Shown: positions 1 through 56,933 of the stretch, piece by piece
Layout of the letters: each line of letters opens with the position of its first letter
How positions within the stretch are numbered: position 1 is the first letter of the stretch
NCBI GenBank assembly: GCA_944381535.1
Contig: CALWLN010000212.1
Span: 1-56,933 of the forward strand
Direction of reading: 5' to 3'
Length of the DNA: 56,933 nt
DNA from: an uncultured Lachnospiraceae bacterium
Lineage (GTDB): Bacteria; Bacillota; Clostridia; Lachnospirales; Lachnospiraceae
Translations under genes and position numbers: made by a program
The notes under the pieces: model-generated
The model's database searches: none
Told to the model about the DNA's origin: nothing
The model's input: the letters and a program-made list of their open reading frames with translations, nothing else

Positions 1-277
1 AGACCAGTGGAACCTTCACGTCCCGGCGAAGCTCCCTCACAAAATCAAAAATCTTATCAGTGGTCACCCCGCCCTTTAACGCCCGCAGGTTGGCCCCCTG
101 AATGACGGGCCCCTCCGCGGTGGGGTCGGAAAAGGGAATGCCAAGCTCAATAAGGTCGGCGCCATTTTCCACGGCGGCCCGGACGGCGGCCCCGGTGGTG
201 GCAAGATCCGGGTCCCCGCAGGTGAGAAAGGCGATGAAAGCCTTTCCATTTTCAAATGCTTTGCTGATGTTACTCAT
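1..277 (-). CDS. trpA: Tryptophan synthase alpha subunit (5' part, runs off the window)
   Basis: TrpA cleaves indole-3-glycerol phosphate to indole and glyceraldehyde 3-phosphate and passes indole to TrpB. Only the first 92 codons lie in the window. The reading frame gives the family core [10 protein letters not shown] followed by TAEGPVIQ, which carries catalytic Glu49 (Salmonella numbering). The residue equivalent to catalytic Asp60 is Glu here (SDPTAEGP instead of SDPxADGP). The ATG lies 5 bases before the end of trpB, so the two genes overlap by 8 nt and are probably translationally coupled. It is the last gene of the trp operon visible here. Family identity is clear; activity with Glu at position 60 is not shown by sequence. 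Confidence 0.93.
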
Positions 278-1460
278 AAATATCCTCCCCTCTGTAGCGG
301 GCAATGGCGGCGCAGTCCTTGTCGCCTCTGCCGGAAATGGTGATGACAATGATCTGCTCCTTGTCCATGGCCGGGGCGATCTTCAAGGCGTGGGCCACGG
401 CGTGGGCCGATTCGATGGCGGGGATGATCCCCTCGGTCCTGGCCAGGTACTCAAAGGCGTCCACCGCCTCGTCGTCGGTCACGGGCACATACTCCGCCCG
501 GCCAAGGTCATGAAGATAGGCGTGCTCCGGGCCCACGCCGGGATAGTCAAGGCCCGCGGATATGGAATAAACCGGCGCGATCTGTCCGTATTTGTCCTGA
601 CAGAAGTAGGACTTCATCCCATGGAAAATGCCCACGCTCCCGGTATTTACGGTGGCGGCGGTCTCGAAGGTGTCAATGCCCCGGCCCGCCGCCTCGCAGC
701 CGATGAGCCTTACGCCCGCATCCTCGATAAAATGATAGAAGCTGCCGATGGCGTTGGAACCGCCGCCCACACAGGCCAGCACCGCGTCCGGCAGCCTGCC
801 CTCCTTTGCCAGAAGCTGTTCCTTGATCTCTTTGGAGATCACCGCCTGGAAATCCCGCACAATGGTGGGGAAGGGGTGAGGTCCCATCACCGAGCCCAGG
901 CAGTAATGGGTGTCGGAGATCCTGGAGGTCCACTCCCGCATGGCCTCGGATACGGCGTCCTTCAGGGTGGCAGTTCCCGTCTTGACCGGGATGACCTCAG
1001 CCCCCAGCAGACGCATGCGGTAGACGTTGAGGGCCTGGCGGACGGTGTCCTCCTCCCCCATAAAGACCACGCACTCCATGCCCATCAGGGCCGCCGCCGT
1101 AGCCGTGGCCACGCCGTGCTGTCCGGCTCCGGTCTCGGCGATCAGCCGGGTCTTCCCCATCTTCTTTGCCAGCAGCGCCTGGCCCAGCACATTGTTGATC
1201 TTGTGGGCGCCCGTATGGTTTAAGTCCTCCCGCTTCAGGTAAATCTTCGCGCCGCCCAGATCCTTTGTCATTTTTTCAGCGTAATACAGCCGGGAGGGCC
1301 TGCCCGCGTACTCATTGAAAAGCTCCGTGAGCTCCCGGTTAAATTCCGGGTCATCTTTATAGTGATCATACGCTTCCTCCAGCTCGATCACCGCATTCAT
1401 CAGCGTTTCGGGGATGTACTGTCCCCCGTGAATGCCGAAGCGTCCCTTTTGATTTGTCAT
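270..1460 (-). CDS. trpB: Tryptophan synthase beta subunit
   Basis: TrpB is the PLP enzyme that condenses indole with L-serine to give tryptophan, working as an alpha2-beta2 complex with TrpA in the cytoplasm. The 396-residue length is normal for the family. The PLP-binding lysine is Lys87 in GAHKINN, followed by the AETGAGQHG segment and the glycine-rich phosphate loop [10 protein letters not shown]. The start sits in an ATGA overlap with the end of trpF, and the stop overlaps trpA by 8 nt. This is the classical TrpB1 type, fitting its place beside trpA. Nothing in the sequence looks damaged. Confidence 0.98.
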
Positions 1461-2212
1461 AATCTTTCTTCCTTTCCGCTAACATTATTTTCTTTCCGGA
1501 CCGCCGCCACAAAGGCCGCCATTTTGGCCCTGTCCTTCAAGCCCCCCGTCTCCATGCCGGAGCTTGCGTCCACCCCCCAGGGGTGCAGCGCCTCAATGGC
1601 GCCTTTTACATTGCGGGCGTCAAGCCCTCCGGCCAGGAAATAAGGCCTGTCCATATCCTGAATCAGCGTCCAATCAAAGGCCTTCCCCGTGCCGCCGCTG
1701 CCGGAGTCCAGCAGGATCATGTCCGCGCCGCTGTGCTTCGCGCGCTCCGCGTCCTCCCTGCTTTCGATACGGAAAGCCTTGAAAATAGGTTTGTCGGTGA
1801 GCCTCCGCAGTCTCCTTATGTAATCCTCATCCTCTCCTCCGTGAAGCTGAGCGATGTCAATGATTCCTTCCCGCAAAAGCTCCGCCACCCTCTCAGCCTC
1901 CTCCCTGACAAACACCCCCACCGCCCGTATGGAGGGAGCGAGAAGCCTCCGCAGCGCTGCCGCCTTCTCCGGCGTGACATACCGCCTGCTTCCCGGAGCA
2001 AAAACGAAACCGATGTAGTCGGGATTTAACGCGTTTGCGGCCTCGATGTCGCAGGGACGGGAAAGACCGCACAATTTAATTTGAGTAGTTTCCACAGCCT
2101 TCTGCTTCATACCGGCCCCCGCAATTTCTATAACCTCTTTCCTCATACCGGCCTCCGCAATTCCTACATTCCTCATGCTGGCCCCCGCAATTTCTATAAC
2201 CTCTTGTTTCAT
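1457..2212 (-). CDS. trpF: Phosphoribosylanthranilate isomerase with repeated N-terminal extension
   Basis: TrpF performs the Amadori rearrangement of phosphoribosylanthranilate in the third step of tryptophan synthesis. The core begins at [10 protein letters not shown], which holds the catalytic cysteine; the catalytic Asp is in the GVDASSG segment. The family normally starts a few residues before IKLCG. Here the frame is open 34 codons further upstream, to an ATG at 2212 in an ATGA overlap with trpC. That extension is built from repeats of the type EVIEIAGAG. In-frame ATGs lie at 2212, 2176, 2146 and 2110, each after a GGGGG- or GGAGG-rich stretch, so several starts are possible. The most conventional protein is the 217-residue form from 2110. 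I report the longest frame because its overlap matches the other trp junctions. Confidence 0.93.
2107..2212 (-). repeat. Tandem repeat of the trpC/trpF junction with four ATG starts
   Basis: Reading the minus strand, the segment that carries the G-rich Shine-Dalgarno-like stretch plus ATG recurs at ATGs 2212, 2176, 2146 and 2110, spaced 36, 30 and 36 nt. Two units share the bases GAGGTTATAGAAATTGCGGG. All spacings are multiples of three, so the trpF frame stays open through every copy. Confidence 0.9.
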
Positions 2213-3129
2213 GCCAGCCCCCGCAGTTTCCGAAGCTTCGCCTGCCTATCCGGGGCCCGCATAAGAGTCTCCCCGATCAGCACCCCGTCGGCCCCGATTT
2301 CCCGAAGGGCCGCCACATCCTCCGGCCCGCTGACGCCGCTTTCGGATACGAACAGTACGCTGGCCGGAATCCGTTCCCGCAGCCTTAAGCTATTCTCGGT
2401 GTCTACGGAAAAATCCTTCAGGTTGCGGTTGTTGACGCCGATGATCCGCGCCCCGGCCCTGAGGGCCTTCTCCACCTCCGGCCCGTCGTGGGCCTCCACC
2501 AGAGCGGAAAGCCCCAACAGTTCACAGAGTTCCAAATATTCTCCAAGCTCCTCCTCCGTCAGTATGGCGCAGATCAGAAGCACCGCGGCGGCCCCCAAAA
2601 CCTTGGCTTCGTAGATCATGTACGCATCCACGATAAAATCCTTCCGCAGACAGGGAATGGAAACGCTGTCCGCAATCTCACTAAGATACGCGTCGCTCCC
2701 CAAAAACCATTTCGGCTCCGTCAGCACGGAAATGCAGTCGGCGCCAGCCTTCTCATACTCCCGGGCGATTTCGAGATACGGAAATTCCGGAGCGATCAGC
2801 CCTTTGGAGGGGGAAGCCTTTTTGCATTCACAGATAAAAGAAATCCCCGGCTTCCTTAGAGCATTTTCAAAAGGGAAGGCTTCCTTCCTAGCGGCGGTCT
2901 CACAGGTGGAACCATCCTTCCGGGCCGCGGCCTCACAGGCGGAACCTCCCTTCCGAGCCGCGGCTTCACTGGCGGAAGCACCCTTCCGGGCTGCGGCCTC
3001 ACGGAAGCCCCCTCCTGAAATCATCCCCATCGCCAGCGCCCGCTCTCTCATCTCCTCCAAAGGCACCTTTTCTTTTGCCAGGGCCGTCCGTTCCCGGGCG
3101 TAGCCGGCAAGCTGATCCAAAATCGTCAT
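2209..3129 (-). CDS. trpC: Indole-3-glycerol phosphate synthase with internal repeat insertion
   Basis: TrpC closes the indole ring by decarboxylating carboxyphenylaminodeoxyribulose phosphate, upstream of TrpA. The TIM-barrel core is recognisable from [15 protein letters not shown] (catalytic Glu and Lys), then [20 protein letters not shown] and [13 protein letters not shown]. At 306 residues it is about 45 longer than usual. The excess is an insertion at about residues 36-80, between the N-terminal helix and the first barrel strand. It consists of four 11-residue repeats of the type EAAARKGxSxC, which should form a charged helix. Start and stop both lie in ATGA overlaps with trpD and trpF. 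The catalytic core is intact; the effect of the insertion is unknown. Confidence 0.95.
2883..3008 (-). repeat. 33-bp tandem repeat inside trpC
   Basis: Four units begin on the plus strand at 2883, 2916, 2949 and 2982, with an exact 33-bp period; the last is shortened. Each encodes 11 residues of the form EAAARKGxSxC. Units differ by several substitutions, so the array is not a very recent duplication. Confidence 0.93.
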
Positions 3130-4265
3130 GGCTTCACCTCCGGGCGGTCTCCGGCTCCCGCGGGGGACTCCGCTTTCGGGAAGCTTTCGGCTTCTGCGGG
3201 AGACTCCGCTTTCGGGAAGCTTTCGGCTCCTGCGGGGGACTCCTTTTCCGGGCGGTTGCTGACTTTAATAAGTTTCTGAAGGGTTTCCAGCACCTTGCCG
3301 GAGTCGATGAGCTCCGCCGCCAGGGCGATCCCCTCCTTCATACTGCCGGCCTTTCCTCCGATATAAAGGGAAGCGCCTGCGTTCATGAGAACCGCGTTTC
3401 TTCTAGGGCCCTTCTCACCGCCCAGGACCGCCCGCGTGATCGCCGCGTTCTCCTCAGGGGTGCCGCCTGCCAGGTCGGCCCTCCCGCAGCGTTCAAAACC
3501 GAAATCTTCGGGGGCAATGACATAGGATTTGAGCCAGCCCTCCTTGATCTCACAGATCGTGGTGGGCGCGCTCATGGAAATTTCATCCAGCTTCTCCTGG
3601 CCGTACACTACCATTCCCCGCCGGACGCCCAGGTTGATGAGCACCTGGGCCAGAGGCTCCACCAGATAATCGTCATAGACGCCCAACAGCTGCATGGAAG
3701 GGGTCGCCGGGTTCGTCAGTGGGCCCAGGATGTTGAATACCGTGCGGAAGCCCAACTCCCTGCGGATGGCTCCCACATATTTCATGGAGGTGTGGTATTT
3801 CTGGGCGAAGAAAAAGCACATGCCCACCTCCTTTAAAAGCTCCAGGCACCGGGCGGGGCTCTGCTGGATATTCACGCCCAGGGCCTCCAGGCAGTCCGCC
3901 GTGCCGCACTGGGAGGAGGCCGCCCGGTTCCCGTGCTTGGCCACCTTCATACCTCCCGCCGCCGCCACCAGGCCGGAGGTGGTGGAAATGTTAAAGCTTC
4001 CGGCGTTGTCGCCTCCGGTGCCCACGATCTCGAACACCTCCATGCCGGTATCCACCCTGGTGGCGTGGGCCCGCATGGCGGCGGCGCAGCCCGCGATCTC
4101 GTCCGTGGTCTCCGCCCGGGCGCTTTTCGTGGAGAGGGCCGAGAGGAAGGCAGCGTTCTGGGTGGGGGTGGTCTCTCCGCTCATGATCTCGTTCATGACA
4201 GTGAATGCCTCGTCGTAGGTGAGATCCTCCTTATTTACGATTTTTACAATGGCTTCTTTGATCAT
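3126..4265 (-). CDS. trpD: Anthranilate phosphoribosyltransferase with repetitive C-terminal tail
   Basis: TrpD transfers phosphoribose from PRPP to anthranilate. The PRPP-binding glycine motif [14 protein letters not shown] and the following [12 protein letters not shown] segment are present. The enzyme core ends at about residue 336 (ETLQKLIKV). About 43 further residues form a tail of 12-residue units such as [12 protein letters not shown], rich in Ala, Glu, Ser and Pro and probably disordered. The tail is absent from typical TrpD. The stop overlaps the trpC start by ATGA. A 162-bp gap with a 51-bp tandem duplication separates it from trpG, the longest gap in this operon. Confidence 0.96.
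3153..3243 (-). repeat. 36-bp tandem repeat in the trpD 3' end
   Basis: Two complete units (3153-3188 and 3189-3224 on the plus strand) and a partial third (from 3225) encode AESPAxAESFPK-type segments. The two full units differ at only a few bases. Confidence 0.93.
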
Positions 4266-4321
4266 ATTGCATCACTCCTAACATCCTGATATCACTCTAT
4301 GAAAAATGACAAACAGTTTCT

Positions 4322-4423
4322 TAATTATTGTCCAGTTTTATGGACATAGAGGTATGCCCGGAGGGCGCTTCCTAATTATTGTCCAGTTTTATGGACATAG
4401 AGGTATGCCCGGAGGGCGCTTCC
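4322..4423 (-). repeat. 51-bp direct tandem duplication between trpG and trpD
   Basis: Positions 4322-4372 are repeated at 4373-4423 with no difference I can see. Each copy contains the inverted repeat TGTCCA-GTTTTA-TGGACA, so the trpG-trpD gap could fold into two small hairpins. No coding function is apparent. The second copy ends 4 bp from the trpG stop. Confidence 0.92.
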
Positions 4424-4427
4424 TATA

Positions 4428-5000
4428 TCAATTCCCCAAAGCCAGAAAATTTTTCAACATCCGCTTTCCATGAGGCGTCAAAATGGATTCCGGGTGAAAC
4501 TGCACGCCGAAAATGGGGTACTCCCTGTGCTGCACCGCCATCACCTCCCCGGCCTCCGTGCTGGCCGTGACCTTCAGGCACTGGGGAATGGTCTTCGGCG
4601 CAGCCGCCAGGGAATGGTAACGGGCCACAGGGACCGTCCCCGGACAGCCATAAAACAGCGAGGATGTCACATCCAGCCGGACCTGTGACTGCTTTCCGTG
4701 CATCAGCTGTCTAGCGTAGGTGACCACGGCGCCGAAGGCTTCACAGATGGCCTGATGGCCCAGGCAGACGCCCAGCAAAGGGATCTCCATCCCCAGGGTC
4801 TTTGCCGCCTCCACGATGATCCCCGCCTCCTTCGGCCTGCCCGGCCCCGGCGAGAGGATGATGTGGTCCGGTCCCAGCGCCCGGATCTCCTCCACCGTCA
4901 TCTCGTCGTTGCGGATCACCTGAATATCCGGACGAAGCTCCCCCACCAGTTGATACAGGTTATAAGAAAAACTATCGTAATTATCGATCAGCAAAATCAT
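4428..5000 (-). CDS. trpG: Anthranilate synthase glutamine amidotransferase component
   Basis: TrpG hydrolyses glutamine and channels ammonia to TrpE for anthranilate synthesis. The class I amidotransferase triad is visible: Cys79 in GVCLGHQ, and His and Glu in QFHPES near the C-terminus. The start is placed at the ATG of MILLIDNYDSFSYN, the canonical beginning of the family. That ATG overlaps the trpE stop as ATGA. A longer upstream frame exists but lies inside trpE. The 190-residue protein is of normal length and is not fused to TrpD, as it is in some other bacteria. Confidence 0.97.
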   Translation of the reverse strand: MILLIDNYDSFSYNLYQLVGELRPDIQVIRNDEMTVEEIRALGPDHIILSPGPGRPKEAGIIVEAAKTLGMEIPLLGVCLGHQAICEAFGAVVTYARQLMHGKQSQVRLDVTSSLFYGCPGTVPVARYHSLAAAPKTIPQCLKVTASTEAGEVMAVQHREYPIFGVQFHPESILTPHGKRMLKNFLALGN

Positions 5001-6463
5001 AATTCCGCCTCCCCCGCCAGCTTCAAGGCGTTGACCACGGCCTTCGCCTTGTTGATGCACTCCTCATATTCCTTTTCGGGAACGGAATCCGCGACGATCC
5101 CCGCTCCGCTTCTTATAAATACCTTGCCGTTTTTCTTGTAGGCGATGCGGATGGCAATGCAGGTATCCATATTTCCGGTAAAATCCATGTAACCGATGGC
5201 CCCGCCGTAAATGCCCCGCTTGTTATTTTCCAGCTCTCCGATGAGCTGGCAGGCCCGGATCTTGGGGGCGCCGGAGAGGGTTCCCGCAGGCAGCACCGCC
5301 TCGATGGCGCTTAAGGCGTCGCAGTCCTCGCGGATCTCTCCCCGGACCGTGGAGCCAATGTGCATCACATGGGAGAACCGTTCCACGGAATGGAGCTTTT
5401 CCACCGCAACCGTGCCGAAGCGGCTGATCTTCCCAAGATCGTTCCTGCCCAGATCCACCAGCATGTTGTGCTCGGCAAGCTCCTTCTCGTCCGACAGAAG
5501 CTCCGCCTCCAGGGCTTTGTCCTCCTCCTCGGTGGCTCCCCTTGGCCGGGTGCCCGCCAGCGGGAACGTGTGGAGCACGCCATTTTCCAGCTTTACCAGC
5601 GTCTCCGGGGAGGCTCCGGCCACCTCCACATCCGTCCCCGCGAAATAGAACATGTACGGCGACGGGTTCAGGGTACGCAGCACCCGGTAGGTATCAAGGA
5701 GGCTTCCCTCAAAGGGGGCGCTCAAGCGGTTGGAGAGCACGATCTGGAAAATATCTCCCTCCCGGATGTGGCGTTTGGCCTGCTCCACCATGGCGCAGTA
5801 CCGCTCCTTGTCAAACAACGGGGTGACCTCTCCCAGAAGCCGCCCCAGGGGCTCCTGTTTCTTCCCGCCCTCCTTTAAGAGCCGGACGAGCTGCCCCAGC
5901 TCCATGACCGCCCGGTTATAGCCCGTCTCCGGTTCCTTTAGGGACATATTCACCATCAGTATGATCTTCTGGCGAAAATTGTCAAAGGCGATGACCTTGT
6001 CAAAGAGCATGACGTCCACGTCCTTGAAAGCCTCCGTATCCTCCGCCTGGCCCCGCACGCTGGGCTCACTGTAGCACAGATAGTCGTAGGAGAAATACCC
6101 CACCAGCCCACCGGTAAAGGGAGGAAGGTACTCAAAGCGGGGGCTTTTGTGCTCCGCCAGCACCTGGCGCAGATACCCGGAAGGGTCATCCGTGTGAAAC
6201 TGCAGGCTCCCCGCCTCCATTTCCCCGTCCCTGCAAGTGATCTCCAGCTTCGGGTCAAATCCCAGAAAGGTGTAGCGCCCCCATTTTTCATCGGCCCAGG
6301 CGGACTCCAGCAGATAGCAGTGGGTGGATACATTTTTCAGGATCCGCATGGCCTCAATGGGCGTGAGGAAATCCGACAGGATCTCACAGCTTACGGGAAG
6401 GGTCTTGTAATTCCCGGCAGCCGCCAGTTCCCGGACTTCGCAAAGCTTTGGCAGAATGTTCAT
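4997..6463 (-). CDS. trpE: Anthranilate synthase component I
   Basis: TrpE converts chorismate to anthranilate using ammonia from TrpG, and is the committed step of the pathway. The chorismate-binding domain shows family blocks such as GDIFQIVLSNRL, GASPETLVKLENG and PAGTLSGAPK. Near the N-terminus is the LLES motif, which in characterised TrpE proteins binds tryptophan for feedback inhibition. The start at 6463 follows AAAGGAGGT by a good distance and gives 488 residues. A longer frame to 6520 would run into the leader terminator and is rejected. It is the first gene after the T-box leader. Confidence 0.97.
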   Translation of the reverse strand: MNILPKLCEVRELAAAGNYKTLPVSCEILSDFLTPIEAMRILKNVSTHCYLLESAWADEKWGRYTFLGFDPKLEITCRDGEMEAGSLQFHTDDPSGYLRQVLAEHKSPRFEYLPPFTGGLVGYFSYDYLCYSEPSVRGQAEDTEAFKDVDVMLFDKVIAFDNFRQKIILMVNMSLKEPETGYNRAVMELGQLVRLLKEGGKKQEPLGRLLGEVTPLFDKERYCAMVEQAKRHIREGDIFQIVLSNRLSAPFEGSLLDTYRVLRTLNPSPYMFYFAGTDVEVAGASPETLVKLENGVLHTFPLAGTRPRGATEEEDKALEAELLSDEKELAEHNMLVDLGRNDLGKISRFGTVAVEKLHSVERFSHVMHIGSTVRGEIREDCDALSAIEAVLPAGTLSGAPKIRACQLIGELENNKRGIYGGAIGYMDFTGNMDTCIAIRIAYKKNGKVFIRSGAGIVADSVPEKEYEECINKAKAVVNALKLAGEAEL

Positions 6464-6489
6464 GGTCTGTACCTCCTTTGATCTTTGTA

Positions 6490-6783
6490 ACAAAAAAACG
6501 CCCTTGACAGAAAGAATCATCTGTCAAGGACGAATAAAAGCTTATCCGCGGTGCCACCTTGTTTCGCAGGAAAAAACCTGTGCCCTTAGCGGGATACCAA
6601 CATATCCCCGGCAACTGACGTATGCCCACACGTTGCAGAATACTCTGTGATCTCTCACATTTGACTGCACCCTCAGCGGTCCATTTGACAACTTGTTTCT
6701 CACCCGGTTCTCAGCATCCCGGACTCTCTGTAAAGGCATCATTGCCGTTATCTCCGCTTCAACGGTTTGGTTGATTGAATTTT
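6490..6783 (-). promoter_or_regulatory. T-box leader, tryptophan specific
   Basis: The minus strand carries the T-box sequence AAGGTGGCACCGCG at 6560-6547, the 14-nt signature that pairs with the acceptor end of uncharged tRNA. Upstream lies the stem I region with AGAGAG and GCTGAGAACCGGGTG, and the codon TGG (6683-6681) within AAATGGACC, where the specifier loop is expected. TGG is the tryptophan codon, which fits the genes controlled. The leader terminator follows directly. By analogy with known T-boxes, uncharged tRNA-Trp should favour antitermination and trp transcription. Confidence 0.95.
6492..6532 (-). terminator. Leader terminator of the trp T-box
   Basis: A 13-15 bp stem (arms around CCTTGACAGA and TCTGTCAAGG) with a short loop is followed on the minus strand by seven T residues. 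It sits between the T-box motif and trpE, the usual place of the T-box-controlled terminator. Confidence 0.95.
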
Positions 6784-6788
6784 TATAG

Positions 6789-6817
6789 ATTATAGCACCT
6801 GGGTGAGGTTGTGTCAA
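6789..6817 (-). promoter_or_regulatory. Consensus sigma-A promoter of the trp operon
   Basis: TTGACA (6817-6812), a 17-bp spacer and TATAAT (6794-6789) match the vegetative consensus exactly. The start of transcription would be near 6782, just before the T-box leader. Confidence 0.92.
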
Positions 6818-6846
6818 GGATGAAAATAAATTTTTTTGCCTATCGC

Positions 6847-7899
6847 CTATCCGCTAATCATATATTTGGTTTTTAAATCATTGTGCCAATTATATTGAAT
6901 ATACCCTTCCCTTTGCAATCGGCCCACAACAATTCCCGAATCAATTCCAACATAACAGGAAAATTCTTGAATGGATTCTTTCGAAAATTCATGTCTCCTC
7001 AAAAATGTATCATATTGTTCCTCGGGAATCAATGTATTCTTGGCATACTCATCCGCACATTTCTCATCCTTTTCCGTGGTTCCTTCCGCATTTCCTATAT
7101 GGCCATATATAATATGGGCAATTTCATGAAACAGGCTAAACCAGAATTTATCAGCGTCTTTGCCACGCACCGTCAAGCCTACAACAATTTTATTCCTATC
7201 TAAAAAGGTTGCGCCATGCAAAAACGAACCTCCGATATGAGGAAGAAACACGATTGCTATTCCACACTCTGCCAACAATATTGTCAACTTTGGGCAAAAT
7301 TCTGACGGATTCATAGTTGTCATTTTTCTAATCTGCGGGACTCTTTCCAAAAGTAACGCTATATCAATCGGCCTCGTCTCCATTTTTCTGGCCTCCAGTT
7401 TTGCCTTCTGAGCCCACGCGATAAGCGCAAAGTCACTTTTTTCCGTGACCCCAAGTTTTCTACATGCAATTCCTGGGATCAGAGGCCCCTGTAAAAAACT
7501 TAACTGAGCCACTTCAAAATATTTTCTTAAATTCAAAACACGGTCTGTCCAAGCAGAAACGTCTTCCACCCATCCGTGTTTTGCCATTTCCTTATATGGA
7601 ATTTTCTTTGCTATCGCAATATCTTCCTCCATGGTGTTCTCTTCCTGCACCTTCAGGAGTTTCTCCCGATAAATCGCTTCCAGATTACACCAGAACTGAG
7701 CCGGTAGTCCCAATACCATCTCCAAGCGCACCGCTGCATCCATCGTCAAATGCACTTCTCCATTCATAAGCCTGCTAATATGTTTCTCAGACATCCCCAT
7801 TCTCGCGGCAAACTCTTTCTGGCTCATTCCACGCTCCAGCAACTGCTCCTTTATCGTTGCGCCCGGTGGTGTCGCTATAAAACTATGACTTCTTTCCAT
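6847..7899 (-). CDS. HigA-type HTH antitoxin fused to an ImmA/IrrE metallopeptidase domain
   Basis: The N-terminal 75 residues form an XRE/HigA-type helix-turn-helix: GATIKEQLLERGMSQKEFAA, then ISRLMNGEVHLT and VLGLPAQFW. The C-terminal half contains FHEIAHIIYGH, the HExxH zinc motif of the ImmA/IrrE peptidase family. This two-domain build is common for antitoxins paired with HigB/RelE-like toxins. The start follows GAGGAGGCAAAGCA and is well supported. The gene directly follows the remnant of a HigB-like toxin in the same orientation, so this is probably the surviving antitoxin. The protein looks intact. It could act now as a stand-alone repressor; its proteolytic activity is inferred from the motif only. 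Confidence 0.88.
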   Translation of the reverse strand: MERSHSFIATPPGATIKEQLLERGMSQKEFAARMGMSEKHISRLMNGEVHLTMDAAVRLEMVLGLPAQFWCNLEAIYREKLLKVQEENTMEEDIAIAKKIPYKEMAKHGWVEDVSAWTDRVLNLRKYFEVAQLSFLQGPLIPGIACRKLGVTEKSDFALIAWAQKAKLEARKMETRPIDIALLLERVPQIRKMTTMNPSEFCPKLTILLAECGIAIVFLPHIGGSFLHGATFLDRNKIVVGLTVRGKDADKFWFSLFHEIAHIIYGHIGNAEGTTEKDEKCADEYAKNTLIPEEQYDTFLRRHEFSKESIQEFSCYVGIDSGIVVGRLQREGYIQYNWHNDLKTKYMISG

Positions 7900-7911
7900 T
7901 GCTTTGCCTCC

Positions 7912-8145
7912 TCATGTCTGGTATGGGTGAACCAAATCTAATGCATATTGATTTTTTCGATTTCCTTTTAACGGATGGCATCTGCCAATCTTGTATTGTA
8001 TCATCATCTCAACCGAAATTGCTGCTGAAATCTGATCCACCCGCAAATGTATTTTCTCGGCCATTTCCGTTCCATACCTTTTTTCAGCCTCATATGCATT
8101 GGTACATATTTTCTCAATTCTATTGCTTTTATACTGGATTTGCAA
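7912..8145 (-). pseudogene. HigB/RelE-like toxin remnant, cut at both ends
   Basis: The 77-codon frame reads as a HigB-type toxin: KICTNAYEAEKRYGTEMAEK, RVDQISAA, GRCHPLKGNRKNQYALDL and VHPY. Relatives normally continue after HPYR with about 20 more residues forming the last strand; here the frame stops after HPYQT, 12 bp before the antitoxin start. At the other end the expected ATG reads TTG, exactly where the transposase-derived sequence begins. Both edges therefore look damaged. Residual translation from TTG is possible, but no Shine-Dalgarno site of its own is evident. I recognise the family from memory of conserved segments, without alignment. Confidence 0.72.
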
Positions 8146-8146
8146 T

Positions 8147-9095
8147 TGTCTTTTCCCATGATCTCAAAGCATTCCTTATACTCCATCAGGCGCTTCCCAC
8201 ATGCTTCCAGTTCTTCATAAAGCTTCTGGATTTCCGGTTTATGCTTTCCTTTCCCGCAAATGAATCCAATCGCTTCCCCTTGCGCGCTCCGCATCAGGTT
8301 CTTCTGCAGCTTCAGAAGCTCAAGAGGGGAACAGCTGTCGATCTCAATGATCGTATCATTGGAAATCTTCTTATGCTTTGTCAGCTTCCGTTTTCGGTTC
8401 TCTTCAATGACCTTCCTGACTTTATCCATTCCTTCGATCACGAACATATGGGCATCCCCAAGATCGTATTTCGAGCCATATCCGTTCTCCATAAGAAAGG
8501 CATTGTACTTTGTGTAGAGGGCGTCTATGGTATCCAAAAGGCCTGCAAGATGATAATTGAGGCTCTCCCGCCAGACGAACGTGTATCTGTTTGCGTTCGC
8601 TTCCAGTTTTGTTCCGTCAATGTAAAGCTCTTTCAGGGTGATGAATCCTTCCTTCTGAAGACGGCGCATGAACTGACAGTTCAGTTCATCCAGGACTTCT
8701 CCTGTCAGCTTTTTCCCTTTGAAATCGTAGAAAGCATCCCTCTGGGGTTTCTGTCCTTTGGTCAGCCAGATAAATGCAAGGTCTCTCTGGCACAGCTCTA
8801 CGATCCGGTCTACGGCCCGGACGCCCCGCATATTTGCATAGGTAACAACAGCATACATCATGATTGGATTGTACCCGGTTCGCCCTTTATCCGAATAGCA
8901 GGCCAGCAGGCCTGAAAAATCTAATTCCTCCATCACTTTTTTCAGGGTATAGACTGGATCGTCGTCGGGTAAGCCCAAGTCGAGGAAACTGAAATTGATT
9001 TGTTGCCCAATCTCAAAAAAGTCGTTATAATAATTCTTGGTTATCATAGTTTCATTATAACATGGAACGGAGAAAAGGTGGTTGTCGTTAGCCAT
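8147..9095 (-). pseudogene. IS1182-type transposase, 3' third missing
   Basis: The frame starting at MANDNHLFSVPCYN continues with segments typical of IS1182/DUF772 transposases: YNPIMMYAVVTYANMRGVRA, LTKGQKPQRDAF and LYIDGTKLEANANRYTFVW, the last holding the first Asp of the DDE triad. Around position 8146, near residue 316, homology stops and the frame runs on in a shifted frame through the toxin remnant to 8004. The remaining catalytic Asp and Glu are lost, so the element cannot move by itself. No right-end inverted repeat remains. A fused transcript reading from the transposase into the toxin and antitoxin is possible. Confidence 0.85.
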
Positions 9096-9120
9096 CTTTT
9101 TCTCTTTTTTGTGGAAAATT

Positions 9121-9162
9121 ACAGGGGCAGGCGCGACTCGCATGAGTCATGCCTACCCCTGT
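9121..9162. repeat. 42-nt near-perfect hairpin upstream of the transposase
   Basis: Arms ACAGGGGCAGGC and GCCTACCCCTGT pair with one G-T wobble. Inside, GACTC pairs with GAGTC around a GCAT loop, with a 2-bp mismatch between the two stems. It lies 26 bp before the transposase start. It may be the element's left end or a structure that shields the transposase gene from outside transcription. Confidence 0.7.
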
Positions 9163-9286
9163 TTGGAACTATCTATTTCCCGACAGCCCCTTTCAACATT
9201 TACCTTCTTCCTACCTCTGCAGCGATGCAATATCAGTAATAGAGACGCAGTCCCTATAGTCAGCTTCCCTTCATGCCCCAATCTTA

Positions 9287-10780
9287 TCATCCCTCTGCCT
9301 CAGGAAGCCTTCCATACAGCCCCGTCACCCGCCGGATCTCCTCCACAACCTTGTTGGAGAACTGCCCCTTCTCCATCCTCCAGCTCCAGTTTCCGCCCAG
9401 GGTGGAGGGGGTATTGATCCTGGCGCTGCTGTCCAGATTCAGGTAATCCTGCATCGGGATCACGCACAGAGCGGCCACGCTGCTCATGGCCAGGGCAATG
9501 AAATCCTTTGCCAGCGAATCCTCGTCCAGCCTGGGCTTGCACATATACTCCTTCGCGAAATCCCTCGCCTCCTTCCCCACCTCATGATACCAGCCTCTCA
9601 CCGTATCGTTGTCGTGGGTTCCGGTGTAAACAACGCAGTTGACCGGATAGGTATGGGGCAGGTAATTGGAGGATTCCCTGGCGTCAAAGGCAAACTGCAG
9701 CACCTTCATGCCCGGAAATCCGCTGTCCTTAAGCAGCTTCAGGACGCTGGGCGTCAGGAATCCAAGATCCTCCGCAATGATCTCCGGTCTGCCCAGCGCC
9801 TTCTCAACAGCACGAAACAGCTCCATGCCCGGTCCCGGCAGCCATGTCCCGTTGACTGCCGTCTCCTCCCCATAGGAGATGGCATAATATTCGTCAAATC
9901 CACGGAAATGATCGATCCTCACCACATCATACAGCTTCAGGCTGTGGGCGATACGGCGAATCCACCAGGCGTACCCCGTCGCCTTATGATACTCCCAGTT
10001 GTAAAGGGGGTTGCCCCAGAGCTGCCCCGTGGCGGAGAACGCGTCCGGCGGACAGCCCGCCACCCCCGTGGGATCGTTGTTCTCATCAAACTGGAACAGC
10101 TCCGGCGCCGCCCAGGTGTCCGCGCTGTCAAAGGCCACGTAGATGGGAATATCGCCGATGATCCTCACGCCCTGCTCATTGGCATACGCATGAAGCCTCT
10201 TCCACTGTTTGTCAAACTGATACTGCTGGAAACGGTAGAAGTCCACCTCCTTTGCCAGCGTCTTTTTCGCCTGCGCCAGCGCTCCCTTGTTCCTGTCCCG
10301 CAGAGGGGCCTCCCACTCCTTCCAGCCCGCGCCGCCGTTTTGGTCCTTGATCGCCATGTAGAGGGCGTAATCCTCCAGCCAGAAGCTGTTTTCCTCTACA
10401 AAATCCCGGTAGGCTCTGTCCTTTTTGAACCGCCCATAGGCCATCTTCAGCACCGGAAAGCGGGACTTGTACAGCTTTTCGTAATCGATCCTGTCAGGAG
10501 CATCCCCAAAGTCACACGCTCTGCATTCCTTCTTCGTCAGCAGCCCTTCCTCTGTCAGTGTTTTTAAGTCGATAAAATAAGGATTTCCCGCGAATGTGGA
10601 GAAGGACTGGTACGGAGAATCCCCGTACCCGGTGGGCCCAAGGGGCAGGATCTGCCAGTAGCTCTGGCCTGCCTTTTTCAGCTTGTCCACAAATTTATAC
10701 GCTTCACTGGAAAAACATCCGATCCCGTATCTGGATGGAAGGGAAAATACGGGCATTAATATTCCGCTCGCTCTCTGCAT
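9287..10780 (-). CDS. malQ: 4-alpha-glucanotransferase (amylomaltase, GH77)
   Basis: MalQ disproportionates maltodextrins, making longer glucans that the neighbouring phosphorylase can use and releasing glucose. GH77 hallmarks are present: SPYQSFSTFAGNPYFIDL, DIPIYVAFDSADTW, VRIDHFRGFDEYY with the nucleophile Asp, AEDLG with the acid/base Glu, and GTHDNDTVRGW. The ATG at 10780 follows AGAGGAGGAAAGA, a strong site, giving 497 residues, which is usual. A longer frame to 10849 starts next to the glgP stop and is less likely. It lies 69 bp after glgP on the same strand and is probably the last gene of the transporter operon. Confidence 0.96.
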   Translation of the reverse strand: MQRASGILMPVFSLPSRYGIGCFSSEAYKFVDKLKKAGQSYWQILPLGPTGYGDSPYQSFSTFAGNPYFIDLKTLTEEGLLTKKECRACDFGDAPDRIDYEKLYKSRFPVLKMAYGRFKKDRAYRDFVEENSFWLEDYALYMAIKDQNGGAGWKEWEAPLRDRNKGALAQAKKTLAKEVDFYRFQQYQFDKQWKRLHAYANEQGVRIIGDIPIYVAFDSADTWAAPELFQFDENNDPTGVAGCPPDAFSATGQLWGNPLYNWEYHKATGYAWWIRRIAHSLKLYDVVRIDHFRGFDEYYAISYGEETAVNGTWLPGPGMELFRAVEKALGRPEIIAEDLGFLTPSVLKLLKDSGFPGMKVLQFAFDARESSNYLPHTYPVNCVVYTGTHDNDTVRGWYHEVGKEARDFAKEYMCKPRLDEDSLAKDFIALAMSSVAALCVIPMQDYLNLDSSARINTPSTLGGNWSWRMEKGQFSNKVVEEIRRVTGLYGRLPEAEG

Positions 10781-10849
10781 TTCTTTCCTCCTCTGTAAAT
10801 GCCTCCGGCTTTTTCCCGCCGGAGGTTCCCTGAAAGCTCCATCCGGCAC

Positions 10850-13108
10850 CTATAAATGCCAGATATCCCGGTTGTACTCCGCAATGGTCCGATCCGAAGA
10901 AAAATAACCGGCTTTGGCGATGTTGAAAAGCATCTTCCGTGCCCAGGCCCTTCTGTCCGCATAATCGGCGTATGCCCGGTTCCTGGCCTCCTTATAGGAC
11001 TCAAAATCAAGCAGCGTCATGAACCAGTCCTTCTCCGTCAGTTCTTTTTTCAGCCGCGTCAGATTCTCTTTCTTCCCCACCGCCAGCATCTGATCACCGG
11101 TGATAAAATCAACGGCAGCCCGGATGGAACGGTCCTTCCTGTAATACTCCTTTGCCGCATAGTCCCCTTTCTCATAATGCCCGATCACCTCGTTGCTGGA
11201 GGCACCGAAGATATAGATATTCTCATCCCCCACCACCTCATGGATCTCCACGTTGGCCCCGTCCTCCGTGCCCAGCGTCACGGCGCCGTTTAACATGAAC
11301 TTCATATTTCCCGTTCCGCTGGCTTCCTTGGAGGCCAGGGAGATCTGCTGGGAAATGTCGCAGGCCGGGATCAGCTTTTCCGCTTTTGATACATTATAAT
11401 TTTCAATCATAACGACCTTCAGATAGGGACTGACCTCCGGGTCCTTGTTGACGATCTCCTGCAGGCAAAGGATCAGATGAATGATATCCTTGGCGATCAC
11501 ATAGGCGGGGGCTGCCTTTGCGCCGAAGATCACGGTCACTGGAACTGATGGCTTTCTGCCGGCCTTGATCTCTAAGTACTTGTCGATAAGATACAGCACG
11601 TTTAACTGCTGCCGCTTGTACTCGTGCAGACGTTTGATCTGAATGTCAAAAATCGTATCCGGGCTGAGCTCCATGTTCTGGGTCTGCTTCAGATAGGCGC
11701 ACAGCACTTCCTTATTCCTCTGTTTGATTGCAAGCAGACCGTCTAGTACCTCTGGGTCCTCCTGATACTGAAGCAGCTTCTCAAGCTCCGCGGCATCCTT
11801 CCGGTATCCCGTTCCGATGAGCTCGTCAAGGTAACCCGCCAGCAACGGGTTGCAGTAAAGGAGCCAGCGGCGGAAGGTGATCCCGTTAGTCTTATTGTTG
11901 AACTTCTCAGGATAGATCCGGTAGAAATTGTTAAGCTCGGTATTCTTTAATATCTCAGTGTGCAGAGCCGCAACGCCGTTCACGCTGAACCCGTAGTGAA
12001 TATCCAGATGCGCCATATGCACCGTATCCTTTTTGTCGATAATGGCAACGCTCTCATCCTCGAATCTTCTTCTCACCCGGTCATCCAGCACCTCGATGAT
12101 GGGCACCAGCTGCGGAACCACCTTCTCCAGATAAACCACCGGCCATTTTTCCAGGGCTTCCGCAAGGATGGTGTGGTTCGTATAGGCGCAGGCTGCGGAT
12201 ACCACATCAATGGCGCTGTTCATATCCATTCCCCGCTGCATGAGCAGACGGATCAGCTCCGGGATCACCATCGTCGGATGGGTATCGTTGATCTGGATCA
12301 CCGCATAGTCCGGCAGGTCATACAGATTGCTGCCCTTGGCCTGACACTCGTCGAGGATAAGCTGCGCCCCGCTGCTTACCATGAAATACTGCTGATAAAT
12401 ACGCAGCAGCTTCCCTTTCTCATCGCTGTCATCGGGATAGAGGAACAGCGTCAGGTTCCTTTTGATATCCTCCTTGTCGAAGGCGATTCCGTCCTCCACG
12501 ATCCTCTCGTCCACCGAGTCGATATCAAACAGATGGAGCTTATTCGTTATGCTGTTGTATCCCGTCACCTCAATATCGTACATTCTGGCTTGAACCCGCA
12601 GCCCTTTAAAATCTACGGGATAGATCACATCCGTCTTCTTCAGCCAGGAGTTCTCCTCGATCCACGGATTGGGCATTTCCTTCTGCAGCCGGTCCTCAAA
12701 GGTCTGCCGGAACAGGCCCAGGTGGTAATTGAGCCCGATCCCGTCTCCCGCAAGGCCCAGGGTCGCGATGGAATCCAGAAAGCACGCCGCAAGACGTCCC
12801 AGGCCCCCGTTTCCAAGAGAGGGCTCCGGCTCTGCCTCCTCAATGCGGGCAAGGTCTTTTCCGCTGGCCATAAGAAGCTCCTTTACCTCTTGGTAGATCC
12901 CAAGGTTTATCAGGTTGTTGGAGAGAAGCTTTCCCGTCAGAAATTCCGCCGAGATATAGTAAAGCTTCTTTTTGCTCTCCGGCCGCTCCTTTCTCTCCGC
13001 CATCCCCTGTACAAGGCCCAGGAGCGCCTGATAGATCTCCCTGTCAGACGCCTGCGCGATTTCCTTCCCCAAAAATCCTTTTAACGTTTCCTGCATATTC
13101 ATACTCAT
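10850..13108 (-). CDS. glgP: Glycogen/maltodextrin phosphorylase (GT35)
   Basis: This enzyme uses phosphate to release glucose 1-phosphate from alpha-1,4-glucans. The N-terminal part has [20 protein letters not shown] and [20 protein letters not shown]. The C-terminal part has the PLP-lysine region [20 protein letters not shown] and the glucose-contacting [10 protein letters not shown]. At 752 residues it is on the short side of the family, as in Clostridia. The ATG at 13108 lies 6 bases after AAGGG. An alternative TTG at 13114 overlaps the end of the permease gene. The direct junction with a sugar permease suggests that imported oligosaccharides are alpha-glucans degraded by phosphorolysis. 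Confidence 0.95.
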
Positions 13109-13110
13109 TC

Positions 13111-13947
13111 TCAACCCTTCACAGCGCCTGCCGCCACGCCCTTGATGATGTGCTTCTGGCAGGACAGATAGAAAATAATGACCGGAATCACAGCGATGAT
13201 CAACGCCGCCATAACCGCGCCCATATCCACACGTCCATAGCTTCCCTTCATATACTGGATCGCGATGGAGATCGTCTTATATTTATTCAGATCCAGCACA
13301 AGATACGGAAGCAGAAAGTCATTCCAGATCCACATGGTCTCCAGTATCCCCACGGAAATATAGGTGGGCTTCATAATGGGAAGCACCACGGAAAAGAAAG
13401 TCCGAAGGGGCGTACAGCCATCCATCAGGGCCGCCTCCTCGATTTCCAGCGGTATGGATTTCACGAAGCCGCAGAACATAAATACCGCAAGCCCGGCTCC
13501 AAACCCCAGATATATGATGATAATGCCCCAGGGCGTATTTAATCTCGTCCTGTCGGCCACCAGCGACAGGGTGAACATGACCATCTGAAAGGGCACCACC
13601 ATGGAAAACACGCACAGCAGATAAAGCCCTCTTGTAAACCTGCCCTGCACCCGGGTAATATACCAGGCGCACATGGAGGTACACAGCAAAATGACCAGCA
13701 CGGAGCCTACGGTGATGAACACCGTCCAGCCCACAGAGCTTAATAATTCATATTTATCAATGGCGGTCAGATAATTTTCCAGACCATTCCAGGTTTTCTC
13801 CGTGGGAAGCACGAAGGGTTCCTTGTTGATATACACCTTTTTCTTGAAAGAGTTCATGAGTACGATCAGAATGGGCATGATGTAAGCGATTCCCAGAAGG
13901 GTAAAAATGCCTGTCCCCACCACGCTCACTTTATTTTTCCATTTCAT
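13111..13947 (-). CDS. Carbohydrate ABC transporter permease, MalG type
   Basis: An inner-membrane subunit of a CUT1-family sugar importer. About six membrane segments are visible; the first spans residues 9-32 ([20 protein letters not shown]). The cytoplasmic EAA loop that contacts the ATPase reads [18 protein letters not shown]. The 278-residue length is standard. It starts immediately after the stop of the MalF-type partner (TAAATG) and ends next to glgP. No ATPase gene is present in the window, so a shared MsmK/MsmX-type ATPase encoded elsewhere is likely. The substrate is not given by the sequence; the linked glgP and malQ favour maltodextrin-like sugars. Confidence 0.92.
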
Positions 13948-14790
13948 TTACTGCTGCACCTCCTTCGAACGTGTCAACCTCAGCTGGATCAGTCCGATCC
14001 CCACCACGATCACAAAGAAGATCACGGCCTTTGCCTGTCCGACGCCTTCCCAGCCGGTACGTCCATAAAAGGTATTGAAGATATTCAGGGCCATCATCTC
14101 GGACATTTTGGAGGGCTCGCCCGCCGTCAGCGACAGGTTCTGGTCAAACAGCTTAAAGCCGTTGGTGACTGACAGAAACATACAGATGGTAATGGACGGC
14201 ATCATCATGGGGATCGTAACCAGGAAGAGCCTCCGAAGCCTTGTCGCGCCGTCGATCTGGGCCGCTTCCATCACATCTCCCGGAATACTCTGCAGCCCCG
14301 CGATATAAATGATCATCATGTAACCGATCTGCTGCCAGCTCACAAGGATGATAAGTCCCGCAAAGCCATACCACTCATTGAGTCCCAGGGCCGTATTATA
14401 TTTTTCCAGTACACCGGTAAAGATCAACTGCCAGATATAGCCCAGCACAATACCTCCGATCAGGTTCGGCATAAAGAAAATGGTGCGGAAGATATTGGTC
14501 CCGCGCATTTTCTGTGTCAGCGCCAGGGCCAGGGCAAAGGCGAACACATTGATCACCACCAGCGAGACCACCGCAAATAAGGCCGTGTACCAGAAGGAAT
14601 GTCGAAACACCGTATCCTGAAATGCCCTGACATAATTGGAGAGTCCGACAAACCGGGCGTCCGTAACCGTTGTAAATTCACAGAAGGACAGCCCTACGCC
14701 CATAACAAATGGAATCACAAAGCCAAGTATGAACGCGCATAATGTCGGAAGCACAAATATCGGCATATAACGTTTCATTGCTTTTTCCAC
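13948..14790 (-). CDS. Carbohydrate ABC transporter permease, MalF type
   Basis: The first of two permease subunits of the importer. It has a hydrophobic start (PIFVLPTLCAFILGFVIPFV), further membrane helices and the EAA loop MEAAQIDGATRLRRLFLVTI. The start is GTG at 14790, seven bases after AGGAGGCG. An ATG four codons later is possible. At 280 residues it is a short MalF type without the large periplasmic insert of enteric MalF. It is separated from the binding-protein gene by 84 bp containing a hairpin, and joins the MalG-type gene with no gap. Confidence 0.92.
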   Translation of the reverse strand: MEKAMKRYMPIFVLPTLCAFILGFVIPFVMGVGLSFCEFTTVTDARFVGLSNYVRAFQDTVFRHSFWYTALFAVVSLVVINVFAFALALALTQKMRGTNIFRTIFFMPNLIGGIVLGYIWQLIFTGVLEKYNTALGLNEWYGFAGLIILVSWQQIGYMMIIYIAGLQSIPGDVMEAAQIDGATRLRRLFLVTIPMMMPSITICMFLSVTNGFKLFDQNLSLTAGEPSKMSEMMALNIFNTFYGRTGWEGVGQAKAVIFFVIVVGIGLIQLRLTRSKEVQQ

Positions 14791-14810
14791 AAAATCGCCT
14801 CCTTGTAGGA

Positions 14811-14839
14811 AGAGACGGGCAATTCCGCTGCCCGCCTCT
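14811..14839 (-). promoter_or_regulatory. Intercistronic hairpin after the binding-protein gene
   Basis: On the minus strand AGAGGCGGGCA pairs with TGCCCGTCTCT around a 7-nt loop, with a single G-T wobble. No T-run follows. Such hairpins often stabilise the upstream transcript, so that the binding protein is made in excess over the permeases; this role is inferred. Confidence 0.6.
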
Positions 14840-14874
14840 ATTCTGTTTCCGGTTCTGCTCCTGCCTTGTCCCGG

Positions 14875-16221
14875 TTATTTTGTAGCTGCCACTTCTGCCG
14901 CCCATCCGTCCACAAACGCTTCCACGACCAATTCCCAGTTGGCGTCTGTCTGATCTGCCGCATATGTGGTCAGCGCGGAGCCAACGCCATTTTTCCATTC
15001 CTCGGAGGGCATCGTGGAGAATACCCAGGTCACGGGAGTTTTACCCTCTGCCATATACTTATTGGCTTCATTTACAAGGGTGTTCTCGGATTCCAGATTG
15101 GTGTCGAAGGGAATCACAAAGCCCATATCCTTGCACATGGCATTCACGCCGGCCTCAGAGCTTACACACCAGTCAATGAAATCAAGAGTTGCCTGAATAT
15201 CTTCCTCGGAAGCCTTGGAATTCACGCACCAGTAATTCTCGGTTCCGGTGCAGACGCCCTGGTTCTCTTCCCCTTCCACACCGATGTAGATTGGAAGAAT
15301 CCCAAGATTTTCGTCTCCCACATCCGCAATATTGTTATACTCCCAGGTTCCGTTCTGATAGAATACCGCTTCCTCCGTCACAAAATCCGCCGTAGCGTCG
15401 TCCGCCGTCTTCGTGGAGATCTGTGTGGGCTCACAGGTGGCGTTGTTGATATACAGATCCCAGATCTGGCGGTAATTGTCAAGGTATGTACCCTTTATGG
15501 CATCCGTGGTATTGATTCCCTCATCCTTGTACTCATAATAGATCGGGAGATTGGCCAGATGAGTCTTGAATCTCCAGTCAGAGCTGGACTCCATACCCGG
15601 GGAGGTAAACGCGGAGAATCCAAGCTCCTCCTTCCTGCTGGTGATATCCTCTACCACCTTCTTGAAGCTGTCAAAATTGGTAATATCCTCCGCCGAATAT
15701 CCGGCCTCCTCCAAAAGCGCTTTGTTATAGATGATGCCGTAATTTTCAATGACATAGGCAATGCCCGCCGTTTTGTCGCCGTCCATCAGCGCAAAACTGT
15801 CATCCGTAAGCTTGCCCGCAATCTCGGAACCGGTCAGATCATAGCAGTAATCCTTCCAGCTCGCAAGTCCAACGGGACCATTTACCTGGAACAGCGTGGG
15901 GGCGTCCGTCTTTGCCATCTCTGATTTCAGGGTCTTCTCATACTCCCCTGAGGCCGCAGTCAGCACCGTTACCGGCACGCCGGTCTCTTCTGTATATACC
16001 TCTGCCAGTGCCTGCCAGTACTCGTCTGCTTCCGGCTTGAAATTCAGGTAGTATACCTTTCCGTCCGCAGGCTTCTCACTGTCATCGGGAGTCCCCTCCT
16101 CGTCGGGAGTCTCTGTGGAATCGCCGCCCGTGGACGGAGCTTCTTCATTTCCACAGCCTGCCATCACGCCTGCCGCCATTGCAGCTGCCAGTAACAAAGA
16201 GAATACTTTACGTTTTTTCAT
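14875..16221 (-). CDS. Extracellular sugar-binding lipoprotein of the ABC importer
   Basis: The protein begins MKKRKVFSLLLAAAMAAGV and has the lipobox VMAGC, with Cys24 as the lipidation site. A Glu/Asp/Ser/Thr-rich linker follows before the mature domain starting at KVYYLNFKPEADEYWQALAE. That segment, with the later blocks TLFQVNGPVGLASWKDYCYDL and DFIDWCVSSEAG, is typical of family 1 sugar-binding proteins. The ATG at 16221 lies six bases after GTGAGG; four extra codons upstream are less likely. It precedes the two permeases and should deliver oligosaccharide to them at the outer face of the membrane. Confidence 0.92.
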   Translation of the reverse strand: MKKRKVFSLLLAAAMAAGVMAGCGNEEAPSTGGDSTETPDEEGTPDDSEKPADGKVYYLNFKPEADEYWQALAEVYTEETGVPVTVLTAASGEYEKTLKSEMAKTDAPTLFQVNGPVGLASWKDYCYDLTGSEIAGKLTDDSFALMDGDKTAGIAYVIENYGIIYNKALLEEAGYSAEDITNFDSFKKVVEDITSRKEELGFSAFTSPGMESSSDWRFKTHLANLPIYYEYKDEGINTTDAIKGTYLDNYRQIWDLYINNATCEPTQISTKTADDATADFVTEEAVFYQNGTWEYNNIADVGDENLGILPIYIGVEGEENQGVCTGTENYWCVNSKASEEDIQATLDFIDWCVSSEAGVNAMCKDMGFVIPFDTNLESENTLVNEANKYMAEGKTPVTWVFSTMPSEEWKNGVGSALTTYAADQTDANWELVVEAFVDGWAAEVAATK

Positions 16222-16269
16222 ATCGTTCCTCACCTTTCTTAAAATAAATGGTTTCTTTGTTCTGGACCT

Positions 16270-16275
16270 ATCATA
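16270..16275 (-). promoter_or_regulatory. Possible extended -10 promoter of the ABC importer operon
   Basis: TGCTATGAT on the minus strand fits an extended -10 element 49 bp upstream of the binding-protein start. No good -35 box is seen at the right distance, as is common for activator-dependent promoters. The YesN-like regulator encoded upstream is a natural candidate activator. This is inference. Confidence 0.4.
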
Positions 16276-16343
16276 GCACCTTAAGGCGGCAGCACGGTAA
16301 CAATTCCCAAACCTGTATTATCAAAAATAAAACCTGATCTTTC

Positions 16344-17636
16344 TCATTGTTCCAACAAAAACTGTCGGATACTCTCGTCCTCCCTCTCGGTAAATTCTTC
16401 CGGGCTCATCTGTCCCTGGGCCAGCAGCGGCAAAATCTCTCCCAGCGTCTCCTCCTGTAGTATGGAATTCCATTTTACCTGATAATTGGGCACAAGGCCT
16501 GGATTCTGCCTGTACGTTTCAATATAGTCCTTCTCCGCCGGCGTAAGCTCCTCCGCTCCCTGGGCAAATAATTCCTCCCTCTGCTCCAGATTCATCTGGG
16601 TACGCAGCTTCAGAAGCATGACAGCCCCCTCCTTCACCTCATCGCTGTAGGAGGACACAACTGCCCAGCCGAAGGTCTCCGGCGACGAGATCAGTCTGTT
16701 CTCCGGGAAAGCAGAAAAACGCACCTTCTCCTGCCAGTCCTCCGGAATCTGATCAATCATCCAGTAGCCGTTTGGGATCATCGCCGCCCTGCCGGAAAAG
16801 AAATTCTCATAGGATACATCAAAATCTGCGTACAGCGCATCCGGGGTAGTATACTGAAACAACCGCTTCAGCGCATCTGCAATGCGGATACCGCTTTCGT
16901 TCTGATAGCTGTCCGGGTAGAACTCCTGCATGAAGGCTTCCCCCTCCTTCGTGGAAGCCGCCTCCGCCGTGGCAAAGAGCATGGGCGCCCAGGCCGTCCC
17001 CTCCGTATGCAGCGCCAGGGGCGTGATCCCATGGGCCTTTAGCCGCTCACAGCACTCCCAGAATTCTTCCCAGGTGGCCGGGAAGGTCTCAATCCCCGCC
17101 TGGGCAAACAGCTCCTCATTCCAAAATACGCCGGAACAGGAAAAAGCCGCCGTGCTGATGGGACTTAAGAAGATCCTCCCGTCCTCCTCGCTGCAGGAAT
17201 CCAGGACAGAGGGCTCTATCATCTCCATCCACTCCTCATCCCCAGTGATACAGGCCGATAAATCCTCAATCCTCTCATCCTGGATCATCATCTGGTAAAA
17301 AGAGGGCAGCATCCGAAGATCCGTGATCACTGCCGGAAGGGTATCCGTCACATTCTGCCGCTTCAGATTCTGCCTGTACTCCTCCTCCGTCTCCATGATC
17401 CATTCCACCTCTGCCTGCCATTTCCCCTCATACATCTGATTAAAGGCCAGGATCAGCGCTTCCTCGTTCTTGATCCCCGTAGAAGAATCTACCGTAAGAA
17501 CGATGGGAATCGTCACCTCTTCCTCCGGTTCCCGGATTTCCATGGTCTCCTCCCCGCAGCCCGCCGGAAACAGGGCGAGAGACAACAGCACCGCAAACGC
17601 CTGTATGCCTCTGTTCTGATATTTTCTATGCCTCAT
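16344..17636 (-). CDS. Sugar-binding-protein-like lipoprotein linked to the histidine kinase
   Basis: The N-terminus is a lipoprotein signal peptide ending in the lipobox PAGC. The mature part has the family 1 binding-protein fold pattern, with VFWNEELFAQAGIETFPATW, LKAHGITPLALHTEG and an FFSGRAAMIPNGYWM segment. The ATG at 17636 lies inside the last codons of the kinase gene (11-nt overlap), so its translation is coupled to that of the kinase. It is distinct from the transporter's own binding protein. Its position suggests a sensory role, presenting ligand to the kinase sensor domain, although a second transport specificity cannot be excluded. Confidence 0.85.
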   Translation of the reverse strand: MRHRKYQNRGIQAFAVLLSLALFPAGCGEETMEIREPEEEVTIPIVLTVDSSTGIKNEEALILAFNQMYEGKWQAEVEWIMETEEEYRQNLKRQNVTDTLPAVITDLRMLPSFYQMMIQDERIEDLSACITGDEEWMEMIEPSVLDSCSEEDGRIFLSPISTAAFSCSGVFWNEELFAQAGIETFPATWEEFWECCERLKAHGITPLALHTEGTAWAPMLFATAEAASTKEGEAFMQEFYPDSYQNESGIRIADALKRLFQYTTPDALYADFDVSYENFFSGRAAMIPNGYWMIDQIPEDWQEKVRFSAFPENRLISSPETFGWAVVSSYSDEVKEGAVMLLKLRTQMNLEQREELFAQGAEELTPAEKDYIETYRQNPGLVPNYQVKWNSILQEETLGEILPLLAQGQMSPEEFTEREDESIRQFLLEQ

Positions 17637-19413
17637 ACGCCTCTTTCTTCCCTCCTCCCGGAATTTTGATGGTGCAAATGGTTCCTTCTTCCACCGCTTC
17701 ATAATAAAAGATCACACCATCCCCGTATTTCAACCGCAGTCTTGTCAAAATATTCACCACTCCGTAGCCCCGTTTCTTGTCCGGAAAGCAGTCCTTAAGC
17801 TGCGACAGCGGCAGCGCGTTCATCCGGTTGATCTTCTCCAGCATTTCCCTCTCGATGGGCAGCCCGCTGTTATAGACCCGAAGACACAGCATGGCAGCTT
17901 CATACTCCGCTGTTATCCGTATATATCCTCCCTCGTAAATGTCCCGAAAGCCGTATTTCACCGCATTTTCCACCAGGGGCTGCAGGATCAGCTTCAGCAC
18001 CCAGGTTTCGGAGGCGTCTACCCGGCAGTCCACCTGGTAAGAAAACAGATTCTCATTTCGTATCTGCTGAATCTCCATATAGCTTTTCACATTTTCAAGC
18101 TCATCCGCAAGCGTCACGATCTCGCTCCCCTTGCTTAAAGACAAACGCAGATATCTGGAAAGGGCCTGTATCATCTTCATGGTGGTTTCCTCCCGGTTGA
18201 TGCGTGCCAGCATGTAGATGGTATCCAGCGTATTGTAGAGAAAATGCGGGTTGATCTGACTGATGAGCATATTAAGCTCCGTCGTCCGAAGCTCCCGCTC
18301 CTGCTCTTTGATCTCCTCCAGCAGCCGTTGAATGTTGTAAAGCATCTTATTGTAGGAGCTTCCGATCACATCCAGCTCCGTGTGCGTGTGCAGTTCAATG
18401 GTATAGTCAAAAGAGGTTCCGTCAAATCCCGTCATCGCCTGGCTTAAGATCTGAACCGGCCTGGTGAATCTTCGTGAAAAATAAATACTTAAAATCACAG
18501 CCACAGCGATCACCAGCAGATAGATCCCTGCCAGCACCAGGAACACCGGAAAAATCCCCCGATTCAGAACGCTGTTCGGAACAAAGGAGAAGATCACCAT
18601 GCCGCTGTCCTCCTGACAATACGCTGACAGGATACCTCCCGGCACCTGCGCGCCGGTCAGAAACATCCCCGGCTCCCGGTTTCCCGTGATCCTCTCCAGT
18701 ATATTTGTGCTCTGGTTTTGCTCTACCTGAATCCGCTCCGGCGCAGAGAACAGACAAATCTGTCCGCTTCTGTCGGCGATTCCGATCACCGCCTCGTCCT
18801 TAAGGTTATGGCTCATCCCCACTACCTCCTCCAGAAAGCTTTCCTCCATTTTGAAGAACAGCATCCCCGGCTCGTGGGAATAATCCAGGCTTCTGACATA
18901 TCTTCCGATAAACAGCGCTTCCTGCCCCGTACCGAACAGAGTATCTTTGGCCCAGAACCATTTTGTACAGGAGTATTCCTCCCCCAGATGTTCCCGAAAT
19001 CCGCTCTCCTTTACATTCTCGTAAGAAACATTGGAATAGGACCGGCTGTATACGTTTCCTTTGTTATCCACATAACAATAATCCGCAATTCCCTCCAGCG
19101 GCACATAGGCAAAATACTTGCTAAGCGCTATATGCCGCACCTCCTCCAGTCCCTGGTTCTGAAGCGTCTTCTGCACATCCTCATTGAGAATGCACAGGGT
19201 GGTGGTCTCATCACTCTGCCCGTACAGATTGTCCAGCGCAATTCCCATCCGCTCCGTCATAAATTCATACTTGTCGATGATCGCGGACGTCATCTGTTCC
19301 TTGGCATACACTCCCACGCCCAGACTGGACAGCAGCAGCGCCATCAACAGGAGCGCTATCGTATATTTCAAATATCTTCTGCGTATCCCGGATTTTTTCT
19401 TTTTTCCCGTCAT
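17626..19413 (-). CDS. YesM-type sensor histidine kinase
   Basis: A membrane sensor kinase. Transmembrane helix 1 is at about residues 17-36, an extracellular sensor region covers 37-285, and helix 2 is at 288-311 (FPVFLVLAGIYLLVIAVAVI). A HAMP linker follows, then the His_kinase motif QINPHFLYNTLDTIYML with phospho-acceptor His390. The ATP-binding N box is LILQPLVENAVKYGF. The protein is 595 residues, typical of the YesM class. The start forms an ATGA overlap with the response regulator gene. It likely senses extracellular glycan fragments, perhaps through the lipoprotein encoded just after it, and phosphorylates the YesN-like partner. Confidence 0.95.
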   Translation of the reverse strand: MTGKKKKSGIRRRYLKYTIALLLMALLLSSLGVGVYAKEQMTSAIIDKYEFMTERMGIALDNLYGQSDETTTLCILNEDVQKTLQNQGLEEVRHIALSKYFAYVPLEGIADYCYVDNKGNVYSRSYSNVSYENVKESGFREHLGEEYSCTKWFWAKDTLFGTGQEALFIGRYVRSLDYSHEPGMLFFKMEESFLEEVVGMSHNLKDEAVIGIADRSGQICLFSAPERIQVEQNQSTNILERITGNREPGMFLTGAQVPGGILSAYCQEDSGMVIFSFVPNSVLNRGIFPVFLVLAGIYLLVIAVAVILSIYFSRRFTRPVQILSQAMTGFDGTSFDYTIELHTHTELDVIGSSYNKMLYNIQRLLEEIKEQERELRTTELNMLISQINPHFLYNTLDTIYMLARINREETTMKMIQALSRYLRLSLSKGSEIVTLADELENVKSYMEIQQIRNENLFSYQVDCRVDASETWVLKLILQPLVENAVKYGFRDIYEGGYIRITAEYEAAMLCLRVYNSGLPIEREMLEKINRMNALPLSQLKDCFPDKKRGYGVVNILTRLRLKYGDGVIFYYEAVEEGTICTIKIPGGGKKEAYEA

Positions 19414-21002
19414 AGCTCATATTCCTTTTTATATTCACTGGGCAGCTTCCCGGTATACTGCTTGAACAGATGAGAAAAATAAGAGGGATTATGGATTCCA
19501 ACCGCCTCACAGATATCGCCGATGCTGCCGTTTCCACCCTCCAGCAGCGCCTTCGCCTTCTCCATTCTCTGCTGCAGAAGATACCTTTTAAACGTCATGT
19601 GAAAGGTATTTTTAAAAACTCTCCCAAAATAAACCGGATTCAGATAAACGGAGGCCGCCACCGACACGATGGACAGCTCCTCGTCATGCAGATGTTCTTC
19701 TATGTAAGCAACCGCCTCCGACATATATTCCTTAAAATATTTTGCCCCATCCTTCTCCGCTTCCTCCTGCCGGGTCTCAACGACGCTGCACAGGATCTTA
19801 TAGCAGACATCCACCGCCTTCGCCGCGTTCAGGCTCTGAAGATTATAATAATAGCTCTGAAACTTCTCTTTTAATTCCTCCGTCAGCCCATAGGATTCCC
19901 GCAGCATGAATTCCGTCCTGAGCATCATCCGGTGCATATACTGACACTGTTGTTCCTCCTCATGGGGGAGTCCGTATAGGAACTGAACGAAAGCTTCCTT
20001 CAATTCCTCCGGATCATTCCTCCTTACCGCATTGACGATCATACGATCAGAATCTGCGTAAAGCTCCTCCGCCGGCTTCGTCTCCATCTCCTCCGGCAAA
20101 GTGAACGCGCTGGCGCCGGAGGCACTGATCAGCCCAAAGATCTGGCAGGCCTCCTCGCAGCTTTTCTTGATCCCTAAAATTCCTTTGTAAGGCTTGGAGA
20201 TCGCCGCCACCACCGGACGGTTATCTTCCTTTTTGACATGCTCCAGAAGCGTTTTCAGTCTGCTGACAGCCGTCTTATCCGTTGTCCGGATGATGAAAAT
20301 AATACTGCCGTCCTCCCGCTCTGATTTCCAGTAGAAGAAACATTTTCCCATCCGTTCTTCCAGATTCTTTAAGATCACGAATTTGGAAGCCTCATAGTCC
20401 AGAGAATGAGTGATCTTATAGGCCAGATCAAGATCCACGCACACCGCTATGAACCGTTCGTTATTCGCCGGCAGATTCCCAAGGGTTTCAAATACCTCCG
20501 CCACCTTCTCCTCCGGAAGCCTGTTCTGAATGTATTTCTGAATCACCATCTGCAGAAAGCTGGTTCTGTCTTTTTCCAGAAGCTTCTGCCAGCTTTCATA
20601 TCTGGCTTCCCGCTCCAGCTGCTTCACGCATGCCGCATACGCGTTTTGCATAGTCTCCTGAAGCTTCTCATCCTCTATGGGCTTCAGCAGATAGGCAAAA
20701 GCGCCCAGATCGCAGGCTTGCTGCGCATACTCAAAATCCCTGTAGGCGCTCAGCACAACGAACAGGCAATCCAGGTCCGTTTTCTGAATCTCTTCCATGA
20801 CCATCAGCCCCGAAATCTGTTTCATACGAATATCCGTAAGCACTACATGGGGCTGAAGCTCCTTGATGACCTCAATCGCCTGTTCGCCGCTCTGGGCCGT
20901 GCCGATCACTTGAAATCCCATATTTTCCCAATCATAGGTATCCAAAAGCCCCCGCAATAAGATTGGTTCGTCATCTACGATGACCAGATTTAACAATCTC
21001 AT
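19410..21002 (-). CDS. YesN-type response regulator with AraC DNA-binding domain
   Basis: The receiver domain starts LNLVIVDDEPILLRGLL, with acidic pocket Asp10/Asp11, phospho-acceptor Asp57 in VLTDIRM, and the conserved KPIEDE lysine. A long middle region follows. The C-terminal 100 residues form an AraC/XylS double helix-turn-helix, ending IGDICEAVGIHNPSYFSHLF and KQYTGKLPSEYKKEY. It overlaps its kinase by 4 nt. Such pairs activate nearby glycoside hydrolase and ABC transporter genes, so the mannosidase cluster upstream and the importer downstream are likely targets. Confidence 0.95.
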   Translation of the reverse strand: MRLLNLVIVDDEPILLRGLLDTYDWENMGFQVIGTAQSGEQAIEVIKELQPHVVLTDIRMKQISGLMVMEEIQKTDLDCLFVVLSAYRDFEYAQQACDLGAFAYLLKPIEDEKLQETMQNAYAACVKQLEREARYESWQKLLEKDRTSFLQMVIQKYIQNRLPEEKVAEVFETLGNLPANNERFIAVCVDLDLAYKITHSLDYEASKFVILKNLEERMGKCFFYWKSEREDGSIIFIIRTTDKTAVSRLKTLLEHVKKEDNRPVVAAISKPYKGILGIKKSCEEACQIFGLISASGASAFTLPEEMETKPAEELYADSDRMIVNAVRRNDPEELKEAFVQFLYGLPHEEEQQCQYMHRMMLRTEFMLRESYGLTEELKEKFQSYYYNLQSLNAAKAVDVCYKILCSVVETRQEEAEKDGAKYFKEYMSEAVAYIEEHLHDEELSIVSVAASVYLNPVYFGRVFKNTFHMTFKRYLLQQRMEKAKALLEGGNGSIGDICEAVGIHNPSYFSHLFKQYTGKLPSEYKKEYEL

Positions 21003-21055
21003 AACCGCACCCCCGTTTTCCTTCGTCCCTCTTCTCCTGACGCCCGCTTTCTCTT

Positions 21056-24000
21056 TTACACCAGCCGGTACGTCTTGATCTCATAGGGCTTAATGGTATC
21101 CGCAAAGGTACCGTCCTCCACGGCCACCTCCCGGACAGCCTCCTCCATCAGGTTGCACTCCGTCACAGCGGTAAGCTTCCTGCCGCCCACGGTCATGCGG
21201 AACTTCGTCCTGGCGTTTTCAGACTCATACAATCTTACGATCACGCCATTTCCGTCCTCCGCCTGCTTCACGGTCTCCAGCACCACGTTGGCCTTGTCCA
21301 CAGAGGCAAAGGAGCGCTCCGCGAAAGCACTGCCGCCCTGTACGCAGAGAGCGGGCACATTCAGCTGGTAGGCCTCCCGCACAGTACCGGCCTGACGCCA
21401 CCCCTCGGCATGGGGATACAGGGCATAGGTAAATACATGCTCCTCCTGGTCCGCCGTGGGGTTGGGCTCGATGCCGGACTTGATCAGGGTAAGGCCGATA
21501 TTGCCGTTCTTCACGGAATGGCCGTACTTGCAGTCGTTTAAGAGGCTGACGCCGTAGTGACCCTCGGACAGATCCATCCACTTCTGGCCGCAGACCTCAA
21601 ACCGGGCCTGGTCCCAGCTGGTGTTCTGATGTACCTTTCTGGTCAGATTCCCGAACTGGATCTCAAAGGTGGCCTCGTCCGTATGCACATCCACCGGGAA
21701 ATGCACCTTCAGCAGATGCTGATGCTCCTTCCAGTCCACCCAGGTCTTGAAATCGATCCTTCTCTTATCCGCATAGAAGGTGATCTCCTGGCGGATCTTA
21801 GAATTGCTGATGCTCCGCTCCTGCACAAGGGTAGTCTCAACGGGGCCGTCCTCCCTCCATTCCATGGAGTCCAGCCTGTCCGCATCCCAGAATTTTTCCG
21901 CGTAGTACATGTCGATATCCCAGTTGTCGTGGTTCATGGGCTTATCCTCGTACATCCGAAGCAGATTGGCCTTTCCGCCCTCCTTTACGACCTCCCGGTC
22001 GTTCTCCTTATCGTAGAGGGAGGCGATCAGGCCGTTTTCATCAAAGCGCACAGTGTAGTAAGGCGTTTCCAGGGTATTTCCATCGTGCGTGAAGGCGGAG
22101 GCCTGCCCAGTCTCTCCGGCTTCGATCCGATAGCACCGGCTTCCCTTGGAAGGCAAAGCGGTCAGATACACCACATTTCCGTCGGCGGTGCGCTGCACCG
22201 GATAACGGTTCCCTTCCCCGTCCACCAGCGCAGCTGCGGCAACATCGCCGATATTTACCACGTCGTCCCGTACAAAGCCCAGGGTGTTGAAGACCGTAAG
22301 GCCTTCTCCCTCCCCAGCCAGCTTCCCAAGTCGCTCATCAACAAGCGCGCCTGCCTCCTTGGCAATAGCCTCATATTCCGCCTTGGTCACCTCGTACACC
22401 TCTTTGATGGAGGAGCCGGGCAGAATGTCGTGGAACTGATTGGTCAGCACCGTTCTCCACATCCGGTCCAGGGCTTCCTTGGGCGTATCCTCACAGAGCA
22501 CGCCCAGAAGCTCCAGATTCATCAGCAGAAGCTCGCTCTTGCGGTTGGCCCGCTTATTGCGCCCCATGGAGGTGTAGGTCCCCCGGTGATACTCAAAGTA
22601 CAGCTCACCCTCCCAGGTATCCAGCCGCTTGTTGTCCATCACCCGCTCCTTCAGCTCATCAAAGTAGGTGCGGGCAAAGGCCTGACGCACCCTGGGGATT
22701 CCCCGGACGCCCTTTTCCATGCGGCTGGAGGTCTCCAGCATTTTTCTTGTGGGGCCGCCGCCCCCGTCCCCATATCCGTAGGAGATCAGAATGTCGTTGT
22801 TGATCTCCTTGTTCTGGTAGCGCTTCCAGCCTCCCATAATGGCGTCGGGATGAAGCATGCCGTTGTAGGTGGTAAAGAAATTGTCCTCGCTCTGCCCCAC
22901 GCCCAGAGTGGTGATGAGATGGGTCAGGATCTCTGTGCCGTCGATACCCCTCCACAGGAAGGTGTCGTAGGGGAACTCATTGATCTGGTTCCAGGCCAGC
23001 TTGGTGGTCATGAAGTAGTCGATACCGGATTTCTTCATGATCTGGGGCAGGGCGCCGGAATAGCCAAACACGTCCGGCAGCCACAGGATCTTGTTGTCCA
23101 CGCCGAACTCCTCCCGGAAAAACCGCTTGCCGTAGAGGAACTGGCGCACCAGGGATTCCCCACTGGTCAGGTTGCAGTCGGCCTCCACCCACATGCCCCC
23201 CTCCGGCTCCCAACGGCCCTCCGCCACGCGCTGCTTCACCTGGGCATAGAGCTTGGGATAGCGCTCCTTTAAGAAGGCGTAAAGCTGGGGCTGGCTGGAC
23301 ATAAAGCGGTAATTGGGATATTCCTCCATCAGCTTTAACACGGTGGCAAAGCTTCTGGCCGTCTTCTCCCTGGTCTGCTGGATGGTCCAAAGCCAGGCCA
23401 CATCACTGTGGGTGTGGCCGATACAGGTGGCGATGACGTCCGCAAAGCCCGCCATATCCTCGTAAAGGGCCTTTGTAAGATAGCTCTGGGCCTCCCGCAC
23501 AGACGCGTAAAATTCCTCCGAATAGGGCGTCCGCAGATCCAGCAGGTTGACGCAGTTATTTAGAACCTCCGCGATCTTCTTTTTCTCCAGGCTGTCCGGG
23601 TCCATCCTGGAAAATGCCTCCCGTGGCACCTCCAGGTCATAGTAGAGGCGGTGAATTTCCGCATCCAGCTCAAAGACCTCCACGGTCAGCACCAGCTCCG
23701 CATACTCCACCCCCGTGTAGGCCTGCAGCTGAATGTCATAGGTCTCCCCGGCCACGGCGCGCTCCGTCAGCCTTGCCTCCGTGTGGTTGGTGTCCATGCC
23801 CTGCACGGGCTCGCCGTTTACGAAGAGCAGGAACTGGGGATTTTTGGCGTCCCAGCCGTTCAACTGGGTGCAGACCTTCAGCCACAGGCTCTTTCCCTCC
23901 CGCTCCTTTGGCACCTGATAGCTGGTCTTAAACCAGTAGTGCTCATCCGGGCCGTACCAATGCATGGTGCCCGCCGCAAAGGGCTCAAAGGCCCCCGGAG

Positions 24001-24133
24001 CCGCCTCCGCTTCCTCCGGGTAAAAGAACCTGCCCTTCTTGTACGAAAGCTTCTCCACCCGCTCCTGACCACGTATCCGCAGACGTTCCAGCTCGCCGCA
24101 GATTTTCTCAATGCGCTCATCAATAAATCTCAT
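21056..24133 (-). CDS. Alpha-mannosidase, GH38 (long form)
   Basis: A retaining alpha-mannosidase that releases mannose from oligosaccharides. The zinc-site motif GHTHSDVAWLW lies near residue 240. The nucleophile Asp lies in WVEADCNLTSGESLVRQF near residue 320. C-terminal beta-rich domains complete the 1025-residue protein, normal for bacterial GH38. The start at 24133 follows GAGGAGAGAACACAG; a longer frame to 24190 lacks such a site. No signal peptide is visible, so it should act in the cytoplasm on imported mannosides. It lies 53 bp upstream of the response regulator gene, in the same direction. Confidence 0.95.
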   Translation of the reverse strand: MRFIDERIEKICGELERLRIRGQERVEKLSYKKGRFFYPEEAEAAPGAFEPFAAGTMHWYGPDEHYWFKTSYQVPKEREGKSLWLKVCTQLNGWDAKNPQFLLFVNGEPVQGMDTNHTEARLTERAVAGETYDIQLQAYTGVEYAELVLTVEVFELDAEIHRLYYDLEVPREAFSRMDPDSLEKKKIAEVLNNCVNLLDLRTPYSEEFYASVREAQSYLTKALYEDMAGFADVIATCIGHTHSDVAWLWTIQQTREKTARSFATVLKLMEEYPNYRFMSSQPQLYAFLKERYPKLYAQVKQRVAEGRWEPEGGMWVEADCNLTSGESLVRQFLYGKRFFREEFGVDNKILWLPDVFGYSGALPQIMKKSGIDYFMTTKLAWNQINEFPYDTFLWRGIDGTEILTHLITTLGVGQSEDNFFTTYNGMLHPDAIMGGWKRYQNKEINNDILISYGYGDGGGGPTRKMLETSSRMEKGVRGIPRVRQAFARTYFDELKERVMDNKRLDTWEGELYFEYHRGTYTSMGRNKRANRKSELLLMNLELLGVLCEDTPKEALDRMWRTVLTNQFHDILPGSSIKEVYEVTKAEYEAIAKEAGALVDERLGKLAGEGEGLTVFNTLGFVRDDVVNIGDVAAAALVDGEGNRYPVQRTADGNVVYLTALPSKGSRCYRIEAGETGQASAFTHDGNTLETPYYTVRFDENGLIASLYDKENDREVVKEGGKANLLRMYEDKPMNHDNWDIDMYYAEKFWDADRLDSMEWREDGPVETTLVQERSISNSKIRQEITFYADKRRIDFKTWVDWKEHQHLLKVHFPVDVHTDEATFEIQFGNLTRKVHQNTSWDQARFEVCGQKWMDLSEGHYGVSLLNDCKYGHSVKNGNIGLTLIKSGIEPNPTADQEEHVFTYALYPHAEGWRQAGTVREAYQLNVPALCVQGGSAFAERSFASVDKANVVLETVKQAEDGNGVIVRLYESENARTKFRMTVGGRKLTAVTECNLMEEAVREVAVEDGTFADTIKPYEIKTYRLV

Positions 24134-24249
24134 CTGTGTTCTCTCCTCGTAAAATAAGCTTTTTTCTATCTCTTTTATGATTACCGCCACAGTAATACGC
24201 TCTGCAGCCTGCCGGCCTGTCTAAGAACCCGCAGGCCTCAGCCTGCCGC

Positions 24250-24303
24250 TGCTTCATTTTATAACCCGCGGGCCGCTGCTCTATTTTATCACCCGCAGGC
24301 CGC
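24250..24303 (-). repeat. 27-bp tandem duplication at the GH125 stop codon
   Basis: Positions 24277-24303 hold the last codons and stop of the GH125 gene. The copy at 24250-24276 repeats this with a few changes, so a second in-frame VIK-stop follows the first, TAG then TGA. A partial third copy may precede it near 24229. Confidence 0.8.
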
Positions 24304-25570
24304 AGTAGTCAAGCATTAACTCGCAGAACATGGCGTTGGCCCAGGAAAACCATTCCCGGGTGTAAAGGGCAGGGTTATCCACATGAAAGCCCTCGTGCAT
24401 CATCTGTTTTCCACCGTCCGTATTTTTTATCAACTGCAAAATGCGAAGTTTCTCCTCCCTCTTACCGCTAGTCAGCCCCTGCATGGCCAGGGAAATGTGC
24501 CAGATATAATTTACCGGAGTGTGGGGGCTTCCGATGCCCTGCGCCACGGCGCCCTTGTAATAATAGGGATTTCCATCGCTTAAAATAAAATTCCTGGTGT
24601 TCTCCGCCGTCTGTGGATTTCTTCCCTCATAGCCTAAATAGCTCATGGAAAGAAGGCTGGGCACATTTGCGTCGTCCATCAGATGAAACTGGCCGTACCC
24701 GTCCAGCTCATAGGCGTAAATATCCCCATAATGCTCGTTATGTACCACAGCCTGCTCCTCGATGGCCTCATGAATCTCATGTCCCAGCTTCCCGGCCCGC
24801 TCCGCCAGCTCTGGCAAATGCAGCACCTCCTGACAGATTTTCTCCACATAGCCCAGCACCACGCTGGCAAACATATTGGACGGAACCAGATAGCCGTACA
24901 CGCAGGCGTCGTCGCTGGGCCGGAAGCCCGACCAGGTCAGGCCGATCCCCGATTTCACCAACGCCCCCTTTCCGCCTCTGGAGAGGGTATCCGTAAAATA
25001 GCAGTTTTTCCGCACAAAGGAGTAGGGAGATTTTTCCTCATGGTACTGCTCCGTCTCCCACACCTCCAGAACCCGCTCCACCGCCTTTACAAACTCCCCA
25101 TCAAACTGGTCGGTACGGCCTGTATTTTTCCAAATGAGATAAGCAAGCTGCAGGGGATAGCACAGGGAATCGATCTCGTATTTCCGCTCCCAGATATAAG
25201 GCCCCATCTCCGTCTCGTCCTTCTCCCAGCAGGCGCCGTTTGGCTCCTCGTTGAAGGCGTTGGCGTAAGCGTCGTAGTTGATGTAAAACATCTGCCGTTT
25301 CACCAGCCCCACCAACATATCCGCAATGTCCGTATCCTCCCTGGCGGGGATCAGATAAGGCCGCACCTGGGCCACCGAGTCCCGAAGCCACATGGCCGGG
25401 ATGTCCCCGGTGATCACGTAGGTGGTGCCGTCCTCTTTCCGCTTCACCGTGGTGTCCAGGGTGTTGGTATAGCAGTTTTCAAAAAGCTTCACCATTCCCT
25501 CGTCCTCCGGGAAATGCTCCCGCACCACATCGATCATGTTCTGAAGGGATTTTGGTATCTGTTTCTTCAT
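24281..25570 (-). CDS. Exo-alpha-1,6-mannosidase, GH125
   Basis: GH125 enzymes are metal-independent inverting exo-alpha-1,6-mannosidases. The family block GDIPAMWLRDSVAQVRPYL near residue 60 and GACWEKDETEMGPYIWERKYE around residue 130 are present, along with GLTWSGFRPSDDACVYGYLV. The ATG at 25570 follows AAAGGAGG by six bases and gives 430 residues, as in characterised homologues. There is no signal peptide, so action is cytoplasmic. It sits 16 bp after the sulfatase gene and 147 bp before GH38, which together indicate breakdown of mannose-rich N-glycan-like chains. The stop region is tandemly duplicated. Confidence 0.95.
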   Translation of the reverse strand: MKKQIPKSLQNMIDVVREHFPEDEGMVKLFENCYTNTLDTTVKRKEDGTTYVITGDIPAMWLRDSVAQVRPYLIPAREDTDIADMLVGLVKRQMFYINYDAYANAFNEEPNGACWEKDETEMGPYIWERKYEIDSLCYPLQLAYLIWKNTGRTDQFDGEFVKAVERVLEVWETEQYHEEKSPYSFVRKNCYFTDTLSRGGKGALVKSGIGLTWSGFRPSDDACVYGYLVPSNMFASVVLGYVEKICQEVLHLPELAERAGKLGHEIHEAIEEQAVVHNEHYGDIYAYELDGYGQFHLMDDANVPSLLSMSYLGYEGRNPQTAENTRNFILSDGNPYYYKGAVAQGIGSPHTPVNYIWHISLAMQGLTSGKREEKLRILQLIKNTDGGKQMMHEGFHVDNPALYTREWFSWANAMFCELMLDYCGLRVIK

Positions 25571-25586
25571 GGTCATCCTCCTTTTT

Positions 25587-27050
25587 TCAGTGAAAGGTAT
25601 CCACACTGTAATCCTTACAGTGAAAGCCGAACCAGCGGCCCGGCATATCCCCCGGGAAGCGGGGCGCCGGGATGGTCTTAAAACGGAATTTAGCTTCCGG
25701 GCAGTCAGGCTCCTCCCTGTCCACCGGCTCCAGCACCTGGGACCGGGTCTTCCCGGTGTGGTCTAAAAGCAGCTTCCACAGCCGCCGCTTCTTCTCCTGC
25801 CATTCCGGCTTCTCAGCCAGATTTTTCCGCTCCATGGGGTCGGTTTTTAAATCAAACAGCAGCGTGTGGTCTCCCCTGGCCGAGTAGACCAGCTTCACCC
25901 CATCCTCCATCACGCAGAAATGGCTGTCCAGGCTGTTCCCGTAGAAAATACGGTTTTCCGCAAGGGGTTCCAGCAGATTCTTCCCCCTTGCGTGCTCCGG
26001 CACCGGGACCCCTGCCATGTGAAGAATGGTGGGATAGAGGTCCGAGATCTCCGCCAGGTTCTTCTCCGTCCGGGCCGCCATTCTCCCCTGGGGAGGCACA
26101 ACAAACAGCGGGACATGAGCCGAGCCCTCGAAAAACAGATTTTTCTGGGACATGTGGTGGTCCCCCAGCATTTCCCCATGGTCCGAGGTGAAAATGATCC
26201 AGGTAGTTTCATCCAGCTTCTGTTCCCGTAAAACGGCCAGAATCCGTCCCAGCTCATAATCCACCTGGGTAATCATGGCATAGTAAGCCCGGCGGACTGC
26301 CTGTAACTGCTCCTTTCCAAACAGGTGCAGATTAGTATTCTCATAGCAGCCCGCCAGAAAGCCCTGGGGCGTCTGTTCCAGGATCTCAGACCAGTCCCCG
26401 TACACCGGCTCCGGCATAGAGATCCCCTCGTACAGCGCCCAGTAATCCCGGCAGGGGTCAAAGGGCGGATGAGGCTTGGTAAAGCTCCCCCACAGAAAGA
26501 AGGGGCGCAGCGGGTCCCTGGTCTCCAGAAAATCAATGATCTCATCGGCGATCCAGGTAGTGATGCTGTCCTTGGTGTCCACCGTGGAGATCACCGGCTC
26601 CATCTCACACTCCCCCACGCCGTGCACCTTCGGCCTGGCGCTGTCCTTCTTTCCGTCATATTCCCGCATGTAATCCAGGGGAAGGCGCATCTGTTCAAAC
26701 CCGTAGCAGGCCCTGGCAGGCTGAAAATGCATTTTTCCCTTGGCGCAGGTCTGATAGCCCGCCTTTGTAAGCAGCGCCGGCAGCGTCAGCCCGCGCTCCG
26801 TATCCTGCCGCATAACGGCCTCGTGGCTGACATTGGAGATCACTCCGCTCTCATAGCCTCTGCGCCCCGTCATGATCGTGGTCCTGGACGGCACGCAGAT
26901 GGGACAGTCCGCATAGCAGTTGGGAAAGCTGATCCCCACCGCGGCCATATAATTCAGATGGGGCGTAAAAATACTTTGATTTCCCCAGGCGTTGATGGTG
27001 TCAAACCTCTGCTGGTCCGTGGTAATCAGCAGGATATTATCTCTTGCCAC
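25587..27050 (-). CDS. Sulfatase (formylglycine-dependent, Cys type)
   Basis: A type I sulfatase that hydrolyses sulfate esters. The active-site signature CVPSRTTIMTGR is present, with Cys52 as the residue to be converted to formylglycine. Metal-site Asp residues are in LLITTDQQRFDT and FTSDHGEMLGDH. The start is assigned to GTG at 27050, eight bases after GGAAGGAG, just before the conserved RDNILLITTD. An ATG at 27134 would overlap the previous gene. No signal peptide is seen, so it probably acts inside the cell. Its place between mannosidase genes suggests a sulfated mannose- or GlcNAc-containing glycan. The maturing enzyme (anSME) is not encoded in this window. Confidence 0.93.
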   Translation of the reverse strand: MARDNILLITTDQQRFDTINAWGNQSIFTPHLNYMAAVGISFPNCYADCPICVPSRTTIMTGRRGYESGVISNVSHEAVMRQDTERGLTLPALLTKAGYQTCAKGKMHFQPARACYGFEQMRLPLDYMREYDGKKDSARPKVHGVGECEMEPVISTVDTKDSITTWIADEIIDFLETRDPLRPFFLWGSFTKPHPPFDPCRDYWALYEGISMPEPVYGDWSEILEQTPQGFLAGCYENTNLHLFGKEQLQAVRRAYYAMITQVDYELGRILAVLREQKLDETTWIIFTSDHGEMLGDHHMSQKNLFFEGSAHVPLFVVPPQGRMAARTEKNLAEISDLYPTILHMAGVPVPEHARGKNLLEPLAENRIFYGNSLDSHFCVMEDGVKLVYSARGDHTLLFDLKTDPMERKNLAEKPEWQEKKRRLWKLLLDHTGKTRSQVLEPVDREEPDCPEAKFRFKTIPAPRFPGDMPGRWFGFHCKDYSVDTFH

Positions 27051-27117
27051 TCGGCTCACTCCTTCCTGTTTGGGAAAATACTCATTTCCGTTTTTCCCGG
27101 GACAATGTGATTTTCCA

Positions 27118-29898
27118 TCACTTAAATTCCACAAGCACCGTCATCACCTGATAAGGCAGTGCCTGCAGCAGAACCTCATTTCCCTGGCACTGTAATTCCG
27201 ACAGAATATGCTTCTCCGTGGTATCCACCACCCAGGCACCTTTCACCGGCTGCGGGAAGGTTAGTTTCTCCTCCGAATTCTGCCCCGACACCTCATAGAG
27301 CCGCAGCGTCCAGGCGCCCGGCACGTATTCCGCAGTCTTCACAGCGGAAATCACCGCCGCTCCCCCATGCTTCAAAAAGGCTCCCGCCGCAGGCAATGTT
27401 CCCTGGTGGCAACGTCCGGAAAGTACCGAAATGCCCGCATATTTTGCCTGGGCCTTTCGAAGCAGCGCATCCGCCTCCTGCTCTTCCGGCAAAGACAGGG
27501 CGAACATCATCTTGTGGATACAGATTTCCGGGATGGGGTCCGGCTCCGTGGAGCTTCGAAGAAGCTTCAAGCAAATGCTGTCATCCACGCACCGGAAGCC
27601 GTAGCGCGCCTCGCTTATCATCATCATACCGTTGGCCGTCGCCACAAAGGAGTTGGCCGGCCGGTCCAGATGAAGGGGCCCCCGCCGCTCTGCTCCAAAG
27701 GGAACATCATAGAGATACTCCTCCTTCTGCTCCAGAAGGGGCACCACAAAGGCAAGGGACGGAATTCTTCCCTCGGAATCGCCAAATTCCCGCCAGTCGC
27801 ATTCCAGCGTAAAATCCAGATCCCTGCTGTCCTTATCCAGTCCGATCTCCAGCACAAAGCTGCTGTCCCGGAGTTTTCCTTTCATTTTTACGGAATTGCG
27901 AAGGCTGCCGGTAACGCCGGGCGTCAGCTCCACGTCCTCCGTGACAGGCTCCACTTTCTTGTGCCTTCCCACAAACCAGGAGCTCATACTGGTATTCCAG
28001 TTTGTGATGGACTTATGATTGGCCTCATCAATGACGCAAAGTCTGGCTCCGCCCCGGCCCGCGTCCAGCTTTTCCTGACCGGCGCGTTTGTCCACAAAAG
28101 AGACAACTGCCCCGCTTAACGGGTCGATCACGGCCCTGACGTAGTCATTTTCCAGGAGGAAGGTCTCCTCATGCTGACGGCGCGTTTCCTTCACATAGCC
28201 GGGCTCCAGGCTGGTTACGGGAAGCTGCTTTGTCACCACCGTGGTATAGCCATAGGCCGGAATGTCCACAGCCACCAGGAATTTATCGTATATATGGCCC
28301 CAATAGCCCCCATGCTCCAAAAGCTGGCTCTTTAAGCTATTCCCCTTATCGTCCAGAAAGCTGATTTTCCCGGGGTCCTTTTCATAATCCCAGACATAAA
28401 TCTCCGCTCCGCCGCTGAATGGCTCCTGACTGCTGTTAAATAAATGATAGATCCGGTTTTCACCTGTTTTCCCCTCCGGCTGGCAATGACCCGCCCCGGC
28501 GGAAAGTATGTTTTCCTTCTGGCTGCTCCCGGAAGAAAACATGGTTCCCTGTCCGGCCGCATCCGTAAGCTGTGAGGTGTCTATCTGCCTCGCAAGACTT
28601 AAGAGCGCCTGTTTCTTTCCTGCCTTAGTATCCGCCTCCACTTCCTGATACTGTCCGCAGGCGTACTCCCGGGTGGCCTGCACGCCGGAGCCGGTGAGGA
28701 TATCATGAAACTGGTTAAACAGCACCTTCTCCCATGCCCTGCGATAGTCCTTTTGAAATCCTGCACTCTGACCGGCAAAGGCCGTCCAGGTCTCCGCCTC
28801 CCGCAGGAAGCGCTCGCTGCGGATATTTCCCGCCTTGATACGGCTCTGGGAGGAATAGCAGCCGTCGCAGATAAAGTTAATTTCCTCATCCAGTATCGGC
28901 AAGCTGTCGCGGACCTTCTCTGCCTCCCGGAAATATTCTCCGAAGGTCCCCATGCGGATCTCCGGGAAAATCGGCCAGGTTCCCATCTCCAGAAGCAGTT
29001 CCACATCCCGTCTGGTGGGTCCGCCGCCGTGGTCCCCCACGCCGTACACCCGAAGTACGGTCTTTAAGCCCGTGGACTTTGCCATATCCAAAACAGAATC
29101 CGCAATATTCGTCCCCACATAGCCCAGATAAAAGAAGGGATCCCGGTACACCATCAGCTCCGCTCCGGAGGGACTTTTCCAGCGGTACAGCCAGGGTCCG
29201 CCGTCGTTCCCCCGGCAATGGTAGTAATACTTCACGCCGGCTTTCTCATCCATCTCGGGAACATGGCGGCTGTGTCCGAAGGTATCCGGTTCAAAGTCAA
29301 TGTTCAGGCTGTCCGGATCAATCCCCAGCAGATCCGCCAGATAGGATTTGGTATACAGGGCATGGCGGGCAAAGCTCTCTCCCACAGGCATATTTTTATC
29401 CGCTTCCACCCAGGTGGAGGCCGTCACCTCCCAGCGTCCCTCCCTCACATACTTGCGGATCTTCTCCAGCATATAGGGCGCATACTCTTCCACGATCCGA
29501 TAAACCGAAGCCTGGGACTGGGAAAATTTATATTCCGGATATTCCTCTAAAATGTCCAGCATAGTCTCAAAGGTATCCAGGGTTGTGGTGACCGTCTCGT
29601 CGTAGGACCATTGCCAGTTCATGTCGATATGGGCATGAGCCGGACAGATGATACGATACTCCTTTGCTGCCGCCGCCATGGGGAACAAAAGCTCCTCCAC
29701 CCCGGCCACCAGCGACTCACTCCAGTCACCGCTCTTCTCTGCCGACCCAACCCGCTCCATGGCCTGCTCCACCAGAGGGAGCCAGCTGCTGTCCACGTTC
29801 TGAGCAAGCTGCCAGGCAAATTTTATCTCTGCCGCGAGACGTTCCTTCCGCTTCGTGATGTTGGGCAATTTTCCCCATCGTTCTACTTTTTCCAGCAT
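27118..29898 (-). CDS. Alpha-mannosidase, GH38 (second, divergent)
   Basis: A second GH38 enzyme of 926 residues. HAHIDMNWQW at residues 87-96 is the zinc-site motif, and Asp167 in STWVEADKNMPVGESF is the nucleophile. Further family blocks are VYGVGDHGGGPTRRDVELL and LFNQFHDILTGSGV. The start follows AAAAGGAGAGACAAAAAT. It differs strongly from the GH38 at 21056, so the two probably cut different linkages rather than being a recent duplication. There is no signal peptide. It heads the run of minus-strand glycan genes, with about 270 bp of non-coding DNA upstream. Confidence 0.94.
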   Translation of the reverse strand: MLEKVERWGKLPNITKRKERLAAEIKFAWQLAQNVDSSWLPLVEQAMERVGSAEKSGDWSESLVAGVEELLFPMAAAAKEYRIICPAHAHIDMNWQWSYDETVTTTLDTFETMLDILEEYPEYKFSQSQASVYRIVEEYAPYMLEKIRKYVREGRWEVTASTWVEADKNMPVGESFARHALYTKSYLADLLGIDPDSLNIDFEPDTFGHSRHVPEMDEKAGVKYYYHCRGNDGGPWLYRWKSPSGAELMVYRDPFFYLGYVGTNIADSVLDMAKSTGLKTVLRVYGVGDHGGGPTRRDVELLLEMGTWPIFPEIRMGTFGEYFREAEKVRDSLPILDEEINFICDGCYSSQSRIKAGNIRSERFLREAETWTAFAGQSAGFQKDYRRAWEKVLFNQFHDILTGSGVQATREYACGQYQEVEADTKAGKKQALLSLARQIDTSQLTDAAGQGTMFSSGSSQKENILSAGAGHCQPEGKTGENRIYHLFNSSQEPFSGGAEIYVWDYEKDPGKISFLDDKGNSLKSQLLEHGGYWGHIYDKFLVAVDIPAYGYTTVVTKQLPVTSLEPGYVKETRRQHEETFLLENDYVRAVIDPLSGAVVSFVDKRAGQEKLDAGRGGARLCVIDEANHKSITNWNTSMSSWFVGRHKKVEPVTEDVELTPGVTGSLRNSVKMKGKLRDSSFVLEIGLDKDSRDLDFTLECDWREFGDSEGRIPSLAFVVPLLEQKEEYLYDVPFGAERRGPLHLDRPANSFVATANGMMMISEARYGFRCVDDSICLKLLRSSTEPDPIPEICIHKMMFALSLPEEQEADALLRKAQAKYAGISVLSGRCHQGTLPAAGAFLKHGGAAVISAVKTAEYVPGAWTLRLYEVSGQNSEEKLTFPQPVKGAWVVDTTEKHILSELQCQGNEVLLQALPYQVMTVLVEFK

Positions 29899-30052
29899 AT
29901 TTTTGTCTCTCCTTTTAAAATAAAAGAATTATGTAAACAGGAATTCTCTGATTGACAAACATTACTGTTTCCTTCATTTTCTTATATCCCTTTGACTTTT
30001 TCAACTATTATTTTTAGCTTTCTCCCACTTTTTTAACAATCATCCAAAACAA

Positions 30053-30087
30053 CAGGGAAAAACCGCCATTGCTGACGGTCTTTCCTG
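30053..30087 (-). terminator. Rho-independent terminator after the UROD-like gene
   Basis: On the minus strand CCGTC-AGCAAT-GGCGG forms a stem followed by TTTTTCCC. Outer bases CAGG and CCTG extend the pairing. It lies 83 bp after the stop at 30170 and separates this gene from the mannosidase gene. Confidence 0.8.
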
Positions 30088-30169
30088 CTTTATTTTCTCT
30101 CATTTTCTGTTTTCCCGTAAAATTCCGCGTTTTTCTCCGCAGCCTTTCACGGAAGCCGGCAGCCTTCCC

Positions 30170-31174
30170 CTACTCCTGCCAGGCCTTAAACATCTCATAT
30201 ACATTTTCCGGCTTTGCCCCCGGTCCGAACTCGCACTGGGCAATGCAGCCGCCGTCTTTCCACAATGTTTCCCGAACCTTCTTCACGGCATTCCGGATGT
30301 CCTCGGTGGTTCCTTCCACCAGCAGGTGCTGACGGTCCATCTCACCCCAGAAAGTGATTTTTCCGGCCAGCGGCGCCAGCTTCTCCACGCCCATGCAGAA
30401 AATCTGGGAATTGATGGCGTCTAACCCCATGTCCGCCAGATCCGGAAGAATATCCAGAATATAACCGTCGGAATGCATGAATATCTTCTTGCCGTGCCGT
30501 TTGGCGATGTCAATATAGTCCCGATACATGGGCTTGAACAGCTCTCTCCACAGGTTGGGATGAATCAGCAGGCTGTTCTGGGCACCCCAGTCGTCCATGA
30601 AATTTAAGGCGTCCACCTCGGTTTTCGCCCACTCCTCCAGAAGCTCACAGTAAAAAGCATGCATGGTTTTCATAAATTCCCGCAGCTTGTCCGGAATCTC
30701 CATCAGATCCATGTACAGATTCTCGGTCTTGCGGATAAACTGAAGCTGTTCAAAGGGCCTGGGACAGCAGCCGCACATCACAAACAGATCTGTGTTCCGG
30801 CAATAGTCATTTACCGCCTCCCTATCAAAATCCAGCCATTCCCGCGGGATATGTACGTTCTCCACATCCTCCCAGTCGTCATCCTTCACCAGAGGGTCCT
30901 TCACCTCGCCAATGACACCCTCGTGAATGTTGGTAAAAAGACACCCCCAGGGGTCTCGGTAAATGCCATTCCGGTAAGGATCCCCTTCCTCGATTGTAGC
31001 CTCCTTCAAAATGCAGGGCGCGCCGCCGAAATCACTTGGGAAATCCTGCCGAATCTTTTCTATCATATCTCCGTGATTCCACTCCGCCCAGGGAAGCGTC
31101 CAAAGCTGCCGGGGCGCTCTCCCGCTTTTGTTACGAAATTCCAGAGTTGCATTTACAAGTTCTCTGCCGCTCAT
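30170..31174 (-). CDS. Uroporphyrinogen decarboxylase (URO-D) family protein, not heme-type
   Basis: The sequence has the TIM-barrel plan of the URO-D/methyltransferase superfamily. Segments include VDALNFMDDWGAQNSLLIHP, GKKIFMHSDGYILDILPDLA, INSQIFCMGVEKLAPLAGKI and FWGEMDRQHLLVEGTTEDI. Length is 334 residues. The arginine-rich N-terminus of true HemE is absent and no heme genes are nearby, so a role in heme synthesis is unlikely. Members of this branch are often found next to sugar or methyl-transfer genes, with unknown substrates. It is divergent from an AraC regulator gene, which is its probable controller. The start follows GGAGAGGAATTAA. Confidence 0.85.
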   Translation of the reverse strand: MSGRELVNATLEFRNKSGRAPRQLWTLPWAEWNHGDMIEKIRQDFPSDFGGAPCILKEATIEEGDPYRNGIYRDPWGCLFTNIHEGVIGEVKDPLVKDDDWEDVENVHIPREWLDFDREAVNDYCRNTDLFVMCGCCPRPFEQLQFIRKTENLYMDLMEIPDKLREFMKTMHAFYCELLEEWAKTEVDALNFMDDWGAQNSLLIHPNLWRELFKPMYRDYIDIAKRHGKKIFMHSDGYILDILPDLADMGLDAINSQIFCMGVEKLAPLAGKITFWGEMDRQHLLVEGTTEDIRNAVKKVRETLWKDGGCIAQCEFGPGAKPENVYEMFKAWQE

Positions 31175-31312
31175 TTAATTCCTCTCCGCCTTTCCTTTTT
31201 CTATTCCATTTTGCTTGCGTTTCTGATATAATCCATTTTAGTATTATCGTTTTTATATTGCAATCGAATTTAAACTTCGTACAAATTTAATGGTTTTGAA
31301 GGGAGTATTCTT

Positions 31313-32245
31313 ATGGAACATGCCATCGAAATGAAGGAGACTTACTGTGTCCAAAAAAACTACCATGTACTGACAAGTAAGGAGACACGGATTCCCGCCC
31401 TGCACCTTTTTGGCAAGCAGACCATCACCAGCGCCACGGGTTCCCTGTCCCCTCATTTTCACAGAGATTGCTTTGAAATTGTGTATATCGCCTCAGGTTC
31501 CGCCAATTTTTCCATTGACAATACCGATTACAGGCTGAGTGGGGGAGATGTGTTTATCACCATGCCAAACCAGGTACACAGCACCAATTCCCTGCCACTT
31601 TCCGTCTGCAAAATGTACTGGTTTCAGCTGGAGGACACTCCCGGAAATCTGCTGTATCTGAATCCTTCCGCCGCGGCGGATCTGCTGGCTGACTTAAAGC
31701 AGTTTGACACCCCTTTGTTTCATACGGACAGTAAGGATATCTATCCCCTGATAAAATCCGCCTTTGATTCCTGTGTCCGGGAAAGCAATCCCCACCTGGC
31801 CGGACAGTATCTTACGCTCCTGCTCTATAAACTGATCGAATATCAGAAGAGCTCCACGTATAAGCTGACCCCGGATATCCAGCGGACCGTAACCTACATC
31901 CGCCGACATATCCGGGAAGAAATCTCTCTGGATGAACTGGCAAAAATCGCTCATCTGTCCACGTCCCAGTTCAAGCAGAAGTTCAAAAACCAGGTTGGAT
32001 TCGCCCCGCGCCAGTTTATCAACTATGAAAAAATAGAAGCTTCCAAGCCTCTCCTTCTGGAAGGACGGACCGTAACGGAAGTGGCAGCCCTTCTAAGCTT
32101 TGACAACAGCAGCTATTTTGCGGTGGTTTTCAAACGGTTTACCATGTGCTCTCCCACGGAATTCGCGCGGAACCGGACAGAAAAATCCGGTGATGCGCTA
32201 TCCCCAACTCCTCCAGCAGATTCAGTTCCCGCCTCTGACAGGTAA
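31313..32245 (+). CDS. AraC family regulator with cupin sensor domain
   Basis: The N-terminal cupin has HFHRDCFEIVYIASGSANFS and GGDVFITMPNQVHS. The C-terminal AraC domain has two helix-turn-helix units, ISLDELAKIAHLSTSQFKQK and VTEVAALLSFDNSSYFAVVF, then KRFTMCSPTEF. The start follows AAGGGAG by seven bases. Homology to the family ends near SPTEFARN; the last about 22 residues are antisense to the yhaN-like gene, which it overlaps tail to tail by 107 bp. It probably controls the divergent URO-D-like gene. Confidence 0.92.
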   Translation: MEHAIEMKETYCVQKNYHVLTSKETRIPALHLFGKQTITSATGSLSPHFHRDCFEIVYIASGSANFSIDNTDYRLSGGDVFITMPNQVHSTNSLPLSVCKMYWFQLEDTPGNLLYLNPSAAADLLADLKQFDTPLFHTDSKDIYPLIKSAFDSCVRESNPHLAGQYLTLLLYKLIEYQKSSTYKLTPDIQRTVTYIRRHIREEISLDELAKIAHLSTSQFKQKFKNQVGFAPRQFINYEKIEASKPLLLEGRTVTEVAALLSFDNSSYFAVVFKRFTMCSPTEFARNRTEKSGDALSPTPPADSVPASDR

Positions 32246-33719
32246 ACAGTATCATCTGCTCCTTCTGCTCCGCCAGCCACCGCAGGGTTCTCTCAAGCCG
32301 CAGGTCGTCGTAGGCGCAGAAGGTCTCATCCAGCAGCACCGGCATGGGCTCCTCCTCCATCAGACAGCGCCCCGTCCCCAGACGCAGGGCAAAATACAAC
32401 TGCTCCATAGCGCCCCGGCTCAGCTGCCAGGGCCTCAACTGCCTTTCCCGGCCTGCATAGAGGAATACCTCGCCCTCCTCCGTCACCTCCAGCCGGTCAT
32501 ATTTTCCTCCGGTGATACCGGAAAAAATTTCCGCCACCGCCGCCTGAATATCATCCCGGCCCTCCTGGTAGCTCTCCGCTGCCACCTGCTCCAGCACCTC
32601 CCGGGCCAGACGGACGCTCTTAAGCTCGGTTTCAAGTTCCCGTTCCTGGGGTGTGAGGCCCAACGCTTCTGTCATCTCTTCCTGCACATTGAGAAGGCGG
32701 CTCTCCTTTTCCTGCAGCTGTTCCTCCAGCACTTTCCCCATGGAGGCTTTTGCGGTCCGCCGCTGCTGCTCTTCCTCCTGCAAAAGCCTTCTATCCTGCG
32801 CCTGCCGTCCCCCTTCACTGTGTCCCGTATCTGCTTCTTTCTGTCTTGCATTTCTCGCTTTCGGGTGAAACAGCCGCCAGAAGAAGCGCAGGATCCAACC
32901 GATCACGGGAATCCGCCAGAGGAACCCGTCCGGCTCCCTCTGGCTTTCGTCCCGTTCGCTCCGTCTCTCTGCTTCTTCCCCGGTGCCGTCCCATTCTCGC
33001 CGCCGCTCTCCCTCAGATACCGGCCATCCATCAGCCAGATTCGACTCCTTGTCAACCGCCGCAATCCTCTGCCGAAGCTGCTCCGCCTCCTCCGCCAACA
33101 GCTCCTGCTCCCACTGCAGCCGTTTCATCCGCTCCTGCTTTTTTAAGAGACAGCTTTTTTGCTTCTGCTCCGTCTGTTTCTGCTTCTGCTCCAACATGCG
33201 GACAGCCTTCTCCACATCGATACCGGACTCTCCGCCATGGACCCGATTGGAAAGCTCCCGGTTTAACTCCCTGCCGAAGCTCTCCTCGCAGGCTACCGCC
33301 GCCTGGGCAATACAGCAGGTATTTTCATAAAAAATCTTACCCACACCGCCCAAGAGTACCTCCAGATCCCCATGCTCCACGGACAGCTCCTCCCCATCCT
33401 GCCGGTTATACAGCCGCACGGTCTTTTCCCTGTGGTAAAAATTCCGCTCTATGACAAAATCCTTCCCCGCCACGGAAAATTCCAGACTTCCCGCAAAATA
33501 GGAGGCCGTATTCCAGGGCTCGTACCTCTGATATTCTCCGACAAGCGCTCCACGCCCCCGCTGCTTTTCAAGGCCGAACAGCATGCCTTTGAGAAAGCTG
33601 TGGAGAGTAGATTTCCCGCTCTCATTTTCTCCGTATACCACGTTCAGCCCCGGAGAAAAGGAAATGGTTTTGTGATGAAATTTCCCAAAATTGTCAATCT
33701 GTGCCTTCTTTATGTACAT
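32139..33719 (-). CDS. yhaN: YhaN-like AAA ATPase (SbcC/RecN-like)
   Basis: The N-terminus IDNFGKFHHKTISFSPGLNV, with Walker A GENESGKST, marks an SMC/SbcC-like ATPase. The C-terminal part has LSRGAMEQLYFALRLG (signature) and MPVLLDETF (Walker B). Between them lies a Gln/Glu/Lys/Arg-rich coiled coil of about 250 residues, interrupted by the hydrophobic stretch WRIPVIGWILRFFWRLF, as in YhaN. At 526 residues it is short for the family. Its usual partner, YhaO, is at 36024-37079, separated by an AraC gene and an oxidoreductase gene. A Shine-Dalgarno site (GGAGG) lies inside the end of the preceding AraC gene. Its last dozen residues run antisense to another AraC gene. Confidence 0.85.
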   Translation of the reverse strand: MYIKKAQIDNFGKFHHKTISFSPGLNVVYGENESGKSTLHSFLKGMLFGLEKQRGRGALVGEYQRYEPWNTASYFAGSLEFSVAGKDFVIERNFYHREKTVRLYNRQDGEELSVEHGDLEVLLGGVGKIFYENTCCIAQAAVACEESFGRELNRELSNRVHGGESGIDVEKAVRMLEQKQKQTEQKQKSCLLKKQERMKRLQWEQELLAEEAEQLRQRIAAVDKESNLADGWPVSEGERRREWDGTGEEAERRSERDESQREPDGFLWRIPVIGWILRFFWRLFHPKARNARQKEADTGHSEGGRQAQDRRLLQEEEQQRRTAKASMGKVLEEQLQEKESRLLNVQEEMTEALGLTPQERELETELKSVRLAREVLEQVAAESYQEGRDDIQAAVAEIFSGITGGKYDRLEVTEEGEVFLYAGRERQLRPWQLSRGAMEQLYFALRLGTGRCLMEEEPMPVLLDETFCAYDDLRLERTLRWLAEQKEQMILFTCQRRELNLLEELGIAHHRIFLSGSARIPWESTW

Positions 33720-34623
33720 GCATTTCCGCCTCCTGCCCGTTCATTTTCAAAAGTCCCGATTTCCGGTATTCCGTGGGGGTCACCCCCGTCTCCCGCTTGT
33801 AAACAATGCTGAAATAATTGGGGCTGGAAAAGGCCAGTGCCGACGCTGTATCGGACACGCTTTTTCCCTCCTTCAGCATACGGGAGGCCCGTATGATCTT
33901 TGTTTTCAGAAAATATTGATGGACCCCAAGGCCTGCGTATTTCCGAAAAATATTCTTCAGATAGCTGGCGCTCACATGGCAGTCTGCGGCAATCTCCCGC
34001 ACACCGGGCCATTCTCCTACACGCTTTTCCATGATCTTCACCGCTTCCCGATACACCACAGTCTCCGGCAAGTCCGGGGACGCTAAAATCCTGCCTCTCT
34101 CCGCCGCCGCGGACAGCAGAAACAGCTCCACCAGACAGGTAAACTGCTGGAAACCCAGAGCGTTTTTTTCCAAAATGGCCACGCTCTCCGAAAAAGGCTT
34201 GAAGGAATGGAGATTTTCCCGCAAAAAAGAAATCACCTGGTAAAGATTTCGTTTCTGCTCCGGGGAAAGGTGCAGAACACAGTTTTCAAGGCTTTTCATG
34301 GCGGGGCCCTCGGCGGCAAAGGACATGATAAAAACAGACACCGGCCTGTCATGCTCGATTCGGAAGCGGTGGAGCTCCATGGGCTTATGAAAAATCACGT
34401 CGTCCCCGGTAAGGTGGACGATCCGCTCGTCTGCGCTCACACAGACATTCCCCTCAAGGACGCAGAATACCTCCCAAAAGTCATGCATTTCTCCCTCAAA
34501 CTGGTAACCGCAGTCATAGTCCGCCAAAAAGGCGGTAAAGAAACAGCTTAACTCCAGGCATTTTTCTGCGGAAAAGGCTTCGTACGCAACCGCTTCCTTC
34601 TTAAAATTCTGTCCCAGATACAT
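33694..34623 (-). CDS. AraC family regulator
   Basis: A cupin-type sensor (EGEMHDFWEVFCVLEGNVCVS, then TGDDVIFHKPMELHRF) is followed by a C-terminal AraC domain with VREIAADCHVSASYLKNIF and VSDTASALAFSSPNYFSIVY, ending KRETGVTPTEYRKSG. The start follows GGAAGGAGAGCGCC. The final 20 or so residues are atypical, and the gene ends 26 bp inside the yhaN-like gene. It is divergent from the Gfo/Idh/MocA oxidoreductase gene at 34817 and is its likely regulator. The atypical 3' end suggests the gene arrived by insertion next to yhaN. Confidence 0.92.
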   Translation of the reverse strand: MYLGQNFKKEAVAYEAFSAEKCLELSCFFTAFLADYDCGYQFEGEMHDFWEVFCVLEGNVCVSADERIVHLTGDDVIFHKPMELHRFRIEHDRPVSVFIMSFAAEGPAMKSLENCVLHLSPEQKRNLYQVISFLRENLHSFKPFSESVAILEKNALGFQQFTCLVELFLLSAAAERGRILASPDLPETVVYREAVKIMEKRVGEWPGVREIAADCHVSASYLKNIFRKYAGLGVHQYFLKTKIIRASRMLKEGKSVSDTASALAFSSPNYFSIVYKRETGVTPTEYRKSGLLKMNGQEAEMHVHKEGTD

Positions 34624-34738
34624 GGCGCTCTCCTTCCTGTCCCAAATCCGTCACTGTCCACGCTTTGATTGGTAGCGCATTTACCAAACCAGTAAAACAA
34701 TTGTAGCCAAAATCATACATTTTATGTCTAAAATCAAA

Positions 34739-34767
34739 TTGTAATATGAAAACAGATATTGTATCAT
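34739..34767 (+). promoter_or_regulatory. Candidate promoter for the Gfo/Idh/MocA gene
   Basis: TTGTAA (34739-34744), a 17-bp spacer and TATCAT (34762-34767) precede the gene by 49 bp. The region is AT-rich, in contrast to the surrounding coding DNA. Confidence 0.5.
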
Positions 34768-34816
34768 GTGCTTATTGTAACATATAAAAATATTTTGTAA
34801 AGAGGAGCGGTTTGAT

Positions 34817-36019
34817 ATGCGTAACGTAAATATTGGTTTTATCGGTCTGGGCGGACGGGGAATTAGCCTGTTAAAGACAGTGGTGCTTGCCATGGAAAAT
34901 GTCTCCGTGGTATCCGTATGCGATACCTATGAGGATCGGGCAAGAGCGGGAGCCGAAGCGGTGACCGCAGCCGGCCAGAGCGCCCCCGCCTGTGAGACGG
35001 ACTATAAAAAGGTGATCGACAATCCCGGGGTGGAGGCCGTGGTGATCGCCACCGCCTGGGAATCCCACGTGGACATTGCCGTATGTGCCATGCTGGCCGG
35101 GAAAGCCGTTGCCCTGGAGGTGGGCGGCGCCTACACCCTGGAGGACTGCTGGCGGCTTGTGGATGCCTATGAGCAGACCGGCACTCCCTTTATGTTCCTG
35201 GAAAATTGCTGTTTTGGCCGCCGGGAAATGATGGTGCTCAACATGGTGAAGCAGGGTCTGTTTGGGGAGATTGTCCACTGTGCCGGAGGATATCAGCATG
35301 ACCTGCGGCAGGAGATTTCTTTCGGAAAAGAAAACAGGCACTATCGCCTGCGGAACTATTTAAACCGGAATCTGGAGAATTATCCCACCCACGAGCTGGG
35401 CCCCATCGCCAAAGTGTTGAATATCAATCACGGAAACCGTCTGATCTCCCTGACCTCAACGGCCTCCAAGGCCGCCGGGCTTCACGAATATATTCTGACC
35501 CACAAGCCGGAGGATGAGACTTTGAAAAAGGCGGTATTCACCCAGGGGGATATCATCACCACCGTGATAAAATGCGCCCACGGGGAAACCATCACTCTGA
35601 CCCTTGATACAACCCTTCCCCGGTTTTACAGCCGCGGCTTTACCGTGCGGGGAACAAAGGGAATGTACGAAGAGGCAACCGATTCCGTATTTCTGGACCG
35701 GGAAGAGGATATCAAGTTTGATTTTACCTGGAGGAAGGAAAAGGCCGGAAACGCTGAGGACTATACGGAAGAATACGACCACCCGGTATGGAAGCGGTAT
35801 CTGGAAGAAGGGGTACAGGGCACACACGACGGGATGGACTGGCTGGAATTCCAGATTTTCTTTGACTGCTTAAGAAACGGCAAGCCCATGCCCGTGGACG
35901 TCTACGACGCCGCCACCTGGATGGCGGTGACCGCCTTGTCCGAGCAATCCATCGCGGCAGGCTCAGCGCCGGTGGCTTTTCCCGATTTTACGAGAGGCAA
36001 ATGGATATTAGAATCGTAA
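34817..36019 (+). CDS. Gfo/Idh/MocA family oxidoreductase
   Basis: The N-terminal Rossmann fold has NIGFIGLGGRGISLLKTV with the dinucleotide glycine motif, followed by VEAVVIATAWESHVDIAVCA and GKAVALEVGGAYTLEDCWRL, where the family's EKP-type motif appears as LEVGG. The C-terminal alpha/beta domain includes YPTHELGPIAKVLNINHGNR. It is 400 residues, usual for the larger members acting on sugars or glycosides, including NAD-dependent GH109-like enzymes. The start follows GAGGAGCGGTTTGAT. It ends 4 bp from the stop of the convergent yhaO-like gene. Substrate cannot be assigned. Confidence 0.9.
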   Translation: MRNVNIGFIGLGGRGISLLKTVVLAMENVSVVSVCDTYEDRARAGAEAVTAAGQSAPACETDYKKVIDNPGVEAVVIATAWESHVDIAVCAMLAGKAVALEVGGAYTLEDCWRLVDAYEQTGTPFMFLENCCFGRREMMVLNMVKQGLFGEIVHCAGGYQHDLRQEISFGKENRHYRLRNYLNRNLENYPTHELGPIAKVLNINHGNRLISLTSTASKAAGLHEYILTHKPEDETLKKAVFTQGDIITTVIKCAHGETITLTLDTTLPRFYSRGFTVRGTKGMYEEATDSVFLDREEDIKFDFTWRKEKAGNAEDYTEEYDHPVWKRYLEEGVQGTHDGMDWLEFQIFFDCLRNGKPMPVDVYDAATWMAVTALSEQSIAAGSAPVAFPDFTRGKWILES

Positions 36020-36023
36020 GTTT

Positions 36024-37079
36024 CTACTCCAGCGTATTCCCCAGCAATGCGCTTATCCCCAGCTGCAGGGCCCGCCTGGTTACCTCGTCCTGGGGCAGTC
36101 CCTGCAGCTTGCGGATATACCGTTCCACAATCTGCCCCCGGTACTCCCCCTTCAGCTTTTCAAAGTCATAATTCGGTTTCCATAATTTTTCCACCGCCAC
36201 CACCCGGGGAAGTTCCTCCAGGGCCTCCACATCCGGCTCCATCTCCGGATCATAGGTCCCCGTCAATAAAATTTTTCCAAGCTGATAGGGCGCAAGCGTC
36301 TGTAGCCGCTGGCGGGCCTGCGCAAGAAGCTGCCGGCTGCCTAAGCTCTCCTCCGGCGAAATCTCCAGCTCCACCACCTCACAGCCTCGAATGGGATAGA
36401 AGGCCGTGCGGGCTTCGCCCTTTTTAAACTCCGTGATCCAATACCCCCTGGGCCCCACATCCTGGTGCTCCAATGGCTGTAAATCGCCGGCCATGACAAT
36501 CCGGTTCTCCAGAAGCTGCCGGGGCTTGTGAACATGGCCCAGGGCAATGTAATCCATGGAGAGCTGCTTTAACTGCCCAAGCCCCATGGGGATATGCTTC
36601 TCGTCCCCGCCATGGGCCAGCAAAATATGCAGGCCCCGGTTTGGCAGCTTTGCAACGCTGTCGTAGCGGGCCTCCCGTATCTCCCGGTGTTCGTAGCTGA
36701 AGCCGTACACCGTAACCCCCAGTTCCGGGAACTCAAAATATGCCCACTCCTCCGAGGGAAACATATACACATTTTCATTCCAGGGAAACCCACGGTAGGC
36801 GGAATTTTTCGAGAGATAGTCATGATTTCCCGCCATCAGCACCACCCTGGCCCGGGTCAGCTCCCCAAACAGCGCGTTGACCTCCTTGAGCTCCCGCTTC
36901 AAGGGCTGCCGGTGAAACAGATCCCCCGCAATCAATATTAGATCCACCTGCCCCCGCTCAGCCGCCTCCAACGCCTCCGCAAAAGCGTCCCATATCCTTT
37001 GGCCCATTCCCGCGCCGCATTCCCTGTCCTTGAAGGGCTCCATGCCTAGATGGACGTCCGCCATATGGAGTATCTTCAT
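36024..37079 (-). CDS. yhaO: YhaO/SbcD-like metallophosphoesterase
   Basis: A calcineurin-like phosphoesterase of the Mre11/SbcD type. Metal motifs are visible: MADVHLG, LILIAGDLFHRQP, LMAGNHDYLS, LLAHGG and ALGHVHKPRQ. The 351-residue length and the C-terminal segment VARRxLQLGISALLG-like (TRRALQLGISALLG) fit YhaO. In Firmicutes it normally forms a complex with the adjacent YhaN ATPase and is presumed to act on DNA ends. Here the start overlaps the HEPN gene by ATGA and YhaN is 2.3 kb away. Both partners keep the same orientation. Confidence 0.9.
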   Translation of the reverse strand: MKILHMADVHLGMEPFKDRECGAGMGQRIWDAFAEALEAAERGQVDLILIAGDLFHRQPLKRELKEVNALFGELTRARVVLMAGNHDYLSKNSAYRGFPWNENVYMFPSEEWAYFEFPELGVTVYGFSYEHREIREARYDSVAKLPNRGLHILLAHGGDEKHIPMGLGQLKQLSMDYIALGHVHKPRQLLENRIVMAGDLQPLEHQDVGPRGYWITEFKKGEARTAFYPIRGCEVVELEISPEESLGSRQLLAQARQRLQTLAPYQLGKILLTGTYDPEMEPDVEALEELPRVVAVEKLWKPNYDFEKLKGEYRGQIVERYIRKLQGLPQDEVTRRALQLGISALLGNTLE

Positions 37080-37492
37080 CGTTCTTCACCGGCCTTCTCC
37101 TTTACATATACGGATATCACATCCAGGAAATGCCCGGCCCTTTCAATCTGCTCCAAAGCCTCTTTCTCTGTAGCAATATACATATCATCATAATCAGAGG
37201 CATTCCTTATTTCAAAAGCCTCCCCGATTATATCTGATATTTCACTATCAAATATTCCCGTCTTAATATATTCCTTGCGGAAATATGCTATGATACCACT
37301 ATGCTTTTTGCTGTCAAATCCATCAAAAGCGAGTACGGCTCTCATTCCATGAAATATAGAATAATATGCGCGATTATTTGCAGCCCTAAAATGCTTATCC
37401 CTCAACATATCTATGGCTGTTTCATATTCCTCCCGTGACCGTTCCAGACGATAAGAAGCATACTCCTTTTTCTTCCCAATATTACTATCCAA
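37076..37492 (-). CDS. HEPN-domain protein of a nucleotidyltransferase pair
   Basis: A 138-residue all-alpha protein. The segment FRAANNRAYYSIFHGMRAVL is the typical HEPN core helix. Near residue 103 it has IRNASDYDD, where toxic HEPN RNases usually carry R-x4-6-H; no His follows at that distance. It therefore belongs to the UPF0332-like group with the RxxxDYD variant. It overlaps the MNT gene by 8 nt upstream and the yhaO-like gene by 4 nt downstream. As in HepT/MntA systems it may be a toxin controlled by AMP transfer from the MNT partner; the missing His makes RNase activity uncertain. Confidence 0.88.
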   Translation of the reverse strand: MDSNIGKKKEYASYRLERSREEYETAIDMLRDKHFRAANNRAYYSIFHGMRAVLAFDGFDSKKHSGIIAYFRKEYIKTGIFDSEISDIIGEAFEIRNASDYDDMYIATEKEALEQIERAGHFLDVISVYVKEKAGEER

Positions 37493-37835
37493 TCAGCACA
37501 CCATCCTTTTCAATATTCTGGTAAAAAGGTGACGCCGACTTGTAATCTTCAAATACATCATATGACTGAAAAATGGATGAAATTACACAGTCATATTCCA
37601 TATCCAATGCATTTGCGGTGACACGCATTTTTTTTCTTGCTTCCGGTAACTGTTCGACAGGAATATCCAGCAGTACCATAATATCTATATCGCTATCCGG
37701 TTCAAAATCGCCTCTTGCATAAGAACCATAAAGTATAACTGCTCTTAATTTATTTCCGAATATTCGTTTTGCTTCCGCCGAATAATTCTGTACTACTTTA
37801 TTTACCGGTATGTTGTTAACATTTTTTTTGGTCAC
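37485..37835 (-). CDS. Minimal nucleotidyltransferase (MNT) protein
   Basis: The Pol-beta superfamily signature GSYARGDFEPDSDIDIMV is complete, with the two metal-binding Asp residues. In HepT/MntA pairs the MNT protein adds AMP to the HEPN partner and so acts as antitoxin. The start is placed at GTG 37835, eight bases after GGAAGG. In-frame alternatives are ATG 37862 and GTG 37880, which would add 9 or 15 residues with weaker ribosome sites. The gene overlaps the HEPN gene by 8 nt. A 38-bp palindrome lies about 65 bp upstream of this start. Confidence 0.88.
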   Translation of the reverse strand: MTKKNVNNIPVNKVVQNYSAEAKRIFGNKLRAVILYGSYARGDFEPDSDIDIMVLLDIPVEQLPEARKKMRVTANALDMEYDCVISSIFQSYDVFEDYKSASPFYQNIEKDGVLIG

Positions 37836-37898
37836 TGCACTCACCTTCCTTACTGATACCATAATCCTAGATACCCCCACTCTCCCTGTTCTGGAGGG

Positions 37899-37936
37899 CT
37901 ATAGTAAACGGCAAATTTATTTGTCGTTTACTATAG
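37899..37936. repeat. 38-bp nearly perfect palindrome upstream of the MNT-HEPN genes
   Basis: Arms of 18 bp (starting CTATAGTAAACG and ending CGTTTACTATAG) with one mismatch surround a 2-bp centre. It lies just upstream of the MNT gene. It is AT-rich and no T-run follows. It could be an operator, part of the promoter, or a remnant of a mobile repeat. Confidence 0.85.
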
Positions 37937-38008
37937 TTTATCACGCCTTTTAAGACGCAACAACCACCTTTTCCAAACTTTAGACTGCTATTTTCCCATT
38001 TTTCATAA

Positions 38009-38185
38009 AAAAATGATATACTTCCTTATCGGCGTGGGACGGACAACACAATTCCGGTTTGCATTGACGGTGTGTGGCACCTCTTTCTCCCGCTCCGGTC
38101 CGGGACTGACAATAGCTCTGATTGGGATAACCTTTCCGAGCAGGAAAAAGAGGAACTGGATCCAACCTATAACAGACAGGATTAA
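38009..38185 (+). other. Start-less open stretch of 58 codons, possible gene remnant
   Basis: Between two in-frame stops, the plus strand reads PYRRGTDNTIPVCIDGVWHL, then DWDNLSEQEKEELDPTYNRQ. The amino acid pattern resembles real protein more than chance, but there is no ATG and no ribosome site. It could be the tail of a lost gene. I do not recognise the family. It ends against the end of sdaAA. Confidence 0.25.
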
Positions 38186-39060
38186 GATTCCTTCTTGTCT
38201 CTGTGGCAGAGGGCGCAGCCGGTGGGTGTGGCTGCCGCGCCTCCCATAGCTGTCTCCCTCAGCTTAGCCGGGAGGCAGGTGCCAACCTGATACATGGCTT
38301 CCGCCATCTCGTCAAAGGGAATCAGGCTTGTCACACCGGAGAGGGCCAGTTCCGCGCAGGTAATGGCATTGGCGACCCCCACTGTGTTGCGGCTCTGGCA
38401 GGGGGCTTCCACCAGCCCGGCAATGGGGTCGCAGACCAGGCCCAGCAGATTGGACAGGGCCAGAGACGCCCCGTGGAGGCACATCCCCGGCGTACCTCCC
38501 AGCATTTCCACAACGGCGCCGGCAGCCATTGCCGAGGCCGATCCCACCTCCGCCTGGCAGCCAGCCTCCGCCCCGGACACCGAGGCATTGCGCATGAGAA
38601 GATACCCGACGGCGCTGGCATTCAACAGACCCGACTTCAGCACCCGGTCGGAGAGACCTTTCTCCTCAGCGATTGCCAGAAGCGCCCCCGGAACGACGCC
38701 GGAGGAACCTGCCGTGGGTGCCGCTACAATCAGACCCATGGAGGCATTCACTTCCAGAACCGCCATGCTGTAGGCGATTGCTTTGGACAAAATGCTCCCG
38801 GTCACATTTGCCGCGGATGTGCCATGGTCATGAACCAGCTTCGCTTCCCCGCCGATAAGCCCTCCTATGGATTTTCTGGGCTTTGTCAGAGGCGCATGGG
38901 CAGACGCGCGCATGATATCCATGACCCTGTTCAGTCTTTCTTCTATTTGCCGGTGAGTCAGATTTCCGCAGTGAATTTCCCGCTCCAGCATGACCTCCGA
39001 TATGGGCTGTCCGTACTTTTCACACAATTCCAACAATTCCTGTCCGTTTCTAAAATCCAT
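38182..39060 (-). CDS. sdaAA: L-serine ammonia-lyase, iron-sulfur dependent, alpha subunit
   Basis: This subunit of the anaerobic serine dehydratase converts L-serine to pyruvate and ammonia. The sequence has KLVHDHGTSAANVTGSILSK, NASMGLIVAAPTAGSSGVVP and a C-terminal half with conserved cysteines in GAEAGCQAEVG, LVCDPIAGLVEAPC and AITCAEL, which hold the 4Fe-4S cluster. The start at 39060 follows GGAGAACAGG; an upstream ATG at 39093 is less likely. The 292-residue length fits the alpha subunit of two-gene enzymes. The beta subunit gene lies 113 bp upstream on the same strand. Confidence 0.96.
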   Translation of the reverse strand: MDFRNGQELLELCEKYGQPISEVMLEREIHCGNLTHRQIEERLNRVMDIMRASAHAPLTKPRKSIGGLIGGEAKLVHDHGTSAANVTGSILSKAIAYSMAVLEVNASMGLIVAAPTAGSSGVVPGALLAIAEEKGLSDRVLKSGLLNASAVGYLLMRNASVSGAEAGCQAEVGSASAMAAGAVVEMLGGTPGMCLHGASLALSNLLGLVCDPIAGLVEAPCQSRNTVGVANAITCAELALSGVTSLIPFDEMAEAMYQVGTCLPAKLRETAMGGAAATPTGCALCHRDKKES

Positions 39061-39173
39061 CCTGTTCTCCGTTCCTTTGTCTGTCGGCAACACTTAACAA
39101 TAAAACTATGGTCTTCTTATGTCTACCTGGCTTTCCAAGAGTGCTTCCACTTTGGGATTCCAAGGCCCTATAT

Positions 39174-39842
39174 CTATATCTGTATCAGCATCAGTTCATG
39201 CACATAGGGGTTGCGCTTTATTTCCTCCAAAATCCTGTCCGGGATTGTCTCGTCCGACTCCACCACCGTGTAGGCCGTAGCCCCTTTATCCTCCCGAAAC
39301 ATCCGCATAAACGCAATATTGACATCGTAGTGGCTCAGGCACTGGGTGATATGGGCCACCACCCCCGGCTTATCGGTCTGACGCACAATCAGTGTGCTGT
39401 ACTCGCCGGTGAATTCCACGTCAATCTGATTAATACGAACAATCTTCACCTTTCCGCCGCCCACGGACACCCCCCGCACCGATAACCGGTATCCGTCCTC
39501 ACAGAGAATGTCCATGTCAGCCGTATTGGGATGGTCCGTCACCGTTTCCTCATCTACGGCAAAAGTATATTCCAGCCCTGCCTGCTCTGCCAGCAAAAAG
39601 GAGTCCCGAATCTTCGGGTCGTCCGTGGTAAAGCCCAGAATTCCGCCCAGCAGTGCCCTATCTGTCCCATGGCCCCGGTAGGTTCTGGCAAAGGACCCAT
39701 ACAGGGTAAAGGTCACTTTTTCAATGGGCGCAGGACACATTTTCCGGGCCAGAAGGGCCATGGACACTGCGCCAGCCGTATGGGAGCTGGAGGGTCCGAT
39801 CATATTTGGACCGATTACATCAAAAATACTTAGAAAATTCAT
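39174..39842 (-). CDS. sdaAB: L-serine ammonia-lyase, iron-sulfur dependent, beta subunit
   Basis: The N-terminus SIFDVIGPNMIGPSSSHTAG is the family signature. The C-terminal part after about residue 145 is an ACT domain (YSTLIVRQTDKPGVVAHITQ), probably binding serine. The start at 39842 follows GAAAGGGGTCTCT and gives 222 residues. A longer frame to 39920 overlaps the tcdA gene and lacks a ribosome site. With sdaAA it forms a complete enzyme for serine catabolism. Confidence 0.96.
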   Translation of the reverse strand: MNFLSIFDVIGPNMIGPSSSHTAGAVSMALLARKMCPAPIEKVTFTLYGSFARTYRGHGTDRALLGGILGFTTDDPKIRDSFLLAEQAGLEYTFAVDEETVTDHPNTADMDILCEDGYRLSVRGVSVGGGKVKIVRINQIDVEFTGEYSTLIVRQTDKPGVVAHITQCLSHYDVNIAFMRMFREDKGATAYTVVESDETIPDRILEEIKRNPYVHELMLIQI

Positions 39843-39916
39843 AGAGACCCCTTTCGAAAGTATAAATCCTGCTTGTTTGCATCTGCCAATGCACTCCAAC
39901 CAGCGTTCCGACTGCC

Positions 39917-40633
39917 TCACCGGCGGGCATTGGCGGTTAAATCCTTCACCACCTCGCCGGCTATGATCAGCCCCGCCACGGAGGGCACGAAAGCCACGCT
40001 TCCGGGAATGACCCGCTTTGAATCGTCTGAAAGGATTTTTTGAGGTGTCAAAGCTTCTTCCGTGGAATAGACCACCTTCAGTCTCTCGATATTCCGCTTT
40101 TTCAGTTCCCGGCGCATCACCCGGGCCAGGGGACAGACGGAGGTCTCGTAGATATCCGCCACCTGAAATTTGGTGGGGTCAAGCTTATTGCCTGCGCCCA
40201 TACTGGAGATAATCGGGACGCCCGCCTCTTTGGCTCGCAGCACCAGCTCCAGCTTGGCAGTGACCGTGTCCACGGCATCCACCACGTAGCTGTAGGCCGA
40301 AAAGTCAAAATCATCTGCGTTTTCCGGCAGAAAGAAGCAGTTTTGCGCCTCCACCCTTGCCTCGGGATTTATGTCCAGAATCCGTTCCCTCATAACCTCT
40401 GTCTTGGCTCTGCCCACGGTCCTGGTGGTAGCGATGATCTGGCGGTTGATATTGGAAGCGCTGATCACATCCTTGTCCACCAGAAGAAAAGCCCCCACGC
40501 CGCTTCGTGCCAGCGCCTCCGCCACATAGCCGCCCACGCCTCCGATTCCGAAGATAGCCACGGTGGCCCGGCTAAGTGTTTCTATTCCTTCTTCTCCCAG
40601 CAGGAGTTCTGTTCTTATGAATGTCTCTGACAT
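39917..40633 (-). CDS. tcdA: tRNA threonylcarbamoyladenosine dehydratase (TcdA/CsdL type)
   Basis: A ThiF/MoeB-like E1 superfamily protein. It has the nucleotide-binding motif FGIGGVGGYVAEALARSG, SASNINRQIIATTRTVGRAK and YVVDAVDTVTAKLELV. The C-terminal PGSVAFVPSVAGLIIAGEVV is typical of TcdA, which cyclises t6A37 in tRNA using ATP. The start at 40633 gives 238 residues and follows AAAGG; an ATG at 40654 has no spacing to a ribosome site. There is no ThiS or MoaD partner nearby, which fits the tRNA role. Confidence 0.9.
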   Translation of the reverse strand: MSETFIRTELLLGEEGIETLSRATVAIFGIGGVGGYVAEALARSGVGAFLLVDKDVISASNINRQIIATTRTVGRAKTEVMRERILDINPEARVEAQNCFFLPENADDFDFSAYSYVVDAVDTVTAKLELVLRAKEAGVPIISSMGAGNKLDPTKFQVADIYETSVCPLARVMRRELKKRNIERLKVVYSTEEALTPQKILSDDSKRVIPGSVAFVPSVAGLIIAGEVVKDLTANARR

Positions 40634-40771
40634 GGGGCGCGCCTTTCTTTTCATTCCTCATTTGATATGCTATCAACTAAACTATACAAAAACAATTCCT
40701 TTATTTACGGGATTTCAGACAAATATTACCTCATTTTTTCCCTCCATCATCAACTACCCGTCAACTAAAAA

Positions 40772-40912
40772 TTATGCCCAATAGGGAATATAGCGACGCA
40801 TTTTAGGTGCCGCATTCTCATCTGCTAATTTTATCATTCCGGCATCTACCGTATCCTTAATAATCCTGGAAATGATTGCCTTATTCTTTTCTTCTTTCGT
40901 CCATTCATTATT
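40772..40912 (-). pseudogene. C-terminal stub of a protein, probably AlbA_2-type ATP-binding regulator
   Basis: The minus strand is open from 40912 to a TAA at 40772 and reads NNEWTKEEKNKAIISRIIKD, then TVDAGMIKLADENAAPKMRR and YIPYWA. The ending, RRYIPYWA, resembles C-termini I recall from AlbA_2 or RecG-like ATP-binding proteins. A stop lies immediately upstream and there is no start codon or ribosome site, so it is a remnant. The rest of the gap 40655-41085 holds only the spoVT terminator and no other signal I can see. Confidence 0.5.
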
Positions 40913-40963
40913 TTACCATATTACCCACTATTTTTCTATCCAAAAAAGCAATTCCTTCCATAT

Positions 40964-41009
40964 CAAAAAGACCTTATATCGGAAGCGCTGCCTCTTCCAT
41001 ATAAGGTCT
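40964..41009 (-). terminator. Terminator after spoVT
   Basis: On the minus strand the stem AGACCTTATAT-GGAAG pairs with CTTCC-ATATAAGGT type arms around a small loop and is followed by TTTTT. It lies 77 bp after the spoVT stop. Confidence 0.88.
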
Positions 41010-41085
41010 ATCGTGTTTTTCCTTTTCTTCAAATCCCGCTTCAACTACTTTCGCTTTTCCTGGGAAAAAATATCCGCCCGGCTGC

Positions 41086-41634
41086 CTACTGCTCCATCTG
41101 CCGGCTTAAAAATCCCACCGCCACCTGGGCCAGCTTCATCTCCGTATCCCCCATCTTTTCTTTCTCGTCCTTCTGACAAAGAATCACGGAACCGATGGCA
41201 TCCCCCTCACAGATAATGGTGCTGACCACCTGGGCCTGGTGCTCCTCCTTGTCATCCAGTGTGACCTTCAGAAAAGATTTCTCGTCCCTGGCAGCAAGAA
41301 AGGTCTCCCGCTCCTCAATAGCGCTCTCAAGCTCCCTGCTGATGGGCTTGCCCTCAAAATCCTTCTTTCCGCCACCGGCGGCCGCAATCACATGGTCCCG
41401 GTCCGTGATACACACCAGGCAGCCGCTGGTCTGGGCCAGAGCCTCCGCATACTGTCCGGCAAACTGTCCTAATTCCCCGATGGGGGAATATTTCTTCAGA
41501 ATAATCTCTCCCTCCCGGTCCGTAAATATTTCCAGCGGGTCTCCCTCGCGAATTCGTAATGTTCTGCGGATTTCCTTGGGTACGACCACCCGGCCAAGGT
41601 CGTCAATCCGACGCACAATTCCTGTTGCTTTCAT
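41086..41634 (-). CDS. spoVT: Stage V sporulation protein T
   Basis: SpoVT is an AbrB-like regulator of late forespore genes and spore coat or cortex quality. The swapped-hairpin DNA-binding domain is MKATGIVRRIDDLGRVVVPK followed by EIRRTLRIREGDPLEIF. A C-terminal GAF-like domain follows, with ALAQTSGCLVCITDRDHVIA. Length is 182 residues, as expected. The GGAGG site is 12 bases upstream of ATG. A plausible sigma-G-like promoter and a terminator frame it as a single-gene unit. Its presence indicates a spore-forming Firmicute. Confidence 0.96.
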   Translation of the reverse strand: MKATGIVRRIDDLGRVVVPKEIRRTLRIREGDPLEIFTDREGEIILKKYSPIGELGQFAGQYAEALAQTSGCLVCITDRDHVIAAAGGGKKDFEGKPISRELESAIEERETFLAARDEKSFLKVTLDDKEEHQAQVVSTIICEGDAIGSVILCQKDEKEKMGDTEMKLAQVAVGFLSRQMEQ

Positions 41635-41742
41635 ATGCTGTTTTTTCCTCCATATTACAAATTTTCCAGTCTTACCTTACAGTTCCCCGTTTCTCTTTTG
41701 GAAGAGGCGACTTTGTGTTTCTAGTATTTGTAAATGTTGGGT

Positions 41743-41770
41743 TATTATGCATGACAGGCACAGCTAATCC
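41743..41770 (-). promoter_or_regulatory. Possible forespore sigma factor promoter of spoVT
   Basis: CATAATA (41749-41743) matches the Bacillus sigma-G -10 consensus. GGATT (41770-41766) 16 bp upstream is a weaker -35 match. Transcription would begin about 100 bp before spoVT. The consensus is taken from Bacillus and may differ in this group. Confidence 0.45.
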
Positions 41771-41779
41771 ACACTGTCA

Positions 41780-42499
41780 CTATTCTCCCGCAAATATTTC
41801 ATCTGCTTCTTCCTGTGAAATGGCCTCGCATTCCACCATTCTGTCCAATACCTGCCGCATACGCTGTCTGGCCAGTTCCGGATTGGTATCCGGCGAGTAC
41901 GCCGAAGGGGCATTTGGCAGACCAGCCAGCATGACCGCTTCATAATCGGTCAGTTCGGATGGCTCTTTTCCATAATAACCCTCCGCCGCGTCGTGAATCC
42001 CATAATACCCACTGCCGAAATAGATTGTATTGACATACAGTTCAAAAATCTCTTTTTTGCTGCATTCCTTTTCCAAATCCCAGGCCGCAAATACTTCCGC
42101 AACCTTCCGTTCCAGCTTTTTTTCCTGGGTAAAATACTCGTTTTTCATTAACTGCTGGGTAATGGTACTGCCGCCCTCCGCAAAAGAAAGGGTACGAAGA
42201 TCGTTCCAGACAGCCCGTCCGATCGCCAGATAATCCACGCCATTATGATCCCAAAAGCGCTTGTCCTCTACAGAAATTACGGCCTCCACATAGATTTCCG
42301 GCAGTTCCTCATATTCCGTAAACTCATCCATGCCGCGGATGGATTCTGTCAGCTCGCTGACCGGAGTTTCTTTTGCCGTCTCACGGTACATATTGTATCC
42401 CTTAATGCCAAAATAAGCTGCCGCAATGAAAAACAGTACCAGCAAAAGAAACATCAGAAAAAGCAGCAGCTTACAAAGACCTTTCATCGTTTTCTTCAT
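41780..42499 (-). CDS. Monofunctional peptidoglycan glycosyltransferase (GT51)
   Basis: A membrane-anchored transglycosylase that polymerises lipid II. One N-terminal membrane helix (residues 9-31, LCKLLLFLMFLLLVLFFIAA) is followed by a GT51 domain. Motif 1 is VEDKRFWDHNGVD with the catalytic Glu; motif 2 is GGSTITQQLMKNEYF; motif 3 is KKEIFELYVNTIYFG. There is no transpeptidase domain. The 239-residue length fits MtgA-like proteins. It stands between spoVT and the uvrA-like gene, in the same direction but with wide gaps; a link to sporulation is only suggested by position. Confidence 0.93.
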   Translation of the reverse strand: MKKTMKGLCKLLLFLMFLLLVLFFIAAAYFGIKGYNMYRETAKETPVSELTESIRGMDEFTEYEELPEIYVEAVISVEDKRFWDHNGVDYLAIGRAVWNDLRTLSFAEGGSTITQQLMKNEYFTQEKKLERKVAEVFAAWDLEKECSKKEIFELYVNTIYFGSGYYGIHDAAEGYYGKEPSELTDYEAVMLAGLPNAPSAYSPDTNPELARQRMRQVLDRMVECEAISQEEADEIFAGE

Positions 42500-42715
42500 C
42501 TTCTGTCAACACCTTCCTTGTAATCTTGTGATTATAGGAACCGTTTCACGAACCCTATAATAGTATTATACCAAAAAGGAAAATGCGCTGCCATCGAATT
42601 GGCTTACATTTTCCTTAGGAATTCTTACATTTTTGTAAGAAAATACGTTCTGCTTTTTCAGCGCCCGATTTTGACAGTACCGGACTGTACACTTCACAAT
42701 ATCGTCCCGCGGCTA

Positions 42716-45193
42716 TTATAGATATTTTCCGGTATAGCTCTGTGGAGCTGCTTTGATATCCGACGGCGTCCCGGAGACGACAATCCGGCCACCATCTGAG
42801 CCGCCGCCCGGCCCCATATCAATAATATAATCGGCGTTGCGTATCACATCCAGATCATGCTCAATCACGATTACGGTAGCGCCATGTTCCATCAATGTCT
42901 GAAAAATTCCCAGAAGGCTCCGCACATCCAGCGGATGCAGACCAATGGTAGGCTCGTCAAAAACAAAAACCGTGTCCGACTGAGCTTTTCCCATTTCACT
43001 TGCCAGCTTCAGACGCTGGGCTTCCCCGCCCGAAAGACTTGGGGTTTCTTCCCCCAGAGTCAGGTATCCCAATCCCAGTTCCCGCAAAATCTGTAATCTC
43101 TGGCAGACTACCTTCATATCCGCGCAGACTTTCAGCGCCGTACGGACATCCATATCCATCAGCTCGGGCAGCGCATACTCCCCGCCTTCCCTGTTTTTGT
43201 ATTTCACACTGACTGCCTCTTTGGCATAGCGGGAGCCCCGGCATTCCGGACACGGAATGTCCACATCAGGCAAAAACTGTACGTCCAGACTGATTTCACC
43301 TGTGCCGTCGCACACCGGGCAGCGCAGCTTTCCCGTATTGTAGGAAAAATCTCCTGCTTTATAGCCCAGCCGTCTGGCATCCGGTGTTCTGGCAAATATT
43401 TTCCGAAGTTCATCATGAACATTGGCATAGGTGGCAACGGTGGAACGGACGTTAATGCCGATGGGCGTGGCGTCTATGAGCTTGACCTGGGCAATCCCGT
43501 CGGCCTCCACCGAACGCACATGCTCCGGCAGTTTCTTCCCGTGAATTGCCGCTTCCAGGCCCGGTACAAGACTTTCCAGAATCAGAGTCGTCTTGCCGGA
43601 GCCGGACACTCCTGTGACAACCGTCAGTCTTCCTTTGGGTATATCCACCTCCAGAGGTTTCACCGTGTGAATCGCGGCAGTGGAAAGATGGATTTTTCCC
43701 ATGGCAAACATCTCGTCGGCACCAGCCTGCTTTCTGACCCGTGTTTGGGCAGCACCTGCCAGGAAGGGCCCAATTTGGGACTGTGGCTTCTGTGTGATTT
43801 CGGGTACGGTTCCCTCCGCAATTACCATCCCTCCCTCCGCACCGGCTCCCGGGCCCATCTCAATGAGCCAGTCCGCCTCCGATAATACCTGCGTATCGTG
43901 GTCCACCAGAATCACCGAGTTCCCGTCCGCAACCAGATCACGCATCACCCCGGTCAGCCCAACGATATTGGAGGGATGCAGGCCAATGGACGGCTCGTCC
44001 AACACATATAACACTCCGGTGGTGCGGTTTCGGACCGCCCGGGCCAGCTGCATCCGCTGCCGTTCCCCGGTAGACAGGGTGGAGGAGGCCCGGTCAAGAC
44101 TCAGATAGCCAAGCCCCAAATCCACCAGGCGCTTTGCCACGGTCTGAAAGGATTCGCAGATACTGTTGGCCATGGGGCGCATTTCTTCCGGCAGGGAAGC
44201 CGAAACGCCCGCCACCCAGGTTATCAGCTCGGAAAGCGGCAGCCTGCAGGCCTCATCCAGAGAGATTCCCCGCAGCTTCGGCGCCCGCGCGGCAGCAGAC
44301 AGGCGGGTGCCGCCACAGTCCGGACAGACGTCCTGCTTCAAAAATTTTTCCACCCGCTTCATGCCCTTCTCATCCTTGACCTTCGCCAGGGCATTTTCCA
44401 CGGTATAAACCGCGTTATAGTAGGTAAAGTCCAGTTCCCCCGCCTGATTTGTCTTTTTGGATTGATACAGGATATGCTTCTTTTCCGCCGGACCGTTATA
44501 AACAATGTCCTTTTCCTTTTCCGTCAGTTGGCTAAACGGTACGTCCGTGCGAACGCCCATCTCCCGGCAGACATCCGTCATCAGAGACCACATTAGAGAA
44601 TTCCAGGGAGCCACCGCTCCCTGGTCGATGGAAAGGGATTCGTCCGGCACAAGGGTTGTCCGGTCAACCGTCTGTACGACGCCTGTTCCGTTACAGGCGC
44701 GGCAGGCTCCCTGGCTGTTGAAGGCCAGCTCCTCCGCTGACGGCGCGTAAAACTTCATCCCACATTCCGGGCAGGTTAGCTCCTGCCCTGCGGCAACTGC
44801 CAGCGTAGGAGCAAGCGCATGCCCGTTTGGACATTTATGGCTGGCAAGCCTTGAAAACATCAGCCGCAGGCTGTTTAAAAGCTCGGTCCCTGTGCCGAAG
44901 GTACTGCGAATACCCGGAACACCGGGACGCTGACGCAGCGCTAACGCCGCAGGCACATACAGCACCTCGTCCACCTGCGCCCTGGACGCCTGGGTCATCC
45001 TCCGCCTGGTATAGGTGGAAAGCGCATCCAGATACCGTCTGGAGCCCTCAGCATACAAAACCCCCAGGGCAAGGGAGGATTTACCGGAGCCGGACACCCC
45101 GGCCACCCCGACGATTTTGCGCAATGGAACATCCACGTCAATATTCTTCAGATTGTGTACCCGCGCACCACGGATTTTAATCCTGTCAATCAT
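42716..45193 (-). CDS. UvrA-like ABC ATPase lacking most of the UvrB-binding region
   Basis: A UvrA paralogue with two ABC modules: Walker A motifs GVSGSGKSSLA and GVSGSGKTTLI, signatures LSTGERQRMQLARAV and LSGGEAQRLKLA. Zinc-site cysteines are visible (CRACNGTG, CPDCGGTRL, CPVCDGTG, CPECRGSRY). At 825 residues it is more than 100 shorter than standard UvrA. The shortening is near residues 118-165, where the UvrB-binding domain normally lies. This resembles UvrA2 and drug self-protection proteins of the DrrC type rather than the repair enzyme. The start follows GGAGAGTTTT. No uvrB or uvrC is nearby. Confidence 0.9.
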   Translation of the reverse strand: MIDRIKIRGARVHNLKNIDVDVPLRKIVGVAGVSGSGKSSLALGVLYAEGSRRYLDALSTYTRRRMTQASRAQVDEVLYVPAALALRQRPGVPGIRSTFGTGTELLNSLRLMFSRLASHKCPNGHALAPTLAVAAGQELTCPECGMKFYAPSAEELAFNSQGACRACNGTGVVQTVDRTTLVPDESLSIDQGAVAPWNSLMWSLMTDVCREMGVRTDVPFSQLTEKEKDIVYNGPAEKKHILYQSKKTNQAGELDFTYYNAVYTVENALAKVKDEKGMKRVEKFLKQDVCPDCGGTRLSAAARAPKLRGISLDEACRLPLSELITWVAGVSASLPEEMRPMANSICESFQTVAKRLVDLGLGYLSLDRASSTLSTGERQRMQLARAVRNRTTGVLYVLDEPSIGLHPSNIVGLTGVMRDLVADGNSVILVDHDTQVLSEADWLIEMGPGAGAEGGMVIAEGTVPEITQKPQSQIGPFLAGAAQTRVRKQAGADEMFAMGKIHLSTAAIHTVKPLEVDIPKGRLTVVTGVSGSGKTTLILESLVPGLEAAIHGKKLPEHVRSVEADGIAQVKLIDATPIGINVRSTVATYANVHDELRKIFARTPDARRLGYKAGDFSYNTGKLRCPVCDGTGEISLDVQFLPDVDIPCPECRGSRYAKEAVSVKYKNREGGEYALPELMDMDVRTALKVCADMKVVCQRLQILRELGLGYLTLGEETPSLSGGEAQRLKLASEMGKAQSDTVFVFDEPTIGLHPLDVRSLLGIFQTLMEHGATVIVIEHDLDVIRNADYIIDMGPGGGSDGGRIVVSGTPSDIKAAPQSYTGKYL

Positions 45194-45295
45194 AAAACTC
45201 TCCTTTTCTTGCGCGCTGATTCTGTGAAGCTTTCATAAATTATGACACAATCTATTTTAGCCGGTTATGGCTTTCCTGTCAAATTACCCATACGC

Positions 45296-46015
45296 TCACA
45301 ATCTGGTGTTCATCCTGAATTTCTGCGGCGATATCCCAACATTCTTTTTAAAGGAATTACTGAAATAATACATATTGGCAAACCCACACTTTTCGGCAAT
45401 CTGTCCGATAGAATAATCCGTATTCATCAAAAGCTTCTTGCTGTTATCAATGCGAATCTCATTCAGATACGCAATGGGTGTTTTGTTGTAACCTTTTTTA
45501 AATTTGTAGATCAATCCCTGTTTTGTGATATGAAACTTATTCGCAAGAAAATCAAGGGATATATTCTCCGCATAATTTTCCTCCAGATACAGACAGCATT
45601 TTCCCAAAACGGAATCAAAATGCATATGGTAGTTCTTGTGGCCCAGAATCAAAATGTCATTCACAAAATGCTCAATGATATCCACGGAAATCTTTTTGGT
45701 AATGGCCTGTTCCAGGTAAAAGGCCGTATTGGCCAACCGTGGTTTGTCCTGCTGATAATAGGTAAGCTCTCCTTCCGCATAGGCAGGCAGGGTATCATAC
45801 TGAATATAGATACATTTGATAGGTTTTAACACTTTACGTTTAAATAATATGTTTTGCGGAAATATAACCGGCTCATAGGGCTGCACATCCAATGTAACGT
45901 TATTTAAGATACACTGATAAGAACCGTTCATTAAAATAAGAATGGAATCCAGGGGATGAACGCCGTTCTCAACGATAAATTTTTCCCGCGTTATTACCTG
46001 GCTGTACAGTATCAT
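45296..46015 (-). CDS. AraC family regulator
   Basis: The C-terminal AraC domain shows ISLDFLANKFHITKQGLIYK, FKKGYNKTPIAYLNEIR and IGQIAEKCGFANMYYFSNSF, ending KKNVGISPQKFR. The N-terminal half is a small ligand-binding region, ILILMNGSYQCILNN, probably cupin-like. It is shorter than most AraC regulators at 239 residues. It is divergent from the FAD oxidoreductase gene at 46193 and so likely controls that gene and perhaps the rhamnosidase. The start follows AAAGGAGATGCC. Confidence 0.9.
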   Translation of the reverse strand: MILYSQVITREKFIVENGVHPLDSILILMNGSYQCILNNVTLDVQPYEPVIFPQNILFKRKVLKPIKCIYIQYDTLPAYAEGELTYYQQDKPRLANTAFYLEQAITKKISVDIIEHFVNDILILGHKNYHMHFDSVLGKCCLYLEENYAENISLDFLANKFHITKQGLIYKFKKGYNKTPIAYLNEIRIDNSKKLLMNTDYSIGQIAEKCGFANMYYFSNSFKKNVGISPQKFRMNTRL

Positions 46016-46192
46016 GGCATCTCCTTTCCCCCATGGCCGGCAATGGGATTTCCGTAACCGGCCCGCAGATGATATGTTTCTTTAATATTTTATAACTATT
46101 TATTTCTTTTACGTATTTACAAGCATTTATTCGGATTATATAATTATATTAAATTATAATTTACTGAATGTCAAGGAGGCTTTTTACTTACT

Positions 46193-47473
46193 ATGGATCT
46201 GGAAATAAAACGCTGGCTGGAATTTGATGTAGCAGTAGTAGGCGGTGGAACCGCAGGTACATTTGCCGCCATTGCGGCTGCAAAATCCGGCGCAAAAACC
46301 ATCTTGATAGAAAAAAACAGCAGGCTCGGGGGAACAATTACGGCTGCTCATGTGAATTTTCCGGGACTTTTCTATGCATGGGGCAAACAAATCATTGACG
46401 GTCCCTGTTGGGAGGCAATCAAGCGAACGGAAGCACTGGGCGGCGCCAGGATACCTGAATTCACCTACCAACCGGTAAGACATTGGGATGAACAGATCAG
46501 AGTGAACAAATTATTATACACCTCTGTCATTAATGAAATGTGCCGCGAAGCCGACGTATATGTACTTACCAACGCAATGATTTCATCCGCAAGGGAATAT
46601 GATGACAAAATCCAGCTTTTCGTCACTGACAAATCCGGTCTAATGGAATGTACGGCCAAAATCGCGGTTGACGCAACGGGCGACGCAAATCTCACGCAAA
46701 TTCTGAACTATGACTGCGCCAAAAGCGCTGTTCAGCAGCCTGCAACCCTGTTTAATTATCTGGCAGGGTACCGGATGGAAGACGTTGATTTTGAAGAACT
46801 AAAAGAGAAACTGGAAAAACATGAACTCTCCCGCACAGTCACCGCCCAAAAACTTATGGGCGGTTTAAGTGGACATACCATCGATACGCATTTGGACTGC
46901 ATAGACGCAGACACCTCAGCCGGACGGAACGACCTTGAATTCAGGGCCGTGGAAATTTTGAAGGACACCTGCGGATTTCTTCGCACTGTGAAGGGATTAG
47001 AGAATATCAATATTTATTTTGTGGCAGATGAGACGGGGGTACGTGAAAGCGTCAGAATTGTCGGTGAAAAAGAGGTCCTGACGCAGGACTATCTGGATGG
47101 CGTATTCTATCCCGATTCTGTGTGCTACGCTTTCTATCCGGTGGATCTACATGTCACGGATGGTATTGAACAAATTTTTTTGAAAGAAGGTGTAGTTCCC
47201 AAGATTCCCTATGGGGCCCTTGTCCCCAAGGGTTCCAGGCGGCTGATCTGCGCAGGCAGATGCGTATCGTCGGATACCCATGCCAACAGCGCCCTGCGCG
47301 TGCAGGCCCCCTGTATGGCGATGGGACAGGCTGCAGGCTGTGCCGCCGCCCTGGCCGTATCCGGCAATACGCAAATAAATAATATTTCATACCAGGCTTT
47401 GCGCGCATCTCTGGAAGCAATCGGAGCGATCGTGCCGAAGAAAACGGATGAACAGAAGAAGGAGGTAGCATGA
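46193..47473 (+). CDS. FAD-dependent oxidoreductase
   Basis: The N-terminal FAD-binding fold reads DVAVVGGGTAGTFAAIAAAK, then GAKTILIEKNSRLGGT. The protein is of the PF12831 type, with an internal VDATGDANLTQILNYDCAKS and a C-terminal GRCVSSDTHANSALRVQAPC and MGQAAGCAAALA. These proteins are frequent in polysaccharide-use loci, but most substrates are unknown. The start follows AAGGAGG at 13 bases, a wide spacing. An AraC gene is divergent to it. Immediately after it lies the stub of a binding-protein gene. Confidence 0.9.
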   Translation: MDLEIKRWLEFDVAVVGGGTAGTFAAIAAAKSGAKTILIEKNSRLGGTITAAHVNFPGLFYAWGKQIIDGPCWEAIKRTEALGGARIPEFTYQPVRHWDEQIRVNKLLYTSVINEMCREADVYVLTNAMISSAREYDDKIQLFVTDKSGLMECTAKIAVDATGDANLTQILNYDCAKSAVQQPATLFNYLAGYRMEDVDFEELKEKLEKHELSRTVTAQKLMGGLSGHTIDTHLDCIDADTSAGRNDLEFRAVEILKDTCGFLRTVKGLENINIYFVADETGVRESVRIVGEKEVLTQDYLDGVFYPDSVCYAFYPVDLHVTDGIEQIFLKEGVVPKIPYGALVPKGSRRLICAGRCVSSDTHANSALRVQAPCMAMGQAAGCAAALAVSGNTQINNISYQALRASLEAIGAIVPKKTDEQKKEVA

Positions 47474-47501
47474 TTCTATGTAATGTGACTACATTAACAC
47501 C

Positions 47502-47648
47502 ATGACGACACAGTTTATTATGTGCAGACTGGACGTCAACGATGACAGCGTATGGCAGGATTATCTGGATGAACTGTACAACATGGGGCTGCAGGAATAT
47601 ATTGACGCTCTGATAACTTATTATTCCTGCGACGGACAGGCATCCTAA
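47502..47648 (+). pseudogene. C-terminal stub of an extracellular sugar-binding protein
   Basis: A 48-codon frame reads MTTQFIMCRLDVNDDSVWQD, then YLDELYNMGLQEYIDALITY. Extracellular binding proteins of the LplA/YtcQ type usually end in a block like FIMGxxDxxxDWDxYxxxLxxMGLxxYLxI, so this is the last tenth of such a gene with the rest lost. No Shine-Dalgarno site precedes it. It marks a former transporter at this site. Confidence 0.6.
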
Positions 47649-47801
47649 ATCACATATCCAGGGGCTGCCGCAAAGTGAAAAAGTTCTACAGGACATGGCT
47701 TTCGACTGTTTGCCGGATACATATCCTGTATGGAGAAACCATTTTGCGGCGGCCCCATCCCTTTTTTTCGGAATTATCCACCCGCTTGCCAAAAAGAAAT
47801 A

Positions 47802-47830
47802 TTGACAGAAAATCACGATTATGCTATCAA
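47802..47830 (+). promoter_or_regulatory. Candidate promoter of the rhamnosidase gene
   Basis: TTGACA (47802-47807), a 17-bp spacer and TATCAA (47825-47830) lie 46 bp upstream of the start at 47876. The upstream half is consensus and the -10 is weak. Confidence 0.5.
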
Positions 47831-47875
47831 GGTAATAGAGAATTTTATTTTACATTTCAGCAACAGGAGGTTACG

Positions 47876-50095
47876 ATGAAGCAACAGGAAATCTTTAAAA
47901 ACGCAAAATGGCTCGGCGCTGTTCCAGAACAAGGAGCCGGAAAAACGACGCCTTCCTTTGCGGTCCTGCGCAGCCATTTTACCGTAAAGCAAGCGCAAAA
48001 AGCAACCCTTTATGTGCTGGGACTGGGCTTTTTCCACTGCTATATCAACGGAACGCGCGTTGGGAACGATTTGTTCCTGCCCCTCTCCACCGATTACGAA
48101 GCCAGAGAGAATTATCCCCGCCAGGAAATCATCTCCGGACACCGCATTTATGTGCCGCGCTACGACATTACCTCCCTTCTTACCGAGGGGGAGAATGTCA
48201 TCACAATCCATTTTGGAGGCGGCTGGTATACCTTTCCCATCGCAAAGTTCGGAGAACCCAAAGCCATTTGGCGGATTTTCGGGGAATCCCGGGAGGGTGC
48301 CTTTGAATTCGTATCCTCTGAGGCGGATTTGATTGGGGACAGCTTTGTGAAGGAGTATTATTTTACCTGCCAGGAAACCCATGACTATACTGCGCTCTCC
48401 GACAGCCTTTCCCAGAGAACTTTTGACGATATATTCCGGAAGGATTTTGACGACAGCTGCTGGCCCCACGCTGTCCCGGCCCCTCCCCTGGATACGGATT
48501 ACCTGTTCAGCGACTGCCCGGCCGACCGAGTGTGTGAAACTTTGATGCCGGTTCTATTGAGCCGGACGGAAACCTCCGCCACCTACGACAGCACAAGAAA
48601 TATCAGCGGCTATCCGGTTATCGAGCTGCAGGCCGAAAAAGGGGAACAGGTAGAAATCCTGTTTTCCGAGGAACTTTGTTCCGACGGCAGCCTGGACATG
48701 AATCACAGCTATCAGCAGCGCTTTCTGGTTGTGTCCGACGGAGCCAAACGCCGGATACGCCCCCTGTTCACCTGGTTTGGGTTCCGTTACTTTACCATCA
48801 CCGGAAACGCGAAACCGGTAAGCGTAGAAGTGGTCCATAGCCAGGTAACGCAGACCTCCCATTTTATATCGAGTAACGCGCTCTTGAACTGGATCCATGA
48901 CACCTATGTGAACACCCAGCTCACCAACATGCATGCCGGAATTCCTTCCGACTGCCCCCATATCGAGCGCCGGGGCTATACCGGCGACGGTCAGCTGACC
49001 TGCCACGCCGCCATGAATCTTTTTGACGCCAAAAACTTTTACCATAAATGGATACAGGACATTATGGACTGCCAGGATACCATCTCCGGCCACATCCAGT
49101 ATACGGCCCCCTATATCTGTAGCGGGGGAGGCCCCGGCGGCTGGGGCTGCGCCATTGTGGAGGTGCCCTATCAGTATTACATACACTATGGGGATACGGA
49201 AATCCTGAAAGCTGCCTACCCCCATATGTGCCGGTATTTTGATTACCTGGAGGCACATTCCTACGGCACGCTGGTGGTCAGCGACAAGGAAGGAGAATGG
49301 TGCCTGGGGGATTGGTGCACCCCCACCTCGGTGGCGCTTCCGGCCCCCTTTGTGAACAATTATTTCTACATCAAGTCCCTCTCACGGACCATTGAGGTAG
49401 CGAAGATAATCGGCAAGGAGGAGGATATTCCCCTCTTTACCCGGCGCATGCAGGAGCGCAGGGAGGCCCTTATGGCCTGCTATTTCAACAGCTGGGACGG
49501 CAACTTCATCGGAAATCTCCAGGGAGCCAATGCCTTTGCCGTGGACCTTGGGCTGGGAGATGAACGGACCTATCAGAACCTTGTGTCGTACTATCAGAAG
49601 CTGGGACATTTCGATACCGGTATCTTCGGCACCGATATTGTAACAAGGGTCTTATTTGAGCACGGCGACGGCCAGACCGCGGTGGACCTGTTGCTGTCGG
49701 AGGATATCATCTCCTATGACGGCATGCGGCGAGCCGGAGCCACCACCATCTGGGAATACTGGCCCTGCTCCCTCAGGGACCGCTCCCGAAATCATCCCAT
49801 GTTTGGCGCAATCACCGCCTACCTGTACGATCATCTTCTGGGCATCCAAAACAGACCGGGGAGCGTTGCTTATGAGGATATCGCGATTGCGCCCGTGCTG
49901 GTGGAGGGAATCCAATGGCTGAAGGGGGACCGGTTGCTTCCGGGAGGGAAAGTGGCTGTGGCTTATGAGAAAGAAGGAGATACCGTATCCTTCCATATCA
50001 CGATTCCGGAAGGACAAAAGGCGGCGTTTGTCCGCAAGGATGTGGAGTATCCTCTTGTGGCGGGGGAGAATCATTTTAATATTAGTATCGGATAG
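47876..50095 (+). CDS. Alpha-L-rhamnosidase family protein, GH78
   Basis: GH78 enzymes release L-rhamnose from plant glycosides and polysaccharides. The N-terminal beta domain has TLYVLGLGFFHCYINGTRVG. The (alpha/alpha)6 catalytic domain includes IPSDCPHIERRGYTGDGQLT, with the conserved acidic residues, and EWCLGDWC. The C-terminal domain includes DIAIAPVLVEGIQWLKG. The start at 47876 follows CAGGAGGTTACG and gives 739 residues. A frame open further upstream to 47675 lacks a ribosome site and has no homology. There is no signal peptide, so it is intracellular. Confidence 0.9.
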   Translation: MKQQEIFKNAKWLGAVPEQGAGKTTPSFAVLRSHFTVKQAQKATLYVLGLGFFHCYINGTRVGNDLFLPLSTDYEARENYPRQEIISGHRIYVPRYDITSLLTEGENVITIHFGGGWYTFPIAKFGEPKAIWRIFGESREGAFEFVSSEADLIGDSFVKEYYFTCQETHDYTALSDSLSQRTFDDIFRKDFDDSCWPHAVPAPPLDTDYLFSDCPADRVCETLMPVLLSRTETSATYDSTRNISGYPVIELQAEKGEQVEILFSEELCSDGSLDMNHSYQQRFLVVSDGAKRRIRPLFTWFGFRYFTITGNAKPVSVEVVHSQVTQTSHFISSNALLNWIHDTYVNTQLTNMHAGIPSDCPHIERRGYTGDGQLTCHAAMNLFDAKNFYHKWIQDIMDCQDTISGHIQYTAPYICSGGGPGGWGCAIVEVPYQYYIHYGDTEILKAAYPHMCRYFDYLEAHSYGTLVVSDKEGEWCLGDWCTPTSVALPAPFVNNYFYIKSLSRTIEVAKIIGKEEDIPLFTRRMQERREALMACYFNSWDGNFIGNLQGANAFAVDLGLGDERTYQNLVSYYQKLGHFDTGIFGTDIVTRVLFEHGDGQTAVDLLLSEDIISYDGMRRAGATTIWEYWPCSLRDRSRNHPMFGAITAYLYDHLLGIQNRPGSVAYEDIAIAPVLVEGIQWLKGDRLLPGGKVAVAYEKEGDTVSFHITIPEGQKAAFVRKDVEYPLVAGENHFNISIG

Positions 50096-50185
50096 ATTTA
50101 GAGGAACTGGAGATTCAAGATATGTAATGCATGATACGACTGTTTTCCATGCGAAACGCATATCTAAAAAAACACAAGATTAAGG

Positions 50186-50244
50186 AAAACCGATGAGCTT
50201 TTACACTAAATGATAAAAATTATAGTGTAAAAGCCCATCGGTTT
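50186..50244. terminator. Long terminator hairpin between GH78 and the MBL-fold gene
   Basis: About 22 bp of stem pair around a 12-nt loop: AAACCGATG with CATCGGTTT outside and GCTTTTACACTA with TAGTGTAAAAGC inside, with one mismatch. A T-run follows on both strands, so it can serve both convergent genes. Confidence 0.85.
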
Positions 50245-50320
50245 CTATTGTGATACTACTTTTCAAGCAATGCCTCTCCACCCACATGTGACATAGTCGT
50301 GGATATATGAAATTCTCTCC

Positions 50321-51145
50321 TTAAAATACAATCTCCAGCCCGTCATAGGACACAACGATCCCTTCCTTTTCAACCTCCCGGCACATTTCCTCATAGGTCA
50401 ACCCGCCGTTATGGGAGAAGTGATTAATTACCACGATCGTTTTTTCATCCACCAGCTTTTCCTTACGCATCTCTTCCAGCATTCCGCGAATATCCCGCAG
50501 GCACATATGGTAGTCGGGCCCGCCAATCTCCAGACAGCCGGTGCAGTCCATAGATACCAGGTCGTAACGACCCTCCTTTTTCAGTCCTTCCCAGGTATCC
50601 TGGAAAAAAACGCCGGTGTCATGAGCGTACAACATCCGCTTCTCCCCGCAGGTGATGGAGTAGATCACCGGAGAGGTCGTTTCATCGTGGTTTGCGCGCA
50701 GGGGCAGCACGGAGTATTTCCCTCCTTCCCCGGCAAAAAAGCGTTTCCCCGGCTCTATCAGGGTAATCTCCGCCCCGGACGTCTCCTCAAAGGGAACCAG
50801 CTCCCGAAGCTTGTCGTATCCGCTCTGGGCGGTATAAAAACGCAGGGGCCGGTGCTCATGGCTGTACCCTTCCGTGGCCATCTGCACATCCTCAGGGTAG
50901 AGATGGTCGCTGTGGTTATGAGTGATCAGACAGTCACCGATTTTTGTCCAGTCCAAGCCGAACCGTTGGGAATGCCAGACCGTATCCGGCGGAAAATCTA
51001 AAAGCAACTCATCGTTTACGATTGCCTGGGAACGGGAGCGAAGCTCCCGGCCGCCCGCCTCCATAGCCCTGCGACAGACCCGGCAGGCGCAGAACAGGGA
51101 GGGGACGCCCTCGTAAGCCGCGGTTCCGAGATATTTTATCTTCAT
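50321..51145 (-). CDS. MBL-fold metallo-hydrolase, PhnP-like
   Basis: The metallo-beta-lactamase motif THNHSDHLYPED is complete, with further metal ligands in MLYAHDTGVF and VINHFSHNGG. The cysteines in FCACRVCRRA resemble the zinc site of PhnP-type cyclic phosphodiesterases. The start at 51145 follows AAGGAAGGAGCATACAA and gives 274 residues. A frame open to 51253 is rejected for lack of a ribosome site. It stands alone between a terminator and a divergent promoter; the substrate is unknown. Confidence 0.88.
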   Translation of the reverse strand: MKIKYLGTAAYEGVPSLFCACRVCRRAMEAGGRELRSRSQAIVNDELLLDFPPDTVWHSQRFGLDWTKIGDCLITHNHSDHLYPEDVQMATEGYSHEHRPLRFYTAQSGYDKLRELVPFEETSGAEITLIEPGKRFFAGEGGKYSVLPLRANHDETTSPVIYSITCGEKRMLYAHDTGVFFQDTWEGLKKEGRYDLVSMDCTGCLEIGGPDYHMCLRDIRGMLEEMRKEKLVDEKTIVVINHFSHNGGLTYEEMCREVEKEGIVVSYDGLEIVF

Positions 51146-51322
51146 TTGTATGCTCCTTCCTTCCACTGCTTTGGGCTCTTCAAGCCTCATAACAGCAGAG
51201 ATTATAATTTTTCTAATCGCATCATAGCACAAGTCATCTTTTATTACAAACAAAATCCCTCTGATTCTTTTGCACTTTCTTTAATTTCTTTTGCACTTTC
51301 GTTCCTATTCCGCCGGCTGGCC

Positions 51323-51351
51323 TTGCCAGGGCGGGGTTCTGCCTTTATAAT
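51323..51351 (+). promoter_or_regulatory. Promoter of the DUF624 gene
   Basis: TTGCCA (51323-51328), 17-bp spacer and TATAAT (51346-51351) lie 58 bp before the start at 51410. The -10 is consensus and the -35 has one difference. Confidence 0.75.
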
Positions 51352-51409
51352 AGGGATGAACGTACCTGAAACAATTTACACTTCGCATATGAAAGAAATG
51401 GAGTCTGCT

Positions 51410-52219
51410 ATGAAAAAGAAACGCACCGATTACAGCCGTCTGCGCTATGAGCAGGAGCTTGCCGCCAAACAGCGCAAAGCCAAAAAAGAAGGTCATCCAG
51501 CCGGCGGACAGTCCGCAAAAGGACAGGAGCAGGAAAGCTCCCGCTTCTTCTTTCTACGGGGCATCCTGCTCCCTAACCTGTCCAATATTTTATTGAACAA
51601 CCTGCTGTTTCTTTTGCTGTGCCTTCCTGTGATCGCGCTCTTTGAGCTGACGCTTGTGACCGGCGCGGTTATTTTTCTTGCAGGGGCGTGGCTGTTTACG
51701 GCCATATTGGCACCCGGTATGTCGGCGCTATATCACCGGGCCTTTGAATATACCCGAAAAGTCGCCGTCTCTGTCCGAATTTCCTTCTTCACCTTTTTTG
51801 CCAAAAACTTTAAGGTGGCAGCAGGTACCGGGTTGTTTTTGGGCTTTCTTTGGCTTATCTGCGGCATTTACCTTTTCGGAGGAAACGGCCAGGATCTCAC
51901 CACCACCCTCATTTACTATTTTGTGGTACTGGTGCTCTTTTTTCTGGTCAGCTGCTATACGGTCATGGTCATGGCGCAGGTATCCCAATTTGACCTGCCG
52001 ATAAAGGCCATCCTCAAAAATGCCGTACTCCTGATCCCCTCCTGCGGATGGCGGGGGGCGCTTTTAGCACTTTTGCAGATGGCCTATGTATTGCTGCTGT
52101 TTTCCAATCTGTGGCTGGGGTTGCTCCTCTTCTTCCTGGGGATTCCCAACCTTATCATTCTTCTGGCCGCCCATATGCTGTGGCCAAGACTCAGTAAACT
52201 CCTGCTGAAGGAATCATAG
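51410..52219 (+). CDS. DUF624 (YesL-like) membrane protein
   Basis: After a charged cytoplasmic N-terminus (KKKRTDYSRLRYEQELAAKQ) the protein has about five to six membrane helices, among them LLNNLLFLLLCLPVIALFEL, GLFLGFLWLICGIYLF and YYFVVLVLFFLVSCYTVMVM. This is the pattern of DUF624/YesL, which is usually encoded among sugar-use genes and has no proven function. The ATG at 51410 lies six bases after GGAG and yields 269 residues. Its end overlaps the convergent AraC gene by 29 bp. Confidence 0.85.
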   Translation: MKKKRTDYSRLRYEQELAAKQRKAKKEGHPAGGQSAKGQEQESSRFFFLRGILLPNLSNILLNNLLFLLLCLPVIALFELTLVTGAVIFLAGAWLFTAILAPGMSALYHRAFEYTRKVAVSVRISFFTFFAKNFKVAAGTGLFLGFLWLICGIYLFGGNGQDLTTTLIYYFVVLVLFFLVSCYTVMVMAQVSQFDLPIKAILKNAVLLIPSCGWRGALLALLQMAYVLLLFSNLWLGLLLFFLGIPNLIILLAAHMLWPRLSKLLLKES

Positions 52220-53078
52220 CTGAAGCCGCTGTCCCGAAATACTTTGGCTGGCTCTCCAAGGCATAAGAGCGGTTTCTGGCGTGCCGCAACCGGTATTCCA
52301 CCGGGGAATACTGCTCCTTCGCCTTAAAGAAACGGCTGAAATAATGTACGCTGTTAAACCCCACCTGCTCAGAGATCTCCGAAATACTATAATCCGTATC
52401 GACCAGAAGCTCCCGAGCTTTCTTAAGGCGCAACTGAATGATATAATTGCGGGGCGTTGTTCCATAAACCTCCCTGAAATTTGCCAGCAGGGTGGTTTTG
52501 TTATAATTGATAAGTGCCGCCAGTTCTTCCAGCGAAATCTGACTCATGTAATGATTTCTGCAATAGCGCTCCACTTTCTGCATATCCTTCTCCTGCTGCT
52601 GCCGTAGATTCTCTGTCTCAAGTTCCTCTTCCACCACACCCGGCACAGAATGGGGACGAATCAACTCCATCAGGATCATCCAGAAATAGCAGGCGCTCAT
52701 CTGTGTATAAAAGGTCCGTTTCGCCTCACACTCCTGTAAAATTCCCTGAAAGCAGGATCTCACCAGATGAAAATTCTCAACAGTTACCACTTGGGTCATC
52801 CCCCGAAGCTGCAGCATCAGCTGCGTATCATGTACGTCAAATGCAGCCTCATAGATATGAAAAGCTTCCCTGTTCCCCGCTTCTTTGCGCATCACACATG
52901 AAGTCCCGGGCTGAATCAAAATCATATCATTTGATTTCAGCATCCATTCTTGCTCCTTAGTCACAACCCGAATCTTCCCCCCGGAAACCGCAAGCAGCCG
53001 GAAAGGTTTTTTCTCACCGGATTTGTTCTCCCAGTCACAAGTATACTCGCCACACTGCAGTAAATTAAAGCTGTTCAT
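52191..53078 (-). CDS. AraC family regulator
   Basis: A cupin-like sensor (NDMILIQPGTSCVMRK) precedes an AraC domain with ISLEELAALINYNKTTLLAN, YGTTPRNYIIQLRLKKAREL and ISEISEQVGFNSVHYFSRFF, ending KAKEQYSPVEYR. Start follows GAGGGTGATGGA. The last about 25 residues are outside the family pattern and overlap the DUF624 gene end. It is divergent from a second AraC gene at 53283, with 204 bp between them. Confidence 0.92.
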   Translation of the reverse strand: MNSFNLLQCGEYTCDWENKSGEKKPFRLLAVSGGKIRVVTKEQEWMLKSNDMILIQPGTSCVMRKEAGNREAFHIYEAAFDVHDTQLMLQLRGMTQVVTVENFHLVRSCFQGILQECEAKRTFYTQMSACYFWMILMELIRPHSVPGVVEEELETENLRQQQEKDMQKVERYCRNHYMSQISLEELAALINYNKTTLLANFREVYGTTPRNYIIQLRLKKARELLVDTDYSISEISEQVGFNSVHYFSRFFKAKEQYSPVEYRLRHARNRSYALESQPKYFGTAASAMIPSAGVY

Positions 53079-53282
53079 TCCATCACCCTCAATCCTTTAT
53101 GCCTGAAAATACGTCTAAGCTGCACATGAACTACATAAAACACAGAAATATAGAAATTTTGAATTCTCTTCTTGTTTTCTCTGTGTTATTATGATAACAT
53201 AAAAAAGTGTACAAATTTGTAACTATTTCATCTTTTATTTGCACTTTATTGACCATATCCAACCAAAAAGCAGGTGATTTTA

Positions 53283-54185
53283 TTGGCAGGTTTACTGAAC
53301 AACAACTTTCAATCTCGTTATTTTAAACTTCCCATCGCAACCCATGTGGTAAAAGAGCCGCCTCATAACATGGAAGACACCATTGCGCCATTTGTATTAA
53401 AACACTACCATAAAGAATTTGAAGTCATCGGCGTAATCTCCGGCTGCTGCGATTTTATCATAGATAACAGTACTTATCCGCTGGAAAAAGGAGATCTCCT
53501 GTTGATTCCTCCCTATTCATCCCACTATGGAAGCGCGTTGCCGGGAGATGCCCACTCCCACTTCTGTTTCTGTTTCGATTTATCGCTGCTGCAAAGTGAA
53601 TACCTGGAGAAAAATCTGGAAACCGGTACCCTGGACGTCACCCGCCAGTTATCTCACCACTATCCAGATACCGCCTTCTTCTATGATATTGCCCGCCGGG
53701 TATATCAGCAATGCGAATCCATGCCCAACGGCTGGGAATACATTGTCCGGGGCCAGCTTCTGACCCTGTTTGGAATGCTGGAACAGAAAAATCTTCTTAT
53801 AACTAAAATCAAAGGAAACCGGAAGGATGACTTCGGCTTAAATGTCTTAAACATTTTAAGCCAGAAATATGACCAAAGCATTTCCTCCAATGATGTGGCC
53901 GCTTCCCTCTCCTACAGCCAGAGCTATTTCTGCCGCAAATTTCACGATGCCTTCGGGCTTACCTTCCAGCAGTACCTGAGCCAGTACCGTCTGTCCCGGG
54001 CACGCCTTTTTCTGTCCCAGAAAAATATTTCCGTGGAGGAGGTAGCCCGCCGTGTAGGCTTTAACCATGTGGGCTATTTCACCCGTCAGTTTCATGAGGC
54101 TTACGGCTGCACCCCCAAGCAGTTCCAAAAGAACCAGGTGGAGGCCGCCGATTTTCAGACCTACTACCGAAGCAGTGAAGAATAA
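53283..54185 (+). CDS. AraC family regulator
   Basis: The sensor half contains KHYHKEFEVIGVISGCCDFI and KGDLLLIPPYSSHYGSAL, a cupin pattern with an HYH metal-type motif. The C-terminal AraC domain has ISSNDVAASLSYSQSYFCRK, FGLTFQQYLSQYRLSRARLF and VEEVARRVGFNHVGYFTRQF, ending CTPKQFQKNQ. The best start is TTG at 53283, five bases after AGGTGA; GTG at 53274 is an alternative. It lies 90 bp from the end of the convergent nanK gene, but its targets cannot be read from position alone. Confidence 0.9.
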   Translation: MAGLLNNNFQSRYFKLPIATHVVKEPPHNMEDTIAPFVLKHYHKEFEVIGVISGCCDFIIDNSTYPLEKGDLLLIPPYSSHYGSALPGDAHSHFCFCFDLSLLQSEYLEKNLETGTLDVTRQLSHHYPDTAFFYDIARRVYQQCESMPNGWEYIVRGQLLTLFGMLEQKNLLITKIKGNRKDDFGLNVLNILSQKYDQSISSNDVAASLSYSQSYFCRKFHDAFGLTFQQYLSQYRLSRARLFLSQKNISVEEVARRVGFNHVGYFTRQFHEAYGCTPKQFQKNQVEAADFQTYYRSSEE

Positions 54186-54275
54186 AAAGCGGGGCTGTCG
54201 CACTGAATTGATATCACAGATCGCATCCGACACAATCAACATATTCATATCCGTTTCTCTCCATTCCTTTCTTGT

Positions 54276-55169
54276 TCAAATCGTCCTCCCTTGCCGGTCC
54301 ATAAAATGGTAGAACGCACCTATCATGCCGGCATCATTTTTAAGGACCGCAAAGCGGAGCTTCAGCGCATGATACACCACCGGTTTTAAATACAACCGCA
54401 GGGTGCGGTCGATTCTGGGTGCCAGATATTCCTTCTGAGCCATGATGCCTCCTCCCAGGACCACTACATCCGGATTCAGTATATAGCAGATGCCTCCGAT
54501 CCCTTTTCCCAGCACGTCGCACATTTCATCGATGGCCTTTTCACAGATGACATCTCCCCGCTTCGCAGTTTCAAACACACGCTTTCCGTTCCAATTTTCC
54601 TGGGAATCGTGCTTTTTTTCCGCCACCTTTCTGCACATGGCGCTGGCTGAGCCCACATCCTGGAACTCCCTGCTGTCGATGGGCAGATATCCCACCTCCA
54701 TGGCGCTGGCAGAAGTTCCGTGAAGCACCTTGCCATCCAGCACCGCACATCCGCCGATTCCGGTTCCCACGGTAAGACAGACCATGTTTTTACTGCCCTT
54801 TCCTGCGCCCCGGCGATATTCCGCCAGGCCCGCACAGTTTACATCATTTTCCACCTCGCAGGGCACGCCAAAGCTCTCCTCCACGGCCTTCTTCAACGGA
54901 GTTCCGGCATATCCCGGCGCCGTCTTGCTGGCATAGATGATCTCACCCTTATCGACGTCTACCACTCCCATGGTGGAAATGCAAACACCGGAGATTTCGA
55001 AGCGGTTTTTGTACTCCTCAATGATTCTCAATACGGAATCCAGAACTGCCTGCCCGCCCTCCTGGGCCGGAGTTTTACAATGAGATTTTTCCTCAAGATT
55101 CCCATTTTCATTCAAAATGCCGTGTTTTATCTCTGTTCCGCCCACGTCAAGCGCCACATATCTTTTCAT
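54276..55169 (-). CDS. nanK: ROK family kinase, probable N-acetylmannosamine kinase
   Basis: The ROK fold starts YVALDVGGTEIKHGIL with the phosphate-1 loop. It continues with ENDVNCAGLAEYRRGAGKG and LTVGTGIGGCAVLDGKVLHG. The usual ROK zinc motif (CxCGxxGCxE) is missing; instead the segment reads MEVGYLPIDSREFQDVGSAS, as in a zinc-free branch. The ATGA overlap with nanE indicates that it phosphorylates N-acetylmannosamine from sialic acid. Glucokinase-like activity is an alternative. Length is 297 residues, as usual. Confidence 0.88.
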   Translation of the reverse strand: MKRYVALDVGGTEIKHGILNENGNLEEKSHCKTPAQEGGQAVLDSVLRIIEEYKNRFEISGVCISTMGVVDVDKGEIIYASKTAPGYAGTPLKKAVEESFGVPCEVENDVNCAGLAEYRRGAGKGSKNMVCLTVGTGIGGCAVLDGKVLHGTSASAMEVGYLPIDSREFQDVGSASAMCRKVAEKKHDSQENWNGKRVFETAKRGDVICEKAIDEMCDVLGKGIGGICYILNPDVVVLGGGIMAQKEYLAPRIDRTLRLYLKPVVYHALKLRFAVLKNDAGMIGAFYHFMDRQGRTI

Positions 55170-55864
55170 TTGCCGCCTTCTTTCAGCGCATCTGTAAACG
55201 CCTTTGTAATCAGTTGGGGCCTGGTGATGGCCGAGCCCACAACCACGCTATATACGCCAAGTTCCATCACCCGCCTCGCTTTTCCGGGTGTATCAATATT
55301 TCCCTCGCCGATGACCGGATGCCGCAGCGTACCCACGGCCCGCCGTATCAATTCAAAATCGTTGGCCTCAATCCTGTAGCCGGAACTCTCCTTCGTGTAG
55401 CCCACCAGCGTCGTTCCGATAAAATCAAATCCCAGCTCGTCGGCATACCGCATTTCCTCCAGTGTGGAGCAATCCGCCATCAATAGCTGTCCCGGATATT
55501 TTTCCCGCACACAAGCGTAAAATTCCGCCAGACTCCTGCCGTCGGGCCGTATCCGGCAGGTGGCATCGGTGGCGATAATCTCCGGCTTTACCTCCATCAG
55601 CTCCTCCACCTCTCTGAGAGTGGGCGTGATGCGGACGGGACAGTCCGGATAATCCCGCTTTACAATACCGATAATCGGAAGATCTACGTTCTTCCTGATT
55701 TCCGCAATGTCCTCTCTGGAATTCGCCCGGATTCCGCAAGCGCCGCCCTCCTTTGCCGCCAGCGCCATCCTCCCCATGATAAAGGAGGAGTGCAGGGGTT
55801 CCTCCGGCAACGCCTGGCAGGACACGATTAATTTATGATAGACTGATTCTATTGACTTACTCAT
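55166..55864 (-). CDS. nanE: N-acetylmannosamine-6-phosphate 2-epimerase
   Basis: NanE converts ManNAc-6-phosphate to GlcNAc-6-phosphate in sialic acid breakdown. Family blocks are IVSCQALPEEPLHSSFIMGR, GGACGIRANSREDIAEIRK, LPIIGIVKRDYPDCPVRITP, IIATDATCRIRPDG and VIGEGNIDTPGKARRVMELG. The 232-residue length and TIM-barrel order are normal. The start follows GATGAGGAAGC. It overlaps nanK by 4 nt and follows the broken permease gene by 54 bp. The lyase NanA is not in the window. Confidence 0.96.
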   Translation of the reverse strand: MSKSIESVYHKLIVSCQALPEEPLHSSFIMGRMALAAKEGGACGIRANSREDIAEIRKNVDLPIIGIVKRDYPDCPVRITPTLREVEELMEVKPEIIATDATCRIRPDGRSLAEFYACVREKYPGQLLMADCSTLEEMRYADELGFDFIGTTLVGYTKESSGYRIEANDFELIRRAVGTLRHPVIGEGNIDTPGKARRVMELGVYSVVVGSAITRPQLITKAFTDALKEGGK

Positions 55865-55918
55865 TTTAGCTTCCTCATCTGTGCCGTATACTGAAAACGG
55901 CTGCTTCTAAATTTTTCC

Positions 55919-56671
55919 TTACTTTATGCCCGATGTGGTCTGAATCCCGTTCAGGAACGCATTCTGGCAGAAAAAGAAAATCACGATCAGCGGAATCGTA
56001 AAGATAGTGCTGGCTGCCATCAAAAGCGTCCACTCCGGATTCGCCGAGGTTTTGAACATCTGAAGGCCGATACCCAGGGTGTACAGCTCGCTGTCCTGTA
56101 GATACATCAGCAGTCCTACATAATCGTTCCAGCCGCCGATAAACACCATGACCGCCACCATAGTCAGAATAGAGAAGCACATGGGATAGACAATGTTATA
56201 GAGAATCCGGAAATCCCCTGCGCCGTCAATGCGGGATACCTCAATGACGCGTGGGCAGCGTCTTCATAAACTGCTGGAACAGGTATATATAGTATGTGCT
56301 CCCGAAGAAGCTGGGAAGTATCAACGAAACAAAGGTATTCAGTAAGTGCAGCTTGGACCAGGTAGTGTACATGGGAATCCGCGTCACCTGGGCTGGGATC
56401 ATCATGGTCATCAACATGACGGGAAACAGGCACTTTCCTCCCTTCCAGGAAATCTTAGTCAGGAAATACGCCACTATGGGACAGGAAATCAGGGTGCCCA
56501 GCACCTGACCCAGTGAGTTGTTCAGCATATTTCTGATGTATTTTGCCAGATCCATCCGCTGGAGAACCTCCAGGAAGTTATCCCATTTCACGGGATTGGG
56601 AAGGGCATGGCAAACATCAAACACAGGAAAATCAGGGCAATGATCCCCAGCACATGGGTAACTTTCCGCAT
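55919..56671 (-). pseudogene. Carbohydrate ABC permease (MalG type), broken by two lesions
   Basis: Three frames are needed to read this permease. The first starts at 56671 with MRKVTHVLGIIALIFLCLMF and stops at 56588. The second resumes at NPVKWDNFLEVLQRMDLAKY and runs through four membrane segments to MKTLPTRH, stopping at 56241. The third continues VIEVSRIDGAGDFRILYNIV to the C-terminus at 55919. Between the first two frames about 25 residues normal for the family are missing, so a deletion occurred near 56600. Between the second and third a single extra base near 56250 shifts frame just before the EAA loop. It belongs to the nan genes by position. Confidence 0.85.
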
Positions 56672-56757
56672 TCACCCTTATATATCATTATCTCACAGAT
56701 TACTCTTGCTCGTACTATAAATGTATCATCAATTTCTACCGGCGGTCCTGCGTTCCG

Positions 56758-56933
56758 TTACAACACAACCTCCCGGTGCTGGGCGGCCGAGTCGTACATG
56801 GCCTGCATCATGCGGGCGGTGACGATGGCCGTATCAATATGGGACGGCAGCTTTTCTCCCGTGCGGACGCAGTGCGCAAAGCCGTTGATCTCATTTTCAA
56901 ACATGGACGTATTCTTCCCTTCCGGCGTAAACT
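56758..56933 (-). CDS. Gfo/Idh/MocA family oxidoreductase (3' end, runs off the window)
   Basis: The visible 57 codons read TSMFENEINGFAHCVRTGEK, then SHIDTAIVTARMMQAMYDSA and a short tail AAQHREVVL. This is the usual C-terminal helix and tail of Gfo/Idh/MocA oxidoreductases, in which the last part packs against the sugar-binding domain. The gene continues beyond the window, upstream of the broken permease gene and in the same direction, so it may be part of the same transcript. Confidence 0.8.
   Translation of the reverse strand, partial: FTPEGKNTSMFENEINGFAHCVRTGEKLPSHIDTAIVTARMMQAMYDSAAQHREVVL

Follow-up and report, generated by a model that had tools for sequence, protein, structure and literature searches.

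In-frame tandem repeats inside bacterial genes (VNTRs) have been surveyed in Legionella, and the available part of that survey reports copy numbers that vary between strains (PMC2639597). Extra in-frame peptides inside metabolic genes are also contributed by the Rickettsia palindromic elements (RPEs), described in the accessible part of the source as dispersed and about 150 bp long (PMC10969869). Between genes, the BOX, RUP and SPRITE repeats of Streptococcus pneumoniae are short, dispersed and predicted to form stem-loops, and BOX contains tandem boxB modules in variable number, according to the portion of the paper at hand (PMC3049150). Short, dispersed, hairpin-forming sequences are also represented by REP and MITE elements.

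The window analysed here is a 56,933-bp stretch of genome G000, in which four tandem arrays lie in the trpG-trpD-trpC-trpF part of the trp operon (Table 1). It is likely that two processes have met in this operon: local in-frame duplication, which would account for the three coding arrays, and a patchily distributed intergenic element, to which the 51-bp pair belongs.

Detection and placement of the four arrays

TRF detected the four arrays with unit layouts of 51 × 2, 36, 33 × 4 and 36/30/36 bp; the intergenic array scored 209 (period 51), the trpD tail array 163 (period 36), the trpC array 156 (period 33) and the trpF start array 129 (period 36; the additional period-30 row at 2139-2196 is the same array). 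The highest score of any other separate array in the window was 90. Twenty block-shuffled versions of the window contained a total of four arrays with scores of 50 or more, and samples of G000 and of its sister species G005 (95.8% DNA identity), shuffled once each, contained none with a score of 80 or more, so the arrays listed in the preliminary description are real.

Table 1 Features of the trp region in the window
Feature	Position	Strand	Basis
51-bp × 2.1 noncoding array, trpG/trpD intergenic	4318..4425	-	TRF; dispersed two-hairpin element, two copies
trpD (anthranilate phosphoribosyltransferase)	3126..4265	-	Pfam Glycos_transf_3 + Glycos_trans_3N
trpD tail array, 108 bp (3 × 36), in frame, just upstream of trpC start	3149..3256	-	G005 alignment gap; TRF 3152-3243
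trpC (indole-3-glycerol phosphate synthase)	2209..3129	-	Pfam IGPS; fold search
trpC array, 33-bp (11-aa) units, TrpC residues 42-85	2875..3006	-	TRF 2883-3002; unit comparison
Native TrpC segment, residues 86-96, likely seed of array	2842..2874	-	11-residue spacing, FxFExALxKPG-like motif
36/30/36-bp array over trpC stop / trpF start	2107..2230	-	TRF, alignment, start list
trpF (phosphoribosylanthranilate isomerase)	1457..2212	-	Pfam PRAI, domain from residue 46

Pfam searches confirmed TrpE, TrpG, TrpD, TrpC, TrpF, TrpB (as a PALP enzyme) and part of TrpA. The reading frame is open throughout all three coding arrays, as had been claimed, and their placement outside the catalytic parts was also borne out: the Pfam domains of TrpD cover residues 77-324 of 379 and PRAI covers residues 46-236 of 251 in TrpF, both arrays lying beyond them, and the TrpC array is outside the barrel. 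The preliminary description had further noted that all periods are multiples of three and had treated the four arrays as one phenomenon. The first point is correct as a count, but it is not a frame signal for the noncoding 51-bp array; the second was abandoned, the 51-bp pair being a dispersed element located mostly just before a Shine-Dalgarno (SD) sequence.

The dispersed 51-bp element

The element consists of two hairpins, and its model matched the window at 4317-4371 and 4368-4422. At least 22 matches were found in G000, at least 50 in G005 and at least 39 in the congener G002, and at least 12 of 120 genomes of the family, G000 and G005 included, had a match at E 1e-6 or better; these counts are lower bounds, as the element searches scored part of the first-look candidates. 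Confinement of the element to the genus was rejected by the family-wide search. Among 49 copies examined, 43 stand in the sense orientation ahead of an SD sequence and start codon, 40 of these 43 within 14 nt; the trp copies, 51 nt before the start, are an outlier. The sister species also has two copies at the trpG/trpD site. Note that in G004, a congener with many arrays, no 51-bp element was found among the candidates scored, which fits two separate processes.

Presence/absence of the element between related genomes was seen at two sites, and a near-identical copy was missing at the orthologous site of G000. In the two filled/empty pairs that were read, flanking direct repeats occurred at one, where they are also the unit's own end. 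Elsewhere, tandem copies of the family have periods of 45, 46, 49, 51 and 52, which look like subtypes of one family and not like independent events. Among the 13 tandem element arrays, the window's included, the period is a multiple of three in ten (45 in five arrays, 51 in the other five) and not in three; therefore, absence of a bias toward multiples of three cannot be claimed for them.

In an alignment of 71 matches, which was fitted to the structure model, the hairpins are conserved with compensatory changes: seven of ten pairs have changes on both sides, and 61 cells with both-side changes were counted, compared with 19.8 in the shuffles, none of which (0 of 500) reached that number. In its number of pair types the alignment was unexceptional (87 of 500 shuffles equalled or exceeded it), and no covariation signal was obtained from the 12 seed sequences by themselves. 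Searched with Rfam, the window gave nothing at gathering cut-offs, and positions 4250-4500 gave nothing even up to E = 1. RAYT/Y1_Tnp was rejected as the mobiliser: Y1_Tnp occurs in the carriers G000, G005 and G020, none was found in the carriers G002, G118 and G018, and matches were obtained in G008, G009, G012 and G017, genomes in which the element was not found.

The family, mostly standing in sense ahead of an SD sequence and start codon, qualifies as a candidate leader, either regulatory or mobile. A more far-reaching reading, possible if rather doubtful, is that the 51-bp unit represents a new Lachnospiraceae family of mobile translation leaders, i.e., a two-hairpin element that would enter, by insertion or copying, the gap from a stop codon to the following SD sequence, bring an SD-like end of its own, multiply in tandem there and reset downstream translation; the SD-and-ATG units of trpF would then be the counterpart, on the coding side, of this SD-centred duplication.

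Coding arrays and their comparison among relatives

Comparison of the operon between G000 and G005, with one genome per species, revealed just two indels in 6157 aligned positions. One is 108 bp long and the other 66 bp, and each falls at an array. The former is the trpD tail array, which is absent from the sister; it was found only at its own locus in G000, with no matches in G005 or G002, and no native seed of it is visible. The latter (2165-2230) is a part of the trpF start array, two units, that the sister lacks; the only matches of this array were its own locus and the G005 orthologue. It contains four in-frame ATGs (2212, 2176, 2146 and 2110), with GGGGG or GGAGG standing ahead of every one, where the sister species has two in-frame ATGs, and it may have been seeded by the trpC-end/SD/ATGA junction.

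Such an arrangement invites the reading that the SD-and-ATG units at the trpC/trpF junction, together with the repeats before trpC and trpD, form a tunable translation device in which initiation at trpF, trpC and trpD, and hence the enzyme ratio, would depend on how many units there are. The difference between four starts in the window and two in the sister would suit this, as would another 36-bp duplication of an SD and start at a gene junction of G005 and the usual proximity of the 51-bp element to an SD sequence. Moreover, the available part of a study on E. coli gene pairs indicates that the contribution of the SD to termination-reinitiation differed among the pairs tested, from strictly essential in some to none in others (PMC6728339). 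At the same time, whichever of the four starts is used, the enzyme core comes out unchanged, and the array could therefore be silent; the trpC repeats play no part at a start site, the element copies in trp lie unusually far from the start, and few relatives have an array around trpC. Tuning is thus considered unlikely.

This rarity also answers the question of whether the arrays are fixed in every Lachnospiraceae trp operon: only three of 79 other loci, some of them cut by contig ends, had an array with a score of 70 or more around trpC, and its sequence was different in each. The TrpC array follows the N-terminal helices and comes before the short helix that precedes barrel strand 1. Of 82 TrpC proteins, 66 have 56 residues before KKASPS, the congener G002 among them, and 14 have 53-79; the two with 102 are those of the window and its sister, and an insert this long was found at this site in none of the 80 others. 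The Pfam IGPS match starts only at residue 79 (profile position 29) because the array is within the family span but outside the barrel, and the hits of a fold search with the TrpC model were IGPS structures together with designs based on that fold. The array likewise has four units in the sister. The 11-residue unit looks to be derived from the adjoining native FxFExALxKPG segment, a helix, the motif and spacing of which were also compared in G002 and other relatives: the sister's unit and the native FPFEAALRKPG have 7 of 11 residues equal in the same register, as counted by eye. The array is present in the sister and absent from G002, and loss in G002 could also explain this absence.

The preliminary description had offered scaffolding of successive enzymes as one explanation, the arrays being functional protein parts such as tethers uniting the tryptophan enzymes. 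Their occurrence in three consecutive enzymes and some constraint on the trpC array (dN/dS between species of 0.27, from small counts, compared with 0.23 before and 0.14 after it) speak for this; but the TrpC array has no confident predicted structure (AlphaFold pLDDT below 50 at residues 39-82 with the barrel intact, TrpC being modelled alone), the units of the three enzymes are unlike one another by eye, and the sister has no trpD tail and a shorter trpF start. Arrays of the same kind also occur in unrelated conserved proteins, for example a Cu-oxidase_4 protein, a tRNA_U5-meth_tr protein, a two-ABC-domain protein and, in G005, the MutL linker, so that a tethering role is very improbable. 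An assembly artefact is barely credible: the drafts are fragmented (241 and about 340 contigs) and the trpD tail and extra trpF units were seen in G000 only, but the sister genome, assembled separately, has both the 51-bp pair and the trpC array, the window's trpC units differ at 5-11 of 33 bases, and the units, at 30-66 bp, fall below the length of a usual short read.

The coding arrays are therefore best read as lineage-specific in-frame expansions, probably grown by frame-keeping local copying. They would have arisen by tandem duplication of sequence already in place, most likely through replication slippage or unequal recombination; frame-keeping changes at a terminus or linker would persist, with selection acting as a frame filter. 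The trp arrays are probably one case of a raised array density in part of the genus, seen in G000 and in three of its five sampled congeners (G001-G005): arrays per 100 kb were 5.1 in G000, 11.7 in G005, 5.7 in G002 and 10.6 in G004 against 1.7 in G001, 0.6 in G003 and 2.1 in five other genera pooled (5-12 versus 0.6-2.1), in genome samples that for G005 and G002 include purposely chosen trp contigs. Outside the genus, G020 gave 5.9, from three arrays. Plain loss of mismatch repair was ruled out as the cause, since G000 and each of the five congeners have MutS_I and MutL_C.

Periods were divisible by three in 44 of 45 coding arrays (two of the 44 in ORFs of just 52 and 45 codons) and in 8 of 21 noncoding ones. 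So, the earlier suggestion of active short duplication filtered by reading frame was supported, with the caveat that the home-made gene caller tends to put frame-breaking arrays outside CDS and thereby favours this result. Between G000 and G005, 37 indels of at least 12 bp were counted over 45,054 aligned positions, coding and noncoding pooled, and the lengths of 11 were divisible by three. One of the 37 had a flank resemblance of at least 0.7 in a simple test that is blind to multi-unit arrays, the 108-bp one included; therefore, tandem change was not demonstrated as a main source of indels.

Comparison with known systems

In open-licence literature, taken as titles and the beginnings of abstracts, no description of such trp-gene arrays or of the 51-bp element was recognised. 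The locus provides a case in which several enzymes encoded by a single core operon have, within one genus, probably been lengthened by local in-frame duplication. As the likely source of the trpC unit still lies alongside, the birth of new protein segments may be traceable, and the genus offers a natural comparison of high-array and low-array genomes for what sets the rate of tandem duplication.

The trp coding arrays share with the Legionella VNTRs the tandem units inside coding genes, lying within CDS with periods divisible by three and an open frame. In the part of that survey available, variation is between strains, whereas the trp arrays vary between species (trpD and trpF, one genome each); the trp arrays also hit several consecutive housekeeping biosynthetic genes, and the trpC unit appears traceable to adjoining native sequence (PMC2639597). 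The likeness to RPEs, as far as the accessible part of their description goes, is the in-frame extra peptides inside metabolic genes; unlike those dispersed elements, the trpD and trpF arrays are tandem and match nowhere else in G000 (PMC10969869).

The more novel part is the 51-bp dispersed element. Presence/absence at two sites adds to its resemblance to REP and MITE elements; neither terminal inverted repeats nor a duplicated target site were clearly evident in the two filled/empty pairs read, and Y1_Tnp does not track the carriers. With BOX, RUP and SPRITE, compared by description only, it shares short dispersed intergenic repeats with predicted stem-loops; those repeats are, in the portion of the paper at hand, over-represented between convergent genes (PMC3049150), whereas the 51-bp family stands predominantly in sense before an SD sequence and start codon.

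Four tandem arrays in the trp operon

The draft genome to which the window belongs (G000; 4.3 Mb in 241 contigs, the window being contig C212) carries on the minus strand the order trpE-trpG-trpD-trpC-trpF-trpB-trpA, with gene identities backed by Pfam and a partial trpA at the window start. The four arrays of the preliminary description, a 51-bp pair in the trpG/trpD spacer, a 36-bp array in the trpD tail, four 33-bp units in trpC and 36/30/36 bp at the trpF start, are real: Tandem Repeats Finder (TRF) recovered all of them as the top scores of the window (209, 163, 156 and 129; next separate array, 90) and almost nothing in shuffled sequence. In samples of G000, its sister species (G005) and a congener (G002), just a single further stretch of 2.3 kb contained three arrays, and these belonged to one gene, so that four arrays spread over three genes and a spacer are unusual, even in this array-rich background. 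Upstream of trpE, a T-box leader (RF00230) is predicted, which was missed by the gathering scan because its 87 bits lie just below the Rfam cut-off of 93; it is operon regulation of a known kind.

The closest record, contig CALWDR010000207.1 of uncultured Lachnospiraceae E08__bin320 (L057, from the sister species, in length and position identical to contig C207 of G005), was 95.8% identical to the window over 6157 aligned positions. With the ends trimmed, this alignment contained only two gaps, of 108 and 66 bp, both divisible by three. The 51-bp pair and the four-unit trpC array are common to both species, and thus two of the four arrays occur in a second assembly. The differences in the trpD tail and the trpF start may be gains or losses. 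The comparison also argues against the same fixed units in every Lachnospiraceae trp operon, the finding that the preliminary description had named as fatal to its reading: arrays scoring at least 70 occurred near trpC (300 bp before the gene to 800 bp after it) in 3 of 79 relatives, some of whose loci are cut by contig ends, and their sequences were unlike those of the window. One lies in frame within TrpF (L075), one between trpD and trpC (L079) and one in frame at the trpF start (L131), which suggests that this stretch tolerates arrays.

Features by position
Feature	Record	Coordinates (strand)
Gap in trpF start, stretch in window only	window	2165-2230
Gap in trpD tail, stretch in window only	window	3149-3256
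T-box leader	window	6523-6771 (-)
HTH + IrrE-like (Peptidase_M78) gene and DUF772 transposase gene, upstream of operon	window	6847-9143 (-)
27-bp x 2.2 array, noncoding by home-made gene caller	window	24245-24303
36-bp duplication of Shine-Dalgarno sequence and start codon	L144 (G005)	5853-5924 (-)
36-bp x 4.4 array in MutL linker	L287 (G005:C51)	675-832
51-bp family copy before ORF	L254	7434-7483
51-bp family copy before ORF	L293	
Second tandem family	L010	5296-5386
Second tandem family	L025	6335-6444
Second tandem family	L152	2420-2498
Second tandem family	L247	1819-1925
Second tandem family	L250	1118-1233

Origin of the coding arrays

Among 82 TrpC proteins (window, L057-L136 and G002), the KKASPS motif is preceded by 56 residues in 66, by 102 in the window and L057, and by 53-79 in the other 14. 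The G002 protein is of the 56-residue class, with the local sequence FAFEKSLKKPG. The trpC array most likely started when the native segment was duplicated in frame, since the sister unit matches the FPFEAALRKPG just after it in length, register and 7 of 11 residues (counted by eye); in DNA, out of 33 bases, the native segment and the units differ at 13-15 (sister) or 17-22 (window). The outer units are nearest to their positional counterparts across species (3 and 5 differences), and the inner units match in swapped order, with 2 differences both between window 2 and sister 3 and between window 3 and sister 2, which hints at unit turnover, a signal weakened by the near-identity of window unit 3 and sister unit 3 (3 differences only). 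Between species, dN/dS was 0.27 for the array, and 0.23 and 0.14 for the stretches before and after it, all from small counts.

The array lies within the Pfam IGPS family span, and the match of the window protein begins only at residue 79. AlphaFold2 with 42 aligned TrpC sequences gave a confident barrel, and residues 39-82, almost the entire array, had pLDDT below 50; the top fold-search matches were IGPS structures. The array probably forms a flexible loop joining the N-terminal helices to the short helix preceding strand 1, and the earlier proposal of a scaffold for successive enzymes finds no support in this model.

The trpF unit comprises the trpC 3' end, a Shine-Dalgarno-like GGGGG or GGAGG and an overlapping ATGA; in-frame ATGs of this kind number four in the window and two in the sister, and a frequent TrpF start among relatives is MT[KR]IKLCGL. 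A gene junction of G005 (L144) holds a duplication akin to this array. For the trpD tail array, no seed was recognised and no match was found elsewhere in G000, G005 or G002.

Array density and reading frame

Arrays scoring at least 80 in sampled stretches
Sample	Arrays per 100 kb	Arrays/bp	Remark
G000	5.1	27/530,562	window excluded
G005	11.7	29/248,321	includes trp contig, picked on purpose
G002	5.7	5/86,961	includes trp contig, picked on purpose
G004 (congener)	10.6	11/103,530	
G001 (congener)	1.7	2/118,646	
G003 (congener)	0.6	1/154,532	
Five other genera, pooled	2.1	8/379,838	3 of 8 from G020
79 other trp loci	1.8	12/672,974	

Over G000, the window, G005 and G002, periods were divisible by three in 44 of 45 arrays in coding sequence versus 8 of 21 outside it, a contrast partly built in, as the home-made ORF-based caller tends to put frame-breaking arrays outside coding sequence. 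The sole exception comes from an ORF of 40 codons, and ORFs of 52 and 45 codons host two of the 44. Such a coding-limited bias is what a frame filter acting on a general duplication process predicts, and the earlier reading of duplication plus frame filter holds with such reservations. Over 45,054 aligned positions, 37 indels of at least 12 bp separate G000 from G005, 11 with lengths divisible by three, and just one resembled its flank at 0.7 or better by a simple criterion that is blind to multi-unit arrays; these figures do not mark tandem change as the main indel source. MutS_I and MutL_C were found in all six genus genomes searched.

Outside the window, 30 of 36 array-hosting proteins were scanned with Pfam. 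The hosts are surface or unknown proteins, plus conserved families, including Cu-oxidase_4, tRNA_U5-meth_tr, DnaB_2 and Colicin_V (CvpA-type) proteins, an SNF2-family helicase, a protein with two ABC domains and a response regulator whose domains flank the array. The MutL array of G005 is in frame; TRF found no array in the mutS-mutL stretch of G000 (L286).

The dispersed 51-bp element

The four arrays, taken together in the preliminary description, represent two phenomena, the coding arrays and a dispersed element. The 51-bp unit of the spacer recurs at five further G000 places by DNA search. A covariance model from 12 copies gave 22 matches in G000, 50 in G005 and 39 in G002; G001, G003, G004 and 15 genomes from other genera had none, and G004 thus has many tandem arrays yet lacks the element in this search. 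At a cut-off of E 1e-6, a rebuilt model of 71 matches hit 12 of 120 family genomes, G000 and G005 included, with 32 matches in G118, 19 in G020 and 7 in G018, and the family is patchy in distribution, reaching beyond the genus. Among 13 tandem arrays of the family, both trp arrays included, the periods are 45 (five), 46, 49, 51 (five) and 52. A second dispersed intergenic tandem family has a core like TAGGAACCGCTTCGCRAACCCTATAAT and a period of 36 or 40.

The alignment of the 71 matches had 66 distinct rows, and its helix cells were paired in 93.6% of cases; changes on both sides occurred at 7 of 10 helix pairs, in 61 cells versus 19.8 in shuffles, although the alignment had been fitted to the structure beforehand. 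The number of pair types was unremarkable, and a covariation test on the 12 copies alone gave no signal.

From 111 matches in three species, 49 copies were retained after dropping upstream tandem units and some duplicates; the loci, best matches plus tandem ones, are a non-random draw. A start codon with a Shine-Dalgarno-like motif lay within 60 nt downstream in 43 of 49 copies in the sense orientation (40 of these at 1-14 nt), a score helped by the SD-like end of the element itself, versus 2 of 49 in antisense and 281 of 980 random positions, the test being loose. The trp copy is an outlier, 51 nt from the start. Copies at L254 and L293, in two genera, precede ORFs starting (M/V)KVRSSVK, which resemble rpmJ. 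One G005 copy, 1-2 bases off the trp units at the 3' end, has an empty site in G000, and one G000 copy is absent from G005, for which loss is equally possible. Candidate roles for the element are those of a regulatory leader and of a mobile repeat, alone or combined.

The element has no Rfam match. The coding arrays are in-frame intragenic tandem repeats of a known kind, in an odd location, one of them with a traceable origin. The greater novelty lies in the dispersed element ahead of Shine-Dalgarno sequences.
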